In this document: positions 1 to 64,000 of the stretch, one piece after another
Position numbering within the stretch: the stretch's first letter is position 1
Layout: each line of letters starts with the position of its first letter
Origin: Baekduia alba
GTDB taxonomy: Bacteria; Actinomycetota; Thermoleophilia; Solirubrobacterales; Solirubrobacteraceae
DNA: 64,000 bases
Direction: 5' to 3'
Assembly: GCF_028416635.1 (NCBI RefSeq)
Contig: NZ_CP114013.1
Coordinates: 186,001 to 250,000 of the forward strand
The notes under the pieces: model-generated
Database searches by the model: none
Seen by the model: only the letters and a program-made list of their open reading frames with translations
Told to the model about the DNA's origin: nothing
Position numbers and translations under genes: made by a program

Positions 1-1
1 G

Positions 2-1030
2 CCGGCCCGCGGCGCCGAGCTCGCCGTGGCGGACATCAACGCCCGCGGCGGCGTCCTCGGCCACCAGCTGAAGCTGCAATACGGCGACACGAAGTCCGAC
101 CGAGCGCTCGGCACCACCGTGGCCCTCGACCTGCTGTCGCAGGGGGCGAAGGCGATGGTCGTCACGTGCGACTTCGACCTGGGCAGCCCCGCGGCCATCA
201 CGGCCACCGGCAAGAACGTCGTCGCGGTCTCGCCCTGCGCGGGCGCCTCGTCGTTCGACGTGCCGACGCTCGGGCCGCTCGCCTACTCGATGGGCACCAA
301 GGCTGGGGCCGGCGCCACGAACGTCGCGCACTTCGCCTATGACAAGGGCTACCGCAAGGCGTTCCTCTGGCTCGACTCGAGCATCACGCAGACGAAGGAG
401 ACCTGCTCCGCGTTCAACTCGGTGTTCGGCGCCCTGCCCGGCGCCAAGGTCGTCGGGAGCGACACGATCCAGCAGAAGGACACGTCGTTCGCCGGCCAGA
501 TCGCCAAGCTCCGCAAGTCGGGCGCCGACGTGCTCGAGCTGTGCAGCTACAACCCGGGCGCCGCCACCGCGCTGCGTCAGCTGCGCGCCGCGGGCGTCGA
601 CATCCCGGTGACGTCGCACCTCGCCATGGACGGCAGCTACTGGCTGAAGGGCGTCCCGAACCTGAAGGACTTCTACTACGACGCGTTCGGCTCGCTGTAC
701 GGCGACGACCCGCGCGCGGACGTCAACAAGTTCTTCGCGCGCTACAAGGCCAAGTTCGGCGAGCCCGCCGTCACGTCCTACGCGCTCACCGGCTACGCGA
801 CGATCCAGGAGCTCGCCAAGGCGATCGCGACCGCGAAGACCACCAACGGCGCCGCGCTGGCCAAGGCGGTCGACGGCCTGGGGTCCTACGAGACGATCGC
901 CGGCCCCTCGGGCTACAGCGCGAAGCAGCACATCGTCTCCGACCGTCCGGCGGTCATCATGAGCGTCCACGGCGGTCAGGTCAGCCCGGCCGCCACCTAC
1001 GCCGGCGGGCGTAAGACCGAGGTTCGCTGA
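2..1030 (+). CDS. Branched-chain amino acid-type ABC transporter substrate-binding protein (5' partial)
   Basis: The gene runs in from the left edge, so the signal peptide and first domain start are missing; 342 codons are visible. It is a type I periplasmic binding protein of the LivJ/LivK (HAAT) family: the first visible residues carry the family motif ADINARGGVLG, and the two-lobe alternation and late ALTGYATIQELAKAI helix are typical. It would capture a ligand outside the membrane and deliver it to the LivHM permease. The stop lies 5 bases before the next gene (livG), so it heads the five-gene importer operon. The actual ligand cannot be read from the sequence; the downstream serine/glycine enzymes make a small amino acid plausible. 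Confidence 0.9.
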   Translation, partial: PARGAELAVADINARGGVLGHQLKLQYGDTKSDRALGTTVALDLLSQGAKAMVVTCDFDLGSPAAITATGKNVVAVSPCAGASSFDVPTLGPLAYSMGTKAGAGATNVAHFAYDKGYRKAFLWLDSSITQTKETCSAFNSVFGALPGAKVVGSDTIQQKDTSFAGQIAKLRKSGADVLELCSYNPGAATALRQLRAAGVDIPVTSHLAMDGSYWLKGVPNLKDFYYDAFGSLYGDDPRADVNKFFARYKAKFGEPAVTSYALTGYATIQELAKAIATAKTTNGAALAKAVDGLGSYETIAGPSGYSAKQHIVSDRPAVIMSVHGGQVSPAATYAGGRKTEVR

Positions 1031-1035
1031 CGCGG

Positions 1036-1764
1036 ATGCCGCCGCTGCTCTGCACGAGCCATGTCACCGTGCGGTTCGCCGGTCTCTGCGCGCTGGACGA
1101 CGTCGGGCTCGAGCTGGGCCACGGCGAGATCCTCGGGCTGATCGGTCCGAACGGGGCCGGGAAGACGACGCTGCTCAACGTGCTGTCGGGCTTTCAGCGC
1201 CCGACCGCGGGCGAGGTCGAGCTCGACGGCCGGCGGATCACCAGGTGGGATCCGCCGCGCCGGGCCCGGGCGGGCATCAGCCGGACGTTCCAGGACGTCC
1301 GGCTGTTCCCGGACATGACCACGCGTGAGAACTGCGAGGTCGCGCTGGTCGCCTGCGGCGGTTCACGGGCGGGCGCGCGCGCCCGCGCGCGCGAGGCGCT
1401 CGACCAGCTCGAGCTGGAGGACGCCGCCGACGTCCCGGCGCGCGACCTCCCGTACGGCCTGCAGCGGCGGGCCGGCCTGGCGCGAGCGCTGTGCGCCCGG
1501 CCGCGCGTGCTTCTGCTCGACGAGCCGGCGGCGGGGCTGAACGACGACGAGAGCGCCGCGATGGGGCAGACCGTCCGGCAGATCCACGCGGAGCTCGACT
1601 GCGGCGTCGTCGTGATCGAGCACGACGTCCGGATGATCCTCGACCTGTGCCATCGCGTACACGTCCTCGACCACGGCGTGACGCTCCGCGTGGGCACCCC
1701 GGACGAGATCCGGACGGACCCCGCGGTCGTGTCCGCCTATCTCGGTGCCGAGGCGATCGCATGA
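1036..1764 (+). CDS. livG: HAAT ABC transporter ATP-binding protein LivG
   Basis: ATPase subunit of a branched-chain-amino-acid-type importer, 242 residues (slightly short for LivG, about 255). Walker A GPNGAGKTT is at residues 37-45, the LivG-type signature LPYGLQRRAGLARAL at about 138-152 and Walker B RVLLLDEPAAGL at about 157-168, followed by the H-loop region VVVIEHDVRMIL. The ATG start is 5 bases after the binding-protein stop. Its TGA overlaps the ATG of livF (ATGA), implying translational coupling. It energises the LivHM pore on the cytoplasmic face together with LivF. Confidence 0.93.
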   Translation: MPPLLCTSHVTVRFAGLCALDDVGLELGHGEILGLIGPNGAGKTTLLNVLSGFQRPTAGEVELDGRRITRWDPPRRARAGISRTFQDVRLFPDMTTRENCEVALVACGGSRAGARARAREALDQLELEDAADVPARDLPYGLQRRAGLARALCARPRVLLLDEPAAGLNDDESAAMGQTVRQIHAELDCGVVVIEHDVRMILDLCHRVHVLDHGVTLRVGTPDEIRTDPAVVSAYLGAEAIA

Positions 1765-2474
1765 CGCTCCTGGAGATCTCCGACCTGCACGTCTCCTACG
1801 GCCCGATCGACGCCGTGAAGGGCGTCTCGCTCACCGTCGAACGGGGCGACGTGGTCGCCATCCTCGGGCCGAACGGGGCCGGCAAGTCGAGCATCCTGCA
1901 GGCGATCCAAGGTCTCGTGCGCACGCGGAGCGGATCGGTCCGCTGGCGCGACGAGGACATCACCGGCTGGGCGCCCGAGCGCCGGGCGCGCGCCGGCATC
2001 GCGTTCGTGCCGGAGTCGCGCGGGGTGTTCGGAAGCCTGTCGATCGGCGAGAACCTCAACCTCGCCGGCTGCGCGCTGGCCAAGGGCGTCGACGCCTCCG
2101 AGCAGGTGGCGCTGGCGCTCCGCCACTTCCCCGCGCTGGCGGATCGCCTCTCGGAGCGCGCCGCGGTGCTGTCCGGGGGCGAGCGCCAGCAGCTGGCCAT
2201 CGGCCGGGCGCTGGTCGCCGCGCCCGAGCTGCTGATCCTCGACGAGCCCTCGCTCGGGCTGGCGCCGGTGGTGCTCGACGGGCTCTTCGCCAGCCTCGCC
2301 GCGCTGCGCGAGGAGGGCCGGACGATCCTGCTCGTCGAGCAGAACGCCTCACGCGCGGTCCGGCTCGCCGACCATGTCTTCTCGCTGCGGGCGGGGACGA
2401 TCGAGCGAGTCGACGAGCCCGAGCAGCTGCTGCGCGACGCGGCGTTCCGCGCCAAGCACCTGGGGATGGGGTGA
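1761..2474 (+). CDS. livF: HAAT ABC transporter ATP-binding protein LivF
   Basis: Second ATPase subunit of the importer, 237 residues, the usual LivF length. Walker A GPNGAGKSS is at residues 37-45, the signature is LSGGERQQLAIGRAL and Walker B LLILDEPSLGLAP. The start ATG at 1761 is chosen because it overlaps the livG stop by four bases; the frame is open further upstream only as antisense/alternate-frame noise. Its stop overlaps the GTG start of livH. Partner of LivG in the LivFGHM complex. Confidence 0.93.
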   Translation: MTLLEISDLHVSYGPIDAVKGVSLTVERGDVVAILGPNGAGKSSILQAIQGLVRTRSGSVRWRDEDITGWAPERRARAGIAFVPESRGVFGSLSIGENLNLAGCALAKGVDASEQVALALRHFPALADRLSERAAVLSGGERQQLAIGRALVAAPELLILDEPSLGLAPVVLDGLFASLAALREEGRTILLVEQNASRAVRLADHVFSLRAGTIERVDEPEQLLRDAAFRAKHLGMG

Positions 2475-3352
2475 GCACGATGGCCCAGAACCTCGTCAAC
2501 GCCCTCAGCCTCGGCAGCCTGTACGCCTTGATCGCCCTCGGCATCGCCCTGCTCTTCAGCATCATGGGGTTGATCAACTTCGCCCACGGCGAGCTGATCA
2601 TGATCGGCGGGTACGCGCTGCTGGCCTTCGACGCGCTGCCGCTCGCCCTCGGCGTCGTGCTGGTGATCGTGATCGTCGTCGCCTGCGCGCTGGGCATGGA
2701 GCGCATCGCGTTCCGCTCGGTGCGTCAGGCCAGCGGGGAGACGTTGTTGATGACGTCGTTCGCGCTCAGCCTGTTCATCCAGGGCGCCGCCCTGCTGTTC
2801 GAGGGGGCCGACCCGAAGAGCGTCGACGTGCTCGGCAGCCTCGGCGCCAGCGTGGACGTCGCCGGCCTGTCGGTCGGCAAGCTGGACATCGCGATCATCG
2901 GGGTCACCGCGGCGCTGCTGGCGGGGCTCGCGTGGTTCCTGCGCGCGACGCCGCTCGGCGTCCAGATGCGCGCCGCGGCGGAGGACTTCAAGATGGCGCG
3001 CGCGCTCGGCGTCCGCGCGGATCGCGTCGTCGCCGCCGCCTTCGGCGTGAGCGGCGCGTTCGCGGCGATCGCCGCGGTCTTCCTGGTCGCGCGCACGGGC
3101 ACGCTGACGCCGAGCATGGGCCTGACCCCCGTGCTCAGCGGGTTCGTGGCCATCGTGCTCGGTGGGCTGGGTCGCCTGTGGGCGGCGGCGCTGGGCGCGT
3201 ACGTGCTCGCGCTGCTCACCGTGATGCTCCAGGCGTACCTGCCCAGCGGGGTGGCCCCGTACCGGGACGCCCTGGTGTACCTCGGGATCATCGTGATCCT
3301 CGTCTTCCGGCCGCACGGCATCGCCGGTCGGCCCGGGGCGGTGCGGGTATGA
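2471..3352 (+). CDS. livH: HAAT ABC transporter permease LivH
   Basis: Inner-membrane permease, 293 residues with about eight hydrophobic segments and the family motif GLINFAHGELIMIGGYAL near the N-terminus, plus the cytoplasmic EDFKMARALGV coupling region. GTG 2471 overlaps the livF stop (GTGA); ATG 2480 is an alternative start in the same frame. The stop overlaps the ATG of livM. With LivM it forms the transmembrane channel. Confidence 0.92.
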   Translation: MSTMAQNLVNALSLGSLYALIALGIALLFSIMGLINFAHGELIMIGGYALLAFDALPLALGVVLVIVIVVACALGMERIAFRSVRQASGETLLMTSFALSLFIQGAALLFEGADPKSVDVLGSLGASVDVAGLSVGKLDIAIIGVTAALLAGLAWFLRATPLGVQMRAAAEDFKMARALGVRADRVVAAAFGVSGAFAAIAAVFLVARTGTLTPSMGLTPVLSGFVAIVLGGLGRLWAAALGAYVLALLTVMLQAYLPSGVAPYRDALVYLGIIVILVFRPHGIAGRPGAVRV

Positions 3353-4356
3353 CGAACCGGCTCGCGTTCGCGCTGCAGCGCAGCGCTCCCGCGATCAGCT
3401 GCACGGTGCTGGTGCTGGCCGTCAGCGGCCTGGCCCTGCTCGGCTCGGAGACGACGCAACGGACCGCGACGCAGATGCTCGTGATGGGCGTCATCACCGT
3501 GGGCACCTACATCTTCGTCGGCAACTCGGGGGTGCTCTCCTTCGGCCATGTGGTGTTCGTCGCCGTGGGGGCGTACGCCACCGCGCTGACGACGATCCCG
3601 CCCAACCTCAAGCACGCGCTGCTGCCCGCGCTGCCCGGTTGGATCCTGAAGCTCAACCTCGGCCTGCCCGAGGCGCTGCTCATCTCCGGGCTGCTCGCGC
3701 TCGTGGTGGGCGTGGTCTTCTCGCTCCTGGTCCTGCGCCTCGACGGGATGGCGGCGGGGATCGCCACGCTCGCGCTGCTCATCAGCGTCAACGTGGTGAT
3801 CGGCAACTGGGACGGGGTCACGCGCGGCTCGCAGGGCATGGTCGGGATCCCGGCCGACCTCACGATCGGCTCGGCGCTGCCCTGGCTGATCGGCGCCATC
3901 GTCGTCGCCCTGGCCTACCAGCTGAGCCGATCGGGCTTCCGGCTGCGCGCGTCGCGCGAGGATCCCGTGGCCGCCGCGGCCTTGGGCGTCCGCGTGCGGC
4001 GCGAGCGCTCGCTCGCGCTCGTCATCAGCGCCTTCGTGTGCGGCGTCGGCGGCGGCCTGTACGCCCATTTCCTCGGGGCGCTGAACCCGGGCGACGTCTA
4101 CCTCCAGCTGACGCTCCTGACGTTGTTGATGTTGATCGTCGGCGGGATCCGGAGCCTCAGCGGCGCCGTCATCGGAACGGTCTTCATCTCGGTGCTCGCC
4201 GAGCTGCTGCGCCGCGTCGAGGCCGGGGAGGACCTCGGCCCGATCTCGCTCGGGCCGCACCCGGGCATCCAGCAGGTGATCCTCTCGATGACCCTGCTGC
4301 TGACGTTGCTGGTCCGTCCCGGCGGGATCGCCGGCGGACGGGAGCTGGGCTGGTGA
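3349..4356 (+). CDS. livM: HAAT ABC transporter permease LivM
   Basis: Second membrane subunit, 335 residues, multi-spanning, with the LivM motif GNSGVLSFGHVVFVAVGAYA and the coupling helix region REDPVAAAALGV. It starts at the ATG overlapping the livH stop. The C-terminal RPGGIAGG is a common LivM ending. It completes the importer; the next gene begins 13 bases downstream, so the operon probably continues into the serine/glycine enzymes. Confidence 0.92.
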   Translation: MTNRLAFALQRSAPAISCTVLVLAVSGLALLGSETTQRTATQMLVMGVITVGTYIFVGNSGVLSFGHVVFVAVGAYATALTTIPPNLKHALLPALPGWILKLNLGLPEALLISGLLALVVGVVFSLLVLRLDGMAAGIATLALLISVNVVIGNWDGVTRGSQGMVGIPADLTIGSALPWLIGAIVVALAYQLSRSGFRLRASREDPVAAAALGVRVRRERSLALVISAFVCGVGGGLYAHFLGALNPGDVYLQLTLLTLLMLIVGGIRSLSGAVIGTVFISVLAELLRRVEAGEDLGPISLGPHPGIQQVILSMTLLLTLLVRPGGIAGGRELGW

Positions 4357-4369
4357 CCGAGGGCGCGCC

Positions 4370-4873
4370 TTGGCAGCCGCTGAGGGCGTGAGCCGTCCGC
4401 GCGGGCGCTTCACCGCCTCGGAGATCATCGACGCGATCCAGCGGTGGCATGCGCGGTACGGCGAGCCCCCGTCGATGGCCGACTGGGATCCGTACCGCGC
4501 GCGCCAGATCGGGCAGGAGTGGCGGATCGCGCGCTACCGGGACGGCGACTGGCCGAGCGCGAAGTCCGTGCGCAACCACTTCGGCCGGCTGTCGGACGCG
4601 GTCGCGCAGGCCGGCCTCGTGCCCCGGCGCCAAGGGCAGCGACGGGCGCAGGCCGGACACGCGCTCGACGAGGGCGTGCTCCTGCACCTGGCGCACCTGC
4701 GCGCGCAGCAGGAGGCGCGACCGGCGCCCGAGAGCCTCGCCTTGGCGGTCCGCAAGGTCGCCGCCGCGCGGGCGTCGCGCGAGGGCGACGACCTGCGCGC
4801 CTCGCTCGTCGATCTCGCGGCGGCGGCGCTGGTGTGGGCCAAGGCGACGTCGCCCGCGGACCGGGCGGGCTGA
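4370..4873 (+). CDS. Small conserved protein with RFTASEII...W...YGEPPSMADWDP repeat-like domain, function unknown
   Basis: 167-residue soluble protein. Residues about 8-75 carry a pattern seen in many uncharacterised high-GC actinobacterial proteins: a helix (SEIIDAIQRWHARYGEPPS), a W-D-P segment, then WPSAKSVRNHFGRLSDAVAQAGL, which resembles a small winged-helix or homing-endonuclease-associated DNA-binding unit. The rest is helical and basic. TTG 4370 is chosen because GAGGG lies 6 bases upstream; GTG 4388 is an alternative. It sits between livM (13-base gap) and the serine ammonia-lyase (4-base gap), so it is cotranscribed and could be regulatory. No function is assigned. Confidence 0.75.
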   Translation: MAAAEGVSRPRGRFTASEIIDAIQRWHARYGEPPSMADWDPYRARQIGQEWRIARYRDGDWPSAKSVRNHFGRLSDAVAQAGLVPRRQGQRRAQAGHALDEGVLLHLAHLRAQQEARPAPESLALAVRKVAAARASREGDDLRASLVDLAAAALVWAKATSPADRAG

Positions 4874-4877
4874 GCCC

Positions 4878-6188
4878 GTGCTGGTCAGCGCCTTCGATCT
4901 CTTCCGCGTCGGGGTCGGGCCGTCGAGCAGCCATACGGTCGCGCCGATGCGCGCGGCGGCCGAGGTGGCGTCGCGGCTCGCGAGCGCGGCGGTCGCCCGG
5001 CTCGACGTCGCCGTCTACGGCTCGCTCGCGCTGACGGCGCGCGGGCACGGGACCGATCGTGCCCTCGTCGCCGGCCTCGCCGGACACCTTCCGGAGACCG
5101 TCGAACCCGTGGTCGTCCGCGACGCTCGCGTCGTCGACGGTCGTGTCCAGCTCGGCGACCGGCCGGTCGCCTACGCGCTGGATCTCCGGGCGCGCGGCGG
5201 TCCGCCCGGGCATCCGAACGTGCTGCGCTTCGTCGCGACCGACGCGGCCGGCCACCGAATGCTCGACACGACGTTCCGGTCGATCGGGGGCGGGTTCATC
5301 ACCGAGGACGGCGTGCCCGTGAAGGGGCGCGCCGAGCCGGCGTTGCCCTACGCGACCGCGGCCGAGCTCGTCGCCTACGCCGAGCGCTGCGGAAGCGTCG
5401 CGGCGGTCGCCGCCGCCAACGAGCAGCGCTGGTTCCCCAGGACCGACGTGGAGGCTCGCCTGCTCGCGACCGCCGGGGCGATGGACGACTGCATCGAACG
5501 TGGGCTGCGCGCGGAGGGCGAGCTGGCCGGCGGGCTGCGCGTCCGCCGTCGCGCCGGGCAGCTGCGTCAACAACTCGAGCGCCAGGTCGCCGGGTCCCTC
5601 GCCGGCATGGAGTGGGCCGGCCTTTGGGCGATGGCGGTGAACGAGGAGAACGCGGCCGGCGGCCGCGTCGTCACCGCGCCGACCAACGGCGCGGCGGGCG
5701 TGATCCCCGCGGCGCTGCGCTACGCCACGACGTTCGAGGGCCTGCCGGCATCCGACGCGCCGCGCTTCCTGCTCGTCGCCGCGGCGATCGGGGCCTTGGT
5801 CAAGCGCAACGCGTCGATCTCCGGCGCGGAGGTCGGCTGCCAGGGCGAGGTGGGGTCGGCGGCCGCCATGGCCGCGGCGGGCCTCGCGGAGCTCCTCGGC
5901 GGTACGCCGGCGCAGGTGGCCAACGCCGCCGAGATCGCGCTGGAGCATCACCTCGGGATGACCTGCGACCCGATCGGCGGGCTCGTCCAGGTGCCGTGCA
6001 TCGAACGCAACGCGTTCGGCACGGTCAAGGCGATCACTGCCGCGAAGCTCGCGCTCCGTGGCGACGGCCGGCACGTGGTCTCGCTGGACCAGGCCATCGA
6101 CGCCATGCGCCGCACCGGCGCGGACATGCACGACAACTACAAGGAGACGGCGCGCGGCGGCCTGGCCGTGAGCGTTCCCGTCTGTTGA
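4878..6188 (+). CDS. sdaA: L-serine ammonia-lyase, iron-sulfur-dependent, single-chain
   Basis: Deaminates L-serine to pyruvate and ammonia in the cytosol. The 436-residue chain joins the beta domain (start [22 protein letters not shown]) to the catalytic alpha domain ([23 protein letters not shown]). Three cysteines that would bind the [4Fe-4S] cluster are at residues 321 ([10 protein letters not shown]), 363 (MTCDPIGG) and 374 (VPCIERN), with the 42/11 spacing typical of SdaA. GTG 4878 is the start just ahead of the conserved N-terminus, 4 bases after the previous stop. glyA follows after 11 bases, linking serine and glycine metabolism with the upstream importer. Confidence 0.95.
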
Positions 6189-6199
6189 GGAGGCAGCCA

Positions 6200-7480
6200 A
6201 TGTCCGAGCCGAGCCCCGACTTCTTCACCCGCCCGCTGGCGGAGGTCGACCCGGAGGTCGCCGACGTCCTGCGCCTGGAGCTCGATCGTCAGCAGCGCAC
6301 GCTGGAGATGATCGCCAGCGAGAACTTCGTGCCCCAAGCGGTCCTGGAATGCCAGGGCAGCGTGTTGACGAACAAGTACGCCGAGGGCTACCCGGGCAAG
6401 CGCTACTACGGCGGCTGCGAGCACATCGACGTCGTCGAGCAGCTCGCGATCGACCGCGCGAAGGCGCTCTTCGGCGCCGAGCACGCCAACGTCCAGCCGC
6501 ACTCCGGCGCGCAGGCCAACGCCGCCGTCTACCACGCGCTGCTCAAGCCCGGCGACACGATCCTCGGCCTCGCGCTGCCGCACGGCGGCCACCTCACGCA
6601 CGGCATGAGGATCAACGTGTCGGGTCGCCTCTACGACATCGCGCCGTACGCGGTCGACCGCGCGACGAGCCTGATCGACATGGACGCCGTCGAGCGCATC
6701 GCCCACGAGCGCAGGCCCAAGCTGATCCTCGCCGGCTGGTCGGCCTACCCGCGGCACCTCGACTTCGCGCGCTTCCGCCAGATCGCCGACGACGTCGGCG
6801 CGCTCCTGATGACCGACATGGCGCACTTCGCGGGCCTCGTCGCCGCGGGCCTGCACCCCAACCCGGTCCCGTACTCCGACGTGGTGACGACGACGATCCA
6901 CAAGACCCTCGGCGGAGCGCGCGGCGGCATGATCCTCGGCAAGGAGGAGCACGCCAAGGCCATCAACTCCGCGGTCTTCCCCGGCCAGCAGGGCGGCCCG
7001 CTCGAGCACGTCGTCGCCGGCAAGGCCGTCGCCCTGAAGATCGCGGCGAGCGAGCGCTTCAAGGAGCGCCAGCAGCGCACGATCGACGGCGCCCGGGCCG
7101 TCGCCGACGCGCTGCTGGACGTCGGGCACGGCATCAAGCTGCTCACCGGCGGCACGGACGTGCACCTCGCGCTCGTCGACCTGCGCGACTCCGCGCTCGA
7201 CGGTCAGCAGGCCGAGGACCGGCTGCACGCCATCGGGATCACCGTCAACCGCAACGCCGTCCCGTTCGACCCGCGCCCGCCGATGGTGACCAGCGGCCTG
7301 CGCGTCGGCACGCCGGCGCTGGCCACGCGCGGCCTGCGGGTCGACGACTTCGCCGAGGTCGGCCAGATCCTCGGGGCCGCGCTGACGCCCGCGTTCGACG
7401 ACCGGCGCGCCGCGCTCGCGGCGCGCGTCGACGCGGTCGCCGCGAAGCATCCGCTCTACGAGCACCTCGCAGCGGGCTAA
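6200..7480 (+). CDS. glyA: Serine hydroxymethyltransferase
   Basis: PLP enzyme interconverting serine and glycine with tetrahydrofolate one-carbon transfer, 426 residues. The N-terminal motif [18 protein letters not shown], the [20 protein letters not shown] block and the PLP lysine at residue 235 in [13 protein letters not shown] are all visible (the usual motif is HKTLRGPRGG, so the residues just after the lysine differ). A strong ribosome-binding site GAGGAGG (6187-6193) precedes ATG 6200. Coupled with sdaA this would let imported serine or glycine feed pyruvate and C1 units. Confidence 0.96.
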
Positions 7481-7494
7481 GCTAGGACGCTCAA

Positions 7495-7514
7495 ATAGTC
7501 GCCCTTCCGACTAT
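7495..7514. promoter_or_regulatory. Perfect inverted repeat ATAGTCG-N6-CGACTAT
   Basis: Seven-base arms separated by six bases, 14 bases after the glyA stop and 41 bases before the acyl-CoA dehydrogenase start. No T-run follows, so an operator for the dehydrogenase promoter is more likely than a terminator. Confidence 0.45.
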
Positions 7515-7555
7515 CGGACAGCCACCGTCCGCATCCCTGCCTTGGAGAGATCCCC

Positions 7556-8728
7556 ATGTCACAGCCGAACCCCGCCCTCGCCGCACCGAACCAGTACGCG
7601 CTCACCGACGAGCAGCGCGAGTTCGCCGCCCTGGCACGGCAGCTCGCCGAGGAGCGGGTCCGGCCGCGCGCCGCGGAGATCGACGCGGAGGCCGCGTTCC
7701 CGCAGGACATCCGGCAGCTGTTCGCCGAGCAGGACCTGCTCGCGCTGCCGTTCGACGAGGCGCACGGCGGGACGGGCACTGGTGCGCTGACGTTGTGCGT
7801 GGTGATCGAGGAGATCTCCAAGGCCTGCGCGACGTGCGGGCTGATGCTCGCGGTGCAGGACCTCGGCACGCTGCCGATCCGGCTGGACGGCTCCCCCACG
7901 CTGCAGGAGCGCGTCCTGCCGCGCTTCGCGTCGGGCGAGTGGCTGGCCGCCTTCGCGCTCAGCGAGCCCGACGCCGGCAGCGACGTCGGCGCGACGCGCA
8001 CGCGCGCGCGGCGCGACGCCGACGGCTGGGTGATCGACGGCACCAAGAACTGGATCACGAACGCCGGCGTGGCCGGCGCCTACGTCGTGTTCGCCATCAC
8101 CGACGCCGACGCGCCGGCGTCCCGCGGCATGACGGCCTTCCTCGTCGAGGCCGACGCGCCCGGGTTCTCGGTGGCCAAGCTGGAGCACAAGATGGGAATG
8201 CGCGGCTCGCCGACGGGCCAGCTGGTCCTCGACGGCGTGCGCGTCGGCGACGACGCGGTGATCGGCGTGGTCGGCGACGGGTTCAAGGTCGCGATGCGCA
8301 CGCTCGATCACTCGCGCCTGGGCATCGCCGCGCAGGCGCTCGGCATCGCGCAGGGCGCGACCGACTACGCCGCCGGCTACGCCCGCGAGCGCACGGCCTT
8401 CGGCAAGCCGATCAACCGCCTGCAGGCGATCGAGTCCAAGCTCGCCGACATGGAGACGCGCACCGCGGCGGCGCGCGAGCTGCTCTACCGCGCGGCCGCG
8501 AAGGCCGACGCGGGCGACAGCGACCTCGGCAAGTACTCCGCCATGGCCAAGCTCTTCTGCTCGGACACGGCGATGGCCGTCGCCGTCGACGCCGTCCAGG
8601 TCCTCGGGGGCTACGGCTACGTCACCGAGTACCCGGTCGAGCGGATGATGCGCGACGCCAAGCTGACGCAGATCTACGAAGGCACCAACGAGATCCAGCG
8701 GGTCGTCGTCGGCCGTAGCCTGCGGTGA
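7556..8728 (+). CDS. Acyl-CoA dehydrogenase
   Basis: FAD flavoenzyme of the acyl-CoA dehydrogenase superfamily, 390 residues, full length. Motifs: FALSEPDAGSDVGATRTRA (FAD/substrate binding), WITNAGVAGAYVV, and the C-terminal YEGTNEIQRVVVGR with the catalytic glutamate region. It transfers electrons from acyl-CoA to ETF. GGAGAG lies 8 bases before ATG 7556. Substrate chain length cannot be told. Its last 107 bases overlap, tail to tail, the open frame of the MFS gene on the other strand. Confidence 0.93.
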   Translation: MSQPNPALAAPNQYALTDEQREFAALARQLAEERVRPRAAEIDAEAAFPQDIRQLFAEQDLLALPFDEAHGGTGTGALTLCVVIEEISKACATCGLMLAVQDLGTLPIRLDGSPTLQERVLPRFASGEWLAAFALSEPDAGSDVGATRTRARRDADGWVIDGTKNWITNAGVAGAYVVFAITDADAPASRGMTAFLVEADAPGFSVAKLEHKMGMRGSPTGQLVLDGVRVGDDAVIGVVGDGFKVAMRTLDHSRLGIAAQALGIAQGATDYAAGYARERTAFGKPINRLQAIESKLADMETRTAAARELLYRAAAKADAGDSDLGKYSAMAKLFCSDTAMAVAVDAVQVLGGYGYVTEYPVERMMRDAKLTQIYEGTNEIQRVVVGRSLR

Positions 8729-9977
8729 GGCCTGGGGTCAGCGAAGCGCCGCCGCCGCGCTCGCGCCGCGGTGGCGACGCCCACAGCGCGAGGGCGCCGA
8801 GGCTGAGCGCCGCGCCCTGCACGCACACGGCCGTCCAGCCGGCGGTCGCGTAGAGCTCGGTCGCCGCGAGCGACCCGCCGGCGCTGCCGGCCGAGTAGCA
8901 CACCATGTACGCCGCGGTGACGCGGCTGCGCGCGAGCGGCGCCGCGTCCACCAGCAGGCTCAGGCTCGTCACGTGCACGGCCTGGACGGCGAGGTCGAGC
9001 ACGACGATCCCGGCCGCCAGCGCGACGAGCGACGCGTCCAGCAGCGCGATCAGCGGCCACGACGCGACCAGGAGCGCCAGCGCTGCGCCGGTCGTCGCCC
9101 GGCCGTGACCGCGATCGGCGAGCCGCCCGGCGCGCACCGCGGCGACCGCGCCCGCGGCGCCGGCGAGCCCGAAGAGGCCGATGGCCCCGCTGCTGAGGTG
9201 GTGGGGCCCGTCGGCCAGGGCGAGTGCGAGGCCCGTCCAGAGCGTGCTGAACACCGCGAAGGCCAGGAGCGCCAGTGCGCCGCGGACGCGGAGCAGCGGC
9301 ATCCGCGCGAAGAGCGCGAACGTCGAGCGCAGCAGGCCGAGGTAGCTCGGGCGGGCGGCCGTCCCCGCCGCGGCGGCCGCCTCGTGCCGCGGCATGCGGG
9401 GCAGAGCGCGCAGCAGCAGGCCGGCGACGACGAGGGTCGTCAGCGCGGAGGCGAGGTAGACCGACCGCCAGCCGGCCAGCGCGCCGAGGGCGCCGGCGGC
9501 GGTGCGGCTGAGCAGGATGCCGGTGACGACGCCGCCCGTGACGGTCCCGACGGCGCGGCCCCGGTGCTCAGGGCTGCTGAGCGTCGCGACGTGGGCGACG
9601 ATGACCTGCGTCACGACCGACGAGAGGCCGACGAGCGCCATCGCCGCCAGCAGCACCGGGCGGCTCGTGGCGCAGGCGACCAGCAGGAGCGCCGTGGCGC
9701 CCGCGCCGAGCTGGGCGACGATGAGCCGCCGGCGGTCGAGCAGGTCACCGAGCGGGACCACCAGCACCAGGCCGGTCGCGAGCCCGAGCTGGGTGACGGT
9801 GACGACGGCGCCGGCGGCGGCGGGGTCGATCGCGAACGCCGCGGCGAGGTCGGCGAGCAGCGGCTGCGCGGCGTAGGCGTTGCCGACGGCCAGGCCGCAC
9901 GTGACGGCGAGCAGCAGGATGAGCGCGCGGCTCAGGGTCGGCGGTGGTGCGGTGGTCTTGAGAGTCGGGGGCGGCAT
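8622..9977 (-). CDS. MFS transporter (drug/sugar efflux type)
   Basis: 451 residues with about 12 membrane segments; the 2-3 loop motif is PLGDLLDRRRLIVAQLGAG, typical of drug-proton antiporters. It is divergent from a TetR regulator that has twin palindromic operators in the shared promoter, so expression is probably repressed by TetR and induced by an exported compound. The last roughly 35 residues are arginine/serine rich, unlike a membrane protein, and run antisense into the acyl-CoA dehydrogenase; the stop may have been lost by mutation. Confidence 0.88.
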   Translation of the reverse strand: MPPPTLKTTAPPPTLSRALILLLAVTCGLAVGNAYAAQPLLADLAAAFAIDPAAAGAVVTVTQLGLATGLVLVVPLGDLLDRRRLIVAQLGAGATALLLVACATSRPVLLAAMALVGLSSVVTQVIVAHVATLSSPEHRGRAVGTVTGGVVTGILLSRTAAGALGALAGWRSVYLASALTTLVVAGLLLRALPRMPRHEAAAAAGTAARPSYLGLLRSTFALFARMPLLRVRGALALLAFAVFSTLWTGLALALADGPHHLSSGAIGLFGLAGAAGAVAAVRAGRLADRGHGRATTGAALALLVASWPLIALLDASLVALAAGIVVLDLAVQAVHVTSLSLLVDAAPLARSRVTAAYMVCYSAGSAGGSLAATELYATAGWTAVCVQGAALSLGALALWASPPRRERGGGASLTPGLTAGYGRRRPAGSRWCLRRSASAWRRASSARPGTR

Positions 9978-10006
9978 CGTGCTCCAGGCGGGGAGGGTGA
10001 GAGCGA

Positions 10007-10022
10007 GAGAACCATCGTTCTC
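10007..10022. promoter_or_regulatory. TetR operator, copy 1
   Basis: GAGAAC-CATC-GTTCTC, arms of six bases around a 4-base centre, 30 bases upstream of the MFS start. An identical site in opposite orientation lies 36 bases away. Confidence 0.75.
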
Positions 10023-10042
10023 CGGCGGGGGCCACTAGACTA

Positions 10043-10058
10043 GAGAACGATGGTTCTC
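10043..10058. promoter_or_regulatory. TetR operator, copy 2, overlapping the tetR start codon
   Basis: GAGAAC-GATG-GTTCTC; the ATG of the TetR gene (10050-10052) lies in its centre. Binding here would block transcription start or elongation of the regulator itself. Confidence 0.75.
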
Positions 10059-10625
10059 GCTGCCCCGCTCACCGACGACGACGCCGAGACGCGCGTCCTG
10101 GTCGCCGCGCACGCGCTCTTCACCGCCCACGGCGTGCAGGCGGTGGGCATGGACGCGATCCGCGACGCGTCCGGCGTCTCGCTCAAGCGCATCTACCGGC
10201 TCTTCCCCACCAAGGAGCGCCTGGTGGAGGCCGCGCTGCGCCGCCGCCGCGCGCAGGTCGTCGCCGAGCTGGAGCAGGCGACCGCGGCGCTGCCCACGCC
10301 GCAGGACCGCATCCTCGCGATCTTCGACCTGCTCGGGGAGTGGTTCGCCGAGCCCGGCTACCGCGGCTGCGAGTTCCTCAACGCCTTCGGCGAGCTCGGC
10401 ACGAACGCCGAGGGCGTGGCCGCCGCGGTACGCGAGCACAAAGGCGACTGGCGCACGCTCTTCGGCACCCTCGTCGCCGACGCGGGCGGCCCACCACAGC
10501 TCGCCGACCAGCTCACGCTCCTGGCCAACGGCGCGATGGCGACGGCCGCGGTCCTCGGGCGACCCGAGACGGCGGCCGACGCGCGGGCCGCGGCGTCGAC
10601 GCTGCTCGACGCGGCGCGGCGATGA
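10050..10625 (+). CDS. TetR/AcrR family transcriptional regulator
   Basis: 191 residues. The N-terminal helix-turn-helix is FTAHGVQAVGMDAIRDASGVSLKRIYRLFPTKERLVEAAL in pieces around residues 20-60, followed by a ligand-binding helical domain. The start codon lies inside the second of two palindromic sites shared with the divergent MFS gene, so it should repress both genes. There is almost no leader; the mRNA may be leaderless or begin very near the ATG. Confidence 0.9.
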   Translation: MVLAAPLTDDDAETRVLVAAHALFTAHGVQAVGMDAIRDASGVSLKRIYRLFPTKERLVEAALRRRRAQVVAELEQATAALPTPQDRILAIFDLLGEWFAEPGYRGCEFLNAFGELGTNAEGVAAAVREHKGDWRTLFGTLVADAGGPPQLADQLTLLANGAMATAAVLGRPETAADARAAASTLLDAARR

Positions 10626-10863
10626 ACATCATCTTGGGGACCTGACCCGCGGATACGCCGACTGCGTGACCGCTTGAGGGATCTCGACGTAGCCCGGTTG
10701 GGTGGAAGATCCACGGCGACCCGGCGCAAAGTGCAACGGTTCCGAAGCCGAACCTGCCGCTCGGCACGTCGACGGGCGTGGTCGCGCGGTTCGACCTGAT
10801 AGTTGTGCAGCGCAACGGATTGATCGGTGCCACGGACTGGCATCTGCGCACGAGGAGCCGTCG

Positions 10864-11049
10864 TTGCACCGCATCGCGATCATCGCCACCGAGGTACGAC
10901 CCGAGGACGACCTGATCTTCCAGGAGCGGGTCACGCTGGCGGATCTCAAGGACCCGCACATCGCTCACCAGCTGCTCGAACGCCTGACCTGGGCCCTCCA
11001 GACGGCCGACGTTCACCCTGACGATTGGGATCCGCGTCGCGCTTGGTGA
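10864..11049 (+). CDS. Small protein of unknown function (61 aa)
   Basis: Starts at TTG 10864 with GAGGAG 6 bases upstream (10852-10857). The sequence begins LHRIAIIATEVRPEDDLIF and ends in an amphipathic helix with ALQTADVHPDDW. Amino-acid composition and the good ribosome-binding site suggest a real small gene. I do not recognise a family. The 238 bases upstream, after tetR, hold no gene I can support. Confidence 0.45.
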   Translation: MHRIAIIATEVRPEDDLIFQERVTLADLKDPHIAHQLLERLTWALQTADVHPDDWDPRRAW

Positions 11050-11135
11050 ACCGGTCGCACCGATCGCCACCGCGAATCGACGCGGTCAGCGATCGGCATT
11101 ATGCCGTTGCGTCGCCGGCCGCCAACATCTGCCAG

Positions 11136-11648
11136 GTGACGAACCCGCGCAGGACGAGACGCACCCGTCCGGAGTCCCGCCTGATCACCTTCCTGCTGTC
11201 GGGCCTGCGACGCCGGCGCGCCCGCCGCGAGCGGTTGGCGCGCGGGCGCGCGGGGGAGGCGCGGGTCGCCGCCGTCCTGGACGAGATCGCCGCGCGATCG
11301 GGCGTCAAGGTGCGCCACGGCGTCCCGCTCACCACGCGCCAGGGGCGGCGCGGCGATCTCGACCACGCCCTCGTCCTGCCCCGGCCGGCGCGCCTGATCA
11401 TCGCCATCGAGACGAAGGCCGAGCGCCCGCATCCGCGGCATCTCGCGCAGGTCCAGGCCAACGCGCAACGGGCGAGCCGCCGGCACTTCCGCGGTGCGCC
11501 GCAATACCGCATCGTCGTCCATCCCAACAGCAACGAGCCGGTGACCTACGACGCCGAGACGCGCGCCGCGCGGATGGGCCTGCCGCGGCTGCCGGCCTAT
11601 GTGGCCGCGCTGCTGGACGGCGCGCACCACGACCGCCTCGCGCGCTGA
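11136..11648 (+). CDS. NERD (nuclease-related) domain protein
   Basis: 170 residues from GTG 11136. A basic N-terminal stretch precedes the NERD core: RGRAGEARVAAVLDEI, then GDLDHALVLP and IIAIETKAE, matching the GxxGE...D.D.v......vieiK pattern of restriction-endonuclease-like folds. NERD proteins are thought to act on nucleic acid, but most are uncharacterised. The frame is open back to 11025; the start is uncertain because no clear ribosome-binding site is seen. Confidence 0.65.
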   Translation: MTNPRRTRRTRPESRLITFLLSGLRRRRARRERLARGRAGEARVAAVLDEIAARSGVKVRHGVPLTTRQGRRGDLDHALVLPRPARLIIAIETKAERPHPRHLAQVQANAQRASRRHFRGAPQYRIVVHPNSNEPVTYDAETRAARMGLPRLPAYVAALLDGAHHDRLAR

Positions 11649-11710
11649 TCGGGGGTGACCGCCGGTCGTCCGCACGCGGCCAGCGCCGTCGACGATCCCG
11701 CCGAGATCGC

Positions 11711-11746
11711 TTGACATCCCACGACGCAGGCAATGAGCTAGTACTA
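11711..11746 (+). promoter_or_regulatory. Possible promoter/operator upstream of SMP-30 gene
   Basis: TTGACA (11711-11716) looks like a -35 element, and an 8-base palindrome TAGTACTA (11739-11746) follows, a possible repressor site. No convincing -10 at the right spacing is seen, so this is tentative. Confidence 0.3.
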
Positions 11747-11764
11747 CAACTGCCGTGCCGCCGG

Positions 11765-12691
11765 ATGGGCGGCGTCGAAGAGAGGGTGAGCGTTCAGGTG
11801 GATCGCATCCGCGCCAGGTGGCAACGTCTCGACGACCGCTTCGCGGGCGTCAACGGCGACGAGCACCTCAAGGTGCTCTACGACGACGGCAGCTGGCTGG
11901 AGGGGCCGGCGTACTCCGCGGCCTGGCGCACGCTGTTGTTCAGCGACATCCCCAACGACCAAGTGCTCGCGTGGGACGAGGCATCGGGTGCGGTCGGGGT
12001 CTGGCGCAGCCCCGGCGGGTACGCCAACGGGCGCACGATCGACCGGGCCGGGCGGATGCTCCAATGCGAGCAGGGGACGCGATCCGTGACGCGCACGGAG
12101 CCCGACGCATCGATCACGGTGCTCGCGGACCGCTGGCGCGGGGCTCGTCTGAACAGCCCGAACGACCTCGTGGAGCGCAGCGACGGGAGCGTGTGGTTCA
12201 CCGACCCCAGCTACGGCATCGACAGCGACTACGAGGGCTTCCGGACCGAGCCGGAGATCGACGGGTGCCACGTCTACCGGCGCGACCCGGACGGGACGGT
12301 CACGGCCGTGGCCACCGACTTCGTCAGACCGAACGGCCTTGCCTTCAGCACGGACGAGCGGCAGCTGTACGTCGTCGACACGCGACAGCGGCACATCCGG
12401 GTCTTCGACGTCCTCGACGACCTCAGCCTCGCCGGCGGCGCGGTGTTCGGCACCTGCGATGCCGGGAGCTTCGACGGCGTGCGCCTCGACGATGCCGGCC
12501 GGGTCTGGGTGGCCGCGCACGACGGCCTCCACTGCTTCGGCCCCGACGGCGTGCTCCTGGGCAAGCTGCTGGTGCCCGAGGTGTGCTCGAACCTGACGTT
12601 CGGTGGTCCGAAGCGCAACGTCCTCTTCGTCACCGCCTCGCAGCTGTTGCTCTCGATCCGGCTCAACGTCGCCGGCGCCGTGTACCCGTGA
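11765..12691 (+). CDS. SMP-30/gluconolactonase/LRE family protein
   Basis: 308-residue six-bladed beta-propeller hydrolase. Conserved points: WLEGPAY (metal-binding Glu), NGRTIDRAGRMLQCEQG, the LNSPNDLVERSDGSVWFTDP metal-site block (split here for length: LNSPNDLV, SVWFTDPSYG), and RPNGLAFSTDERQLYVVDT. Such enzymes open sugar or other lactones with a divalent metal. ATG 11765 is used; GTG 11786 or 11798 are possible because GAGAGG lies just before them. It faces the amidase gene tail to tail across a strong terminator. Confidence 0.88.
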   Translation: MGGVEERVSVQVDRIRARWQRLDDRFAGVNGDEHLKVLYDDGSWLEGPAYSAAWRTLLFSDIPNDQVLAWDEASGAVGVWRSPGGYANGRTIDRAGRMLQCEQGTRSVTRTEPDASITVLADRWRGARLNSPNDLVERSDGSVWFTDPSYGIDSDYEGFRTEPEIDGCHVYRRDPDGTVTAVATDFVRPNGLAFSTDERQLYVVDTRQRHIRVFDVLDDLSLAGGAVFGTCDAGSFDGVRLDDAGRVWVAAHDGLHCFGPDGVLLGKLLVPEVCSNLTFGGPKRNVLFVTASQLLLSIRLNVAGAVYP

Positions 12692-12740
12692 GCGACGCGA
12701 GCCGTCGGTCGGTCCCGTACGACGACTCCCGTGGTGTGCT

Positions 12741-12756
12741 GGCTGGTTAGCCAGCC
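12741..12756. terminator. Small hairpin GGCTGG-TTAG-CCAGCC
   Basis: Six-base perfect stem with a 4-base loop, 50 bases after the SMP-30 stop. Probably part of the terminator region between the two convergent genes. Confidence 0.4.
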
Positions 12757-12765
12757 AAACCGAGT

Positions 12766-12818
12766 CAAAAATGGAGCGGCCACCGCCGGTACGCCCCTGG
12801 GGGCGTGCCGGCGGTGGC
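12766..12818 (-). terminator. Strong rho-independent terminator between convergent genes
   Basis: A 19-base stem (12779-12797 with 12800-12818; one G-T pair) with a tiny loop. Reading on the minus strand it is followed by five Ts (12770-12766), so it ends the amidase transcript; the same hairpin would also slow the SMP-30 transcript. Confidence 0.85.
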
Positions 12819-12917
12819 GACTCATGTTCGGACGCCACCCGACGCGCGAGCCCCGAGGGGCGCCGGTCAATCAGGCGCGGCGGTGCCGTCGTGCGGCCGA
12901 CACCTTCGCCCGCGTGG

Positions 12918-14444
12918 TCACTGCGCGGGGGACTGGAGCTGGGGGCGGAAGGTCGGCGCCCTTCGGGCTGCGGTCACCTGCTCGAACGCACGCGCCATCA
13001 TGAGCAGCTCCTGCTCCGTCGACGGCCCGCCGAAGAACGTCAGACCCACGGGAAGGACCCCGAAGGCGAGGCCGGCCGGGACGCTGATCGCCGGATAGCC
13101 CGCGATCGCCGACGGCCTGGCCGATTGGATTCCCGCGCGGTCCAGCGGCGGCAGCGAGGGGGTGTTGGTCGGTGCGACGATCGCGTCGAGGTGGTGGCGC
13201 CGCAACGCCTCGTCGACCACCATTCGGGCCATGTCCGTCACGGCGCGACGCTGATCCCGCCACGCAGCGTCCGTCGGGTCGCCCTGCATGTCTTGTGCAG
13301 CATGGAACACGTCCTGTCCGAACAGCGGCATCTCGCGTTCCGCGTGCTCGTCGTTGAAGGCGATCAGGGCCTCGAGATCCGCGGGGCACGGGCCAGTCCT
13401 GCTCCCCAGGTAGCGATTGATCGCGGCCTTGAGCTCGACCAGGCCCACCGCCCTGCTCAGCTCCACCGCCGCGTCGACGTTGAGATCGATGCCGCGGATG
13501 ATGGTGGCGCCGTTCGCCTCCAGGGTGGCGACCGCCTCCTCCAGGAGCTGATCGCGCGCAGCGACCATGGCCTCGGGCAGCGAGCCGCCTCCGCCGCGAG
13601 GCAACCACACACCGATCCGCTTGGCGTGCAGCGAGCCGGGCCCGGAGACGAGCCCCCGAGGGTGGCTCACCATCGAGGCGTCCACCGGGGCGCCACGCCC
13701 GCTCTGGATCACCGACAGGACGATCGCTGCATCCGTGACCGTTCGCGCGATCGGGCCCGCCGTGTCCTGGGCAGGGCACACCGGCACGATCCCGCGGCGG
13801 CTCACGAGCCCGACCGTGGGTTGGATGGCCACGACGCCGTTCGCACCCGCCGGGTTCATGAGCGAACCGTCCGTCTTGGCCCCGATCGCGACGGTGGTCA
13901 GGTGGGCGGACACGGCGACGGCCGCGCCACCGCTCGAACCCCACGGATCGCGGTCGAGGACGTACGGGTTGCGGATCTGCCCGCCCACGGCGCTCCAGCC
14001 GCTCACCACGTCGACGGAGCGGTAGCCGGCCCACTCGTCCAGATTGGCCTTGCCGAGGATCACCGCGCCGGCGTTGCGCAGGCGGATCACCACCTCCGCA
14101 TCGTCGGCGGGATCGGCGTGCAGCAGCGCGTAGGAGCCGACGGTCGTGGGCATGCCGGCGGTCGCGATGTTGTCTTTGAGCAACACCGGGATCCCGTCGA
14201 GCGGGCTCAGGCGCCGGCCGGACCGGCGCCGCTCGTCGCTGTGCCTGGCGTCGAGCAGAGCACTCGGGTTCACGAACAGAACGGCGTTGAGGTCAGGGTT
14301 GAGTCGCTCGATCCGCTGGAGGTAGAACCTCGTCAGCGTCTCCGACGTGAGGGCCCCCGTCGTGAACGCCTGCTGCAGATCGAGGATGGTCGCCCCCTCG
14401 AGACCGACATCTCCCACGGTCAGGTTCGATGTGGCAAATGACAT
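12918..14444 (-). CDS. Amidase signature family enzyme
   Basis: 508 residues. Hydrolyses an amide bond using the Ser-cisSer-Lys triad: the lysine is in PVLLKDNIATAGMPTT, the serine-rich strip is DPWGSSGGAAVAVS, and the second serine site is AKTDGSLMNPAG. The start is ATG 14444, preceded by AAGGAGGAC; the frame stays open upstream but lacks family homology. The remainder matches the length of Asn/Gln amidotransferase-like amidases, but there is no gatB neighbour, so it is a stand-alone amidase of unknown substrate. Confidence 0.92.
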   Translation of the reverse strand: MSFATSNLTVGDVGLEGATILDLQQAFTTGALTSETLTRFYLQRIERLNPDLNAVLFVNPSALLDARHSDERRRSGRRLSPLDGIPVLLKDNIATAGMPTTVGSYALLHADPADDAEVVIRLRNAGAVILGKANLDEWAGYRSVDVVSGWSAVGGQIRNPYVLDRDPWGSSGGAAVAVSAHLTTVAIGAKTDGSLMNPAGANGVVAIQPTVGLVSRRGIVPVCPAQDTAGPIARTVTDAAIVLSVIQSGRGAPVDASMVSHPRGLVSGPGSLHAKRIGVWLPRGGGGSLPEAMVAARDQLLEEAVATLEANGATIIRGIDLNVDAAVELSRAVGLVELKAAINRYLGSRTGPCPADLEALIAFNDEHAEREMPLFGQDVFHAAQDMQGDPTDAAWRDQRRAVTDMARMVVDEALRRHHLDAIVAPTNTPSLPPLDRAGIQSARPSAIAGYPAISVPAGLAFGVLPVGLTFFGGPSTEQELLMMARAFEQVTAARRAPTFRPQLQSPAQ

Positions 14445-14832
14445 GCGTCCTCCTTGGACTTGGCCACGGCCCCTCATGGGCGCGTGTGCGATGACTCCGT
14501 CTGGCCTCGACGACAGACGCTCGACGGCTCTCCTCGCTTCGTTGGTCCGGCCACGGGGTCCGTCGAACCGGCTCAGCACCTGGTGCCGCGCACGAGGGAT
14601 CGGACGACATCGTCGTCGTCGCGATTCAGAGGTTCGGTGCGCGTCGGTCCGCTAGGGATGCATCGCTGTCAGCGACGAGGGACCGGTCAAACGGGGAAGA
14701 GGGTGCTGCGAGGAGAGAGGCACCGACTCTATCTCGGCACCGAGGTCTGCGTCTGCTCGTCCCGTCTCCGCCGACGAAGGTCGAGCGCCAGCAGGCAGGT
14801 GCGAGCTCGGGCCCTTCGCGATCGACGTCCGC
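14445..14832. other. Gene-free stretch upstream of the amidase
   Basis: Must contain the amidase promoter on the minus strand. I see no gene, repeat or clear operator in it; open frames here have no recognisable content. Confidence 0.5.
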
Positions 14833-15009
14833 GTGCCGAACCCCGCCCGCGCGCGTCGCCCTGCTGCGAGAACGCTCGACGCCAAGACCCGCGGCGACAT
14901 CCGCTGGATCCGCAGCTACGTCCTGGACGAGGCTGACGGCGTCGTCGGGACGGTCTGCGTCTACGAGGCCGCCGCCAGCCCCGAGGCCATCCGCGAGCAC
15001 GCCGAACCA
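14833..15009 (+). pseudogene. DUF4242 protein fragment
   Basis: The plus frame reads RGDIRWIRSYVLDEADG, then TVCVYEAAASPEAIREHAE, matching the central part of DUF4242 proteins (W-x-x-S-Y-V...C-x-Y-x-A-x-x-x-x-A-I-R-x-H). The N-terminus is not recognisable and the C-terminal third is missing: the match stops at about 15009, where the opposite strand becomes an SRPBCC fragment. It looks like one side of a deletion junction. Confidence 0.55.
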
Positions 15010-15108
15010 GCGCTGCTTGAGCGTGGGGTCGGCGAACGCCTGGAACGTCTGCTCGGGGGTCTGGCGGAAGCGCCGCTCGAGGGTGAAGTCGTGCTGGCGG
15101 ATGCTCAT
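15001..15108 (-). pseudogene. SRPBCC/AHSA1 domain protein, N-terminal fragment
   Basis: Starts with ATG 15108 overlapping the ArsR stop (ATGA), as in the usual arsR-SRPBCC operons. The first 36 residues, MSIRQHDFTLERRF, then TPEQTFQAFADP and LKQRWFG, are a normal AHSA1 start. Homology ends abruptly near 15001, where the DUF4242 fragment begins on the other strand. The open frame continues as arginine-rich noise, so the product is broken. Confidence 0.65.
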
Positions 15109-15470
15109 GTGCTGCTGTCTCCTTGGTCGTTGGGGAAGGCGTCGTCGAGGACGTCGCCCAGGCGGTCGAGCCGGTGCTCCCACACGCTGCGGTGCTCGGC
15201 GATCCAGTCCTCGACCGTGCGCATCGGGCCAGGCTCGAGCCGGCAGGTGCGGACGCGTCCGACCTTCTCGGAGCGCACGAGCCCGCTGCGCTGCAGCACG
15301 TCGAGGTGCTGAAGCACCGAGGGCATCGACATGACCAGCGGCTCGGCGAGCTCACTCACCGAGGCGGGGCCGCGGGTGAGCCGCGCGACCATCGCGCGGC
15401 GGCTGCTGTCGGCGAGCGCGTGGAACGTGCGGTCGAGCTGTTGGGCCTCTGCGGTCGGCACGGCGGTCAC
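15105..15470 (-). CDS. ArsR family transcriptional regulator
   Basis: 121 residues: helix-turn-helix LADSSRRAMVARLTRGPASV with SELAEPLVMSMPSVLQHLDVL, followed by the wing VRSEKVGRVRTCRLEPG. This is the subtype that pairs with AHSA1/SRPBCC genes rather than metal sensors; no metal-binding cysteine pair is seen. The start is GTG 15470. A perfect inverted repeat (15481-15502) just upstream should be its autoregulatory operator. Its natural partner gene downstream is truncated. Confidence 0.88.
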   Translation of the reverse strand: MTAVPTAEAQQLDRTFHALADSSRRAMVARLTRGPASVSELAEPLVMSMPSVLQHLDVLQRSGLVRSEKVGRVRTCRLEPGPMRTVEDWIAEHRSVWEHRLDRLGDVLDDAFPNDQGDSST

Positions 15471-15480
15471 CGTGGCACGT

Positions 15481-15502
15481 CACTTAGGCAATCGACTAAG
15501 TG
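15481..15502. promoter_or_regulatory. ArsR operator CACTTAG-N8-CTAAGTG
   Basis: Perfect seven-base arms with an 8-base spacer, 11 bases upstream of the ArsR start. The position and symmetry fit a dimer-binding autoregulatory site. Confidence 0.7.
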
Positions 15503-15606
15503 TTGGCGGACGTCGTTCGTCCGCTCGCGTCGTCGCTCGACGGCGGGAGCCACAACGGTGGAGCGCGTTGCATGCCAGGCGTGTCGCAGCCGGTAGATTC
15601 ACCCGC

Positions 15607-16446
15607 GTGGACGAGCTGCCGCGCGTGGTCAAGGAGTTCTCGGACGGGCACTTCTACTCGGCGATCCCCGATCTCGGCGACGTCCGGCGGCGCGAGGCGA
15701 CGATCTTCGCCAAGCCCGATCGGCTGCCGGGCATCGACCTCGGCGACGAGCGCCAGCTCGCGCTTCTGCCCGGCTTGGCCCGCGAGACGCAGCACGCTCC
15801 GTTCGCCGACCAGCCGCACGGCCAGGTTCGTTACGCCTATAACAACGACTTCTTCGGGGCCGGAGACGCGCTGGCGTGGTTCGGTGTCCTGCGGCTGCGA
15901 CGTCCGTCGCGGGTGATCGAGGTTGGATCAGGGTGGTCCTCGGCCGTGCTGCTCGACGCGATCGACGCGACCGACGGCTGGGAGCCCGAGGTCACGTTCG
16001 TCGAGCCCTACCCCGACCGGCTGCAGCAGCTGGTGCGCGAGGAGGACGACGCGGTCCTTTACCCGATGGGCGTGCAGGACGTCCCGCTCGAGCTCTTCGC
16101 GACACTGCAGCCCGGCGATGCGCTCTTCATCGACTCCACGCACGCGGCGAAGATCGGCAGCGACGTCAACCTCCTGCTGCTCGAGATCCTGCCTCAGCTC
16201 GCGGCCGGTGTCCTCGTGCACATCCACGACATCTTCTACCCGTTCGAGTACCCCAGCGGCTGGGTCTACGGCGGCCGCGCGTGGACCGAGGCATACGTGT
16301 TGCGGGCGTTGTTGATCGGCAACGCGTCCCTGCGCATCGTCTGGTGGAACAACTACATGGCGACCTTCCACCGCGACGCGGTCACGGCCGCGATCCCGCG
16401 CTGGGGCACGAACACCGGCGGCTCGATCTACCTCGAGACGCTCTAG
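15607..16446 (+). CDS. Class I SAM-dependent methyltransferase (Methyltransf_24-like)
   Basis: 279 residues from GTG 15607. The SAM-binding motif I is VIEVGSGWSSAVLLDAI, motif II VTFVEPYPDRLQQL, and DALFIDSTHAAKIGSDVN follows, with VLVHIHDIFYPFEYP. Enzymes of this type often modify sugars or lipids, but the acceptor is unknown. It stands alone between the ArsR gene and an epoxide hydrolase remnant. The frame is open upstream without homology; GTG 15607 is the last start before the conserved part. Confidence 0.85.
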   Translation: MDELPRVVKEFSDGHFYSAIPDLGDVRRREATIFAKPDRLPGIDLGDERQLALLPGLARETQHAPFADQPHGQVRYAYNNDFFGAGDALAWFGVLRLRRPSRVIEVGSGWSSAVLLDAIDATDGWEPEVTFVEPYPDRLQQLVREEDDAVLYPMGVQDVPLELFATLQPGDALFIDSTHAAKIGSDVNLLLLEILPQLAAGVLVHIHDIFYPFEYPSGWVYGGRAWTEAYVLRALLIGNASLRIVWWNNYMATFHRDAVTAAIPRWGTNTGGSIYLETL

Positions 16447-16523
16447 CGCCGTCGCGGTGTGCGAGAGCCGGCTCGGTGGCCGGTTGCGTGACGCGGAAGG
16501 CCGCGAGGTGCACCGATCGCACG

Positions 16524-16900
16524 GCTCACGTCCGGTTACGTCGAAACCCGATCCCGTTGATCCTCACCCACGGCTGGCCCACCGGCTGAGCGACTCACCC
16601 GCCGGCCTGCTCGCCTGGCTGCTGGAGCGCTGGAACGCCTGGAGCGACAACGGCGGCGACGTCGAGTCCGTCTTCACCAAGGACGACATGCTCACCCACG
16701 CCAAGATCTACTGGGCGAGCAACGCGATCGCCCCGTCGATGCGCTACTACGCCAACGCCAACCGCTACACCTCCTGCGTCACCTACGAGAACCCGCCCGG
16801 CATCCACACCGCCGACGAGCGCATCCAGGCGTTCAAGACCGGCCCGCAGATCCCCGACGAGTGGACCGACGACCTTCGCCGCACTCTCCGTGGACGCCGC
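16524..16900 (+). pseudogene. Epoxide hydrolase remnant with internal deletion
   Basis: A short piece of the N-terminal region, RRNPIPLILTHGWP (oxyanion HGWP motif), ends at a TGA at 16587-16589. In another frame the C-terminal region follows at once: DSPAGLLAWLLERWNAW, GGDVESVFTKDDMLTHAKIY, then SMRYYANANR, typical of the EH lid and C-terminus. About 230 residues between them, including the catalytic Asp region, are gone, so the gene is dead. Confidence 0.75.
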
Positions 16901-16977
16901 CCCGCGTCGTCAGATGACACACCGCCGGACGGGAACGACCGTGCCGTCCGGGAGCGGTCACCTCGGAGCGGTCGAGT

Positions 16978-18156
16978 TCATACGAACTGCGCCGCCGCGT
17001 GGCCCGACGCCCAGGCCCATTGGAAGTTGAAGCCGCCCAGGTGGCCGGTGACGTCGAGCACCTCGCCGATGAAGTACAGGCCCGGGCTCTTAAGCGATTC
17101 CATGGTCTTGGATGACACGTCGCGGGTCTGGACGCCGCCCAGGGTGACCTCGGCGGTGCGGTAGCCCTCGGTGCCGGCCGGTACCACCGGCCAGGCGCCG
17201 AGCTTGTCGGCGATGTCGCGCAGCTCGGCCGGCGTGTGCTGCTTCATCGGCTTGGACGCGAACCAGCTATCGGCCAGAAGGGTTGCCATCTTCTTGGTGA
17301 ACACCTCGCCCAACACGGTCTTCAGCTCGCTGTTGGGGCGCGCGGACTGCTGGCCGTGCAGCCACTGGAGGGCGTCGTGGTCGGGCAGCAGGTTGATCTC
17401 GATGGCGTCGCCGGGGTGCCAGAACGAGGAGATCTGCAGGATCGCCGGGCCGCTGAGGCCGCGGTGGGTGAACAGGAGGTTCTCGCGGAAGCTCTGGTCG
17501 TTGCAGCGGACCAGGCAGGCCACCGACGTGCCCGACAGCTCGGTGCACAGCTCCTTGAGCTGGTCGGTGGTGGTGAACGGCACCAGGCCGGCGCGGGTGG
17601 TCAGCACGTCGTGGCCGAACTGGCGAGCGATCTCGTAGCCGAAGCCGGTGGCGCCCAGCGTCGGAATCGACAGGCCGCCGGTGGCGACCACCAGCGACGG
17701 AGCGGCGACGGGTCCCAGGTCGGTGCTCAACCGGTATCCGGCCTCGGCCTTCTCGATCTGCTGCACCGAGGTGTTCAGGTGCAGGTCAACGCCGGCCTGC
17801 CGGCACTCGTCCAGGAGCATGTTGAGGATGTCCTTGGACTTGTTGTCGCAGAACAGCTGGCCCAGCTTCTTCTCGTGGTAGGGCACGCCGTGCTGGCTGA
17901 CCAAGGCGATGAAGTCCCACGGGGTGTAGCGGGCCAGGGCCGACTTGCAGAAGTGCGGGTTCTGTGAGGAGAAGTTGGCCGGGTCGGTGTACGTGTTGGT
18001 GAAGTTGCAGCGGCCACCGCCGGACATGAGGATCTTCTTGCCCGCCTTGTTGGCGTGCTCGAGCAGCAGCACCCGGCGCCCGCGTTCGGCGGCGGTCAGG
18101 GCACACATCAAGCCGGCGGCACCTGCGCCGATGATCACAACGTCGGTAGAGCGCAC
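16978..18156 (-). CDS. NAD(P)/FAD-dependent oxidoreductase, HI0933/YhiN family
   Basis: 392 residues. The Rossmann start VVIIGAGAAGLMCALTAAERG binds FAD (given here as VVIIGAGAAGLM), then AGKKILMSGGGRCNFTNT is the HI0933 hallmark, and the C-terminal GLYFIGEVLDVTGHLGGFNF closes the FAD site. The physiological reaction is unknown. GTG 18156 is chosen just before the Rossmann strand. Phrases such as PHFCKSALARYTPWDF and YHEKKLGQLFCDNKS look like gamma-proteobacterial versions, and GC and codon use are visibly lower than neighbours, suggesting horizontal transfer. Confidence 0.9.
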   Translation of the reverse strand: MRSTDVVIIGAGAAGLMCALTAAERGRRVLLLEHANKAGKKILMSGGGRCNFTNTYTDPANFSSQNPHFCKSALARYTPWDFIALVSQHGVPYHEKKLGQLFCDNKSKDILNMLLDECRQAGVDLHLNTSVQQIEKAEAGYRLSTDLGPVAAPSLVVATGGLSIPTLGATGFGYEIARQFGHDVLTTRAGLVPFTTTDQLKELCTELSGTSVACLVRCNDQSFRENLLFTHRGLSGPAILQISSFWHPGDAIEINLLPDHDALQWLHGQQSARPNSELKTVLGEVFTKKMATLLADSWFASKPMKQHTPAELRDIADKLGAWPVVPAGTEGYRTAEVTLGGVQTRDVSSKTMESLKSPGLYFIGEVLDVTGHLGGFNFQWAWASGHAAAQFV

Positions 18157-18281
18157 AGCACATCCTCGAGCACAGAGAACTTCGGGGTAGATCTCGGGTC
18201 CCACACGGTAAGGCTGCGGTGCCGCCACGACATGCGCACGCGCTGGAGGCGCAGTCCTCGACCCCCGAGCCGTCACGAGAC

Positions 18282-19040
18282 CTACCGCCCTAGGGCGCAC
18301 TCCAGGTTCGACCGGTGGGGGCCGTCGAGCCACTCCGCATGCGGCCCCAGGCGCGCGTCGACCGGTTCCCGGCCTCGCCGCAGCGCGTCGATGTACGCGT
18401 GATCGGCGGCGAGGCGGGCCGCCACCTCGGGACCCTCGGCCACGGCGCCGTGGCCGGGGACCACGACGTCGACGTGCCTGGCGGCCTCGTCCAGCCGGTC
18501 GAGCGCCGTCTCGTAGGCGCTCAACTGGTCGTCCTGGCGAGGGTCGAAGAGGGGGATCAGGACGTCGGAGAGCATGTCACCGGCGAGCAGCACCCCACGG
18601 TCGGTGAGGAGGATCGCGGCGTGGCCGATGGCGTGGGCCTGGTGCTCGATGATCTCGCCCGGCACGGGTCCGCCGTCGGCGGGGAGCGGGGTGACGAGCG
18701 CGACCAGCTCGAGGGGGACGCCCGACGCGCTCTCGGCCGCCATCGCCTGTGCCCGCTGTCGGGCTTGGCCGGCAAGGTGGGCGTTGGCGGGGAGGGCGTA
18801 GCGCGGCACGTCGCCGAACCGGGGGTGCCAGAGCAGGTGGTCCCAGTGGGGATGGGTGGAGAACCCGGCGACCACCGGGATGCCGAGCCCGGCCACGTCA
18901 TCGGCGAGTTGGTCCAGCTCGGCGCCGGTGATGCCGGGATCGATCAGGATCAACCCATCCTCTCCGCGCACCGCGATGGAGTTGGTCCAGACCCACTCGC
19001 TCTGCCGGACCCAGACGCCGTCGGCCACCTCCGTCAGCAT
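18282..19040 (-). CDS. Metallo-beta-lactamase-fold hydrolase
   Basis: 252 residues from ATG 19040. The metal motif is HPHWDH at residues 63-68 (variant of HxHxDH), then IGHAAILLTD, LLAGDMLSD (bridging Asp) and VVVPGHGAVAEGPE. Zinc or iron hydrolase of unknown substrate; the WTNSIAVRGEDGLILIDPG start is usual for the fold. The ATG overlaps the stop of a small DHFR-like remnant on the same strand, so it may be translationally coupled. A 125-base gap separates it from the flavoprotein gene downstream. Confidence 0.87.
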   Translation of the reverse strand: MLTEVADGVWVRQSEWVWTNSIAVRGEDGLILIDPGITGAELDQLADDVAGLGIPVVAGFSTHPHWDHLLWHPRFGDVPRYALPANAHLAGQARQRAQAMAAESASGVPLELVALVTPLPADGGPVPGEIIEHQAHAIGHAAILLTDRGVLLAGDMLSDVLIPLFDPRQDDQLSAYETALDRLDEAARHVDVVVPGHGAVAEGPEVAARLAADHAYIDALRRGREPVDARLGPHAEWLDGPHRSNLECALGR

Positions 19041-19177
19041 GGGCGCACATCTTCCTCGGCGCTCGCGGTCTGCCAGAGCACCATCGCCTCGTCTGGCGTC
19101 GCGCACCCGGACCTGCCCTCCTCGACCTCGACGTCCCCGTCAAGCGCGGCGATCACCGCGTATGTCAGCTTGGCCAT
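19034..19177 (-). pseudogene. Dihydrofolate-reductase-like (RibD C-terminal) N-terminal remnant
   Basis: 47 codons from ATG 19177, starting MAKLTYAVIAALDG, the first strand of RibD-fold proteins, and later CATPDEAM. It stops at TGA 19034-19036 after about a quarter of the usual length. The end overlaps the start of the metallo-beta-lactamase gene by seven bases, so it may survive as a leader peptide. Classified as a decayed gene. Confidence 0.5.
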
Positions 19178-19750
19178 CGGGCTCCCATCGGTCGTTGTTC
19201 ACGGGTGCAGTCAGGCCCGCACGTGCTGAGACGGCGATCACCGGCCAAAGTCATCGGTCACGGCTCGGGAGCTGGCGCGACGACGCGAGCCGGCGGGCCG
19301 CCCGGAGCTGCTCCTCGGTGTCTCCGGACGGGCGCCCCGAAGATCCTCCCGCTCGGTGCTCGCGGAAGGTCCAGGTGGTTCGCGGGACCTGGGCGTCATC
19401 GCTGCGAGCGCGTGCCCTTCGTTGGACCCGACGACGGAGGGTCGCCGGCTTCGTTGAATCACTACCTTGCCGATAGGGATACCGGTGGTCTGTTCAGGAG
19501 CCGAGATGTGCTGTAAATTTCCCGGCACTTCCTGCTTTTCCGCCTCTCGCGCCCGTACCACGGTCACACCGTGAACAACTGACAGACCTGGAGCATTCGC
19601 AGCGCTCCCCTGCAGCCGACAGGTTGCCAGCGCTGCGCAGGGCCATCGGCAGAAGCCGAAGCGTCGTCTGGACAAGGCCGTCCGGACTTCTCCTACACGA
19701 TCCTCGGAACCCCGGGGGTCGCTTTCGCATGCACCTGAAGGGATCAGCCC
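19178..19750. other. Gene-free 570-base stretch
   Basis: No coding frame with recognisable content in either direction. It would hold the promoter of the MFS gene at 19751 and possibly of the minus-strand genes below 19177. No clear repeat or terminator was found. Confidence 0.5.
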
Positions 19751-20980
19751 GTGCGAAAAGGCAAGCTCGACGACGGCCGCGACCGTCGTCTCACCGGAAT
19801 GCGCGCCACGCTGGTGTGCGTCCTGATCGGCGTCTTGTGCGCCCTCGTCCTCGTCGGCCCGCAGGCAACCCTCTGGGGCCAGGTTCCGCTGCGGCGCTTC
19901 TACGACGACCCGCTGGCGATCGGCACCTACGGCCTCTGGGCCAACGCCGTGGCCCTCGTGGCCGTCAGCGTCGGGTTCCCGCTCATGCTCAACGGCCGGC
20001 GGTCGTCCGTCGGCTTCCTCATCAGCGCCGCCGGGCTGGTGGTGATGGCCTTCGGTCCGTCGCCGCTGGTCGCGAAGGGGGCGCTCGTCGTCGCCGGCGC
20101 CGGCGCGGTCGCGATCGGGTTCATCCGGGGAGAGGCCGCGCGTCACGTCGACATCGACCCCGGCACGACCCAGAACATCATCGGCGGGACGTACACGGTC
20201 GCCATGCCGCTGCTCAACGCCGGCTTCGCCTGGGCGGCCGGCGGCCTGGGTCTGGCCAGCTATCTGGTCGCGGCCGGGCTGCTCGCCGCGGCCTTCGCGA
20301 TCACCCTGCGCCAGTTCCGCGACTCGCCGGTGCCGGCGACCAGCTCGGTCGGCCGACGCGTGCGTGAGCGCTGGACCCGGCGGAGCATCTGGGGGTTCGT
20401 CCTCGTCCTGTTCGCGGCGTCCGGGTTCGGCGCCGTGTTCGTCTCGCTCCCGCGGGTCCTGGACACCCACGGGTATCGAGGCAGCGGCTGGCTGCTGGCG
20501 TTCTCGGCGGCCCAGCTCGTGGCGGGACTCCTGGTCCTCGTCGTCTGGGCGCCCCTCTCGGCGCGCCTCGCCGACCGTGGGCTGCGGGTCATGGTGCCCG
20601 TCATGGCGGTGGGGGCCAGCGTGTTGGCGGGGGCCGCGACCGGCAAGTTCCCCGCCTACGTCACCGTGGAGTGGCTCGGCCTGCTCGTGTTCCACATCGG
20701 CTGGCTGGGCACCGCCAACGCGCTCCAGGCGACCGTGGGGCGTGGCCCGAAGGCAGCGGTGATCGTCGCGGCGATCCCGTTCGGGATGTTCATCGGCGGT
20801 GGGCTCGCCGACGCGGCGATCTCCGCCGCGATGGTCTGGATGTCACCGGGGACGGTGGCGCTCGGGTTCGCCCTGGTGTCCCTGCTGGGCGCGCTCGCGT
20901 ACGCCCCCGTGCTCCTCGGCCGTGACGGCCAGGGCGCGGAGAGCTACCGCGGCCTGGTCGCCGACGGGCGCCGGCGCTGA
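19751..20980 (+). CDS. MFS-like transporter, substrate unknown
   Basis: 409 residues with about 12 hydrophobic segments (first at about residues 20-40), a basic intracellular loop RRVRERWTRRSIWG in the middle and LSARLADRGLRVMVPVMAV as the repeated MFS loop motif. GTG 19751 is the start; ATG 19799 is an alternative immediately before the first helix. It lies 114 bases upstream of the MIO-less ammonia-lyase-like gene on the same strand, so it could move the substrate or a product (for example a betaine or trimethylamine), but this is inference. Confidence 0.75.
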   Translation: MRKGKLDDGRDRRLTGMRATLVCVLIGVLCALVLVGPQATLWGQVPLRRFYDDPLAIGTYGLWANAVALVAVSVGFPLMLNGRRSSVGFLISAAGLVVMAFGPSPLVAKGALVVAGAGAVAIGFIRGEAARHVDIDPGTTQNIIGGTYTVAMPLLNAGFAWAAGGLGLASYLVAAGLLAAAFAITLRQFRDSPVPATSSVGRRVRERWTRRSIWGFVLVLFAASGFGAVFVSLPRVLDTHGYRGSGWLLAFSAAQLVAGLLVLVVWAPLSARLADRGLRVMVPVMAVGASVLAGAATGKFPAYVTVEWLGLLVFHIGWLGTANALQATVGRGPKAAVIVAAIPFGMFIGGGLADAAISAAMVWMSPGTVALGFALVSLLGALAYAPVLLGRDGQGAESYRGLVADGRRR

Positions 20981-21028
20981 GCGCTGAGCGTCGCCCGAAG
21001 CCCCGGCCGGAGTCGGTCTGGGCTTCTC

Positions 21029-21054
21029 ACGTGGGTATCGACCGATACCCACGT
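21029..21054. promoter_or_regulatory. 26-base palindromic operator upstream of the lyase-like gene
   Basis: Perfect 12-base arms ACGTGGGTATCG and CGATACCCACGT around a 2-base centre, 40 bases before the start codon. No T-run follows, so it is an operator rather than a terminator; it is the longest perfect operator-like palindrome in the window. Confidence 0.75.
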
Positions 21055-21063
21055 CCCGCCTAC

Positions 21064-21080
21064 CCCTGGGTCCACCAGGG
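21064..21080 (+). promoter_or_regulatory. Small hairpin CCCTGG-N5-CCAGGG before the ribosome-binding site
   Basis: Six-base arms ending 2 bases before the GGAGGAG ribosome-binding site (21083-21089). It could affect mRNA stability or ribosome access; no ligand class is recognised. Confidence 0.35.
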
Positions 21081-21094
21081 ATGGAGGAGAAGTG

Positions 21095-22819
21095 ATGAAG
21101 GACAACAACGCCGGCACGACGCCGGCGTCGTTCAGGGTGATCGTCCCGACACGGGGCGAGGACGTCGTGCGGCTCGACGGGACCCGCCTCACGGTGGACG
21201 AGGTCGTCATGGTCGCTCGGCACGGGGCTCAGGTCGTGTACTCGCCGGAGGCCATCGACCGCGCGCACGAGAAGGAGCGGCTCCTGCTGGCGGCCGTCGG
21301 GCAGGGCCGGCCTGTCTACTGGGTGACGCGCGGGACCGGCAAGGACCGCAAGATCACGACCTACTCCGGCGACCCGTTCAGCGAGGAGGGGCGGCGCGAG
21401 CTCGAGGACATCCAGCTGCGCACCTTCCGCGGCGAGTCGCCAAGCCTCGCGGTGCGCGCACGTGGGCCGGAGATCGGCGACGAGGAGACCGTTCGCGCCG
21501 TCCTCGTCGTGGCGGCCAACACCCTGGTGCGCCGGGGCGCGTCGGCGCCGTTGCTGGATGCCGTGGTGGCCCTGCTCAACCACCGGGTCGCTCCGGTGCT
21601 CCTGGGCCGCGGATCGCCCGGGCAGGGTGACCTGCCGCAGATGTCGATGGTCGCCCAGACCCTGGTCGGCGAGGGCACGGCGTATCACCAGGGGCGACGC
21701 ATGCCCGCGCGCGAGGCGCTGCGGGAGGCCGGTCTCCCGGAGCTCGTCCCGTTCGGGATCGACAGCGGAGCGCTGATCGCGAGCAACGCGTTCAGCGATG
21801 GCCAGGCGGCGCTGCTGGTGGCCGACGCCGAGACGATGTTGAACTGGGCCGACCTCGTGCACGTGCTCAGCAAGCTCGCCCTGAACGACTCCGTCACGCC
21901 CCTGCTGCCGCAGCTCCAGAGCGAGGAGCGAGACAAACACCAGGCCTGGCTCGCCCGGCGCGTCGCCGCGCTCACGCGGGGAAGCCACCTGTGGGAGTAC
22001 GACGCGGAGCGCACGCTGCAGGGACCGCTGAGCTTCCGGGACTACTTCGTGCTGGGAGGGGTCGCCTGGAAGGCGTGGGATCGACTGCGTCAGGAGGTGG
22101 AGCGGTGCATCAACACGCCAGGGCAGAACCCGGCGCTCCTACCGAACCTCCGACCCCAGGACTCGTGGGCGCTCGACACCGGCTGGCTGCGGCAGTTCCT
22201 CGTCCAAGACGACGAGGTGTCCGGGTACGTCGTGGCCAGCGCCGGCTTTGAGCGGAGGGGGCTCGACCAGGAGGTCGGGGCGTTCGCGAACGCGCTCGCG
22301 TGGGTGTGCGCAGGGGCGGTGCAGCGGCCGTTGCGCCTACAGGACCCGTTCGTCAACGCGCTGGCCAACCCGGAGACGGTGCCGCATGGCTCGCTGGCGT
22401 CGCGGGCGCAGGAGGGCGACTACGCCGCCGCCGACCTGTACGCCAGCCTGTTGGCCGACCTGGCGCCGCTGCCGCCGATGACGATCCCGCTCATCCGCGG
22501 GATCGAGGACCTGTCGCCGCACACCCACGCCATGGTCCGGCGGGTGCGCAACGCGGTGGACACCGCCCGTGACCTCGTCGCTGAGGAGGCGGGCGCCGCG
22601 CTCGCGTGGCTGGAGGTGCGGCGCGGGCATCGGCCGGACATGAAGCTGGGTCCGGTCGCGAGCGCGCTGCTCGACGCCTGCGCAGAGGATGTGGTCCTCG
22701 ACGGCTCCTACCCCGACCGGCCGGCGCCGGCGGTGAGCTTCCGCGCCTGGATGGCGACGGTCGACCCGCGCGCCTTCATGGGCCCGGACGTCCAGGCCCG
22801 TCCGGACCTGCTCGGCTGA
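21095..22819 (+). CDS. HAL/PAL-superfamily lyase lacking the MIO triad (candidate ergothionase-like trimethylamine lyase)
   Basis: 574 residues from ATG 21095 (GGAGGAG 5 bases upstream; GTG 21092 is also possible). The fold is clearly aromatic ammonia-lyase: LTVDEVVMVARHG, YWVTRGTG where HAL has YGVxTGFG, VVAANTLVRRGAS and VALLNHRVAPVLL. But the MIO-forming motif GSVGASGDLAPL reads GSPGQGDLPQ (about residues 174-183): one residue is deleted and the Ala-Ser pair is lost, so MIO cannot form. Ergothionase, which eliminates trimethylamine from ergothioneine, belongs to this superfamily and is reported not to need MIO. The convergent operon encodes the following steps of that pathway. Another betaine lyase is the alternative. 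Confidence 0.72.
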   Translation: MKDNNAGTTPASFRVIVPTRGEDVVRLDGTRLTVDEVVMVARHGAQVVYSPEAIDRAHEKERLLLAAVGQGRPVYWVTRGTGKDRKITTYSGDPFSEEGRRELEDIQLRTFRGESPSLAVRARGPEIGDEETVRAVLVVAANTLVRRGASAPLLDAVVALLNHRVAPVLLGRGSPGQGDLPQMSMVAQTLVGEGTAYHQGRRMPAREALREAGLPELVPFGIDSGALIASNAFSDGQAALLVADAETMLNWADLVHVLSKLALNDSVTPLLPQLQSEERDKHQAWLARRVAALTRGSHLWEYDAERTLQGPLSFRDYFVLGGVAWKAWDRLRQEVERCINTPGQNPALLPNLRPQDSWALDTGWLRQFLVQDDEVSGYVVASAGFERRGLDQEVGAFANALAWVCAGAVQRPLRLQDPFVNALANPETVPHGSLASRAQEGDYAAADLYASLLADLAPLPPMTIPLIRGIEDLSPHTHAMVRRVRNAVDTARDLVAEEAGAALAWLEVRRGHRPDMKLGPVASALLDACAEDVVLDGSYPDRPAPAVSFRAWMATVDPRAFMGPDVQARPDLLG

Positions 22820-22835
22820 TCGGTCCACCGAAGCA

Positions 22836-22866
22836 CCGCCGGCGACTCTCCACGGGTCGCCGGCGG
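22836..22866 (+). terminator. Hairpin terminator after the lyase-like gene
   Basis: 11-base perfect stem CCGCCGGCGAC / GTCGCCGGCGG with a 9-base loop, starting 16 bases after the stop codon. The T-rich tract (AAAAATTTT, 22893-22901) lies further on. Confidence 0.6.
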
Positions 22867-22912
22867 CGCTCCGCGGTCCGAAGCCCACCGCTAAAAATTT
22901 TGCCCGTCGACA

Positions 22913-22926
22913 CGAACATATGTTCG
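22913..22926. repeat. Perfect 14-base palindrome CGAACATATGTTCG
   Basis: Lies between the two convergent units, 17 bases after the ABC ATPase stop on the minus strand. It may be a protein-binding site; it is too short for a terminator. Confidence 0.4.
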
Positions 22927-22942
22927 CGTGGCGGCTCTCGCC

Positions 22943-23737
22943 CTACGCCGCGGCGCTCGGCCGCCGCTGCGTGGCGGCGCTGCCGCCCATGACGAGCGTG
23001 AGGATCTCGGCGCGCGTCTGGAGGTAGCCGTCGACCTCCTTGGTCTCGATCTGGTCGCGCGGGCGGGGCAGCGGCACGGTCACCTCGCGCGCGACGCTGG
23101 CGGGCGAGCGCGTCAGCACGACGACCCGGTCCGACATGTAGACGGCCTCGTCGATGTCGTGGGTCACGAGCACGACCGTCATCGAGAAGCGGGCCCAGAC
23201 CTCGAGCGTCAGGTCCTCCAGCTCGGCGCGCGTCTGCGCGTCGACCGACGCGAAGGGCTCGTCGAGCAGGAGCAGGCGCGGCCGCATCGCCAGCGCGCGG
23301 GCGATGGCCACCCGCTGCTGCATCCCGCCCGACAGCTGCCATGGGTGGCGCGCGCCGAGGTCGGGTAGGCCGACCGCGGCGAGCGAGTCGTCGGTGATCC
23401 GCTCGATCTCGGCGCGGTCCATGCCGCTGTCGCGCAGGGGCAGCGCGACGTTGGCGCGCGCCGTGAGCCAGGGGAACAGCGAGCGGGCGTAGTCCTGGAA
23501 GACGACCGCCAGGCCGCTCGGCGGGCCCACGACCGCGGCGTCTTCGAAGTGGACCGTCCCGGAGCTGGCGGGCAGGAGGCCGGCGACGATCTGCAGCAGC
23601 GTGGACTTCCCGCAGCCCGACGGGCCGACGACCGAGACGAACTCACCCGGCTGGGCGCTGAAGCCCACGTCGGCGACCGCCACGTGCTCGCCGCTGCGGG
23701 AGCGATAGGTCTTGCCGACGTGGTCGATGTGCAGCAT
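22943..23737 (-). CDS. ABC transporter ATP-binding protein (SsuB/TauB type)
   Basis: 264 residues, importer ATPase of the nitrate/sulfonate/taurine group. Walker A GPSGCGKST, Q-loop VVFQDYARSLFPWLTA, signature LSGGMQQRVAIARALA, Walker B LLLLDEPFASVD, H-loop VTHDIDEAVYMSDRVVV. Last gene of the minus-strand operon; 28 bases separate it from the permease before it. In this context it should power uptake of the heterocyclic substrate that the operon degrades. Confidence 0.92.
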   Translation of the reverse strand: MLHIDHVGKTYRSRSGEHVAVADVGFSAQPGEFVSVVGPSGCGKSTLLQIVAGLLPASSGTVHFEDAAVVGPPSGLAVVFQDYARSLFPWLTARANVALPLRDSGMDRAEIERITDDSLAAVGLPDLGARHPWQLSGGMQQRVAIARALAMRPRLLLLDEPFASVDAQTRAELEDLTLEVWARFSMTVVLVTHDIDEAVYMSDRVVVLTRSPASVAREVTVPLPRPRDQIETKEVDGYLQTRAEILTLVMGGSAATQRRPSAAA

Positions 23738-23765
23738 GTCCTTGTCCTTGTCCTTCTCCGTCGGT

Positions 23766-24572
23766 TCAGCGGTCGATGGCGCGCGCGCCGCGATGCCAAT
23801 GCAGCACCCGGCGCTCGATCCGAACGTAGATGATGTTGATGACGAGGCCCAGCAGCGCGAGCAGGACGATGCCGGCCCACATGTCGAGCACGAGGAACGA
23901 GCGCTGCGCCTGGACGATCACGAAGCCGATGCCGTCGGTCGCGGCGTAGAGCTCGGAGATGATCATCAGGATCAACCCGGTCGCGAGGCTGACCCGCACG
24001 CCCGCCATGATCTGCGGCGAGGCGGCCGGGAGCAGCACGCTCGTGACGAAGCGCCTGCGCGAGAGGTGCAGCGCGCGGCTGGTCTGCTCGACCAGCGGGT
24101 CGACGCGCCGCGCGCCGTCGATGGTGTTGAGCAGGATCGGCCAGACGGTGCCGAACGCGATCAGGAAGATGCTCATCCCGCTGCCGATGCCGATCAGCAC
24201 GATCGCGAACGGCAGCAGCGCCGGCGGCGGCACCGCGATGCCGAAGCGCACGAGCGGGTCGAAGAACGCGGCCGCGCGCTCGGAGCGGCCGAGCACGAGC
24301 CCGAGCCCGATGCCGACGAGCGCCGCGGTCGACCAGCCGGCGGCCAGCCGGGCCAGGCTCGGAAGCGCCTCGTCGACGAACTGCTCCGAGACGAACAGCC
24401 GCTGGGGGTCGCCGGACAGCCACAGCTCGGAGAACCGCTTGAGCACGTCGGCGACCGGCGGCACGTAGAACGAGGCGGCCGCGCTGGCGGCCACCTGCCA
24501 GATGGCCAGCAGCGCGACGACCAGCCAGACACGCTGCAGGCCGGCGCCGGCGCGGGCGGTCAGCTCACGCAT
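23766..24572 (-). CDS. ABC transporter permease (SsuC/TauC type)
   Basis: 268 residues, about six membrane spans, with the EAA-like loop SRALHLSRRRFVTSVLLPAASPQI and the family start YVPPVADVLKRFSELW. The start ATG overlaps the end of the upstream permease gene by 8 bases. The two different permeases suggest a heterodimeric channel, unusual for SsuC/TauC systems, which commonly use a homodimer. Confidence 0.9.
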   Translation of the reverse strand: MRELTARAGAGLQRVWLVVALLAIWQVAASAAASFYVPPVADVLKRFSELWLSGDPQRLFVSEQFVDEALPSLARLAAGWSTAALVGIGLGLVLGRSERAAAFFDPLVRFGIAVPPPALLPFAIVLIGIGSGMSIFLIAFGTVWPILLNTIDGARRVDPLVEQTSRALHLSRRRFVTSVLLPAASPQIMAGVRVSLATGLILMIISELYAATDGIGFVIVQAQRSFLVLDMWAGIVLLALLGLVINIIYVRIERRVLHWHRGARAIDR

Positions 24573-25350
24573 CGCGGTGCTCCGGGGTCCAGCGCAGCAG
24601 GCGCCGCTCGGTCGCCGACAGGCCGGTGTTCAGCAGGAGGCCGAGGATCCCGGTCGCCGCGATCCCCGCGTAGACGAACTCGCGCCGGCCCGCCTGCTGG
24701 TAGCCGCGGATGAGCTCGCCCAGCCCGGAGTTGGCGGCCAGGATCTCCGCGGTGAGCACCACGATCAGCGCGACGGCCGCGGCGACGCGCAGCCCGGTCG
24801 CGATGCTCGGGCTCGCGGCGCGCAGCGTCACGCTGCGCAGGATCCGCAGGCGGCTCCACCGGAAGCTGCGGGCCGTGTCGAGCATCAGGCGGTCGGTCTC
24901 GGCGACGCCGTACATGGTGTTGACGAGGATCGGCCACACGCTCGCGTACGCCGCGAGCAGCACCTTCATCTCGAGCCCGAGCCCGTACAGCAGGATCGCG
25001 ACCGGCAGCAGGGCCACCGAGGGGATCGGTCGCAGCAGCTCGATCGTGCCCTCGGTCGCACGCCGCGCGCGCGCCGACGAGCCGATGGCGATGCCGGCGG
25101 GAACGGACACGGCGGCGGCGGCGCCCACGGCCAGCGCCCAGGCCACGAGCGTGGCCGCGAGCGCCGACCAGAAGTCCGACCGGGCGGCCAGGTCCGCGAG
25201 GGCCTTCGCCAGCACGGTCGGCGGCGGCAGCGCCTCGTCGGAGATCGCGCCGAGGCGGATGAGGAGCTCGAGTGCGGCGATGGTCGTGATCACGCCGGCC
25301 GCGCCGAGCAGGGCGCGCTCGGCGCGCGTGGGTGGGGTCCGCTCCCGCAC
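24565..25350 (-). CDS. ABC transporter permease (SsuC/TauC type), second subunit
   Basis: 261 residues, about six membrane spans; start region LPPPTVLAKALADL and the coupling loop RSFRWSRLRILRSVTLRAASP are family-typical. Seven bases after the binding-protein stop, eight-base overlap with the next permease. Together they give a two-permease importer with one ATPase. Confidence 0.9.
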   Translation of the reverse strand: MRERTPPTRAERALLGAAGVITTIAALELLIRLGAISDEALPPPTVLAKALADLAARSDFWSALAATLVAWALAVGAAAAVSVPAGIAIGSSARARRATEGTIELLRPIPSVALLPVAILLYGLGLEMKVLLAAYASVWPILVNTMYGVAETDRLMLDTARSFRWSRLRILRSVTLRAASPSIATGLRVAAAVALIVVLTAEILAANSGLGELIRGYQQAGRREFVYAGIAATGILGLLLNTGLSATERRLLRWTPEHRDA

Positions 25351-25357
25351 CGTGGGT

Positions 25358-26353
25358 CTACGGCTGGAGCAGGTCGTCGAGGTTCGGCGCGTCGCCCTTG
25401 AAGGCGTGCTCCTGCTCCATCACGCGCTCCATCGCCTCGAGCAGCGGCCGGGAGGTCGCGGTCGTGTACACCGGAAGCGTGACCGTCTCGGCCGCCGCCG
25501 CGGGGAGCTTGGTGTGCGCGGCCAGCGCAGCGGCGAGCTGCTTGCGTCCGTCCGGCTTGCCGATCGCCGCGATCGCGTCGTCGAGCGCCGCCCGGAACTG
25601 CTGGAGGACGTCGGCGTTCTTGGCGGCGAACTGGCGCGTGGAGGCGAACGAGGCGACGCCGGTCTCCCCGTGGGGGCCCATCCGGTACGGGAAGCCGATC
25701 GCGTGGGCGCCCTTGGCGACGAGGCCGCTGGCGAACGGCTCGGGGATCAGCGTCGCCTGCACCTTGTCGCTGAGCAGCGCGGCCGGCTGGTCGGGGAAGT
25801 CCAGCTCGACGTACTTGACCGAGTCCGGGTCGACGCCGTGGTCGCGCAGCCACGCGCGCGTGTACAGCCAGTTGATGTTGTTGAGGGCGTTGACCGCGAT
25901 CGTCTTGCCCTTGAGGTCGCTGGCCGCTCGGATGCCCTTGGCGACGATCAGCGAGGCCATGTCGCCCTTGCCCTTGGGCTGGTTGAGGTTCGCGCCCGAG
26001 GCGATTGTGATCGGCATGTGCTGCGACGCCGACAGGAGCACCGACACGTTGTTGGTGTACGTGAGGTCGACCGACCCGCCGGCCATCGCGGCGATGCCCG
26101 CGGCGCCGCCCGCGACGCTCGTGTCCTCGACCTTCAGGCCGTGCTTGGTGAACAGGCCGTTCTGCAGCGCGTAGAAGTACGCGCCGAGGTCGGCGATCGG
26201 CAGCGACGCCACGCGCAGCGTCTTCAGGCCGGTGTCCTTGTCGGCCGCGGCGACGCGGCCGCCGTCGCTGCTGCCGCAGCCGGCGGCGACGACGACCGCG
26301 AGCACCGCGGTCATGGCGGCCAGCAGCCGCAGGATGGGTCGTGCGCGGGTCAT
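25358..26353 (-). CDS. ABC transporter substrate-binding lipoprotein (NMT1/SsuA-like)
   Basis: 331 residues from ATG 26353, which overlaps the stop of the preceding hydrolase gene (ATGA). A signal peptide ends in a lipobox VVAAGC with Cys26 as the lipid anchor. The mature part, TLRVASLPIADLGAYFYALQ, then GDVDLTY-type loop GGSVDLTYTNNVS and DLKGKTIAVNAL, matches the periplasmic-binding superfamily for sulfonates, thiamine precursors and related ligands. The ligand is inferred to be the operon's substrate, possibly ergothioneine or a thiourocanate. Confidence 0.9.
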   Translation of the reverse strand: MTRARPILRLLAAMTAVLAVVVAAGCGSSDGGRVAAADKDTGLKTLRVASLPIADLGAYFYALQNGLFTKHGLKVEDTSVAGGAAGIAAMAGGSVDLTYTNNVSVLLSASQHMPITIASGANLNQPKGKGDMASLIVAKGIRAASDLKGKTIAVNALNNINWLYTRAWLRDHGVDPDSVKYVELDFPDQPAALLSDKVQATLIPEPFASGLVAKGAHAIGFPYRMGPHGETGVASFASTRQFAAKNADVLQQFRAALDDAIAAIGKPDGRKQLAAALAAHTKLPAAAAETVTLPVYTTATSRPLLEAMERVMEQEHAFKGDAPNLDDLLQP

Positions 26354-27627
26354 TCGGTGCCTCGTTGGTCGGGGAGGAGGAGGTGGGTCAGAAGCAGGTT
26401 GAGGGTGTGGGCGGCGGTCGCGATGTCGCGGGGCTCGGCGCCCTCGTGCGGCGTGTGGCTCTCGCCGCCGTGCAGCGGCACGAACAGCATCCCGACGGGG
26501 ACGTGCGCCGCCAGGTGCTGGGCGTCGTGCCCGGCGCCGGAGTACGTGGTGCGCGCCTCGACGCCCAGCTCGGCCGCCACCGACAGCGCCAGCCGGACGA
26601 GCTCGGGGTCGAGGCCCACCGGGTCGCCGATCCGCAGCGGCCGCCGCTCCACGGCGACGCCGCGGCGCAGGCGGACGCTGTCGATGACGGCGTCGAGCAT
26701 GTGCTCGACGCGCGCGATCGACGCGGGGTCGACGCCCCGCACCTCGAGCGCCAGCACGGCGCGCCTGGGGATGGCGCTGACAGCGCCGGGGTCGATGGAG
26801 ATCTCGCCGACGGTGGCGACGGTCGCCGGGTCGGCCTCGGCGATCGCCGCGGTCTCGAGCGCCACGATCAGCTCGGCCGCCGCCGTCAGCGCGTCGTGGC
26901 GCTCGTGCATCGGCACCTCGCCGGCGTGCCCGGAGCGGCCCTCGACGATCAGCTCGTGCCGGTGCGGCACGGCCACGCGCTCGACGACGCCCAGCGCGGC
27001 GCCGCGGCGCGCGAGCTCCTGCCGCTGCTCGACGTGCACCTCGACGTGCGCGCGGATGCGCTCGAGCGGGACGCGGTCCACGCGCGGCAGGTCGGCGAGC
27101 GCGTCCAGGAACCCGGCGAGCGCGGAGCGCGCGGTCGTCCCGCTCGCGTCCCGGAGCCCGTCGAGCGCCGTGTCGTCCACCGCACCGGTGAGCAGCCGCG
27201 AGCCGAGGGTGCCGGCCCCGAAGCGCGGCGCCTCCTCGGCCGCGCACACCAGGACGGCGGGCGCGGCGCCGCGCCGATCGCCGGCCTCGCGCAGCGCCTC
27301 GGCCGCCTCGAGGGCGAGGACGGTGCCGAGCGCGCCGTCGAAGCGGCCGCCGTCGGGCACGGTGTCCACGTGCGAGCCGGAGGACACGAGCGGCCCGACC
27401 CAGTCGGGCGGCGTCGCCCAGAGGTTGCCGTGCGGGTCGAGGGCGGGCGCCAACCCCGCCTCGCGCGCCCAGCCGGCGACGAGCCGCATCGCCGTCGCCT
27501 CAGCCGGCGAGTACGCGGGGCGGTCGGCGCCCCCGCGCGGCCCCGGCGCGATCGACCACAGCTGGTCGAGGCGGGCCAGGACCCGCACGAGGTCCGGGCG
27601 CGCGGCCGTGAGCTCAGCTGACGGCAT
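26350..27627 (-). CDS. M20 Zn-dependent hydrolase: N-carbamoyl-L-amino acid hydrolase / allantoate amidohydrolase family
   Basis: 425 residues, full length. Metal and catalytic residues: SSGSHVDTVPDGGRFDGALG (His and Asp ligands), CAAEEAPRFGAG (Glu pair), GRSGHAGEVPM, and YSGAGHDAQHLA near the end. The family removes a carbamoyl group as CO2 and ammonia. Next to a hydantoinase the likely substrate is an N-carbamoyl amino acid, here N-carbamoyl-L-glutamate from hydantoin-5-propionate. It overlaps its upstream neighbour (DUF917) by 14 bases and the downstream lipoprotein gene by four. Confidence 0.92.
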   Translation of the reverse strand: MPSAELTAARPDLVRVLARLDQLWSIAPGPRGGADRPAYSPAEATAMRLVAGWAREAGLAPALDPHGNLWATPPDWVGPLVSSGSHVDTVPDGGRFDGALGTVLALEAAEALREAGDRRGAAPAVLVCAAEEAPRFGAGTLGSRLLTGAVDDTALDGLRDASGTTARSALAGFLDALADLPRVDRVPLERIRAHVEVHVEQRQELARRGAALGVVERVAVPHRHELIVEGRSGHAGEVPMHERHDALTAAAELIVALETAAIAEADPATVATVGEISIDPGAVSAIPRRAVLALEVRGVDPASIARVEHMLDAVIDSVRLRRGVAVERRPLRIGDPVGLDPELVRLALSVAAELGVEARTTYSGAGHDAQHLAAHVPVGMLFVPLHGGESHTPHEGAEPRDIATAAHTLNLLLTHLLLPDQRGTE

Positions 27628-28684
27628 AAGAGAGCAGCGGGCGACCGAGCATCTCTTCGACCTCGGGGTACACGGACGGGTCGAGCACGCTGTCGCCGAT
27701 CGGGATGCGCTCGTGCGGCACGTGCAGCACCGCCACCTCGTCGCCGTCGCGGATGTCGGCGATCGAGATCGGCCGGCCGGTCGCGAGCGAGAGCGTGGTC
27801 AGGACGTCGGGGAACGTGGCGAGGCGCTGGCCGCCGGCGTCCACCGAGAGGTACTCGTTGACGAGGCCGACGTCCAGGTCACCGACCTGCAGCGAGCCGA
27901 TGTCGAAGCCGCCCTCGGTGCGGACGATCCGATCGCGCACGGGCCCGCGCCCAAGCACGGTGCCGCCGAGCTGCGTGCAGATCGCCTCGATGACGGCCTC
28001 GCCGCCCGTGCTCTCGGCGGCGAGCATCGCCTCGCCGAGGTCGAGCGCGAACGAGATCGCGCCGACCGCGGCGTGCTCGCGGACGTAGGACGCCCGGACC
28101 GGGTTGCGGGCGGCGGCGATGAACCCTCCCGACTGGACGGCCGCGGTGCGCAGGGTGTTCGCGCACGAGGCGACGGTGCCGCGCACCGTGCACTCGAGGT
28201 AGCGGTTCTGCGCGCGGTTGCCGCCGGCGCACGCCTGGATCGCCTCGTAGTCGGACTCCGAGGTCAGGCCGATGGACCCCATCTTGCCGGTCGGGTGCGC
28301 GCGGCCGTCGCCGGCCGCATCGAGGACCAGCGTGCCGAGGACGGCCGACTGCATCCACCCGTTGAGCGTGGTGCTCGACCCGTTCTGGGCGGTGATCGTC
28401 CCGACGATCGGCTCGTCGAGCTGCGCCGCCACGAGCTGGAGCGCGCGGACGTAGTCGCGCGGCTGCATCTCCCAGTCGGCCGCTGCCGGCGCGCCGATCG
28501 CGGTGACCATGACGATCAGCGCGTCCGGGTCGATCTCGTCGAGCGTCGCCAGCTTCGGCGTGCCGAACGACACCGCGGTCCGGCCCACCAGGTACCCGTG
28601 CGGGACCCAGCCGCCGCCACCGCAGGCCAGCACCGAGCCGCCTGCCACCGCGGCCTCGACCGCCTGTCCGTCGAGCTCCCTCAT
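27614..28684 (-). CDS. DUF917 / S-methyl-thiohydantoin desulfurase family protein
   Basis: 356 residues. N-terminal GGSVLACGGGGWVPHGYLVG and DALIVMVTAIGAPAAADWEM, central GKMGSIGLTSESDYEA and C-terminal DGDEVAVLHVPHERIPIG are DUF917 hallmarks. As I recall, Pfam now names this family S-Me-THD after a desulfurase that converts S-methyl-thiohydantoin propionate to hydantoin propionate. The gene sits exactly between a urocanase-family hydratase (ATGA overlap) and a carbamoylase, which fits that step. No other function is suggested by context. Confidence 0.85.
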   Translation of the reverse strand: MRELDGQAVEAAVAGGSVLACGGGGWVPHGYLVGRTAVSFGTPKLATLDEIDPDALIVMVTAIGAPAAADWEMQPRDYVRALQLVAAQLDEPIVGTITAQNGSSTTLNGWMQSAVLGTLVLDAAGDGRAHPTGKMGSIGLTSESDYEAIQACAGGNRAQNRYLECTVRGTVASCANTLRTAAVQSGGFIAAARNPVRASYVREHAAVGAISFALDLGEAMLAAESTGGEAVIEAICTQLGGTVLGRGPVRDRIVRTEGGFDIGSLQVGDLDVGLVNEYLSVDAGGQRLATFPDVLTTLSLATGRPISIADIRDGDEVAVLHVPHERIPIGDSVLDPSVYPEVEEMLGRPLLSYAVS

Positions 28685-30351
28685 CCTGCCTGCCTTTCGT
28701 CGTGGTGCAATCCCAGCCCGGTGCGGCGCGCCTCGTCGATCGCGTCTTCGTAGCCCGCGTCGGCGTGTCGCAGCACGCCGAGGCCGGTGTCGGCCGACAG
28801 CGTGCGCTCGAGGCGCTCGTCCGCGGCGTCGCTGCCGTCGGCGACGACCGTGACGCCCGCGCTCAAGGAGTAGCCCGCGTAGCCGCCGCCGCCCGCGTGC
28901 ACGGCGACGAGGTCGGCCATCGAGGCGGTCAGCAGCATCGCGTTCAGCAGCGGCCAGTCGGCCACCGCGTCGGACCCGTCGCGCATCGCCTCGGTGATGA
29001 TGTAGGGGTGCGTCATCGCCCCGGGATCCATGTGGTCGCGGGTGAACGCGACGGGCGCCGAGACGCGGCCGTCGCGGACCGCGGCGTTGGCGGCGACGGC
29101 GAAGCGCGCGCGCTCCCCGTTGCCCAGCCAGGCGATCCGCGCGGGCAGCCCCTGGTTGGGGATGTGGCGGCGCGCGAGGTCGATCCACGTCGTGACGCGC
29201 GGCTCGTCGGCGAACAGCTCGACGCAGAGGTCGTCGAGCACGGCCTGGTCGGCCTCGTCGCCCGACAGGCAGATCCAGCGGAACGGCCCGATGCCGCGGC
29301 AGAAGAGGGGCCGCAGGTAGCGCGTGGTGAAGACGTCGATCGTCAACGCCTCGGGCAGGCCCGCCTCGGCGGCCTGCGGGCGGATGTTGTTGCCGTAGTC
29401 GAAGACGACGGCGCCGCGCTCGCGCAGCTCGAGCATCGCCTGGATATGGCGGCGGACGCCCTGGCGCCCGCGCTCCATGAGCTGCGCCGGGTCGGACTCG
29501 CGCAGGCGTTCCGCCTCGGCGAGATCGGTGCCGACCGGCACGTAGCCGTAGCGCAGGTCATGGGCGGCCGTGAGGTCGGTCACCACGTCGGGCGTCAGGC
29601 CGGCGGTGACCAGCGCTTCGAGCACGTCGACCGTGTTGGCGTGCACACCGATGGAGATCGCCCGCCTTTCGGCGGCGGCGGCACGACCCCACGCGATCGC
29701 CTCGCCCACGTCGGCGGTCGTGCGCTCGAGGTAGCCGTCGGCGCGCCGGCGCTCCAGCTTCTCGCCGTCCACCTCGGCGCAGACGAGCACCCCGCCGAGC
29801 ATCTGCGCGACAGCCAGCGGTTGCGCCGCGCTCATCCCGCCGAGCCCGGCGGAGACGACCAGGCGGCCGGCAAGCGTGCCGTCGAAGTGCTCGCGCGCCA
29901 CCGCGGCAAAGGTCTCATAGGTGCCCTGGATGACGCCCTGGGAGCCGATGTACTGCCAGGCGCCGGCGGTCAGTCCTCCCCACGCGATGAGCCCCTGCTC
30001 CTCGTGGGCGTAGAAGCTCTCGGGGGTAGCCCAGCGACCGACGAGGTTGCCGCTGGCCATCACCACGGCGGGTGCGCGCTCGTGGGTCGGGAAGACGGCG
30101 ATCGGCTTGCCCGACTGCACGACGAGCGTCTCCGCGTCGCCGAGTCGCTTGAGCGCGTCGATGATGCGCGCGAGGCTCTCGTGGTCGCGTGCGACCTTCG
30201 CGTGGGCGGCGTAGACGACCAGGTCGTCCGGGCGCTCGGCGACTTCGAGGTTGTTCTCGAGCAGCCGGAGCAGCGCCTCCTGGCGCCAGCCGCGGCAGCG
30301 CAGGCGGTCGCCGCGCCCGGCGCGGATCTCGCTGGCGACGATCTCAGACAT
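28681..30351 (-). CDS. Urocanase-family hydratase (candidate (S-methyl)thiourocanate hydratase)
   Basis: 556 residues, the normal length of urocanate hydratase (HutU). NAD-binding GLGGMSAAQPLAVAQ (170-184), DYGNNIRPQA (318-327) and FCRGIGPFRWICLSGD are conserved. But segments lining the active site differ from HutU: RDHLDSGSVASP is here RDHMDPGAMTHP (438-449) and HHGGGVGMG is HAGGGGYAG (485-493). No hutH, hutI or hutG is nearby; instead hydantoinase, DUF917 and carbamoylase are. This suggests a thiourocanate-type substrate. ATG 30351 overlaps the hydantoinase end by 8 bases. True urocanase is the alternative. Confidence 0.8.
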   Translation of the reverse strand: MSEIVASEIRAGRGDRLRCRGWRQEALLRLLENNLEVAERPDDLVVYAAHAKVARDHESLARIIDALKRLGDAETLVVQSGKPIAVFPTHERAPAVVMASGNLVGRWATPESFYAHEEQGLIAWGGLTAGAWQYIGSQGVIQGTYETFAAVAREHFDGTLAGRLVVSAGLGGMSAAQPLAVAQMLGGVLVCAEVDGEKLERRRADGYLERTTADVGEAIAWGRAAAAERRAISIGVHANTVDVLEALVTAGLTPDVVTDLTAAHDLRYGYVPVGTDLAEAERLRESDPAQLMERGRQGVRRHIQAMLELRERGAVVFDYGNNIRPQAAEAGLPEALTIDVFTTRYLRPLFCRGIGPFRWICLSGDEADQAVLDDLCVELFADEPRVTTWIDLARRHIPNQGLPARIAWLGNGERARFAVAANAAVRDGRVSAPVAFTRDHMDPGAMTHPYIITEAMRDGSDAVADWPLLNAMLLTASMADLVAVHAGGGGYAGYSLSAGVTVVADGSDAADERLERTLSADTGLGVLRHADAGYEDAIDEARRTGLGLHHDERQAG

Positions 30352-31759
30352 GGGCGACCTCCCGCGTCGCGATCCCGTTGGCTCCGACGAAGCGACCGCC
30401 ACCCGCGGCGCCGACGACGGCGCCGTCGGCGTAGACCTGGCGGCCGCGGAGCAGGACGAGCCTCACGCGCCCGTGTAACTCACGGCCCTCGTATGGGCTC
30501 CAGCCGCAGGCGGTGGTCAGGCGCGCCGGATCGATCGTCCAGCGCTCGTCGGGATCGAGCACGACGAGGTCGGCGTCGGCTCCCGGGAGCAGGCTCCCCT
30601 TGCGGGGCCAAAGCCCGAAGCGCCGCGCCGGTGCCTCGCACAGCGCGTGGACGAGCAGCGCCGGCGGGAGCCCGCGGGCGACGATCGCATCGTGCATCAG
30701 CGGCAGCATCAGCTCGAGGCCGGGCGCGCCGGCGGCGACGGCGAAGATGTCGTCGCCGCGCTTGCGCTCGACCGGCCAGCCGACGTGGTCGGAGGCGACC
30801 AGGTCGCAGGTGCCCGCCGCGAGCGCCTGCCACAGCGCTCCGACCTCGGAGGGCGCACGCAGCGGCGGGTTGATCTTCGCGGTGGCGCCCTGACGGGTCA
30901 GCTCGTACTCGTCCAGAAGCAGGTAGTGCGGGCAGGTCTCGGCGGTCACGTCGACGCGGGCGGCGCGGGCGCGGTCGGCGAGCTCGATGCCCCGGCCGAG
31001 GGTGACGTGGCAGAGGTGCAGCCGGACGCCGGTCGCGCGCGCCAGCTCGAGGCAGCGCCCAATGGCCTCGATCTCGGCCAGCGGCGGCCGCGAGCGGGCG
31101 TGCGCCGGGCCGTCGTGGTGGCCGGCCGCGCGTTCGGCCGCGATCCCGGCCCGGACGATCTCGTCGTTCTCGCAGTGCACGCCCACGAGGCCGTCCGTCT
31201 TCGCGATCGCCGCGAACGCGGCCAGCAGCTGCGCATCGTCGATGCGCGGGAAGCGGCGCGGATCGGTGTCGAAGGTCGACAGCTTGAAGGCGGCGGCGCC
31301 CGCGCGCCGGAGCGCGTCGACCTCGGTGATCGGGCCGCTGGGCGGGACGGTCGCCCACAGCGCCGCGTCGACGACCGCCTCGCGCTCGACGTCGGCCGCC
31401 TTCGCCTCGAACGCGTCGAGCCCGGCGATCATGCCGTCGGCGTCGTAGGGCATGTCGACGATCGTGGTGACGCCGCCCGCGGCGGCCGCGCGGGTCGCCC
31501 GCTCGATGCCCTCCGTGGCGGCGCTGCGGGTGTGGACGTGGACGTCGACGACCCCGGGCAGGACGAGCGCGTCGCCGGCGTCGATGACGACCTCGGCGTC
31601 TAGCTCGGCGTCGCCGAGGGTGACCGCGGCCACGCTGCCGTCGATGACCGCCACCGAGCCCGAGGTCAGGGGCTGGCCGGGGAGGAGCAGCCGCCCGCGC
31701 ACGACGAGATCGAAGGCCGACGCGCTTCCGGCGGCGCCGTTTTCTGCGGAACCGTTCAT
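30344..31759 (-). CDS. Hydantoinase/dihydropyrimidinase/allantoinase-type amidohydrolase
   Basis: 471 residues, first gene of the minus-strand operon. Binuclear metal site: VDVHVHTRSAATEG (HxH), the carboxylated-lysine region AAFKLSTFDTD, LHLCHVTLGRG and the final Asp in LVASDHVGW. It opens cyclic imides; here the predicted substrate is hydantoin-5-propionate, giving N-carbamoylglutamate for the M20 enzyme. ATG 31759 begins MNGSAENG shortly before the conserved DLVVRGRLLLPG; an upstream in-frame start at 31816 overlaps the divergent regulator's promoter and is unlikely. Confidence 0.9.
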   Translation of the reverse strand: MNGSAENGAAGSASAFDLVVRGRLLLPGQPLTSGSVAVIDGSVAAVTLGDAELDAEVVIDAGDALVLPGVVDVHVHTRSAATEGIERATRAAAAGGVTTIVDMPYDADGMIAGLDAFEAKAADVEREAVVDAALWATVPPSGPITEVDALRRAGAAAFKLSTFDTDPRRFPRIDDAQLLAAFAAIAKTDGLVGVHCENDEIVRAGIAAERAAGHHDGPAHARSRPPLAEIEAIGRCLELARATGVRLHLCHVTLGRGIELADRARAARVDVTAETCPHYLLLDEYELTRQGATAKINPPLRAPSEVGALWQALAAGTCDLVASDHVGWPVERKRGDDIFAVAAGAPGLELMLPLMHDAIVARGLPPALLVHALCEAPARRFGLWPRKGSLLPGADADLVVLDPDERWTIDPARLTTACGWSPYEGRELHGRVRLVLLRGRQVYADGAVVGAAGGGRFVGANGIATREVAHV

Positions 31760-31818
31760 CTCATTCGACGATAGCGACCACGCCTCACAACGCAAAAAAC
31801 GCCATGATAATCTCATTC
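31758..31818. promoter_or_regulatory. Divergent promoter with two ATCTCATTC direct repeats
   Basis: The 60-base gap between the hydantoinase and iclR starts is relatively AT-rich and is bounded by two exact copies of ATCTCATTC (31758-31766 and 31810-31818), 52 bases apart. They may be half-sites for the IclR protein. Confidence 0.45.
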
Positions 31819-31819
31819 A

Positions 31820-32602
31820 GTGATGGTTAATGCCCATACGGATCGGCCCGAGCCGGGGTCGAGTCAAGCGCTCGACCGGTTCGCGGCGTTGATGAGCGCG
31901 CTGGCCGACAGCGCTGGGCCACTGGCCGCGCCGGCGCTCGCGGAGCGCGTCGGACTGCCCGCCAGCTCCACCTACCGGCTCGTGCAGGCGCTCGAGCATC
32001 AGGGGCTCGTCGAGCGGCGCCAGCGCGGCGAGCTCTCGCTCGGCCTGCGCATCCTGGAGTACGCGCGCAACATCGAAGAGCGGGTCGAGCGCACGCTGCT
32101 CGAGCCCGCGCGGCCGGTGATGCTGCGCCTCGCGGAGGAGCATCGCGAGACCGTGCTGCTCACCGCACGCGCGGCGAACTGCTCGATCGGTCTCGGCTCG
32201 GTCGAGAGCCCGCGTCCGGTCCGCCTGTCCTACGAGCGCTGGCGCATGACGCCGATGCATCTCGGCGCGTCCGGCAAGATCCTGCTCGCCCATCTCGATC
32301 CGGTCGCGGCGGAGCGGGTGATCAGCGCGATCGCCGGCCCGGACCCCACGGTCGACCCGCGCCGGCTGCGGCGCGAGCTCGCCGCGATCCGCCACCGCGG
32401 ATACGTGATCACGCACAGCGAGCTCGATGAGGGCGCCGGCGCCGTGGCCGCCCCGATCCTCGACCGTCGCGGCCGTCTCATCGCCGGCCTGACGATCGCC
32501 GGCCCCAGCGCCCGCATCCACGAGGCGGACACGGTCCTCACCGAAGGCGTCGTCGCCGGCGCCCTCAGCATCGGGGCGGCGCTGCAGCGGCGCAGGGGGT
32601 GA
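31820..32602 (+). CDS. IclR family transcriptional regulator
   Basis: 260 residues: N-terminal winged helix (ALDRFAALMSALAD, LAERVGLPASSTYRLVQALEHQGL) and the C-terminal effector-binding domain (MTPMHLGASGKILLAHL, then VITHSELDEGAGAVAAPI). Divergent from the catabolic operon, so it most likely controls it in response to a pathway metabolite. GTG 31820 and ATG 31823 are adjacent starts. IclR proteins commonly regulate such catabolic operons. Confidence 0.9.
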   Translation: MMVNAHTDRPEPGSSQALDRFAALMSALADSAGPLAAPALAERVGLPASSTYRLVQALEHQGLVERRQRGELSLGLRILEYARNIEERVERTLLEPARPVMLRLAEEHRETVLLTARAANCSIGLGSVESPRPVRLSYERWRMTPMHLGASGKILLAHLDPVAAERVISAIAGPDPTVDPRRLRRELAAIRHRGYVITHSELDEGAGAVAAPILDRRGRLIAGLTIAGPSARIHEADTVLTEGVVAGALSIGAALQRRRG

Positions 32603-32945
32603 GCGCGAGTCTCTCGCCGATCCGAGTGATCACGATCTCGCATTGCGCGGACTGGTGAGCCGAGTAGCGTCTGGCGCTCCCTACGACGTCGACATGTACG
32701 ACATCACCATCACACGCGCGAGCGATCGCGTGCACACGGCCCATGTGGAGATGCGAACTGGGATCGCGTCTGGGCCCCTGCCATGCCTGCAACGGCCTGC
32801 CTCATGCGCTCGACGCTTGAGCTGGGAGCGCCTGAGGACCAACACAAGCAGCACCACAGGCAGCGGTGCAGCGCGGCGGCACACCACACGCCAGCGGTAT
32901 CGCCAACAGCGGCGGTACTCCCTAGTCGGTAAGGAGACCGACGAC
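32603..32945. other. Gene-free stretch between iclR and hypothetical gene
   Basis: No convincing coding content. A good ribosome-binding site AAGGAG lies at its right end for the gene at 32946, whose promoter must lie here. Confidence 0.5.
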
Positions 32946-33518
32946 ATGGAACACAGCGAGCGCGAGGGACGTGGGGCGAACGACCCGCGGACGATCTCGG
33001 TGCAGGATCTGGTCGCGGCCATCGGCGACGACACTGTCGTCGCACTGGGCCACGGCTGGGTGTTCGACCCGGCCAGCCGCTGCATCAGGCGGACGGACGG
33101 ACGGTTCTTCGACGTGCGCATGTTCGATCGCGGCGCGTTCGAGCAGCCGGGCATCTACGAGGAGCCGGGAGCCGCGGACCCCGAGCCGGGGCAGCCGCGG
33201 ATCGTCGGCCACGTCACCATCACCCAGAACCCCAGGGGGCTGGTCCACGTCACCGCCAAGCGCGGGCGCGGACTCGACGGAAACGAGTTCACGCAGGCGA
33301 CGATGTCCAGCCTGTCCAACCCGCAGCCGGTCACGCCCGCGAGCTGCGTCCAGCGCACCGCGCTGGTGCAGTTCAACCCCCAGCGCATCGGGGGCGGATA
33401 CGTCCGCGTCAGCCTCGTGAACGAGGACTTCCCCGACGAGCAGGGGCGCACGGTGCAGGAGCTGAAGACGACGACGGACGGCCGGACCCTGGCCGCCCTC
33501 GCCGCCCTCGACCTGTAA
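32946..33518 (+). CDS. Hypothetical protein (190 aa)
   Basis: Starts at ATG 32946 with AAGGAG 10 bases upstream. Soluble, acidic, no signal peptide or membrane helix. Notable stretches are ISVQDLVAAIGDDTVVALG, a beta-rich DGRFFDVRMFDRGAF and a C-terminal half rich in beta strands (GGGYVRVSLVNEDFP). I do not recognise a family. It is monocistronic, ending at a hairpin shared with the convergent efflux gene. Confidence 0.6.
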   Translation: MEHSEREGRGANDPRTISVQDLVAAIGDDTVVALGHGWVFDPASRCIRRTDGRFFDVRMFDRGAFEQPGIYEEPGAADPEPGQPRIVGHVTITQNPRGLVHVTAKRGRGLDGNEFTQATMSSLSNPQPVTPASCVQRTALVQFNPQRIGGGYVRVSLVNEDFPDEQGRTVQELKTTTDGRTLAALAALDL

Positions 33519-33528
33519 CCCGCGCACG

Positions 33529-35034
33529 TCAGGATCCTTCGGGGAGCGCCTCAGGGCGCTCCCCGGAGCCCTGCCGCGCGCTTCTGTCGCGGCCTAGACG
33601 CTGCTCGGAACGCCCGCTCTGGGGCAGGAGGAAGCTGAGCCCGAGCGTCACCGCGCTCAGGGCGATCCCGACGCCGGCGACCCACTCGAGCGCCGTGACG
33701 TACCTGGCGAGATCCGGCTCGTCGCCGAGGGCGTCGAAGAAGATCGCGCCGAACGCGGCCACGCCGATGGTGTTGGCGAACTGCTGCGCGGTCGTGAGCA
33801 TGCCCGAAGCCAGGCCCGCCTTGTGCGGTGGGACCTGCGAGACGACGATGCCGGTCAACGAGGGGATCGTGAGTCCGGTGCCCAGTCCTGCGATGAGCAT
33901 GGGGAGCAGCATCCGCACGGCACTGGTGTCGGTGCCGTAGATGTTCAGCTCGACCAGCAGCCCGACGAGGCCGAGCACGAGCATGCCCTGCCCGGCGCTG
34001 ATCACCTTGGCCCCGTGCTTCATCAGCAGCGGCCGGGCGAGGAGCGAGCTGACGGCGAAGCCGAGGCCCATCGGCCCGAAGGTGAGGCCGGCCTCGAGGG
34101 GATCGAGGGCGAGCCCTGCCTGGAGGAAGAGGGTCATCGCGAAGATGAACCCCGCGTAGAGCGACATGATGCCGATGATCGTGAGCACGCCCACGGCGAA
34201 GGACCGCGTGCGCATGACGTCGAACGCGAGGATCGGCTCGCCGCCACGGGCGGGCAGCGCGCGCTCATAGGCGATCGTGGCGAGGGCCACGGGCACCGAC
34301 GCGGCGAGCATCAACCAGCCCCAGGTCGGCCAACCTTCCGAGTGGCCGAGGATGAGCGGCAGGATTGCCAGCGCGAGCGTCGCCGAGACGCCGATCGTTC
34401 CGACCGGATCCTGACGGGGGCGGCGTTGGGCCCGAGTATCGGGCAGCAGGCGGATCGCCAGCGCCACCGTGACGATCCCGATCGGGATGTTGACCAGAAA
34501 GATGATCCGCCAACCGAGGTTGGCGACGTCGACGGTCAGCAGCAGCCCGCCGAGGATCTGGCCGGCGACCGAGGCCAGGCCCACGGTCGCGCCGAACCAC
34601 GAGAGCGCCTTGGGTCGCTCCGGCGGCGGGAAGGAGACCTGGATCAGCGCGACGACCTGCGGCACCATGAGCGCCGCGCCAGCCCCCTGGACGAGTCGCA
34701 CGGCGACGAGCTGGCCGCCGTTGGCGACGACGCTGCAGCCGAGGGAGGACACCGTGAACAGCGACATGCCGACGATGAACATCCGGCGGTAGCTGAACAC
34801 GTCGCCCAAACGGCCGCCGAACACGAGCAGGCTGGCGTAGGTGAAGGTGTAGCCGCCGATGATCAGCTCCAGCGTGGCCTGGCTGGCGTGGAGCTGAGAC
34901 TGCAACGACGGCGTCGCGATGTTGATGACGTAGAAATCGAAGATGGCCATGAACATGGCCACGAGCGTCACGGCGAGCATCGACCAGCGCCGCGGGTCGG
35001 GGGTGCTCGTGGGGGAGAGGCCGGGTGAGCTCAC
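33529..35034 (-). CDS. MFS transporter, DHA2 (EmrB/QacA) family
   Basis: 501 residues, about 14 membrane segments. DHA2 motifs: LAVTLVAMFMAIFDFYVINIA in helix 1, GGRLGDVFSYRRMFIVGM (motif A), RLVQGAGAALMVPQV (motif B) and LGTGLTIPSLTG. Drug or metabolite efflux. GTG 35034 is preferred because the predicted promoter start point (about 35084) leaves a leader; TTG 35082 would be nearly leaderless. Divergent from a MarR regulator with a palindrome between them, which should repress it. Confidence 0.9.
   Translation of the reverse strand: MSSPGLSPTSTPDPRRWSMLAVTLVAMFMAIFDFYVINIATPSLQSQLHASQATLELIIGGYTFTYASLLVFGGRLGDVFSYRRMFIVGMSLFTVSSLGCSVVANGGQLVAVRLVQGAGAALMVPQVVALIQVSFPPPERPKALSWFGATVGLASVAGQILGGLLLTVDVANLGWRIIFLVNIPIGIVTVALAIRLLPDTRAQRRPRQDPVGTIGVSATLALAILPLILGHSEGWPTWGWLMLAASVPVALATIAYERALPARGGEPILAFDVMRTRSFAVGVLTIIGIMSLYAGFIFAMTLFLQAGLALDPLEAGLTFGPMGLGFAVSSLLARPLLMKHGAKVISAGQGMLVLGLVGLLVELNIYGTDTSAVRMLLPMLIAGLGTGLTIPSLTGIVVSQVPPHKAGLASGMLTTAQQFANTIGVAAFGAIFFDALGDEPDLARYVTALEWVAGVGIALSAVTLGLSFLLPQSGRSEQRLGRDRSARQGSGERPEALPEGS
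33541..33564. terminator. Bidirectional hairpin inside the 3' end of the DHA2 gene
   Basis: Ten-base perfect stem GGGGAGCGCC-TCAG-GGCGCTCCCC, 22 bases after the stop of the hypothetical gene on the plus strand and inside the last codons of the DHA2 gene on the minus strand. Confidence 0.6.
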
Positions 35035-35090
35035 TGTCAGTTCTTCTGAAGGCACGGGGGTAGAAAGGTTGCCGGCTAGCAACCGACCGG

Positions 35091-35119
35091 AGCCTAGTTG
35101 GCTAATAGTTAGCCGTCAA
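35091..35119 (-). promoter_or_regulatory. DHA2 promoter overlapped by MarR operator
   Basis: On the minus strand TTGACG (35119-35114) and TAGGCT (35096-35091) are 17 bases apart. The palindrome GGCTAA-TAG-TTAGCC (35100-35114) fills the spacer, so a bound MarR dimer would block RNA polymerase. Confidence 0.65.
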
Positions 35120-35228
35120 GATATTTGCCGGCACGAAGCGTGCCGGCTACTGAGCTTGGTCTCGCCGAGTAGGGTGTGTCGCGGCGGCGTCCGCCGCCGC
35201 GCACCGGAGGTCGGCCCTGAGCGAGTTC

Positions 35229-35660
35229 ATGGACGTGTACACCCGCCAGTCCAAGGCGGTGCGCGCCGCGATGGACGCGGCGTTGCGCGAGCACGGGCTG
35301 CACTTGGGCCAGAACCTCGTGCTCGCAGCGCTCTGGGAGAAGGACGGCCAGACTCCGGGCGCGATCGCCGCGGCCGTCAACGTGACCACGGCCACGATCG
35401 CCAAGATGGCCAATCGAATGACCGGTGCCGGACTGCTCACCCGGCGCCGAGAGGATCGCGATCAGCGCCTCGTGCGGCTCTACCTGACCGACGCCGGCCG
35501 GGAGCTGCGTGGTCCGGTCGAGCAGGCGATGCGGCGCTTGGAGCAGCAGATCACCGCGGGCTTGAGCGCTTCAGAGCGCAAGGCGCTGATGCGCGCGCTG
35601 GACCGGATGGGCGACAACGCCCTCGTCCTCGTCGACGAGCCCGGCGCCGAGGCGGGCTGA
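35229..35660 (+). CDS. MarR family transcriptional regulator
   Basis: 143 residues. Winged helix: LGQNLVLAALWEKDGQTPGA, then VNVTTATIAKMANRMTGAGL and the wing RREDRDQRLVRLYLTDAGREL. Expected to repress the divergent DHA2 efflux gene through the palindrome at 35100-35114 and to be released by the exported compound. A GGAGG lies about 20 bases before ATG 35229, so a non-ATG start (CTG 35217) is conceivable. Confidence 0.88.
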   Translation: MDVYTRQSKAVRAAMDAALREHGLHLGQNLVLAALWEKDGQTPGAIAAAVNVTTATIAKMANRMTGAGLLTRRREDRDQRLVRLYLTDAGRELRGPVEQAMRRLEQQITAGLSASERKALMRALDRMGDNALVLVDEPGAEAG

Positions 35661-35663
35661 GGC

Positions 35664-35692
35664 GTGCGTGCCGCCCGGAGGGCGGCACGCAC
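35664..35692. terminator. 13-base perfect hairpin between convergent marR and SnoaL genes
   Basis: GTGCGTGCCGCCC-GGA-GGGCGGCACGCAC fills almost the whole 36-base gap between the two stop codons; it would act in both directions, though without a T-run. Confidence 0.7.
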
Positions 35693-35696
35693 ACCC

Positions 35697-36131
35697 CTAC
35701 GCGTCGATCGCCCCGAGCTGCTTCATCTGCGCGAACACGTCCACCACGCCCCAGGTCTCGGCGACCTGCCCGTCGACGTACCGGACGATGAACATCTCGT
35801 TGTAGGAGACCGACCGGCCGGTCGGCGCGAGGCCCAGGTGCTCGCCCTGGTGCGTCGCGGTCACGGTCTGCCGTGAGACGATCTTGTCGTCCTTCGCGAT
35901 GAGGTCCTCGACGGTGATGTGGACGTCGGGGTAGGCCCGCAGGAGGCCCGTCCACACCACCTTGAGCAGCTCCGGCCCCGTCGCGTCCATGGGCAGAGGC
36001 GCGTGGATCACGGCGTCGGGGGCGACGAGCTCGTCGATCGTGCGGGCGATCCGCTCGCCGTCGCCGCTGTTGGTGGCGTCGTGAAAGCGGTGGAAGGCCG
36101 CGATGTTGCTGGTTTCCTGCGCGGTGGGCAT
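35697..36131 (-). CDS. SnoaL-like/ester cyclase-type protein
   Basis: 144 residues, NTF2-like fold: FHRFHDATNSGDGERIARTI, WTGLLRAYPDVHITVEDLIA, then VTATHQGEHLGLAPTGRSV and YVDGQVAETWGVVD. Small polyketide-cyclase-like or steroid-isomerase-like proteins share this pattern; many are uncharacterised. GAGGAG precedes ATG 36131. Confidence 0.85.
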   Translation of the reverse strand: MPTAQETSNIAAFHRFHDATNSGDGERIARTIDELVAPDAVIHAPLPMDATGPELLKVVWTGLLRAYPDVHITVEDLIAKDDKIVSRQTVTATHQGEHLGLAPTGRSVSYNEMFIVRYVDGQVAETWGVVDVFAQMKQLGAIDA

Positions 36132-36207
36132 GGGGTTGCTCCTCGTGGCATCGGGTGAATGTCGTCGCAGCACTGACACCACGGCCGCGTGCCCCGTGAC
36201 ACGTCGG

Positions 36208-36432
36208 CTACCGCGCCCGGAAGCGCCGCGGGTAGGCCGCGGGCGCGAGGCCGAGGGTGCAGTGGAAGTGGCGGAAGAGGCGGATCGGGCGGAACGTGCC
36301 GATGCCCGCCGCCGTGGCGAGCTCGTCGGGGCCGACGTTGCGGGCGACGTGATCGCCGAGGTAGTCGCAGGCCAGGCGGAGCGCGCGGTCGTCGCGCCGC
36401 GTGGCTCGATCGCGTATCGGTCGTGCGTCCGG
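36208..36432 (-). pseudogene. AraC family regulator, C-terminal remnant
   Basis: The minus frame reads RALRLACDYLGDHVARNV, DELATAAGIGTFRPIRLFRH, then TLGLAPAAYPRRFRAR and a stop at 36208-36210. This is the AraC helix-turn-helix domain. There is no start codon and the frame meets a stop at about 36433, so the N-terminal ligand domain has been lost. Confidence 0.65.
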
Positions 36433-36554
36433 TCATGAGCAGGACGCGCGCGTCGTCGCCGGACGGGACATCCGAACCGTCGGCCACGGGCCGGATGCTC
36501 GGCGGTGCAAGAACGTGCAAGACCACCGCGGGGCGCGAGCCTAGGTTTCGGGCG

Positions 36555-36833
36555 ATGCGCCTCACGGCTCACATCGTCGTCCAGGGCCCCGCGCGCGCCG
36601 CCGAGTTCTGCGCCGGCGCGTTCGGCGCCGAAGAGGTCAGCCGGATCCCCACGCCGGACGGCTGGCTCATGTCCGTGCGGTTGCGCGTCGGCGACGGCGA
36701 GCTGCACCAGGCCGACGAGTTCCCTGAGATGGGGGTCCTCGTGCCGCCGACGATCGGCGGCACGCCGATCGTGCTGGCGCTCGACGTGCCGCACGACGAG
36801 GTCGTGGCCGCGGCGGCGGAGCTGTTCGCCTGA
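36555..36833 (+). CDS. VOC/PhnB-like glyoxalase-fold protein, truncated
   Basis: 92 residues: LTAHIVVQGPARAAEFCAGA, FGAEEVSRIPTPDGWLM and ADEFPEMGVLVPPTIGGTP match PhnB/DUF1428-like proteins, which normally run to 130-150 residues. The second half, with the last metal ligand, is missing because of the TGA at 36831. That TGA shares a base with the ATG of the aldo/keto reductase, so the short form may be kept for coupling; otherwise it is decaying. Confidence 0.6.
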   Translation: MRLTAHIVVQGPARAAEFCAGAFGAEEVSRIPTPDGWLMSVRLRVGDGELHQADEFPEMGVLVPPTIGGTPIVLALDVPHDEVVAAAAELFA

Positions 36834-37906
36834 TGGGGGAGCTGCGCTACCGCCTGCTCGGCGCGACCGGGCTGCGCGTCTCGGAGCTGTGCCTGGGTGC
36901 CATGGTCTTCGGCGACCGTCGTGGTCGGTGGGGCGCGGACGCTGCCGAGGCCGCGCGCATCGTCGCGCGCTTCGCGGACGCCGGGGGCAACTTCATCGAC
37001 ACCGCCAACCACTACGCCGGCGGAGAGAGCGAGCGGATCGTCGGGGACCTGATCGGACCCGACCGGGACCGCTGGGTGTTGGCCACCAAGTATGCCCTGA
37101 GCTCCGATCCGCGCGATCCCAACGCCGGTGGCACGAGCCGCAAGAGCCTGCGCCGCGCGCTGGACGCGAGCCTGCGGCGGCTGGGGACCGACTACATCGA
37201 CCTGTACTGGGTGCACATCTGGGACGCGTTCACGCCGGTGGAGGAGGTGATCGGCGCGCTGGACGACCAGGTGCGCGCGGGCAAGATCCTGTACATCGGG
37301 ATCTCGGACACGCCGGCGTGGCTGGTCGCCCGGGCGGTGACGCTCGCGCAGGAGCGGGGCCTCACCCCGTTCACCGCGCTGCAGGTGCCCTACAGCCTGG
37401 TCGAGCGGACCGTCGAGCGCGAGCTGCTGCCGATGGCCCGGATGCTCGACCTCGCCGTTACCGGCTGGGCGCCGCTGGGCGGCGGGCTCCTCACCGGCCG
37501 CTACGGCACCGACCGCGAACGACCACAGGACACTCGCGTGGCCGGCATCGGCGGAAGCTACGAGCAGCGAGCGCTGTCGGAGCGCAACCTCGCGATCGCC
37601 GACGCGCTCAACGCGGTCGCCCAGGCGCGGGGCGCGAGCGCGAGCCAGGTCGCCATCGCGTGGCTCCTCGTCCAGCAGCGCCGAGCGGTGACGATCCCGA
37701 TCGTCGGGACGCGGACCCTCGCGCAGCTCACCGACAACCTCGGTGCGCTCGACCTCGAGCTGGAGGCCGGCGAGCTGGAGCAGCTCGACGCGGTCAGCGC
37801 CGTGCCCGCCGGTTTCCCTGGCGACTTCGGCGGCGCCGCGCTGGCCTACGGAAGCACGCTGGACCGTGTCGAGGACCACCGCGGTGCGGTCGACGTCATC
37901 GTCTGA
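36833..37906 (+). CDS. Aldo/keto reductase
   Basis: 357-residue NADPH-dependent TIM-barrel oxidoreductase. Catalytic tetrad pieces: FIDTANHYAGGESERIVG (Asp, Tyr), VLATKYAL (Lys) and DLYWVHIWD (His). Cofactor loop near the end: IPIVGTRTLAQLTDNLGAL. YajO/Tas-like subgroup. It overlaps the VOC gene by one base and precedes the quinone-oxidoreductase-like gene by 36 bases, so the three may be cotranscribed. Confidence 0.92.
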   Translation: MGELRYRLLGATGLRVSELCLGAMVFGDRRGRWGADAAEAARIVARFADAGGNFIDTANHYAGGESERIVGDLIGPDRDRWVLATKYALSSDPRDPNAGGTSRKSLRRALDASLRRLGTDYIDLYWVHIWDAFTPVEEVIGALDDQVRAGKILYIGISDTPAWLVARAVTLAQERGLTPFTALQVPYSLVERTVERELLPMARMLDLAVTGWAPLGGGLLTGRYGTDRERPQDTRVAGIGGSYEQRALSERNLAIADALNAVAQARGASASQVAIAWLLVQQRRAVTIPIVGTRTLAQLTDNLGALDLELEAGELEQLDAVSAVPAGFPGDFGGAALAYGSTLDRVEDHRGAVDVIV

Positions 37907-37942
37907 TGATCGTCGCGGCGACTGCGAGAAAGAGAGAGATCG

Positions 37943-38962
37943 ATGAGTGTTCCCAAGCATGACGATGCCCAGTCCGCCGCCCGCACGCGCGCGGTCCACG
38001 TCACGCGGTTCGGAGGGCCCGAGGTGCTCCGTGTCGCCGACGTCCCGGCGCCCGTCGCCGGCGCGGGGCAGGCGGTGGTCGCCGTCGCGTTCGCCGACGT
38101 GCTCGACCTCGACACCAAGGTGCGGGGCGGATGGGGGGCCCAGTTCGGGCTCGAGCCGCCGTTCGTCCCCGGTACCGGGGTGGGCGGCACGGTCGTCGGC
38201 GTCGGCGCGGGCGTCGATCGAGGTTGGGTCGGCCGCCGCGTCATCACCGGGACCGGCGAGCACGGCGGGTCGGACGGCTACGCCGAGCGGATCGTCGCCC
38301 GCGTCGATCAGCTCGTCGCGGTGCCGGAGGACGTCGACCTCGACGTCGCCACGGCCCTGCTCCACGACGGGCCGACCGCGCTGGCCTTGGCCGAGAACGC
38401 GGACATCGGTGCAGGGGACCACGTCCTCGTGCTCGGCGCCGCGGGCGGCGCGGGCCTGCTGCTCGTGCAGCTCGCGCACGCGGCGGGGGCGCGCGTGATC
38501 GGCGCGGCCCGGGGCGTTCGCAAGCTCGAGCTCGTCCGGCGCGCCGGCGCCGACGTGCTGATCGACTACTCCGAGGCGGGCTGGGGCGACGGGATACGAG
38601 AAGCCGTCGGCGACGACGGGATCCAGGTGGTGTTCGACGGGGTCGGCGGGGAGCTTGGGCTCACGGCTTTCGGGCTCGTGGCGCGCGGAGGCCGATTCTC
38701 CGCCCACGGCGCGGCCAGCGGACGTTTCGCGCCGATCGACGTCGACGCGGCGGCGCGCGACGGCGTCGTGGTGCGCGGGATCGAGCAGGTGCAGTTCGAC
38801 CCGGAGGCCGGCAAGCGCCTCTCCGAGCAGGTGCTGGCCGCTGCTGCGCAGCAGCAGATCGCTCCGGCGATCGGGCAGACCTTCCCGCTCGAGGACGCCG
38901 CCCGCGCGCACGCCGCGATCGAGGCGCGGGCGTGCCTCGGCAAGACGCTGCTGGTGGTGTGA
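37943..38962 (+). CDS. Zinc-independent NADPH:quinone oxidoreductase-like MDR protein
   Basis: 339 residues, medium-chain dehydrogenase/reductase. N-terminal catalytic fold (VTRFGGPEVLRVADVPAP), PFVPGTGVGGTVVGVGAGV, and the Rossmann motif VLVLGAAGGAGLLLVQLAHA. Structural-zinc cysteines are absent, as in QOR. Likely reduces quinones or enones. GAGAGA precedes ATG 37943. Confidence 0.9.
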   Translation: MSVPKHDDAQSAARTRAVHVTRFGGPEVLRVADVPAPVAGAGQAVVAVAFADVLDLDTKVRGGWGAQFGLEPPFVPGTGVGGTVVGVGAGVDRGWVGRRVITGTGEHGGSDGYAERIVARVDQLVAVPEDVDLDVATALLHDGPTALALAENADIGAGDHVLVLGAAGGAGLLLVQLAHAAGARVIGAARGVRKLELVRRAGADVLIDYSEAGWGDGIREAVGDDGIQVVFDGVGGELGLTAFGLVARGGRFSAHGAASGRFAPIDVDAAARDGVVVRGIEQVQFDPEAGKRLSEQVLAAAAQQQIAPAIGQTFPLEDAARAHAAIEARACLGKTLLVV

Positions 38963-39345
38963 CCGCTCGCGGCACGCCGCTTCGACCACGATCGACGTGC
39001 AGGCTCGTCGACCACGTGACTGGTGCGCACGCGGCGTCCGGGCCGGACCGTCGCCGACTCCGGGCCATTCGGCTCTGGCGTGGGCGTCAGGAAGCCTCAA
39101 CACCGTGAACTGGCTCTTCGGCACCGCCGCCAGCATGAGGATGACGGACATCCCGCCGAACCCATGCTCGATGGGCAACGGCCTGGCGATCACGTGGACG
39201 GGGTTCAACTGGAGGATCACGATCTCGACGGGCGGGAGCGGGACGCCCAACTTCCGGCGGAGGTGATCCAGCCGCCCGCACGGTCGGTCGGATGGTTACA
39301 CCTGCACCACGCGCCTCAGACTTGCCGGCGTAGGCTTGAGCGCCG
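38963..39345. other. 383-base stretch without a supported gene
   Basis: A minus-strand frame of about 60 codons from 39250 (VEIVILQLNPVHVIARPL) has coding-like third-position GC, but so does the plus frame, and neither matches a family I know. It may be a gene remnant. Confidence 0.35.
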
Positions 39346-40062
39346 ATGATCGATGAGGGAAACATGCGGGACGCGCGGTCGTTGTTCGATCGTGGCGTCG
39401 CGCTCGGCGAGGACGGGCAGCACGAGGAAGCGCTCAGTGTCTACTGCCAGCTCATCGACGACGCTGGCGCGGCCAGCGCGCCGACACTCGTCGGCCTGAC
39501 CGTTGCAGCGCGCTACAACGCGGCGATCGAGCTTCGACTACTAGGACGACAAGATGACGCGATGATGGCGTTCATCTCGCTGATCAACGACTTCGCGGAT
39601 GTGCCGTCCGCGGCCTACGACGAGTATTTCGCGGATGCACGTCTGGCAGTCGGGGGGTTGGCGTGGGGGAGCGGCCAGGTCACTGCCGCGCACGAGATGT
39701 ACGACGATTTGGTCTCCGCGTATGGAGATCGGGATGAGCGTCCGCTTCGGTTGACTGTGGCGAACGCCTTGGCCAGCAAGGCGACGGTGCTCGGAGAGAC
39801 GGAACACCCGGCTTTGGCCGCTGAGGCATGTGCCGATGCGATCGAGCGCTTGGGCCCGGCCGCGGACCGCGAAACGCGCGATGCGCTGGCGAACCTCATG
39901 TGGTCTCGCGGTCACTGGCTCGGTGCTGCCGGCCGCGCGGACGAGGCGGTCGAGGCCTACTCGACGCTCCTCGAGACGTTCTCAGACGACGAGAGCCCTT
40001 GGGTCTCCGAACGGCTCGACTTCGCCCGACGAGAACTCGCGGAACTGGGCGGCGAGCGTTAG
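39346..40062 (+). CDS. Tetratricopeptide-like helical repeat protein
   Basis: 238 residues of alternating helices: ARSLFDRGVALGEDGQHEEA, LRLLGRQDDAMMAFISLIND, ALASKATVLGETEHPALAAE and HWLGAAGRADEAVEAYSTLL fit the TPR pattern (W/L-x-x-LG-x-x-x-x-A). No signal or membrane segment; probably an intracellular scaffold. GC is lower than in the neighbouring genes. Confidence 0.7.
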   Translation: MIDEGNMRDARSLFDRGVALGEDGQHEEALSVYCQLIDDAGAASAPTLVGLTVAARYNAAIELRLLGRQDDAMMAFISLINDFADVPSAAYDEYFADARLAVGGLAWGSGQVTAAHEMYDDLVSAYGDRDERPLRLTVANALASKATVLGETEHPALAAEACADAIERLGPAADRETRDALANLMWSRGHWLGAAGRADEAVEAYSTLLETFSDDESPWVSERLDFARRELAELGGER

Positions 40063-40170
40063 AGCGCCGGCCTTGCCTTACGGCCCAAGTGACGAAATCG
40101 CTGACGTAGTCGTCGGTTGTCGACGTCTCCCGGGTCACGGCAGCCGGGACGCTGGCACGGGAGACGGGCC

Positions 40171-40351
40171 TGCAGCTAGGGGCAACTCGAACCCCGACAT
40201 CCCGGGTGCGAAGCAATGAGGGCTGTGCCACCCGAAACCGCCTATTTGCAGGGTGTCCGGAGGCGTTCGACGGTCGCCGAAGGATGGCGGATCGCTGTGG
40301 GTTACGGCCGATCTACGGGGTTCCAGGCACTCGGGGCAGTCCAGTGCCTGG
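40171..40351 (-). repeat. tRNA-Ala-3'-end-like repeat with hairpin, copy B
   Basis: On the minus strand positions 40203-40171 resemble the T-arm and acceptor of tRNA-Ala, but diverged. The following 145 bases are homologous to copy A (63182-63359) and finish in the same hairpin (TCCAGGCACT 40322-40331, AGTGCCTGG 40343-40351). The most diverged of four copies. It fills the gap between the TPR gene and the secreted propeller gene. Confidence 0.65.
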
Positions 40352-40438
40352 CGGCGGCGCAGCCACTGCTCGCCTGACTGCGTGATCCGACGGGCCACCC
40401 TTACCACGTGTCGATGCTGGCGCCGTTCACCGCGGTGC

Positions 40439-41626
40439 TCAGCCCTGCAGGCGCCAGAGCACGGTGCCGTGGTCCTCGAACCCGGGGATCAGCGCGTTGT
40501 TGTGGCCGTAGATCGTCCCCGACCGCTGCAGCTCGCCCAAGACCACGATGCGGCCGTCGGGCATGACGGTGACCCCCGCGGCATCGACGCTCTGCGAGGC
40601 CTTCAGGTACGTCAGGCCGTTGACGCCGAACGTCCGGTCGACGCGACCGCCGACGTAGCGGCTGACCGTGATCCCGCTGTGGACGGCATCTGACCGCGTG
40701 AGCAGCAAGCGGCCTCGCGGGTCCACGGCGAGAGCGTAGTTGAACGAGGCGAACGGTCCGCCGTAGTAGTTGAACGTCGCGCTGGCCAGCACGATGTGCC
40801 GGGCGACGCGGCCGGTGTGGCTGATGAGCGTGAGCTCATAGCGCTTCGCGTCGACGTTCGCGCTGACCACTGCCACGCCGCCCTTGTCCCATGGCACCAT
40901 CTGCGAGGCTCCGGACTGCCTGATGGTGGGCAGGCCCCAGCGCGAGTCGCGCGAGCCGTCGTTGCGGAGCCGCAACACGCCTGTGCTCGTGTAGACGATC
41001 GCGCCGGTGCCGGACGCGATCGCGCCGTTGGGAGACGTGCCGGTGGGCAGGCCGAACGACGCCTGGTGAAGCACGGTGCCGTCGAGCTTCACCTTCGCGA
41101 CCGCGACTCGCCCCGTGAACTGGTCGATCGTGAGGTAGAGGGCGGTCCCGTCCGCGAGCGCGGCGAACGTGCCGCCGCCCGGCTGACCGGGAAGGCGCGC
41201 GATGCTGCTCACGAACGCGCCTGCCGTGGCCAACGGGTGACCGTTGGCGTCCATGGGCTGAACCGGCGAGCCGCTGCTGTTCTCGTCGGGGAACCGCGTC
41301 ACGAGCCAACGGCCGTCGCGGAAGCGCGCGGCGGGCCGGACGAACAGGCTGCCGAACGACGGGTCCTGGGCACCGGTTCGCGTGAGCCGCTGCATCCGGG
41401 CCGCCTGCACGACGACTCGGTCGCCGCCGGCCGGCCAGACACCTTGCGGGGAGTACCACGGGCTGCTCCCGGTCTCCTGCCACTGCTCCACGACGCCCTG
41501 GTTCCCGTAGCTCCGGTCCAGCTCGCCTGGTGTCGCGTGCGCGACGGCCGCCGGCCGCGCGACCGTCGCGACGAGTGCGCCGACTAGACCAGCACGTTGA
41601 GCGATCGAAACCAGCTTCTTGTTCAT
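40439..41626 (-). CDS. Secreted delta-60-repeat/beta-propeller protein
   Basis: 395 residues. A signal peptide (KK then LVGALVATVARPAAVAHA) should be cut near residue 32. The mature part has repeats ending in D-x-x-F/W-G-x-x-G (ELDRSYGNQGVV, DSRWGLPTI, DRTFGVNGLTYL), typical of delta-60 propellers, with beta strands such as LVTRFPDENSSGSP. Extracellular, function unknown. ATG 41626 is used; the frame continues upstream without signal-peptide character. Confidence 0.75.
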   Translation of the reverse strand: MNKKLVSIAQRAGLVGALVATVARPAAVAHATPGELDRSYGNQGVVEQWQETGSSPWYSPQGVWPAGGDRVVVQAARMQRLTRTGAQDPSFGSLFVRPAARFRDGRWLVTRFPDENSSGSPVQPMDANGHPLATAGAFVSSIARLPGQPGGGTFAALADGTALYLTIDQFTGRVAVAKVKLDGTVLHQASFGLPTGTSPNGAIASGTGAIVYTSTGVLRLRNDGSRDSRWGLPTIRQSGASQMVPWDKGGVAVVSANVDAKRYELTLISHTGRVARHIVLASATFNYYGGPFASFNYALAVDPRGRLLLTRSDAVHSGITVSRYVGGRVDRTFGVNGLTYLKASQSVDAAGVTVMPDGRIVVLGELQRSGTIYGHNNALIPGFEDHGTVLWRLQG

Positions 41627-41891
41627 AACCTCGATCAACGGCGGCTGAGCGGGAAGTTGCGCGCGAGTCGACGAGCGTCCCATGCCGCGGCGTCCTTCAA
41701 CAAGGTCAGCCCAGCTCGGCAGCGTGGCGGCGAGGACATCCCGGAGGCCGCCGGGGCAGTGCGGTCCCGTCGCAGGATCCCCGGCGAACAAGAGGCATGG
41801 GTCCTGCAGATCGCTCGCCTCCAGGGAGCGGACGGCGAGGAGTAGGTCGACGGACCGATGACTTCCCGCCGGTCTGAGGGTCCCTGGTGCC

Positions 41892-42353
41892 ATGAGCGCA
41901 GCAGCACTTGTCGACCTGATTCTGCGGCAAACGGCGTACATGACGCTTGCGACGGCGGACGGCGACGGGTTGCCGTGGGCCTCGCCGGTCTGGTTCGCCG
42001 TTGACGACGACCGCGCGCTGTACTGGGTCTCACGTCCGACGTCGGTGCATTCGCGGAACATCGCCGCGCGCACGGACGTGTCCGTCGTCGTCTTCGACAC
42101 GAACGCGCGCGTCGGCGAGGCTCAGGCCGTCTACGCGCGTGCGCGTGCGACGCAGGTTCCGGACGGCGACGGCATCGACGTGTTCTCCCGCGCGTCGGTC
42201 GAGTCGGGGATCGGCCCGTGGACCGTCGCCAACGTGACTGCGCCGGCCGAGTTGCGGCTCTACCGCGCCGACGTAGTCGACCTCTCGCTCCTCGACCCCC
42301 AGGCAACCGGGGGTCGCGATATCCGCGTCCCAGTTGGGTTGACGACGCCCTAG
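41892..42353 (+). CDS. Pyridoxamine 5'-phosphate oxidase-like split-barrel protein
   Basis: 153 residues: TAYMTLATADGDGLPWASPV, then DDDRALYWVSRPTSVHSRNI and VVVFDTNARVGEAQAVYA are characteristic of the FMN- or F420-binding split barrel. Probably a flavin or F420 reductase-type protein of unknown substrate. ATG 41892. In the actinobacteria such proteins are numerous. Confidence 0.87.
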   Translation: MSAAALVDLILRQTAYMTLATADGDGLPWASPVWFAVDDDRALYWVSRPTSVHSRNIAARTDVSVVVFDTNARVGEAQAVYARARATQVPDGDGIDVFSRASVESGIGPWTVANVTAPAELRLYRADVVDLSLLDPQATGGRDIRVPVGLTTP

Positions 42354-42418
42354 ATCGCGTTTCGCCCCAACCCGTCCACCAGCGATGAGTTCACGCGAGA
42401 GGGCGGGTCTCTACCGTC

Positions 42419-42976
42419 ATGAGCGAGAGAAGAGTAGTGCTCAAGATGGTCCTGTCCCTCGACGGTTTTGCCACGTCCCTCGACGGGACCCATGAATGGA
42501 TGTTCGAGTGGTTTGGCGACGACTCGAACGAGCGAAGCCTCCGGGCGCTCCAGGAGGCCGGCGTCCACGCGATGGGCCGCCGCAGCTACGAGATCATGGG
42601 CCCGCACTGGGCCGCGTCGGAGGGACCGATCGCAACGGCGATGAACGACAAGCCGAAGGCCGTCTTCTCAAGCACCCTCCAAAAGGCGGAATGGGGACCA
42701 GCCGAGATCTTCGGCGCTGACCTGAGCGCGGGCATCGCGGACCTGAAGGCCCGGGACGACGAAGGGACGGTCCTGGTCCATGGTGGTCCCGACTTCGCCA
42801 AGTCGCTGACGCGCCTGGGCCTCGTCGACGAGTTTCAGCTGTCGACGGTCCCGATTGCGATCGGTGCGGGCCGCAGCCCATTCGCGGACCTCGAGGAGCA
42901 CCTGAAGCTCGAGGTCGTCGAAGAGCAACGCTTCCGAAGCGGAGCCCTCGCGCAGACCCTGGTGCCGAAGCGATGA
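42419..42976 (+). CDS. Dihydrofolate reductase-like (RibD C-terminal) protein
   Basis: 185 residues: VVLKMVLSLDGFATSLDGTH, GRRSYEIMGPHW, KAVFSSTLQKAEWGPAEIF, VLVHGGPDFAKSL and IAIGAGRSPFADL are the NADPH-binding RibD/DHFR fold motifs. Likely an NADPH reductase of unknown role; another member lies at 55860 and a remnant at 19034. Confidence 0.9.
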   Translation: MSERRVVLKMVLSLDGFATSLDGTHEWMFEWFGDDSNERSLRALQEAGVHAMGRRSYEIMGPHWAASEGPIATAMNDKPKAVFSSTLQKAEWGPAEIFGADLSAGIADLKARDDEGTVLVHGGPDFAKSLTRLGLVDEFQLSTVPIAIGAGRSPFADLEEHLKLEVVEEQRFRSGALAQTLVPKR

Positions 42977-43442
42977 CCGACAGCTCGCGCGCCGGCGGCA
43001 GCGACGCGGGCGTGCGGTGAAGGCCGGCTCCGAGCGCAGGCGACGAACGCGAGGAGCAGGCCGCGCGCTCTCCTGGGCGCGAGGAGCGGCACTGACTTCC
43101 CGAGTCATCTAAAGGGGCTCGCGCCCTCAGCCATCCCGGCTGGTCGAACGAACGCCCTGCTCAGGCGGGGACTGGCACGGATGACGCGTACACGGTCCTT
43201 TGGCGTGTCCTGATCCTGCACCCGAGCGGCTCAGCGCCGAGGAACTGCCGCGCGAAATGCTCGGCGGCCGCCGGGACTTCGAGCGGATTGATGCCACGAC
43301 CGCGCGGTTCGCGACCTCACCGCTGCGGGCCTGCTGCGCCCTGACGGCGACAGCATCGTCCCGACCCGTGCGGCGTGGTACTTCTAGGCCCTCCACGGCT
43401 GAGCGGGAGCGCCTAGACAACCGCGTCACGCCCGTCGAGCGC
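42977..43442. other. 466-base gap with possible gene remnant
   Basis: Near 43287-43387 the plus strand reads VRDLTAAGLLRPDGDSIVPT in one frame, which looks like the end of a winged-helix protein, but the frame is stopped just upstream (TGA near 43286). Probably a remnant; otherwise nothing is seen. Confidence 0.35.
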
Positions 43443-44468
43443 TTAGCCGATCGTCATCGGCGCACTCAGGAAGTACACCGTGCCGCCGCCCTCGATGCTC
43501 GCCTCCGTTTGGCAGCGGATCGCGCCGCCGGCGTCCTGGGGCTGGACGACGTAGGTCGGGCCGCCCGCTCCGCTGCGCGGCGTCTGCCAGGCGAACGTCA
43601 CGCTGGCCGGCGGGGTCCCGGCCCATGTCGGCGGGACGCACGTCAGCGTCGCGCCGACGGTCGCGGTGCCGGAGATCGAGGTCGGCGTCGCGGGCTCGGG
43701 CTCCCAGGATGGCTGCGCGGCCGTGATGAAGTCCAGGACCGACGGGATCGTCATGTAGTTGGCGGGGTCGTTGCCGTGGGTCCCGCAGTCGACGCCCCAT
43801 GCGTCGACGCCGGCGACCCGGCCGCCGATCAGCAGCGGCGAGCCGCTGTCGCCGTTGCACGCCGAGCGGTACGGCCGGTGCCGGTCCGGATCCTGAACGC
43901 AGACCATCAGCCCCGGCTTGTACAGCTGGGCCTGCTTGGGATCGGCGCGGCGGATCGCCGCGCGGCAGGCCGCGTCGCTGCGCGTCACGACGCCCGCCGC
44001 GCGCAGCGCCCCGAACGTGCCGCCCAACCGATTGACGCCGAACCCGATCGAGCGCGCCGCCGTCCCGGGCTTGACCGGCGCGGTGCGCAATGCCAGCGGC
44101 GTGACGCCCGTGACCGGCCGGTCGAGCTCGAAGATCGCGACGTCATACGGCGGCGCGTAGGGCGTCGGGTCGCCGTAGCGATGCTCGGCGTAGGCGTACC
44201 GCGGGTCGCGCGCGACGCGCTGCACCGTGTACCGCGCATCGCCGATCTTGATCTGCGTCCGGTGCGGGACCAGCTGCCGAGCGCAGTGCGCCGCGGTCAG
44301 GACGCGCGTCGACGTGATCAGCGACCCCGTGCAGCTCTGCAGCTCGACGACCGCGGGGTTCGCCGACCGCGCGACCGGCCGACCGCCGATGACCGCGCCG
44401 GCCGGCACGCTCCCCAGCAGGCACGCCGCAATCGTGGCCGACATGACGAGAACCATCCGCGATGACAT
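43443..44468 (-). CDS. Secreted trypsin-like serine protease (S1)
   Basis: 341 residues. Signal peptide MSSRMVLVMSATIAACLLGS. Mature start IGGRPVAR resembles the activation site. Catalytic triad His61 (TAAHC), Asp109 (YDVAIFEL), Ser208 (NGDSGSPL) is intact; cysteine pairs are present. About 90 C-terminal residues form an Ig-like extension (SGTATVGATLTCVPPTWAG). Extracellular proteolysis. Upstream are repeat copy C and the FAD gene. Confidence 0.9.
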   Translation of the reverse strand: MSSRMVLVMSATIAACLLGSVPAGAVIGGRPVARSANPAVVELQSCTGSLITSTRVLTAAHCARQLVPHRTQIKIGDARYTVQRVARDPRYAYAEHRYGDPTPYAPPYDVAIFELDRPVTGVTPLALRTAPVKPGTAARSIGFGVNRLGGTFGALRAAGVVTRSDAACRAAIRRADPKQAQLYKPGLMVCVQDPDRHRPYRSACNGDSGSPLLIGGRVAGVDAWGVDCGTHGNDPANYMTIPSVLDFITAAQPSWEPEPATPTSISGTATVGATLTCVPPTWAGTPPASVTFAWQTPRSGAGGPTYVVQPQDAGGAIRCQTEASIEGGGTVYFLSAPMTIG

Positions 44469-44556
44469 GGCTCTATAAACGCACACCGCGGGCGCGAGGT
44501 GACGGCTCGCCTTGCGGCGAGCGCAGTCGCGCTGGCGGTGACGCGACGCGGTCGAG

Positions 44557-44640
44557 TGGAGCTGGGGGACTCCAACCCTCGACCTCCTGGGTGCGAGACA
44601 CGAAGCCTGCGCGGCAGAAGTTGTCGATTGGCAGGGGCTT
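44557..44640 (-). repeat. tRNA-Ala-3'-end-like repeat, copy C (short)
   Basis: Minus strand 44589-44557 matches the T-arm/acceptor of tRNA-Ala with a mutated T-loop. It shares with copy A the next stretch (GGTGCGA then ACGAAGCCTGCGCG) to about 44640, but not the hairpin. It lies 60 bases after the FAD oxidoreductase stop. Confidence 0.65.
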
Positions 44641-44700
44641 CCGTGGTCATCCGGGTTGCCCGCGGTCATCGGAGCTGCCGGCGTTCGCCATGACGTTCCG

Positions 44701-45894
44701 TCAGGTGGTCGCGTAGATGTCGCGGTAGAGCCGCAGAGCGGAGGCGGTGAGCTCGTCGTGTCGCCGACCGCCGAAGCGGCCCGGTCGAAGTGCGTCGAGC
44801 CCGCCGATCGTCGGCGGCATGTCGAGCATCGTCTTGACGAGCGCACGCGCGGCGCCGGCGGCGTGCGTCACCCACAGCGCCTCGGCGACCCACAGGCCCT
44901 CGACGTCGTCAGCGGGTCCGAGCAGCGGCTGATTGTCGGCGGTCATGGCGAACACGCCGTTGAGCCGCTCTTCGGGGTCGAAGCGCTGGCCGGCCGGCAG
45001 CAGGTCCATCGCACGCTCGACAGCCGGGTCGAACAGACCAGCATGCCAGGGTTGCTCCGCCTGATCACCGAGTTGCTCGACGTCGATCGGCAGGGGAACG
45101 TGGTCGTAGGTCCCCATGCCGAGTCGGTCGTCGTGCCTGCGCGCGTAGACGTGATGCTCGGGCCAGCGAACGAACGGCGACGACGACGACGTGACGCCGA
45201 GCCCCGGTCCGTACACGTACGGGTGGCCCACGGGCACCAGGTGAAGCGACTGGCCAGCCAGCGCGGCCACCGGCGGACCCCAGACGCCGCAGGCCAGCAC
45301 CACGTCGTCGGCGACGAAGGTCTCCTCGGGCGTGTGGACCGCGCGGACGCGCCGGGCGCGGACGTCCATGGCGGTGACGGGCGCGTCGCAGACGAACCGC
45401 ACGCCAGCGATCACGGCCTTCTGCTTGAGCGCGGCGGTGATGATGCCGGCTCGGGCCGTCCCATCCTGCGGATAGTGCACGGCGCCAACGCACGATGCGG
45501 GATCGACCAGGTCCGGTGCGCAGGCCGCCGCCTGCTCGGGATCAAGCCGCCGCGCCTGCATCCCGAGGTCGGCGGCCATGGCGGCTCGTCGCTCGATCTC
45601 GGCCATCGCTGGCGCGCTGCTGGCGACCTCAAGGCCCCCGACCCTCTCAAACGCGCGTTGGCCGGAATACTCCAAGCCCGCGTATATCTCCGCGCTGCTC
45701 CGGGCCAGCTCCGTCATTGCTTGCGTGTCCCCGAGCAACCCGACGAACCCCGGAGCGTGCCCCGTCGAACCCAGCAGCCGGCTCGCGGGCCCGCGCTCCA
45801 CGACGACGACGTCAAGCCGGTCGTGCACCGAGAGCTCGGCGGCCAACGCCGCGCCGACGATCCCGCCACCAACGATCACAACTCGTCTCGACAT
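44701..45894 (-). CDS. FAD-dependent oxidoreductase, DAO/sarcosine-oxidase-like
   Basis: 397 residues. Rossmann FAD motif RRVVIVGGGIVGAALAAEL, GSTGHAPGFVGLL, LACGVWGPPVAALAG and the C-terminal GVFAMTADNQPLLGPADDV are typical of the D-amino-acid oxidase/dimethylglycine dehydrogenase N-terminal domain. The folate-binding GcvT-like domain of dimethylglycine dehydrogenase is absent. Oxidises an amine or amino acid of unknown identity. ATG 45894 is used. Confidence 0.87.
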   Translation of the reverse strand: MSRRVVIVGGGIVGAALAAELSVHDRLDVVVVERGPASRLLGSTGHAPGFVGLLGDTQAMTELARSSAEIYAGLEYSGQRAFERVGGLEVASSAPAMAEIERRAAMAADLGMQARRLDPEQAAACAPDLVDPASCVGAVHYPQDGTARAGIITAALKQKAVIAGVRFVCDAPVTAMDVRARRVRAVHTPEETFVADDVVLACGVWGPPVAALAGQSLHLVPVGHPYVYGPGLGVTSSSSPFVRWPEHHVYARRHDDRLGMGTYDHVPLPIDVEQLGDQAEQPWHAGLFDPAVERAMDLLPAGQRFDPEERLNGVFAMTADNQPLLGPADDVEGLWVAEALWVTHAAGAARALVKTMLDMPPTIGGLDALRPGRFGGRRHDELTASALRLYRDIYATT

Positions 45895-46342
45895 CGGCAC
45901 ATCCAACCACCTGAGAACGCCTTCGAGCGCGATCCCCACGCCGGCCCGTGGCCCGAAGTGCTCACCGAGCGAATCGTCGAAGGCACCGTCCGTCCGTCAT
46001 CACCGCCGTCTCCAGCGCCCGCCTGGTCATCGCCACGCGAGCGGGCCGCCCGACCGACCTCTGGCAGCGCCTCGCCGATCACCTCGAGACCGTGCTCCCG
46101 CGCCTGGCCGACTGGTCGCCGACCGCGTCGGCGCCCCGGGCGCTGGGCGCGACGACCGAACCGCGACCAATCGGCGGCTATCCACGGGTAACTCCAGGTC
46201 GACGTGGTCCCAAATACGTCATATTAGCGATTACTCAGACAAATAGCTAAAAAATAATGCGAGCCGAACCGGGCTGCGCGGGCGGGATGCTCGTTGAACG
46301 CTTGAAATCTCGTCGTCTTGTGCGGTTCCTGCCAAAGGCGAC
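45895..46342. other. 450-base gap with AT-rich segment
   Basis: No gene is supported. Bases about 46205-46260 are strikingly AT-rich for this genome (ending CTAAAAAATAATG), which suggests promoter or recently acquired DNA. Confidence 0.45.
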
Positions 46343-46387
46343 GTTCCGGCGGCGAGTCGGCCAACAGGGCCGAGTCGCCGCCGGAAC
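46343..46387 (-). terminator. Large hairpin after the ATP-grasp gene
   Basis: 13-base perfect arms GTTCCGGCGGCGA and TCGCCGCCGGAAC enclose a second small stem (CGGCC/GGCCG). It lies 25 bases past the ATP-grasp stop on the minus strand; no T-run. Confidence 0.6.
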
Positions 46388-46411
46388 GCCTGCGGCGTTG
46401 CTCCGGTGCGC

Positions 46412-47446
46412 TTACGGGACGAGGATCGATGTCCCGACCACGGCGATCCGTCCGCTCAGGTCAGGCTGGCGGAGCGAGCCGGCGTCGCCGGTGGTCGCCA
46501 GCTTGAGCGCCGACCAGGGCAGGTTCAGCCCGGTGTGCCCCGTGTGGGCCACGCCGGCCGAGACCCTCGCGTTGACCTCCAGCAGCTTGGGTTCGTCGCC
46601 CTCCCAGCGCACTTGCACGTTGCTCAGGTAGGCCAGAGGCAGCCCCTCGACCAGGGCGCGCGCGATGCCGATCAGCCGGGGGTCGTCGGCGAAGGTGCGG
46701 TACGGGTCGCCCTTGACGCGCGCGACCGACATCAGCAGGCGGCCGTCGGTCGTGGAGAGGCAATCGATGCTGACCTCCGGCTCCTCGAGGAAGGGCATCA
46801 CGATCAGCTCCGGCAGGAGCCGACCCTGCTCTTCTGCCTGCCGCAGAGCGCGCTCGTAGGCGGCGGCGCTGATGAGCGGCTTGGGGGCCGCCAGCAGTTC
46901 GACCAGCCCATGCTCGGCGTCGTAGAGCTCGCGGAAGCCATCCGCCGACCAGCCCGACCAGCTCGTGTCCGGCTTGACGCACGCCCGACGGCCACCGCGG
47001 CGCACGTGGGCGACCGCCGCCGCGAATGCGTCGGCCGAGGAGACCTTGTGCCACTCGGGCACCGCGACCCCGAGGGCCAGCGCTGCCGCGTAGGTGCCGG
47101 ACTTCGAGTCGGTGATGGATGCCACCCGTCGGTCGACGCTCGCCATCAGAACGCAGCCGGCCTCGGCGAAGTCCTGGGCGCGAGAGGCCAGGGCGACGAT
47201 CCGGCAGGTCGGGATCAGGACGTCGATCTCGTGGCGCCGGACGTAGTCGAGCGCGAATGCCGCGTACTGCTTGTCGGTGGCGTCCCAGTCGGGCTCGGAG
47301 CCGCGGACGTCGGCGAACGCCAGGGCGGGGCCGTCGCCTCCCGGCCGGGTGGCGTGGATCTCGAGGGGGGTGCGGTCCGGGTTGTCGCGCAGCATCGCGA
47401 TCACGGCGGTCTTGGATAGGCCGGCCCGGTTGATCCAGATCTTCAT
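46412..47446 (-). CDS. ATP-grasp domain protein (carbamoyl-phosphate-synthase/PylC-like)
   Basis: 344 residues. N-terminal Rossmann-like WINRAGLSKTAVIAML, central DSKSGTYAAALALGVAVP, the ATP-grasp nucleotide region ACVKPDTSWSGWS, LIVMPFLEEPEVSIDCL and the metal/phosphate site LLEVNARVSAGVAH. Such ligases couple carboxylates to amines at the cost of ATP; some modify ribosomal peptides. ATG 47446 has AAGGAC upstream; TGA of a short upstream frame overlaps it. Its substrate is unknown; the nearby tiny genes make a peptide substrate possible. Confidence 0.85.
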   Translation of the reverse strand: MKIWINRAGLSKTAVIAMLRDNPDRTPLEIHATRPGGDGPALAFADVRGSEPDWDATDKQYAAFALDYVRRHEIDVLIPTCRIVALASRAQDFAEAGCVLMASVDRRVASITDSKSGTYAAALALGVAVPEWHKVSSADAFAAAVAHVRRGGRRACVKPDTSWSGWSADGFRELYDAEHGLVELLAAPKPLISAAAYERALRQAEEQGRLLPELIVMPFLEEPEVSIDCLSTTDGRLLMSVARVKGDPYRTFADDPRLIGIARALVEGLPLAYLSNVQVRWEGDEPKLLEVNARVSAGVAHTGHTGLNLPWSALKLATTGDAGSLRQPDLSGRIAVVGTSILVP

Positions 47447-48908
47447 GTTCTTGTCCTTCGACAGTCGAGACACGGGCGCCGGTGGGCGGCCCGTGGAAGG
47501 CTCGTGCTGAGCACTTCGTCGGCGCCTTCCCCCGGGATGCGGGAGAAGGCGTCGCCGCTGGGCTCAGAAGCAGGGCTTGGGGGGACGGTGGGTGATGCGA
47601 TCGCCCTGGCGAGCGGCAGGACGGCAAGGCCGGTGGACGCCGAGTGCGCTTCGTCGACGACGACCGACAGGCCGCTTATCCCCCGTCAGGGTCGTCAGCA
47701 GCTCGGCGAGGGACGGTGCTCGTCGCCGCTGGGCGCCCAAAGCGTGCATCGGCAGGAACCGTCAGGCGTGATGTTGCCCGAGGGCCGTCGCATCGAACGC
47801 GTCTGGATGCCGAGCTGTTCATGAAGGCGCTCCGTCCGTGGAGACCAGATGTGGTGCGCGGGTGCGCGGTGGATGCTGCTGAGAAAAAGAGGCGAAGAAG
47901 GTGCGTCGCAGGCTACGCGGGGCCCGGCGCCGGGCCAAATCGCGCTTCGCCAGACCGTTGGGCGAAGCCGCCGCCCGCTGACCGAGGGCCACTTCGACGC
48001 ACCCGACGACCGCCCGAACGGATTCGACGAAGCCTCGGGCCGGCATCGGGCTCCCCACGAAGCGGGGTTTCTCCCGAGTGGAGCTAGTAGCTGGGCAGTC
48101 GGGCGCTCACACCGACTGGTCGGAGCCCGCAGCGCCGCGGTCGGCGCCGCGTGGGGTGAGCATGTGCTCGAGGATCCCCGACGGGCTCGACGAGCGCTTC
48201 GTGGCGCTGCGTAGCGTGGTTCAAGGCCCTCCGGGCCGGTATGCGGCTGCCGCGCGACGTTGACGAGACGGCCGATTGACCGCGGGGCGGGAACGTTGCG
48301 CTAGGCACCACCCTGGAGCGTCATTCGCGCGCGGGTCCGTCCTCGGTCGCGGCGAGTTCGTCGACTTCCGGGTCGCCAACGTGCGGCACATCGGTGTCGA
48401 CGCTGTGGCGAGCAGGTACTTCTCACGCCCCTCGCCGGCCGGACCCACCATCCCTGGGTGGCGCCGGGATCGAACCGGCGCACGCGCGGCAGGTGCTGCG
48501 TCCGGCGGCGGGAACGCCGTGAGGTGGGCGTGTTGTCGGCGAGCAACCGCCCGCATCGGCCTGCCTAGCGGATCGTGTAGCGTCTGCCGCTCTCTCTTTC
48601 GACGTTCTCTTTACCGCAGCACCTCTTCTTCCCGGCGTCATCAACGCGCGCCGGACGCGAACCAAGATCTCTCTGCTTTTCGAGCGACCAGGCGTCGCTC
48701 CGGCCAGTCACGGCTCCCCACGCGAGCTGTCCGGTTCGACGAGGGGCAACCGGCCGATCGACGAAGCCGTTGCGCAGCCGATCCGCGCGATGCGAGAGCA
48801 GACGTGCAGGTCGAACGCAGGTCGTCGAGGCGACCGCGAGTTCTCGATCCCGGCCGTAGAGCTCGGACCGATCGGCGCGAGAAGCGCCTGCTGAAGGAGT
48901 GATTCGCA
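47447..48908. other. 1.46-kb region without a supported gene
   Basis: Between the divergent ATP-grasp and small-peptide genes. A minus-strand frame (47700-47445, VVVDEAHSASTGLAVLPLA) ends in ATGA overlap with the ATP-grasp start, a possible small precursor or remnant. At 48458-48482 is a tRNA-like T-arm (GGCGCCGGGATCGAACCGGC) without the rest of a tRNA. Remnants of old genes are likely. Confidence 0.4.
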
Positions 48909-49025
48909 ATGGCGATATCGGAAGAATGTTCGAATAGCAGGCACAACTGGTGCCAGGACACCAGTTGCCCCTGCTACTGCCACAGCACCACTCGGGTGGT
49001 GCCGGCGCTGCTCGTGCTGCGCTGA
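48909..49025 (+). CDS. Cys-rich 38-residue peptide, possible RiPP precursor
   Basis: ATG 48909 has AAGGAG 9 bases upstream. The peptide contains five cysteines at positions 7, 15, 20, 22 and 24 (NWCQDTSCPCYC), then a Thr/Val/Leu tail VVPALLVLR. The sequence after the start site of its ribosome-binding region (GGAGTGATTCGCAATG) resembles that of the next small gene. Could be a modified peptide or a metal-binding peptide. No family recognised. Confidence 0.4.
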   Translation: MAISEECSNSRHNWCQDTSCPCYCHSTTRVVPALLVLR

Positions 49026-49299
49026 CCTCGACCGTCGGTCGGGCGACCACGGCCGCATGACCGTTCGCGGACGTGCCTGGCTGACGCGTGATAGCGGGCA
49101 CTCTGGACGGCGCGACGGCGCGCCGCCCAGGGTGTCCCGTCCTTGCTGGGCCCCCTGGCGAACGATCTCGCACGTCGCTCTGAGCGCAGCGGCGACGTCT
49201 TCACCACCCGTTGGTGTGGAGGCGGCGACGAAGTGCTCAGCTGCTGAGCTCTTCCGCACGAAGCCCGCCCCGGGCGTCGCGCGCGCACCCCGAGATGAG

Positions 49300-49305
49300 A
49301 GGAGG
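49300..49305 (+). promoter_or_regulatory. Very strong ribosome-binding site AGGAGG(TGA)
   Basis: AGGAGGTGA complements the 16S 3' end over nine bases, 9 bases before ATG 49315. It is the best in the window and decides the start of this tiny gene. Confidence 0.7.
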
Positions 49306-49314
49306 TGAACTCGC

Positions 49315-49434
49315 ATGGCTGAGGAGCCTGAGCCCGTCGAACCGGCCGAAGACACGTCGACCGCCGAGGCCGACGCGCTGCCGACGCAGTCCGACATGGA
49401 TCTGCCCCTGCAGGGCCCGCAGTTCCAGCGCTAG
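49315..49434 (+). CDS. Acidic 39-residue peptide, possible RiPP precursor
   Basis: Thirty-nine residues with an acidic, Glu/Pro-rich leader-like N-terminus (MAEEPEPVEPAEDTSTAEAD) and a different C-terminal part DMDLPLQGPQFQR. The near-perfect ribosome-binding site and a hairpin terminator 72 bases after the stop show that it is an independent expressed gene. Next on the strand is a broken ABC exporter ATPase and an MFS exporter, so a secreted or modified peptide is plausible. No family recognised. Confidence 0.5.
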   Translation: MAEEPEPVEPAEDTSTAEADALPTQSDMDLPLQGPQFQR

Positions 49435-49506
49435 GTGCATAAGCGCCACGGACCCGCCGCTGACCGGCGGTGTCTGCACGGCGTCAGACAGGAGGTGAGG
49501 GTCGAC

Positions 49507-49534
49507 GGCTCGGGCGCTCAACGGCGCCCGAGCC
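49507..49534 (+). terminator. Hairpin terminator after the peptide gene
   Basis: 11-base perfect stem GGCTCGGGCGC / GCGCCCGAGCC with a 6-base loop, then CTTCGTTGT. A second AGGAGGTGA lies just before it (49490-49498) but is followed by no supported gene. Confidence 0.65.
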
Positions 49535-49797
49535 CTTCGTTGTACTCAGCCGATCATCGGCGGAGATGTGATCTCTTCGGAAGCGGGCTTCCTCGGGACG
49601 CGTGACATGCGCCCCTGGGCAGCCCGCTCCCCTTGGCGAGGCCCGGTTCCGCGACGTCTGAGCGTGCCTGCAACGCCCCACCACGTTGTGAGGCGATGCA
49701 CGAGGCGCTCAGGCCTCATCGCCACCGGGACGGATTCCCGGAGCTTCCCGATGTGAGGTGGCCCTCAGCGGCGACGAGAGCCTCTTGGCTCGAGCGC

Positions 49798-50358
49798 GGT
49801 GCCGCGACGCTCGACGGGGTGCCGATCAGCACGCTCAACGTCGAGGAACTGCGCGCGGCGCTCGTACGCATCCCGCAGACCTCGTGGGTCCCAGAGACGA
49901 CCGTCCGGACCGGCCTCCTACCCGGGCCCGGCATGAGCGACGCCGACCTCGAGTAGGCGTGCACGCTGGCCGGCGTGCACGAGCAGATCCTCGATTGGCC
50001 CGCCGGCTACGACACCGTGCTCGATCCGACCACGCTCTCGGGCGGCCAGATGCAGCGCCTGACGGTCTCCCGCGCGCTGCTGCGCACGCTCAGCGGGGCC
50101 GCGCGCATGATGCTGCTCGACGAGATCACCGCGCCGCTCGACGCCGTGTCGGCCGAGCGACTCCTGGAGGACGTGCTCTCCTACCTCGCCGAGAAGGGGA
50201 TCGGCGCTCTGATCATCGCGCACAAGCTGCCGGTCCACGCCCGCGTCCAGCGCGTGCTCGTGATCGACAAGGGCCGGGTGGTCGAGGACGGCGACCCGCG
50301 GACACTGGCGGCCAACCCCCGCACCCACTACGCCCGGATGTTCCGCGCCGGCCACTAG
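49798..50358 (+). pseudogene. ABC exporter ATPase remnant with in-frame stop
   Basis: One frame reads the second two thirds of an exporter ATPase: ATLDGVPISTLNVEELRAAL, Q-loop RIPQTSW, signature TLSGGQMQRLTVSRALL, Walker B RMMLLDEITAPLD, H-loop LIIAHKLPVHARV. TAG at 49954-49956 interrupts it where a Glu is expected (GAG to TAG), and Walker A and the membrane domain are missing. It resembles ATPases of bacteriocin/lantibiotic exporters, supporting a decayed peptide locus. Confidence 0.75.
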
Positions 50359-50423
50359 CGCGACCGCATCGCGTCAGCGCGCGTCCCAGGAGGGGACGCG
50401 CCGCTCACCTCAATGGAGGAAAG

Positions 50424-51713
50424 ATGGAACCGAAGCACAGGCCCAAGCCGTCGGCGGGCCTGCGCGTGACGTTCGCGTCGCTGCGCGAACGCAACATCCG
50501 CGCCTGGCTCCTGGCCCGGGTGCTCAGGTACACCGCCTGGAAGATGTCGGCCGTCGCCGACGTGTGGTGGATCGCCACACACACCGGTAGCGGACTATGG
50601 GTCAGCGCAGTGGTCGCCGCCCTGTGGCTGCCGGGCCCGTTCCTGGCGTCCGCGGCGGGGCGACTCGCGGACCAGCCCGGTGCGCAGCGGCGGATCGTGC
50701 GCGTGGGGATCCTGCGAGCCGTGATCGCGACGGTCACGCTCGGCATCGTCGCGACCGGCTCGGCCGCGGCGTGGCTGCTCGCCGCGCTCGCGCTCGGGCG
50801 CGGCGTCGTCGACGCCCGGTGGGGACCGATCGAGTCGATCTTCCTACGGGAGGTCGCCGAAGGGGACGGCGATCGCATCCAGGTGCTCGCTGGGCTTGAG
50901 AAGATCGCCTACTACGTGGCGCTGATCCTCGGTCCGGCGGCCGTCGGGGGCCTCTTCGCGGCCTCCGGATTCGCGCTGTGCCTCGGCGTCGTGGTCATCG
51001 CGATCGGGCTGGCGACCGTCCTCAGCGGACCGCGGATCATCGTGTTGGACGCGGCGCCCGCCGTCGCCCCAACACCGCCCGACGACGAGCGCCGACCGGA
51101 CGTCGGGCGCCTGTGGTCGCTCCAGTCGTGGCGAGACCTGCTGGCGCCGCTGCGATCGCGACCGGAAGGCTGGATCCCGCTGGCCATCGGGGAGACGGTG
51201 AACGCAATGGGAGCGAACTTCGTCATCTGGTCGCCCCTGCTGGTCACGAGCGCCTGGCACGGAGCCGAGGGTGACCTGACCCTGCTCCAGATCGCCAACG
51301 GCGTAGGCATGCTCGCCGGCGGCACGGTCATCGCGGCCGTCGGGCGGCCCTCGGAATGGCTGGTCGTGGCAGCGGCGGCCTGGTGGGGCGCGTGGGAGCT
51401 CGTGCTTGCGGCGGCCGGCGGGCTGCCGTTGGCGTTGACGGCCCTGACGCTGACCGGGATGGGCGCGGGGGCGCTGTGGTCGGCCCTCAGCAGGCAACTG
51501 CTGGCGGTCACGCACGCCGGGATCGGCCGCGTCAGGGCGCTGCAGGGCGCGATCAGCGGGAGCGTCTTCTGGGTGGGCAGCCTGCTCACGGGCGCGCTCA
51601 TCGACCTCCAGGGGCCGCGAGCGGCCGTCTGGTTCGACGCGGGCGTTGCCGCGGTCGCCGCGATCGCCGGCGCCGTCGCCCTGCTCATCCACCGCACGCG
51701 CCGCGCCGTGTGA
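50424..51713 (+). CDS. MFS transporter (enterobactin-exporter-like fold)
   Basis: 429 residues with about 12 membrane spans. N-terminal RNIRAWLLARVLRYTAWKMS, the loop GRLADQPGAQRRIVRVGI, the second half start IGETVNAMGANFVIWSPLLV. GGAGGAAAG precedes ATG 50424; no obvious start upstream. Exports a small molecule or peptide; the neighbouring tiny genes and ABC remnant suggest self-protection or peptide export. Substrate unknown. Confidence 0.83.
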   Translation: MEPKHRPKPSAGLRVTFASLRERNIRAWLLARVLRYTAWKMSAVADVWWIATHTGSGLWVSAVVAALWLPGPFLASAAGRLADQPGAQRRIVRVGILRAVIATVTLGIVATGSAAAWLLAALALGRGVVDARWGPIESIFLREVAEGDGDRIQVLAGLEKIAYYVALILGPAAVGGLFAASGFALCLGVVVIAIGLATVLSGPRIIVLDAAPAVAPTPPDDERRPDVGRLWSLQSWRDLLAPLRSRPEGWIPLAIGETVNAMGANFVIWSPLLVTSAWHGAEGDLTLLQIANGVGMLAGGTVIAAVGRPSEWLVVAAAAWWGAWELVLAAAGGLPLALTALTLTGMGAGALWSALSRQLLAVTHAGIGRVRALQGAISGSVFWVGSLLTGALIDLQGPRAAVWFDAGVAAVAAIAGAVALLIHRTRRAV

Positions 51714-51784
51714 TTGACCACCGCGAGCAAGCCACGCGCCGTGCGCACCACACCGCGCGCAACACCAACATGGAGGACAAGCTC

Positions 51785-52032
51785 ATGTCGATCGAACCCA
51801 CCGACTTCGGCACACCGGATGAGACCCGAGTTGCGATCCAGCACTACCTCAAAACGGCCGGCTACCCCGTCCACCTCGGCTCCACGATCGTCGAGCACGA
51901 CGGCGACCCCGGCGGGTTCGGGTCACCCGGATCAGCGTCCGCGTCGTGAACCCCGAGCACGCAGCGCGCGTCAAGGAGCTCCTTGACGAGTTGGCCGACA
52001 AGACCCAGGTCATGATCTCGGTCAGCCACTGA
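51785..52032 (+). pseudogene. Small protein gene with apparent frameshift
   Basis: From ATG 51785 the frame reads SIEPTDFGTPDETRVAIQHY, then LKTAGYPVHLGSTIVEHDGD and stops at 51947-51949. A second frame continues with coherent protein: VTRISVRVVNPEHAARVKEL, then LDELADKTQVMISVSH and TGA 52030-52032. Together they look like one protein of about 80 residues broken by a one-base shift near 51910-51925. Sequencing error, programmed shift or decay are all possible. Confidence 0.5.
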
Positions 52033-52038
52033 CGTGTG

Positions 52039-52071
52039 CGCCGTCGACCCCACCGGGCGGGGTCGACGGCG
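52039..52071 (+). terminator. 13-base hairpin
   Basis: CGCCGTCGACCCC / GGGGTCGACGGCG around ACCGGGC, 7 bases after the small-protein stop. Confidence 0.6.
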
Positions 52072-52086
52072 CGCCGGCTCCTCCTC

Positions 52087-52117
52087 GACGGCGCCGCGCG
52101 CGCCGTCTTTCTTTTTG
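52087..52117 (+). terminator. Rho-independent terminator
   Basis: Stem GACGGCGC / GCGCCGTC with a 5-base loop, followed by TTTCTTTTTG. Classic T-run; closes the possible peptide locus. Confidence 0.85.
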
Positions 52118-52602
52118 TCCATGATACTGAGTATTTCCAAGTGCTGCTCATATGCAGTGCGTGCGGTCGGCGCCTCACGCGGATCTCGTAGGTGCCCGGT
52201 GAGAAGCGTTTCGGTGTCCAGCGTGTACGCGTTCTGGACGACCGCTGCGACGGCCTAGCGCGATCGCGACGAGGCCGCCGACGATCGCGCGCGACGAGCT
52301 GGCATCCGCTGCTGGCGACGAGACGTGGCGAGGGGCTTTCAGGGTCTGGCTGAAAGTCGGTGGGCGGAAGCCACCGAGAGGTCGCGAGCACATCATCGGC
52401 TGTCGCGCGGAATGACCGAGCGCCGGATGCATCACTCAGATCGGGCGGATCGGGCGCGCGGGGGCTGCCGGCCCGCCGCCGTGCGGTCGCGGTCACGAGA
52501 CGGGACAGCCCGCACCTGCGTTGCGCTGTCCAAATCCGGTCGTCTGTGGCGACGTAGGGTTAGTGGCCGCGTATCGTGCGGTCGTGCCGATAGGAGGCGA
52601 TC
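52118..52602. other. 485-base gap upstream of the ECF42 module
   Basis: No gene is supported. It must hold the promoter of the DGPF gene; an ECF42-type autoregulated promoter is expected but I could not point to one. Confidence 0.4.
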
Positions 52603-52989
52603 GTGCCGGAGTACATGTTGTTGCTTTACGGGTCCGAGTCTGCTGATGAGGCTGAGCGGGCGCAGCGGTGGGCGGAGATGCCGTTGTGGGATCAGGTGAA
52701 CGCGAGTCTGCGGGACGCGGGCGTGTTGGTCGCGCACGCCCCGCTTCATTCGGTCGAGAGCGCCACGACGGTGCGCGTCCGAGGTGATGAGACGGAGTTG
52801 ACAGATGGTCCGTTCGCGGTGACGAAGGAGGTGCTGGCTGGCTATTACGTGCTGGATTGCGCCGATCTGGATGAGGTGATCAGGCACGCTGCAAGGCTGC
52901 CGTGGACCCGGTACGGGTCGGTCGAGGTACGGCCGATCGTGGCCGATGACGAGATCCCGCGGTCCGATCCGAGCGCCAGCGCGTCTTGA
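52603..52989 (+). CDS. DGPF/YciI-like domain protein
   Basis: 128 residues starting at GTG 52603, AGGAGG 7 bases upstream. Contains [10 protein letters not shown], the DGPF motif [20 protein letters not shown], and [18 protein letters not shown] proteins are the partners of ECF42 sigma factors and probably sense a signal. Its TGA overlaps the TTG of the sigma factor gene by three bases. Confidence 0.9.
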
Positions 52990-54266
52990 GCTCTGCCGAG
53001 CCGCCACGCCGTGCGAGCCCGGATCCGGTCGGCGCGGCCGTCGAGGAGGCGTTCCGCGCGGAGCGCGCGGCGGTGCTGGCGACGTTGATCCGCCATGTGG
53101 GCGACTTCCAGCTGGCGGAGGATGCCATGCAGGACGCGTTCGCCGACGCGGTCAGCGCGTGGCGGCGTGACGGTGTCCCAGCCCGGCCGGGCGCGTGGCT
53201 CACGGTCGCCGCGCGGAGGCGGGCGATCGATCGGATGCGTCGCAACCGGTCGATGGCAGATCGAGCAGATCGGCTGGCGGAGCTGATGCGGCTCGACCTC
53301 GAGGAGCACTCCGACGAGGACGAGGCCGGCGCGATCGTCGATGATCGCCTGCGGCTGATCTTCACTTGTTGCCATCCCGCGCTCGCCCTGCCGGCGCGGG
53401 TGGCGTTGACGCTGCGCGCGCTCGGCGGCCTCACGACCGGTGAGATCGCGCGCGCGTTCCTCGTGGCGGAGCCGACGATGGGCAAGCGGATCGTCCGCGC
53501 CAAACGCAAGATCGCCGACGCGCGGATCCCGTACCGGGTGCCCGCCGACGAGGAGCTGCCCGACCGGCTGCGCGGTGTTCTCCGCGTGCTGTACCTGCTC
53601 TTCAACGAGGGCTACTCGGCGACCGAGGGCGAGCGGCTGGTGCGGGCTGAGCTGTGCGCCGAGGCGATCTGCCTCGCGCGGCTGCTGTGCGAGCTGATGC
53701 CCGACGAGGCCGAGGTCTGGGGGCTGCTGGCGCTGATGCTCCTGCACGACGCTCGCCGCGCTGCGCGTGTGGCGCCCGACGGGCGCTACCTCGCGCTCGA
53801 CCAGCAGGACCGCTCGCTGTGGGATCGCGAGCGGCTCGGGACCGGACTCGAGGCGCTCGACCGGGCGACGCGGTTGCGCCGCCCGGGCCAGTACCAGCTG
53901 CAGGCCGCGATCACCGCCGTGCACGTTCGAGGGGCGGACACCGGCACCACGGACTGGGAGCAGATCGCGGAGCTGTACCGCGCGCTCGGCGAGATCGCGC
54001 CGTCGCCCGTCGTCGAGCTGAACCGCGCGGCGGCGGTGAGCTTCGCCGTCGGACCGCAGGCCGGGCTCGAGCTGCTCGAGCCGCTGCTGGCCGACGCCGC
54101 ACTCGAGCGCTACCAGCCGCTGCACGCGGCACACGCCGACCTGCTCCGGCGAACCGGTGACCCACTGGCCGCCGCGCGCGCGTACGAGCGGGCGATCGCG
54201 CTCAGCGCCAACGCGGTGGAGCGGGCCGAGCTCCAGCGGCGCCTGTCGACGCTCGCCGCCGACTGA
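52986..54266 (+). CDS. ECF42-type RNA polymerase sigma factor
   Basis: 426 residues: sigma2 ([20 protein letters not shown]), sigma4 ([33 protein letters not shown]), then a TPR-like C-terminal extension about 250 residues long ([36 protein letters not shown]) as in group ECF42. Such factors, known in actinobacteria and proteobacteria, have no classical anti-sigma factor and act with DGPF proteins. TTG 52986 overlaps the DGPF stop. It should drive its own operon and the efflux gene downstream. Confidence 0.92.
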
Positions 54267-54363
54267 CGTCTGCCGCCGCGGCTGTCCAAGCCGGGCGCGG
54301 TGCTGCGACGTCCTCTGTGACGCCGCCAAAACGGGCGGTGGAACCCGGACCAATGGAGGTCTG

Positions 54364-55830
54364 ATGACGTCCCAGTCATCCCATGTCAACCGCTGGCGGG
54401 CGTTCGCGCTGCTGGCCGTAGCGTTCTTCATGACGGTCGTCGATCTGACGATCGTCAACGTCTCGCTGCCGACGATCGGCGCCGACCTGCACTTCTCCGA
54501 GACCAACCTGCAATGGGTCGTGACCGCGTACGCGCTCACGTTCGGCGGGTTCTTGCTGCTCGGCGGCCGCGCCGCCGATCTGCTCGGCCGCCGCCGCATC
54601 CTGATGGTCGGGCTCGCGCTGTTCGGCGCCGCGTCGCTGGCCGCCGGGCTGGCAACCGCCGCCGGCTTCATGATCGGAGCCCGGGCGGTCCAGGGCCTCG
54701 GGGCGGCGATCATGCTGCCCGCCGCCCTGTCGATCGTGATGAACATGTTCCAGGAGGGCGCCGAGCGCAACAAGGCCCTCGGGATCTGGGGTGGTCTCGG
54801 CGCCGGTGGCGCGACCGTCGGAGTGATCGCCGGGGGCCTTCTGACCCGGTACGCCGGCTGGGAGTACATCTTCTACCTCAACGTCCCGATCAGCGTCGTC
54901 GCGCTGCTGCTGGCACCGCGGATCGTGCCCGAAAGCCGGCTGGACACGGTGCGGCGCAAGTTCGACGCCGCCGGCGCGCTCACCGGCACCGCCGGGCTGG
55001 TGCTCCTCGTGGACGCCATCTCCCAGGCACCGCAGTACGGCTGGGGCGACGCGCGGACGATCGGCGTGCTCGCTGCGGCTGCCCTGCTGCTCGCCGCGTT
55101 CCTGCTGATCGAGCGTCGCGTCACCGATCCGATCCTGCCGCTTCAGATCTTCCGCCTGCGCACGCTCGCCGGTGCCAACATCGCGGGCCTGCTGCTGGGC
55201 GGCAGCTTCTACGCGTTCATCTTCGTCGGCACGCTGTACATGCAGCAGGTGCTGCACTACAGCGCGCTCCAGTCCGGGCTCGCCTGGCTGGCCGCGTCGC
55301 TGACGTCGATCGCGCTCGCCGGCCTCTCCCAAGCGCTCGTGACCCGCGGCGCGACCAAGATCGTGATGGCGGCAGGGATGGCCATGATCGGCGCCGGGGC
55401 GATCTGGGCCGCCCAGGCGCCCGTCGACGGAGACTTCCTGGCCGACCTCGCCGGCCCGATGGTCGTGTCCGGCGCGGGAACCGCGTTCGCGTTCATCCCG
55501 ATCTCGATCGCCGCGCTCGCCGGCATCAAGGAGCACCAGGCCGGGCTCGCGTCCGGGCTGCTGAACACCAGCCAGCAGCTCGGCGGCGCCCTCGGCATCG
55601 CGATCGCCTCCAGCGTCGCCACCAGCCACACCCAGACGCTGCTTCACACCGGGCACGCCGCCCCCGCGGCGCTCACCGGCGGGTTCCAACAGGCGCTCTG
55701 GGTGCTCGGCGGGATCGCGCTGCTCGCCATTCCCGCGATCTTCGCGCTCGTCCGCCACGAGGCGGTCCCGACCGCCGTGGCCGAGACGAGCGACCGCGAC
55801 CCGCAACCGGCGCTCGCCTGCACCAACTGA
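54364..55830 (+). CDS. MFS transporter, DHA2 (EmrB/QacA) family
   Basis: 488 residues, about 14 membrane spans. LLAVAFFMTVVDLTIVNVSL, GGRAADLLGRRRILMVGLAL (motif A), RAVQGLGAAIMLPAALSIV and GLLNTSQQLGGALGIAIAS. GGAGGT precedes ATG 54364. Next to the ECF42 sigma factor it is a probable target of that factor and exports a toxic compound. Confidence 0.92.
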   Translation: MTSQSSHVNRWRAFALLAVAFFMTVVDLTIVNVSLPTIGADLHFSETNLQWVVTAYALTFGGFLLLGGRAADLLGRRRILMVGLALFGAASLAAGLATAAGFMIGARAVQGLGAAIMLPAALSIVMNMFQEGAERNKALGIWGGLGAGGATVGVIAGGLLTRYAGWEYIFYLNVPISVVALLLAPRIVPESRLDTVRRKFDAAGALTGTAGLVLLVDAISQAPQYGWGDARTIGVLAAAALLLAAFLLIERRVTDPILPLQIFRLRTLAGANIAGLLLGGSFYAFIFVGTLYMQQVLHYSALQSGLAWLAASLTSIALAGLSQALVTRGATKIVMAAGMAMIGAGAIWAAQAPVDGDFLADLAGPMVVSGAGTAFAFIPISIAALAGIKEHQAGLASGLLNTSQQLGGALGIAIASSVATSHTQTLLHTGHAAPAALTGGFQQALWVLGGIALLAIPAIFALVRHEAVPTAVAETSDRDPQPALACTN

Positions 55831-55859
55831 CCAAGCACGCGACCCAAGGAACAACGACC

Positions 55860-56387
55860 ATGCGCAAGATCATCAACTCCGCCTTCGTCTCGCTCGACGG
55901 CGTCACCGACGACCCGCGACCCTGGGCGACGTTCGACTCGGGCTCGGCAGAGGAAGCCGTTCAGGCGCTGAACGCCCTCGACGGCTTTCTCATGGGACGC
56001 GGCACCTACGAGTACTTCGCCCACGTCATGCCCGACCAAACGGGACCGTACGCAGACGCCATCAACGCGATCCGCAAGTACGTGTTCTCCTCGACGCTGG
56101 AGAGCGCTGATTGGAACAACTCCACGATCATTCGCGAGGACGTCGTCGCAGCCGTGACGGAGCTCAAGCACCACGATGGTTCCGATCTCATGATGTACGG
56201 ATACGGCCGGCTCAACCAGACCCTGCTCGCGCACGACCTCGTCGACGAGATCCGATTCTCGGTTCACCCAGTGCTCGCCGCCGGTCGAACGGCAGACGGC
56301 GGCCAGACGCTCCCGCTGAAGCTCCTCGCGGCAACCCCCTCGCCCAACGGCGTCGTCGCGCTCACCTACGCGCCCACCTCGAGCTGA
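55860..56387 (+). CDS. Dihydrofolate reductase-like (RibD C-terminal) protein
   Basis: 175 residues: IINSAFVSLDGVTDDPRPWA, FLMGRGTYEYFAHVMPD, KYVFSSTLESADWNN, LMMYGYGRLNQTLLAH, VHPVLAAGRTADGG. AAGGA 9 bases before ATG 55860. Located 29 bases after the efflux gene stop; probably part of the same operon controlled by ECF42. Confidence 0.88.
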   Translation: MRKIINSAFVSLDGVTDDPRPWATFDSGSAEEAVQALNALDGFLMGRGTYEYFAHVMPDQTGPYADAINAIRKYVFSSTLESADWNNSTIIREDVVAAVTELKHHDGSDLMMYGYGRLNQTLLAHDLVDEIRFSVHPVLAAGRTADGGQTLPLKLLAATPSPNGVVALTYAPTSS

Positions 56388-56560
56388 GTGGCAAGACCCG
56401 GCGTGGCCACAAGCCCGCCGGGTCTCACCACATTGCCGCGCTTGAGGAGAACATCCGCGCGGCGCGCCGCATCGTCCACGGCCTGTGGCAGATCCTCCAC
56501 GCCCCCGATGCGGAGGTCCTCGACGACGATGAGGACGTTGTCCAACCGCTTGAGTGTCAT
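56366..56560 (-). pseudogene. VOC-type protein start fused to unrelated sequence
   Basis: From ATG 56560 (ATGA overlap with the nitroreductase stop) the first 16 residues, MTLKRLDNVLIVVEDL, are a typical VOC/glyoxalase N-terminus, after which the homology is lost and the frame ends at 56366. It looks like a truncated gene whose body was replaced or deleted; it overlaps the end of the DHFR-like gene. Confidence 0.45.
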
Positions 56561-57027
56561 GGCTTCCCTCGGTTCGAGAGCACGAGCACTGGGATATCGC
56601 GATCGGTACGGGCCTGATAGTCGTCGTAGAAGCGGTAGCCGGCGGTGAGCTGCGGCCAGTAGCCGGCCCGCTCCTCGCTGGTCGCGCGGCGCGCGGAGAC
56701 CGGCCGCTTGGTCCCCTTGATCTCGACGGTCGCCTCCGGCGTCGCCTGGAGGTTCAGCCACCAGGCCGGCGGCGCGTCCGACCCACCGCGGGAGGCGACG
56801 ACCACGTAGTCCTCATCGTCCTGGAGGTAGAGCAGCGGTGACTGGCGCGGCTTGCCGCTCTTGCGGCCGACGGTGTGCAGGATCAGGACCGGCAGGTCCT
56901 CCATGCTGCCGCCGAAGCGCCCGTTGGACACGCGGTAGATGATGATGTTGGCCTTAGGGATCAGGTTGGCGAGCTTGGCCTTGAGCGTGCCGGGCGGTGG
57001 GAAGGCGGGCGGGGGCTTGGACGACAT
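56557..57027 (-). CDS. Nitroreductase/deazaflavin (F420)-dependent oxidoreductase (Ddn-like)
   Basis: 156 residues: NIIIYRVSNGRFGGSMEDLP, HTVGRKSGKPRQSPLLYL, VVVASRGGSDAPPAWWLNLQ and ATPEATVEIKGTKRPV are the Ddn/DUF385 F420-binding motifs. Likely reduces quinones or nitro compounds with F420H2, consistent with an actinobacterial host. ATG 57027 starts five bases after the cysteine dioxygenase stop. Confidence 0.92.
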   Translation of the reverse strand: MSSKPPPAFPPPGTLKAKLANLIPKANIIIYRVSNGRFGGSMEDLPVLILHTVGRKSGKPRQSPLLYLQDDEDYVVVASRGGSDAPPAWWLNLQATPEATVEIKGTKRPVSARRATSEERAGYWPQLTAGYRFYDDYQARTDRDIPVLVLSNRGKP

Positions 57028-57032
57028 CGGGG

Positions 57033-57554
57033 TCACCGGCCTCGGTCGTAGTACCGGCGGACGCTGGAGCCGATCCGCGTGATGTCGGTGCCGTAGATGT
57101 GGATCGAGATCGCGACCTCCTCGCCGGTGTTGTGCACGCGGTGGATGTCGCCGGGCGGCGCGAACCCGTTGACGTCGCCGACCCGGTTGTCCTCGGCGCC
57201 GACGAGGTTGAGGTCGGCGTCGTAGATGTCCTCGTGCTCGCTGCCCTGGACGACGCCGAACACGCACCACGTCGTGTGGTCGTGGATCGGCGTCTGCTGG
57301 CCCGGCCGCCACACGACCGCGGTGATGGAGAAGGAGCCGTCGGGCTCGACGTGCAGCGTGTGGCCGGCCGCGCGCTCCGGGGCGCCGAGGCGCTGCTCGG
57401 GCGTGAGGACGTCGGGGCGGGGCAGGTGGGCGCGGAGCTGATCGGCGACCGCGGACGCGGTGTGCGACCAGTCGGCGCGGGCGTCGATCGCCGTGCGGAC
57501 GCCGGCCGCGAGTCGGGCCAGCTGGTCCACGGGCTGGGTCAGGGTGGCAGGCAT
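57033..57554 (-). CDS. Cysteine dioxygenase (type I)
   Basis: 173 residues, cupin. Iron ligands His91 and His93 in TPIHDHTTWCVFGVVQGSEH and His138 in FAPPGDIHRVHN are intact; Cys97 is near the active site. Oxidises cysteine to cysteine sulfinate. ATG 57554 is preferred; ATG 57614 would overlap the divergent regulator's promoter. The F420 protein follows directly. A sulfur-metabolism role matches the nearby sulfur heterocycle locus only loosely. Confidence 0.9.
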   Translation of the reverse strand: MPATLTQPVDQLARLAAGVRTAIDARADWSHTASAVADQLRAHLPRPDVLTPEQRLGAPERAAGHTLHVEPDGSFSITAVVWRPGQQTPIHDHTTWCVFGVVQGSEHEDIYDADLNLVGAEDNRVGDVNGFAPPGDIHRVHNTGEEVAISIHIYGTDITRIGSSVRRYYDRGR

Positions 57555-57629
57555 GTCGGTGAGCTTGGTCCGTCGGCGAGCATCCGTCCAATGCCAGTTC
57601 TCGACGTCATCCATAGATAGGATTGATGA
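57555..57629. promoter_or_regulatory. Divergent LysR/cysteine dioxygenase promoter
   Basis: 75 bases between the two starts contain the interrupted palindrome ATCCAT-AG-ATAGGAT (57610-57624), a plausible LysR-binding site near the LysR start. Confidence 0.4.
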
Positions 57630-58499
57630 ATGCTCGACGTGACGCGGTTGCGGGTGCTCGACGCCGTCGCTCGCCATGGCTCGGTCACGGCGGCCGCGCG
57701 CGAGCTGGCCTACTCGCAGCCGTCGGTCAGCCACCACCTCTCCCGTCTCGAGGCGGAGACGGGGGCGCAGCTGCTCCAGCGGGCGGGCCGCGGCATCCGC
57801 CTGACCCAGGCCGGGCAGCTGCTCGCCGACCGGGCGGCGGAGATCATCGGGCGCATCGACGCCGCCGACGCGGAGCTGTCCGCCCACGTCGGCCTGACCG
57901 CCGGCCGCGTGCGCCTGGCGGGGTTCGCCTCCGCCATCGGATCCCTCGTGCCCCGAGCGGTGGCCAGCCTGGCGCGGGATCATCCGGGCCTGGAGATCGG
58001 GTCGACCGACGCGCATCCGCCCGAGGCGCTCGAGCTCCTGCGGACGGGGAAGGTCGAGGTGGCGATCATCTTCCGGTACGACGACGCCGAGGAGGAGCCA
58101 GCCGGCGTGCGCCTGCGCCATCTGCTCGACGACCCGATGTACCTGCTGTCGCACCGTCGAACCCGTGGGCTGGCCAGCCTCAGCGACGCGACGTGGATCG
58201 CCGGCTGCCCCCGCTGCCGCGGCCACCTGCTGGCCCTCTGCGACGCCGCCGGCTTCGAGCCGCGCATCGGCTACGAGTCCGACGACATGGTCCTCATCCA
58301 GGCCCTCGTCGCGGCGGGCCTCTGCGTCGCGACCCTTCCCGGCCTTGCCCTCCGCGCCCATCACGCGGACGGCGTGATCGCCCGCAAGCTCCCGGGCCTT
58401 CCTCGCCGCGTCTACGCGGCGACCTACGGCGACCCACCGGATCCACCGGCGGTCGCCGCGCTGGTCGGTGCGCTGGCGGAGGCGGCGGCGACGACGTAG
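57630..58499 (+). CDS. LysR family transcriptional regulator
   Basis: 289 residues. HTH: VARHGSVTAAARELAYSQPS, VSHHLSRLEAETGAQLLQR; effector domain begins VRLAGFASAIGSLVPRAVAS. Divergent from the cysteine dioxygenase gene, which it probably controls. ATG 57630. A pair of cysteines in AGCPRCRGHLLALCD is notable for a regulator of sulfur metabolism. Confidence 0.9.
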   Translation: MLDVTRLRVLDAVARHGSVTAAARELAYSQPSVSHHLSRLEAETGAQLLQRAGRGIRLTQAGQLLADRAAEIIGRIDAADAELSAHVGLTAGRVRLAGFASAIGSLVPRAVASLARDHPGLEIGSTDAHPPEALELLRTGKVEVAIIFRYDDAEEEPAGVRLRHLLDDPMYLLSHRRTRGLASLSDATWIAGCPRCRGHLLALCDAAGFEPRIGYESDDMVLIQALVAAGLCVATLPGLALRAHHADGVIARKLPGLPRRVYAATYGDPPDPPAVAALVGALAEAAATT

Positions 58500-58604
58500 C
58501 GCGCCTCCGTCGCGCCACGACGAGGATGGCAACCCCGAGCACGACGCCCCGACGCCGGCCGGTCCCACAAATGCGGGTCCGGCTTCGGGCGAGGGGGCGC
58601 GCGT

Positions 58605-58712
58605 GACACGATCACCGACGCCGGCCGCGAGTGGCTCGCGCAGGTGATCCCAGGCCACATCGAGGTCGTGCGCCAGATGCTCCTCGAGCCGCTGTCGGCG
58701 GGCGCCATCCGT
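58605..58712 (+). pseudogene. MarR-like C-terminal remnant
   Basis: The plus frame reads TITDAGREWLAQVIPGHIEV, then VRQMLLEPLSAGAI, matching the end of MarR regulators. No start or helix-turn-helix is seen. It sits between lysR and the secreted gene. Confidence 0.45.
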
Positions 58713-58715
58713 GGG

Positions 58716-60269
58716 TCAGCGCCTCGCGGTCACCGAGCGCGTGACGATGACGGCCTTGCCGCCCTTGGGGGTGAACGCCGCGCGCAGCACGAGCTTGAGC
58801 CGTCCTGAGCTGCGGCGCAGGCGGGCCTTGCCGGTCTTGCCCGGGCGCAGCGTGACGGTCGTCGTGCCCGCCGCGGCGGCCGACCTGGCGCCGGCGCCGT
58901 AGGTGATGGTCTTGGTCTTGCGCCCGCTGCGCGCGCGGTAGGTGGCGCGCAGCGACCAGCGGCCGGCGGCGGGAGAGCGCAGGGTGACGACGATGACGCC
59001 GCCCTTGCGGGTCACCACCGCGGCGAAGCCGGCCCGGAGCGCGGGCGGCGGGACCGGTACGGACGGTCCACCGCCTGCGGGGCTGCCGGTCCCGCCCGAC
59101 CCCGGGGTCCCGCCGCCGGCCGGCGTGGGGACGGGCGCGACCGGGCGCTCGGCGGCGCCCGCGTCACACGCGGGACCTTGCGGGCGGGCGACGCCCCGCG
59201 CGTCCCCGGCCGGGCACGCGCCCACCGCGCGATCCAGCGCAGGGGAGCCGGCGAGCGGCTCGAAGACCGGGATCGGGTCGCCGGTGATCGGACCGAGACC
59301 CGGCGCGGCGGTCACCACGTCGGCCGGTGCGGCGAAGCCACACGACGCCGAGCCGACGTTGCCGCCGTCGCTGACGAGCGGCGAGTCGCCGCAGTCGGCG
59401 CTCAGCGCCGTGTTGGCGGCGATGATCGAGGAGCGCACGTGCACCGTCCCGACATCGGCCGTGCTGACGCCGGCGTCGTAGCCGTAGGGCGCGCTGTTCC
59501 CGACGATCGTCACGTGGGTGAGCGTCGTCAGCACCGCGCTGTTGTACATGATGCCGGCGCCGTGGAAGTTGACGACGTTGCCCGTGATCGTCACGTTCGT
59601 GAGGTCCGCCTTCGGCGAGCCCGAGCCGCCCAGCATGAGCCCGCCGCCGTACCCGGAGCCCTGCACCCACTTGTTGTCGCGGATCGTCACGTCCCGCGCC
59701 ACGAGGTGACCGCCCTCCTTGTTGATCCCGGCGCCGAGCGCGGGCGCGGCGGCGCCCCGAAGCACGTTGTCGCGGACGACGACCCGCTCGAGGACGAGGT
59801 CGGCGCCGCCCTGGTCGTAGATGCCGCCGCCGTACGCTGAGCTGCCGTAGTCGACATCGCCGCCCGCGACCGTCAGGTCGCGTAGGGTCAGCGACGCGCC
59901 GGGCAGGACGTGGAGCACGCGGTCCTGCACGAGCGACTGGATCGTCGACGCAGCCGCGCCGGCGCCGCGGATCGTGACGTCGCGGCTGACGTCGAGGTCG
60001 CCCTCGACGTTGGAGTCCTCGGGGGCGGTGGACGGCGCGTTGGCGAGCGTGAGGGTCGCGACGCCGGTCGGCAGCACGATCTCGTCGGGCAGCACCGTGC
60101 CGTTGGCGGCGTCGACCGCCTCGCGCAGCGAGCAGTCCGCCGCCGTACACGCCCCGTCGCGGCCGTCGCCGAGCTTGGTGACCGTGAACGTGGCGGCGCC
60201 CGCACCCGGCGCCGCGATCCCGAGGAGCGCCGCCGCGAGCGGGAGGACCATCCGGAGGGGCCGCGTCAT
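58716..60269 (-). CDS. Secreted CSLREA/right-handed beta-helix protein
   Basis: 517 residues. Signal peptide MTRPLRMVLPLAAALLGIAA, cut near residue 25. The CSLREA motif (AADCSLREAVDAANG, about residues 44-58) follows, then a parallel beta-helix with choice-of-anchor-Q repeats (SSIIAANTALSADCGDSPLV, FEPLAGSPALDRAVGACP). A proline/glycine linker leads to a basic beta-sandwich C-terminus. Common in Thermoleophilia; probably surface polysaccharide binding. Function unknown. Confidence 0.85.
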   Translation of the reverse strand: MTRPLRMVLPLAAALLGIAAPGAGAATFTVTKLGDGRDGACTAADCSLREAVDAANGTVLPDEIVLPTGVATLTLANAPSTAPEDSNVEGDLDVSRDVTIRGAGAAASTIQSLVQDRVLHVLPGASLTLRDLTVAGGDVDYGSSAYGGGIYDQGGADLVLERVVVRDNVLRGAAAPALGAGINKEGGHLVARDVTIRDNKWVQGSGYGGGLMLGGSGSPKADLTNVTITGNVVNFHGAGIMYNSAVLTTLTHVTIVGNSAPYGYDAGVSTADVGTVHVRSSIIAANTALSADCGDSPLVSDGGNVGSASCGFAAPADVVTAAPGLGPITGDPIPVFEPLAGSPALDRAVGACPAGDARGVARPQGPACDAGAAERPVAPVPTPAGGGTPGSGGTGSPAGGGPSVPVPPPALRAGFAAVVTRKGGVIVVTLRSPAAGRWSLRATYRARSGRKTKTITYGAGARSAAAAGTTTVTLRPGKTGKARLRRSSGRLKLVLRAAFTPKGGKAVIVTRSVTARR

Positions 60270-60518
60270 GGCGCGACGCTACCAGCCCGCCTCGCCGGCC
60301 CGGCACCGTCAAGCGGCCAGGTCGCCGGCGGTGCTCTCCGAAGCGCGCCGCCTCGACACCGCGGTGCATGCTCTTGAAGCGCGACATCGCCACGGAGATC
60401 ACACTGCCCTCGCTGGGCTGGTCCGCGCGCTCGAGGCACCGGCCACCATGCACCTGCGCTACCGAGTGGTCAGAGGATGAGCGGAGACGCGCGGCGGCTT
60501 GCGGGGGCTTCGACCGAG

Positions 60519-60551
60519 TGGAGCTAGGGGGACTCGAACCGCCGACCTCTG
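60519..60551 (-). repeat. tRNA-Ala-3'-end-like repeat, copy D (short)
   Basis: TGGAGCTAGGGGGACTCGAA, then CCGCCGACCTC, on the plus strand equals the reverse complement of the T-arm and acceptor of tRNA-Ala. Left-flank GCGGGGGCTTCG is shared with copy A. It lies 56 bases after the flavodoxin stop. The rest of the 338-base gap 60270-60607 holds no gene. Confidence 0.65.
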
Positions 60552-60607
60552 TGCGGGCCGGTTGCGTTCGGGCCCGACATGGGGTGCGCTCAGGCCATGG
60601 ACGCGCC

Positions 60608-61306
60608 TCACGTCTCCCGGAGGGAGGCGGACAGGGCGCGGGCTTCGTGCTCGGTCATGCGGGAGGTCTCGTGCGGCACGCCGTTGACCCAGCGCTGCGT
60701 CAACCGGGCGATCCGTTCGCCGTATCGCTCCGCGGTGATCCGGTCGCCGCGCGAGCCCGCGTGCTCGGCCGGGAGATCGGCGTGGCTCTGGCTCATCAGG
60801 CCGAGCCATGAGCCCAACCGGTTCACGTCGTCGCGGGCGCCGCCGCTCCAGTTGTTGCCGGGCATGTCGGCCACGCCGATCCACTGCATGCCCATCTGCG
60901 CGGCGAAGACCGCCAGCTCCTCGAGGACCAGCAGCTTGTCGCCGCTCTGTGAGGCGGACATGGTGAACCCGCCGGCCAGCTTGTCCTTCCACGCCTGGGT
61001 CGTGAACGGCGTGAACGCCGCCTCCATGAACGCCTTGAACACCGTCGACACGCTGCCCATCAGGGTCGGGCAGCCGAGGACGATTGCGTCGGCGCGCTCG
61101 AGCAGCGTAAGCACCTCGGCGTCGTGCCAGCGGGCGGCGACGACGTCCTCGGGTCGGAGCTCGACGAGGTGCACCCGGGCCCCGGGCACCGACCGTGCCC
61201 CGTCGGCGAGGTGCTCGGCCAGGACTTGGGTGTGCCCGTGCACCGAGTGGTAGACGACAGTCACCGTAACCTCTGGGGTGTCGTGCTCGCTGGTGTTGCT
61301 TGTCAT
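60608..61306 (-). CDS. Flavodoxin-like NAD(P)H:quinone oxidoreductase (WrbA-like)
   Basis: 232 residues from ATG 61306. Flavodoxin FMN-binding: VTVVYHSVHGHTQVLAEHLA, LLERADAIVLGCPTLMGSVS, FTMSASQSGDKLLVLEELAV. Reduces quinones; divergent from a LysR regulator (133 bases), a usual arrangement for oxidative-stress defence. An upstream start at 61357 lacks support. Confidence 0.88.
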   Translation of the reverse strand: MTSNTSEHDTPEVTVTVVYHSVHGHTQVLAEHLADGARSVPGARVHLVELRPEDVVAARWHDAEVLTLLERADAIVLGCPTLMGSVSTVFKAFMEAAFTPFTTQAWKDKLAGGFTMSASQSGDKLLVLEELAVFAAQMGMQWIGVADMPGNNWSGGARDDVNRLGSWLGLMSQSHADLPAEHAGSRGDRITAERYGERIARLTQRWVNGVPHETSRMTEHEARALSASLRET

Positions 61307-61438
61307 GTGTCTGTCTTTGCTTCCGGTCGTGGGGAAAGTCGTTCCGGGCCATTCCACCCGGTGTCCGGACGGGCATCAACGCCGACGGTCGACGCGCAGC
61401 GATCGGCTCCATCGATCGATTGCCGTAGTGTGGTGCCC

Positions 61439-62362
61439 GTGGACAGGGTCGAGTTGGAAGTGTTCGTCGCGGTCGCGGAAGAGCTGCACTTCGGCCGCGC
61501 GGCCGAGCGTCTGTATCGGGGGCAGCCCACCGTCAGCGACGCTGTCCGGCGCTTGGAGGCCACCCTGGGTGGGCGGCTGTTTCACCGCACCAGCCGGCGC
61601 GTGTCGCTGACCGATCTCGGCGCAGCGCTCCTGCCCGAGGCCTACGCGACCCTGGCGCAGCTCCGCCGCTTCGAGCAGCGCGGACGCGCCCTGGCGGCGG
61701 GCGACGGGAGCCGCACCACGCTCGTGGTCGCCCACGCCGAGTACACCGACCACGCGCTGCTGCTGCGCTGCCTGCCGCAGCTGCGCGACCGCTTCCCCGA
61801 CGTGACGATCGTGCCGGAGGCCATGGCGACCACCGCCCAGCTGACCGCCCTCCGGGCCGAGACGATCGGACTGGGCATCGGCTGGGCTACCGGTGACGTC
61901 GCCGGCGTTCGCGCGCGGGTGCTGTCCACTGAGCGGTTCATGGCGTTGGTCCCGGCGTCGCACCCACTCGCTCGGCACGCCGAGCTGAGCGCGTCCGAGC
62001 TGTCCACCACCGGCCTGCTCACTTGGCCGCACCAGATCAACAGCGGTCTCTGCGACCGCCTCCTGTCCGCGTTCCACATCGGCGGCGCCGATCTGCGCAT
62101 CATCAGGACCGCCGACAGCGTGGACGCGATCGCCGCGCACGTCGCAGCCGGAACGGGCGTCGGCATCACCGTCGAATCCGCCCTCGACCGCCCGCCACCC
62201 GGCCTACGTGTCATACCGCTCACCGGCCCTTCGACCACCGCCGACCAGCTCGTCCTTACGCCCAACGACCCGTTGGACGCCGCCACGGCACTACGCGACC
62301 TGCTCCTGCGCGCCGCGGCTGAGTCGTCGATCGTCGATCGTCGGCCGGTGGCGGTGAACTGA
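61439..62362 (+). CDS. LysR family transcriptional regulator
   Basis: 307 residues. HTH: VAVAEELHFGRAAERLYRGQ, PTVSDAVRRLEATLGGRLFH; the effector domain contains RSTTLVVAHAEYTDHALLLR and GTGVGITVESAL. Divergent from the flavodoxin-like gene, which it probably regulates. GTG 61439 is the start; GTG codons just upstream could also be used. Confidence 0.9.
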   Translation: MDRVELEVFVAVAEELHFGRAAERLYRGQPTVSDAVRRLEATLGGRLFHRTSRRVSLTDLGAALLPEAYATLAQLRRFEQRGRALAAGDGSRTTLVVAHAEYTDHALLLRCLPQLRDRFPDVTIVPEAMATTAQLTALRAETIGLGIGWATGDVAGVRARVLSTERFMALVPASHPLARHAELSASELSTTGLLTWPHQINSGLCDRLLSAFHIGGADLRIIRTADSVDAIAAHVAAGTGVGITVESALDRPPPGLRVIPLTGPSTTADQLVLTPNDPLDAATALRDLLLRAAAESSIVDRRPVAVN

Positions 62363-62370
62363 GCCGATCC

Positions 62371-62397
62371 ACCAGAGGCGACGAGGTCGCCTCTGGT
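62371..62397 (+). terminator. Perfect 12-base hairpin after lysR
   Basis: ACCAGAGGCGAC-GAG-GTCGCCTCTGGT, starting 9 bases after the lysR stop; no clear T-run. Confidence 0.65.
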
Positions 62398-62439
62398 CCG
62401 CGCTCCGAGCGCTCGTCCCGCGGGACCAGCGGTCTCGTC

Positions 62440-63030
62440 TTGAGCGCGGCGCGGGCAACTGTGCCGAATGGACGCTCGACGCGGTCGGCGCCGCCGATGG
62501 CGCGCTGCGGGGCAAGGGCCTGCGGATCCCGGCGGCCGTCCTTGACGGCTACCGGAAGCTCAAGGTCCGCAAGTCCGCCCGGACCGTGGTCGAGCAGCTG
62601 GAGGACTCGGGGATAGAACGGGTGCAGACCGTTCGCGAGCAGGAGATCGCGATCGAGATCGACCGCGATGACGTCGCGGCGTTCGAGCCGCTCCCGACCG
62701 GCGAGGAGCCGGTGACCGACTCCGTAGTGGACATGGTCGTCGCGATCGCGTCGCCCTCCTTCACCGACGGCAACAAGTGGCGCCTGAGCGACGGCGGCAA
62801 CACGTTCTAGGCCTCCCTAAACGACGAGTCCTTCAAGGCGGCGATCGACGCCGGGCCGCGAGTCGTTCCACGCGGGGGACATGCCGCGTTGCCTATGGGG
62901 ATCCTCCAGTGCGGGGTCGTGGTCGGAGAGCATCGCCGACTTCGAGGTCGCCGACTGGTTCGGTCAACGCGGCGCGAAGAGCCGGATGGCCGCGCTGGTC
63001 GACGACCGGATCCAGAGCGCCGAGCGGTAG
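62440..63030 (+). pseudogene. Unknown conserved protein, stop and frameshift
   Basis: The plus frame reads EWTLDAVGAADGALRGKGLR, then GIERVQTVREQEIAIEIDRD, SPSFTDGNKWRLSDGGNTF and TAG at 62808-62810 where a Trp is expected. After a frame change near 62845 it continues RESFHAGDMPRCLWG and VADWFGQRGAKSRM to TAG 63030. Two lesions mean it is dead. I recognise a common pattern (nKWr.sDG..tFwA.i.D..F...v) but cannot name the family. Confidence 0.65.
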
Positions 63031-63083
63031 GTTGCAGGGCTCCGAATCGGCGCCGATCGACCCAATCAATGGGTATTCGCCGT

Positions 63084-63105
63084 TTTCAGGCACCAGTGCC
63101 TGAAA
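63084..63105. repeat. Hairpin TTTCAGGCAC-CA-GTGCCTGAAA
   Basis: Perfect 10-base inverted repeat with a 2-base loop; the core CAGGCAC/GTGCCTG is the same as in the hairpins of repeat copies A and B. Confidence 0.55.
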
Positions 63106-63181
63106 CGGAGCGGCCGCTACGCCGATTTACGGCCCAACCCTGAACGACGAAACCCCCGCAGATGCAGGGGCTTCGTGGAGA

Positions 63182-63359
63182 TGGAGCTAGGGGACTCGAA
63201 CCCCGACCTCCTGGGTGCGATGTACGAAGCCTGCGCGTCCGGACACCATCATTTGCAGGACTTTCAGAGGCGCTCGTCGGTACTCGAGGAGCGGCGGATT
63301 GCCGCAGATTTGCGACGCTTCTCGGGGTTCCAGGCACTCGCGGCATTCCAGTGCCTGGA
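63182..63359 (-). repeat. tRNA-Ala-3'-end-like repeat with hairpin, copy A
   Basis: Minus strand 63213-63182 reads CAGGAGGTCGGGGTTCGAGT, then CCCCTAGCTCCA: anticodon-stem end, T-arm and acceptor of tRNA-Ala, the best preserved of four copies. On the 3' side a terminator-like hairpin (CGAAGCCCC/GGGGGTTTCG, about 63148-63175) follows. The element side matches copy B to the hairpin TCCAGGCACT/AGTGCCTGGA (63329-63338, 63350-63359). Confidence 0.7.
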
Positions 63360-63406
63360 CGCCTGTGCCGCGGTCGTGCCGTTCTGCGGCGGCCAACGGG
63401 TCGCGC

Positions 63407-64000
63407 TCAGGCTGCGCGCGACTGCGCGGTCGCCGCCGCAAGCACGTAGTCGCAGATGCGCTCGGTCGCCTGGCGCAGGCGGCGGAAGTAGGTCGCGCGC
63501 GAGACGTGCAAGGTAAAGGCGACGTCTTCGTGGGCGGCGGTGCGGTTGGCGTAGGCCGCGAAGGCGACCTCGCGCAGGAGCGTCTCGTCCGGGCCGGCGC
63601 CGAAGGACTCGGTCATCGCGCGGAGCAGCAGCGCCCGGACCGCGTCGCCGCCGCGCCCGGCGATCACCGTCAGCGGGCTGGCCGCCAGCTCGGTCGGCCG
63701 GTCCAAGTCGCGCAGCGCCTGGCGTATGTCGTCCTCGCCGATCGCCGGCGCGACGAGCGACACAATCTGATTGGGTCGGTCGTCGGGACGCGGCAGGCCG
63801 AGCTCGGTGTAGATCGTCGCGCGCAGGCCGCCGAGGACGCCGCCGGGGCCGTGGTCGATCACGTAGCACTCGTGGACGTGCTCGCCGACCTGCACGTCGA
63901 GGCCGTCGATCCGGCGCCCGCCCGCCTGCTCCATGAACGCGACCGACGCCGTGTTGACCGGGCTGATCGGGATGTAGAAGCAGCGCGGGTTCGGCAGCCC
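63407..64000 (-). CDS. Unknown protein with C-terminal HTH-like region (5' partial)
   Basis: The frame runs out of the right edge; 197 codons are seen. Visible text: RCFYIPISPVNTASVAFMEQ, VGEHVHECYVIDHGPGGVLG, IRQALRDLDRPTELAASPL and the end FTLHVSRATYFRRLRQATER, a helix-turn-helix-like segment. An internal ATG at 63934 is not the start, since coherent coding continues upstream. Possibly a regulatory ATPase or transcription factor; family not recognised. Confidence 0.6.
   Translation of the reverse strand, partial: GLPNPRCFYIPISPVNTASVAFMEQAGGRRIDGLDVQVGEHVHECYVIDHGPGGVLGGLRATIYTELGLPRPDDRPNQIVSLVAPAIGEDDIRQALRDLDRPTELAASPLTVIAGRGGDAVRALLLRAMTESFGAGPDETLLREVAFAAYANRTAAHEDVAFTLHVSRATYFRRLRQATERICDYVLAAATAQSRAA

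Follow-up and report, generated by a model that had tools for sequence, protein, structure and literature searches.

The locus between positions 46412 and 52117 of the window (the whole 64,000-nucleotide stretch of Baekduia alba DNA analyzed here) is, in the reading we tentatively prefer, one of the decayed remnants of two related clusters that are centered on a 39-residue open reading frame (ORF), pep2, lie in a tRNA-Ala island, and have a structured leader in common. The pep2 unit, comprising the hairpin leader, a Shine-Dalgarno (SD) sequence, the 39-aa ORF, and a terminator, is the best-kept part in both copies. The first-pass annotation had proposed a partly broken peptide natural-product cluster; the decay of the locus and the recurrence of pep2 with its leader and terminator agree with this, while the roles assigned to pep1 and the ATP-grasp gene were not borne out. 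The features are as follows.

44557-44613, minus strand: tRNA-Ala 3′ fragment (att-like), left border of the interval holding the locus
46412-47446, minus strand: ATP-grasp ligase gene, PF15632 (ATPgrasp_Ter; Pfam, 9.4e-31); open frame, with an alternative upstream GTG start at 47473
47507-47567, minus strand: leader core copy 1, located 5′ of the ATP-grasp gene and followed by a 3′ hairpin; model R1, 69.7 bits; fold z, −4.6
48909-49025, plus strand: pep1, 38 aa, five cysteines; drifting, with a 3-base and a 1-base indel relative to the second copy
49086-49150, plus strand: GC-rich inverted repeat after pep1, a hairpin predicted from sequence; 8 of its 64 aligned bases are changed in the second copy
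49180-49240, plus strand: leader core copy 2, upstream of pep2, with a small 3′ hairpin to ∼49278; R1, 94.5 bits; z, −4.2
49315-49434, plus strand: pep2, 39 aa, acidic, its SD the strongest in the region; the protein of the second copy (pep2′; G000:C1:256940-257056, minus strand) is 79% identical
49507-49534, plus strand: terminator-like hairpin after pep2; 49506-49535 is identical to the second copy (30/30 columns)
49658-49712, plus strand: leader core copy 3, located 5′ of the ABC remnant; R1, 70.0 bits; z, −4.5
∼49758-50358, plus strand: ABC exporter remnant, C-terminal ATPase part only, with an in-frame TAG after "DADLE"
50424-51713, plus strand: MFS transporter gene, 429 aa, open; its matches to MFS_1 and MFS_3 fall short of the Pfam cutoff
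51785-52033, plus strand: small gene after the MFS gene, apparently frameshifted, its two frames seeming to continue each other
52040-52107, plus strand: terminator-like hairpin pair with a T run in its second member
60501-60549, minus strand: the following tRNA-Ala 3′ fragment, which bounds the interval on the right; 86 to 97% identity to other fragments

Two peptide loci in a proposed tRNA-Ala island

A second pep1/pep2 pair lies ∼22 kb away in the same genome, with the same order and similar spacing. The stretch running from pep1 through the leader and pep2 to the terminator recurs there over 672 aligned columns at 82.9% identity, which exceeds chance. Substitutions between the copies are unevenly spread: 7.0% in the leader, 8.3% in pep2, and 0/30 in the terminator versus 17.3% in pep1, 21.8% in the stretch after pep1, 18.0% in the stretch after pep2, and 40% beyond the terminator. 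Short stretches flanking the leader are also well conserved (2/28 and 3/34 changes).

The two tiny genes described earlier (38 aa with five cysteines and 39 aa with an acidic start) were confirmed. Among 81 ORFs of at least 30 aa with ATG or GTG starts between 44501 and 52200, pep2 ranks first for anti-Shine-Dalgarno pairing (−12.6 kcal/mol) and pep1 fifth (−7.6 kcal/mol); the statement that both have the best ribosome-binding sites therefore stands for pep2 and holds roughly for pep1. The GC contents at the three codon positions of pep2 (0.79/0.46/0.87) resemble those of the ATP-grasp gene (0.71/0.51/0.93), unlike those of pep1 (0.47/0.55/0.82). The second copy of pep1 (pep1′) is 68% identical across 29 residues. 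As pep1 changes at a spacer-like rate and the 1-base indel shifts its C-terminal frame in the second copy, the suggestion that it is a live cysteine-rich precursor is not upheld, and of the two small ORFs, pep2 alone still looks like a preserved gene. Assignment of pep1 to the ICK/knottin family Toxin_35 (PF10530) was rejected (19.7 bits, below the curated Pfam cutoff of 26.8), as was a lantibiotic- or knottin-like peptide more generally, since this match is subthreshold and the C terminus differs in the second copy. We do not take the longer pep1 frame of the second copy (53 aa, with more cysteines) as the ancestral form, its identity being close to a drift expectation that was estimated rather than computed.

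Both loci lie within a 47-kb stretch carrying one intact tRNA-Ala gene and six tRNA-Ala 3′ fragments, three in the window (44557, 60501, and 63182) and three on G000 (256596, 262896, and 267370). The 3′ end of the tRNA gene is repeated in direct orientation at the borders, which we read as the mark of old insertions there. The fragment at 44557-44613 shares 83 to 93% identity with four other fragments and with the intact tRNA-Ala(CGC) gene (G000:C1:277724-277796), which adjoins a tyrosine integrase gene (L047:14353-15636; PF00589, 1.4e-28). In the segment holding the window locus, none of the scanned ORFs was recognizable as an integrase gene.

Searches for relatives elsewhere gave little. At an E value of ≤1, pep1 matched 51 of 101 family genomes (best value outside its own, 0.008, with chance-like alignments) and pep2 matched 9 of 101 (best outside its own, 0.14), the own genome included in both counts. 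Among 374 class genomes, also including the own, pep2′ matched 2 at 0.05, the second match (0.0115) sitting within a 1,228-codon frame, and pep1′ matched 17 at 0.01 (best outside its own, 6e-4; matches not inspected singly). Neither pep1′ nor the 691-base stretch had a match in phages, and the stretch had none in plasmids. A pattern for the end of pep2 matched one viral contig, where the frame spans no more than 15 codons from stop to stop, and the terminator pattern matched no viral contig. In eight loci around relatives of the ATP-grasp gene (the Deinococcus locus left out), there was no pep2 match at 0.01, and two short pep1′ matches (11 and 22 residues; E values of 0.004 to 0.005) were taken for chance.

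A putative hairpin leader common to both loci

A hairpin leader of ∼60 nt occurs in six copies in the genome, all at the two peptide loci, where they precede the ATP-grasp gene, pep2, the ABC remnant, pep2′, and two more spots at the second locus. When cut at the outer arms, which read CTGAG(C/T)NN ... G(T/C)GCTCAG across the six copies, all cores fold with an outer stem, a 2×2 loop, and short pairs leading to an end hairpin. Fold z scores are −4.2 to −5.1 for five cores, and the one at 258.7 kb is no more stable than its shuffled versions (z, −0.5). The plan depends on where the pieces are cut: it was common to only two of six in the 88- to 109-nt pieces that were folded first (z, −0.5 to −3.8) and to four of six in pieces with other 3′ ends. 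The covariation term from RNAalifold (+1.44) lent the fold no support.

Model R1, derived from the very copies that it goes on to recover, scores them at 69.7 to 98.1 bits and the four other places listed at ≤23 bits. Matches were found in 13 of 146 family genomes (E ≤ 0.05) and in 6 of 399 class genomes (0.005), the own genome included in each count; these searches used stricter filters, under which weak copies may be lost. Outside the own genome, scores were at most about 30 bits, and no copy comparable to the own six (≥69.7 bits) was found elsewhere in the two sets. A degenerate leader pattern matched no viral contigs and 11 genome contigs, mostly of other phyla (best, 32 bits). Of the 19 weak places checked (8 loci from the family and class searches and the 11 from the degenerate pattern), 17 lie wholly within an open frame of at least 200 codons, as coding sequence hit by chance would be expected to show. 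No leader was seen at an E value of ≤0.1 in the nine loci surrounding relatives of the ATP-grasp gene. Across the whole window, Rfam gave no match at the gathering score; two scans at an E value of ≤5 gave 3 and 5 matches, each far under its gathering score. No sigma-70-type promoter site was found. Terminator-like sites numbered 3, versus 1.5 expected in shuffles.

The leader may represent a very narrowly distributed new class of structured leader RNA that coregulates the separate transcription units belonging to a mobile peptide system, pep2 being the first member of a new family of short peptides, although we regard this as rather doubtful. Such a class would have a conserved outer stem of ∼8 pairs, a 2×2 loop, short inner pairs, and a varying end hairpin.

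The ATP-grasp and exporter genes

The divergent ATP-grasp gene reported earlier is present, starting at 47446 or 47473. Beyond PF15632, the Pfam and NCBIfam scans yielded only weak, subthreshold matches to PRK12767-like, PRK06849, and ATP-grasp_3 models. A genome search gave this gene as the single match genome-wide, and the second peptide pair is therefore without a homologue. In 8/8 loci with the closest relatives, the neighbors are a regulator, a small gene unlike pep1 and pep2, a phosphopantetheinyl transferase (PPTase), and a metallophosphoesterase. PF15632 ligases include a Ter-operon type and a Streptomyces standalone type; they adjoin either PPTase, metallophosphoesterase, and a 76- to 78-aa gene or phosphoribosyltransferase, HAD, and StiP genes. 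Plasmids gave 1,531 matches, with annotated contexts read for 2 of them. There was no match in phages, no solved structure related by sequence, and no relative in a scan of genome contigs, a scan that was too narrow, since another genome search found relatives. A single-sequence structure prediction (mean pLDDT, 34.8) was not used. An open-access literature search, within the terms used, showed nothing on this type of locus, the one paper among its results that named PF15632 being an E. coli pangenome study.

The stop-interrupted exporter ATPase, the MFS exporter gene, and the double terminators named in the first-pass annotation were all recovered. The ABC remnant retains the region past Walker A, with LSGGQ-like and Walker B-like stretches still readable; its best NCBIfam model over 49975-50358 is MsbA_rel (2.4e-21, far below the curated cutoff). 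Thousands of plasmid records match the remnant (best among those listed, 36 to 39%), which says nothing about its cluster. No relatives of the MFS protein were found in viral contigs or plasmids, and no MFS or ABC gene was identified beside the second locus.

Interpretation and comparison with known systems

We propose that a small peptide-centered cluster in a tRNA-Ala genomic island has decayed to leave the window locus and that a related remnant, likewise decayed, lies in another island segment ∼22 kb away. The leader would belong to the 5′ untranslated RNA and jointly set the expression of the units, possibly through attenuation, RNA stability, or ligand or protein binding. The pep2 product may be a secreted or modified short peptide, once exported by the now-dead ABC exporter and the MFS protein; the ATP-grasp enzyme has the same leader and need not act on the peptide.

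Both loci might instead be leftovers of island turnover, a duplicated stretch with no live function at either place, which we consider unlikely. Several genes are frameshifted or truncated, and all eight codons that differ between the pep2 copies alter the residue (10 base changes, at codon positions 4/2/4; neutral chance of zero synonymous codons, 0.075), a pattern that gives no evidence of selection acting on the peptide. Against this reading stands the uneven conservation: change in the leader and pep2 is ∼2 to 3 times lower than in pep1 or in the stretches that follow pep1 and pep2, and the terminator is unchanged; the pep2 SD, the best of 81 starts, also speaks against it. It is much harder to see the hairpins as folded attC-like DNA recombination sites of a cassette array, with pep2 and its neighbors as cassettes, rather than as RNA leaders. 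A folded attC site has conserved outer arms, an unpaired spacer, inner arms, and a variable end, an anatomy that the hairpins resemble; same-strand copies lie 0.4 to 1.2 kb apart, and the ABC remnant begins immediately 3′ of one. Yet the integron R box motifs, GTTRRRY and RYYYAAC, are absent from the arms of all six copies, three copies precede the ATP-grasp gene, pep2, and pep2′ in sense orientation, and no integron-type integrase was found among the subset of island ORFs scanned.

Also quite improbable, in our view, is a true, partly broken graspetide-type cluster, in which the ATP-grasp enzyme would introduce ester or amide links into both peptides, pep1 and pep2, and export of the product would fall to the ABC and MFS proteins. 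The layout of ligase, short ORFs, and exporters is consistent with it, as are the acidic and Ser/Thr residues of pep2. PMC8939145 describes ABC and MFS export genes in graspetide loci and gives Phhx(1,2)h as the precursor leader signature. Both pep2 copies lack this signature, and pep1 has one match, near the C terminus. No GG cleavage site occurs in pep1, pep2, or pep2′; such a site, or a C39 peptidase/exporter, is frequent but not universal in graspetide clusters, and as the ABC remnant has no N terminus, a C39 domain could have been lost. The ligase belongs to PF15632, and no graspetide ligase model matched in the Pfam and NCBIfam scans, whose libraries presumably contain such models. This family membership, the second pair without a ligase, and the different neighborhoods in 8/8 closest loci argue against the ATP-grasp protein as the modifying enzyme of the peptides.

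If the leader is real, a whole small cluster would have had an RNA device in common that has no Rfam match; protein-based cluster mining would be blind to it, and searches for intact relatives could start from it. The locus further illustrates how peptide modules that are related and decaying may be left close together by a tRNA-gene island, which a single-locus reading mistakes for one broken cluster, and an ATP-grasp gene beside a short ORF does not by itself make a peptide cluster.

Compared with graspetide (omega-ester peptide) clusters, the locus similarly has an ATP-grasp enzyme near short ORFs and exporters but differs in ligase family and in the absence of the leader signature and GG motif. 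The ATP-grasp gene shares its domain with PF15632 ligases and is 36 to 39% identical, over nearly its full length, to Streptomyces-type homologues, whereas the genes neighboring these relatives were not identified here. Like cis-regulatory structured leaders (riboswitches, attenuators, and antitermination elements), the hairpin lies 5′ of several cluster units and has a conserved outer stem and a variable end hairpin; unlike them, it is without an Rfam match at the gathering score and was seen at two loci of one genome only. With tandem-accretion tRNA-gene islands, the 47-kb stretch shares the repeated tRNA-Ala 3′ ends and the integrase beside the intact tRNA gene; it differs from them in the segment of the window locus, where no scanned ORF was a recognizable integrase.

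Genes of the locus and a second copy of the peptide pair

The own genome is a single 5.86-Mb contig (the window is G000:C1:186001-250000). All features on which the first-pass annotation built its decayed ribosomal-peptide locus (window 46412-52117) were found in the window. The ATP-grasp protein is PF15632 (9.4e-31, Pfam); the MFS gene has an open frame with Pfam matches under the cut-offs, and the small gene 3′ of it has an apparent frameshift. The exporter ATPase described as stop interrupted is indeed so, as the ABC gene comprises the ATPase-domain end only and contains an internal stop. The two tiny genes had been credited with the best ribosome-binding sites, which held for the 39-amino-acid (aa) acidic open reading frame (ORF) pep2 (strongest Shine-Dalgarno pairing of 81 candidate starts) and roughly for the 38-aa five-Cys ORF pep1 (fifth). 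Directly 3′ of the ATP-grasp gene lies a near-perfect 21-base inverted repeat (window 46342-46388; 95% complementary), perhaps its terminator.

Convincing matches to pep1 and pep2 were confined to the own genome in a search of this and 100 family genomes. They lie at a second locus, which shares a homologous stretch of 672 alignment columns (82.9% identity) with the first:

G000:C1:257365-257448, minus strand: pep1′ (68% over pep1 residues 2-30)
G000:C1:256940-257056, minus strand: pep2′ (79% over the whole of pep2)
L046:12468-12662 (extracted second-locus region), minus strand: 65-aa ORF with repeated Cys/His units, upstream of pep1′

Located 5′ of the homologous stretch at the second locus are this His/Cys-repeat ORF, a lipoprotein-like ORF (so read by us from its translation), and an ORF of 96 aa, all three without a Pfam or PHROG match; the upstream part also holds frames of broken appearance. 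The second locus lacks the ATP-grasp gene, for which a whole-genome search gave a single own-genome match.

Conservation between the copies is uneven. A hairpin leader (see below) has 7/100 substitutions, pep2 has 10/120 with no indel, and the terminator after pep2 has 0/30. Substitutions and gap columns number 19/110 and 4 in pep1, 12/55 and 8 in the stretch 3′ of it, and 8/64 and 4 in the inverted repeat after it; 2/28 and 1 immediately 5′ and 3/34 and 2 immediately 3′ of the leader; and 9/50 and 21 in the stretch 3′ of pep2 and 22/55 and 7 past the terminator. By codon-position composition, pep2 is like the ATP-grasp and MFS genes, and pep1 is unlike them. We make no strong claim for the pep2 peptide, as 8/8 changed codons alter the residue (neutral chance, 0.075 in a simple neutral simulation).

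Hairpin leader shared by the two loci

Comparison of unit starts revealed one element preceding the ATP-grasp gene, pep2, and the ABC remnant; the second locus has three further copies, including one ahead of pep2′. Run against the own genome, with 150 of 13993 candidates scored, the covariance model R1, built from these six copies, gave them 69.7 to 98.1 bits; four further places listed at an E value of up to 1 reached at most 23 bits, and two were the copies' reverse strands. The leader had no Rfam match at the gathering score, and scans of 146 family genomes and 399 class genomes (own genome included) turned up no other copy of comparable score.

When cut at the outer arms, all six cores (55 to 61 nt; pairwise identity, 0.53 to 0.93) adopt the same fold plan of an outer stem, a 2×2 loop, short pairs, and an end hairpin, with z scores of −4.6, −4.2, −4.5, −5.1, and −4.6 in five copies and −0.5 in one. 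Counting against this plan, only two of six longer pieces (88 to 109 nt) adopt it, as do four of six with other 3′ ends; in the latter set, the pep2 and 258.7-kb copies favor an alternative fold by 1.9 and 2.9 kcal/mol. The RNAalifold covariation term (+1.44) gives no support by that measure, with 3/18 pairs changed on both sides. Several copies have a second hairpin 3′ of the core, but for just two copies of the six does the tail clearly exceed shuffles in stability (z = −3.3 and −3.0). The leader may be transcribed and regulatory.

tRNA-Ala island

Six tRNA-Ala 3′ fragments, all in the same orientation, and one intact tRNA-Ala lie within 47 kb:

G000:C1:230557 (window 44557-44613): fragment 1
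G000:C1:246501 (window 60501-60549): fragment 2
G000:C1:249182 (window 63182-63237): fragment 3
G000:C1:256596, 262896, and 267370: fragments 4, 5, and 6
G000:C1:277724-277796: intact tRNA-Ala(CGC)

Repeated tRNA 3′ fragments with an intact tRNA are the pattern expected when integrations follow one another at a single tRNA gene, and this stretch is a tandem accretion island. The first locus lies between fragments 1 and 2, a segment in which no integrase was recognized among the ORFs scanned; the second copy adjoins fragment 4, and a tyrosine integrase (PF00589, 1.4e-28) adjoins the intact tRNA.

Some tRNA-Ala copies also have in common ∼300 bases 3′ of the tRNA end. Elsewhere in the genome, two more tRNA-Ala 3′ ends lie 4 kb from each other (G000:C1:5461514-5465754) and may mark a further integration site like this one.

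ATP-grasp relatives and their neighborhoods

Judging by its family, the ATP-grasp enzyme presumably ligates a carboxylate to an acceptor. The pep2 product may be translated and modified or secreted, and the ABC and MFS proteins might once have exported it. Graspetide features used for comparison come from PMC8939145.

Among 396 genomes of the phylum (at most five candidates scored per genome), nine had an ATP-grasp match at 1e-10, own genome included; seven of the other eight come from one genus (E values of 1e-55 to 3e-60; 36 to 39%), and one is weaker. The best of 1531 plasmid records was a 36.5% relative on a Streptomyces fungicidicus plasmid, whose 75 to 87% similarity to the seven suggests that their genus is Streptomyces. 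All eight Streptomyces-type loci examined (seven genomes and one plasmid; L127 and L129-L135) have a conserved PF15632 neighborhood with a helix-turn-helix regulator, a small gene (76 to 78 aa in the five loci read), a PPTase, and a metallophosphoesterase. Pfam gave no match for the 78-aa protein, which by eye does not resemble pep1 or pep2, and the Streptomyces-type loci searched gave no pep2 match and no leader. The peptide-cluster reading was to fall if ATP-grasp homologues never occurred near small peptide genes, which is almost the case: a conserved small gene does stand near the Streptomyces-type homologues, but nothing pep2-like does. A Deinococcus relative adjoins phosphoribosyltransferase, HAD, and StiP-domain genes, the kind of company found in Ter operons.
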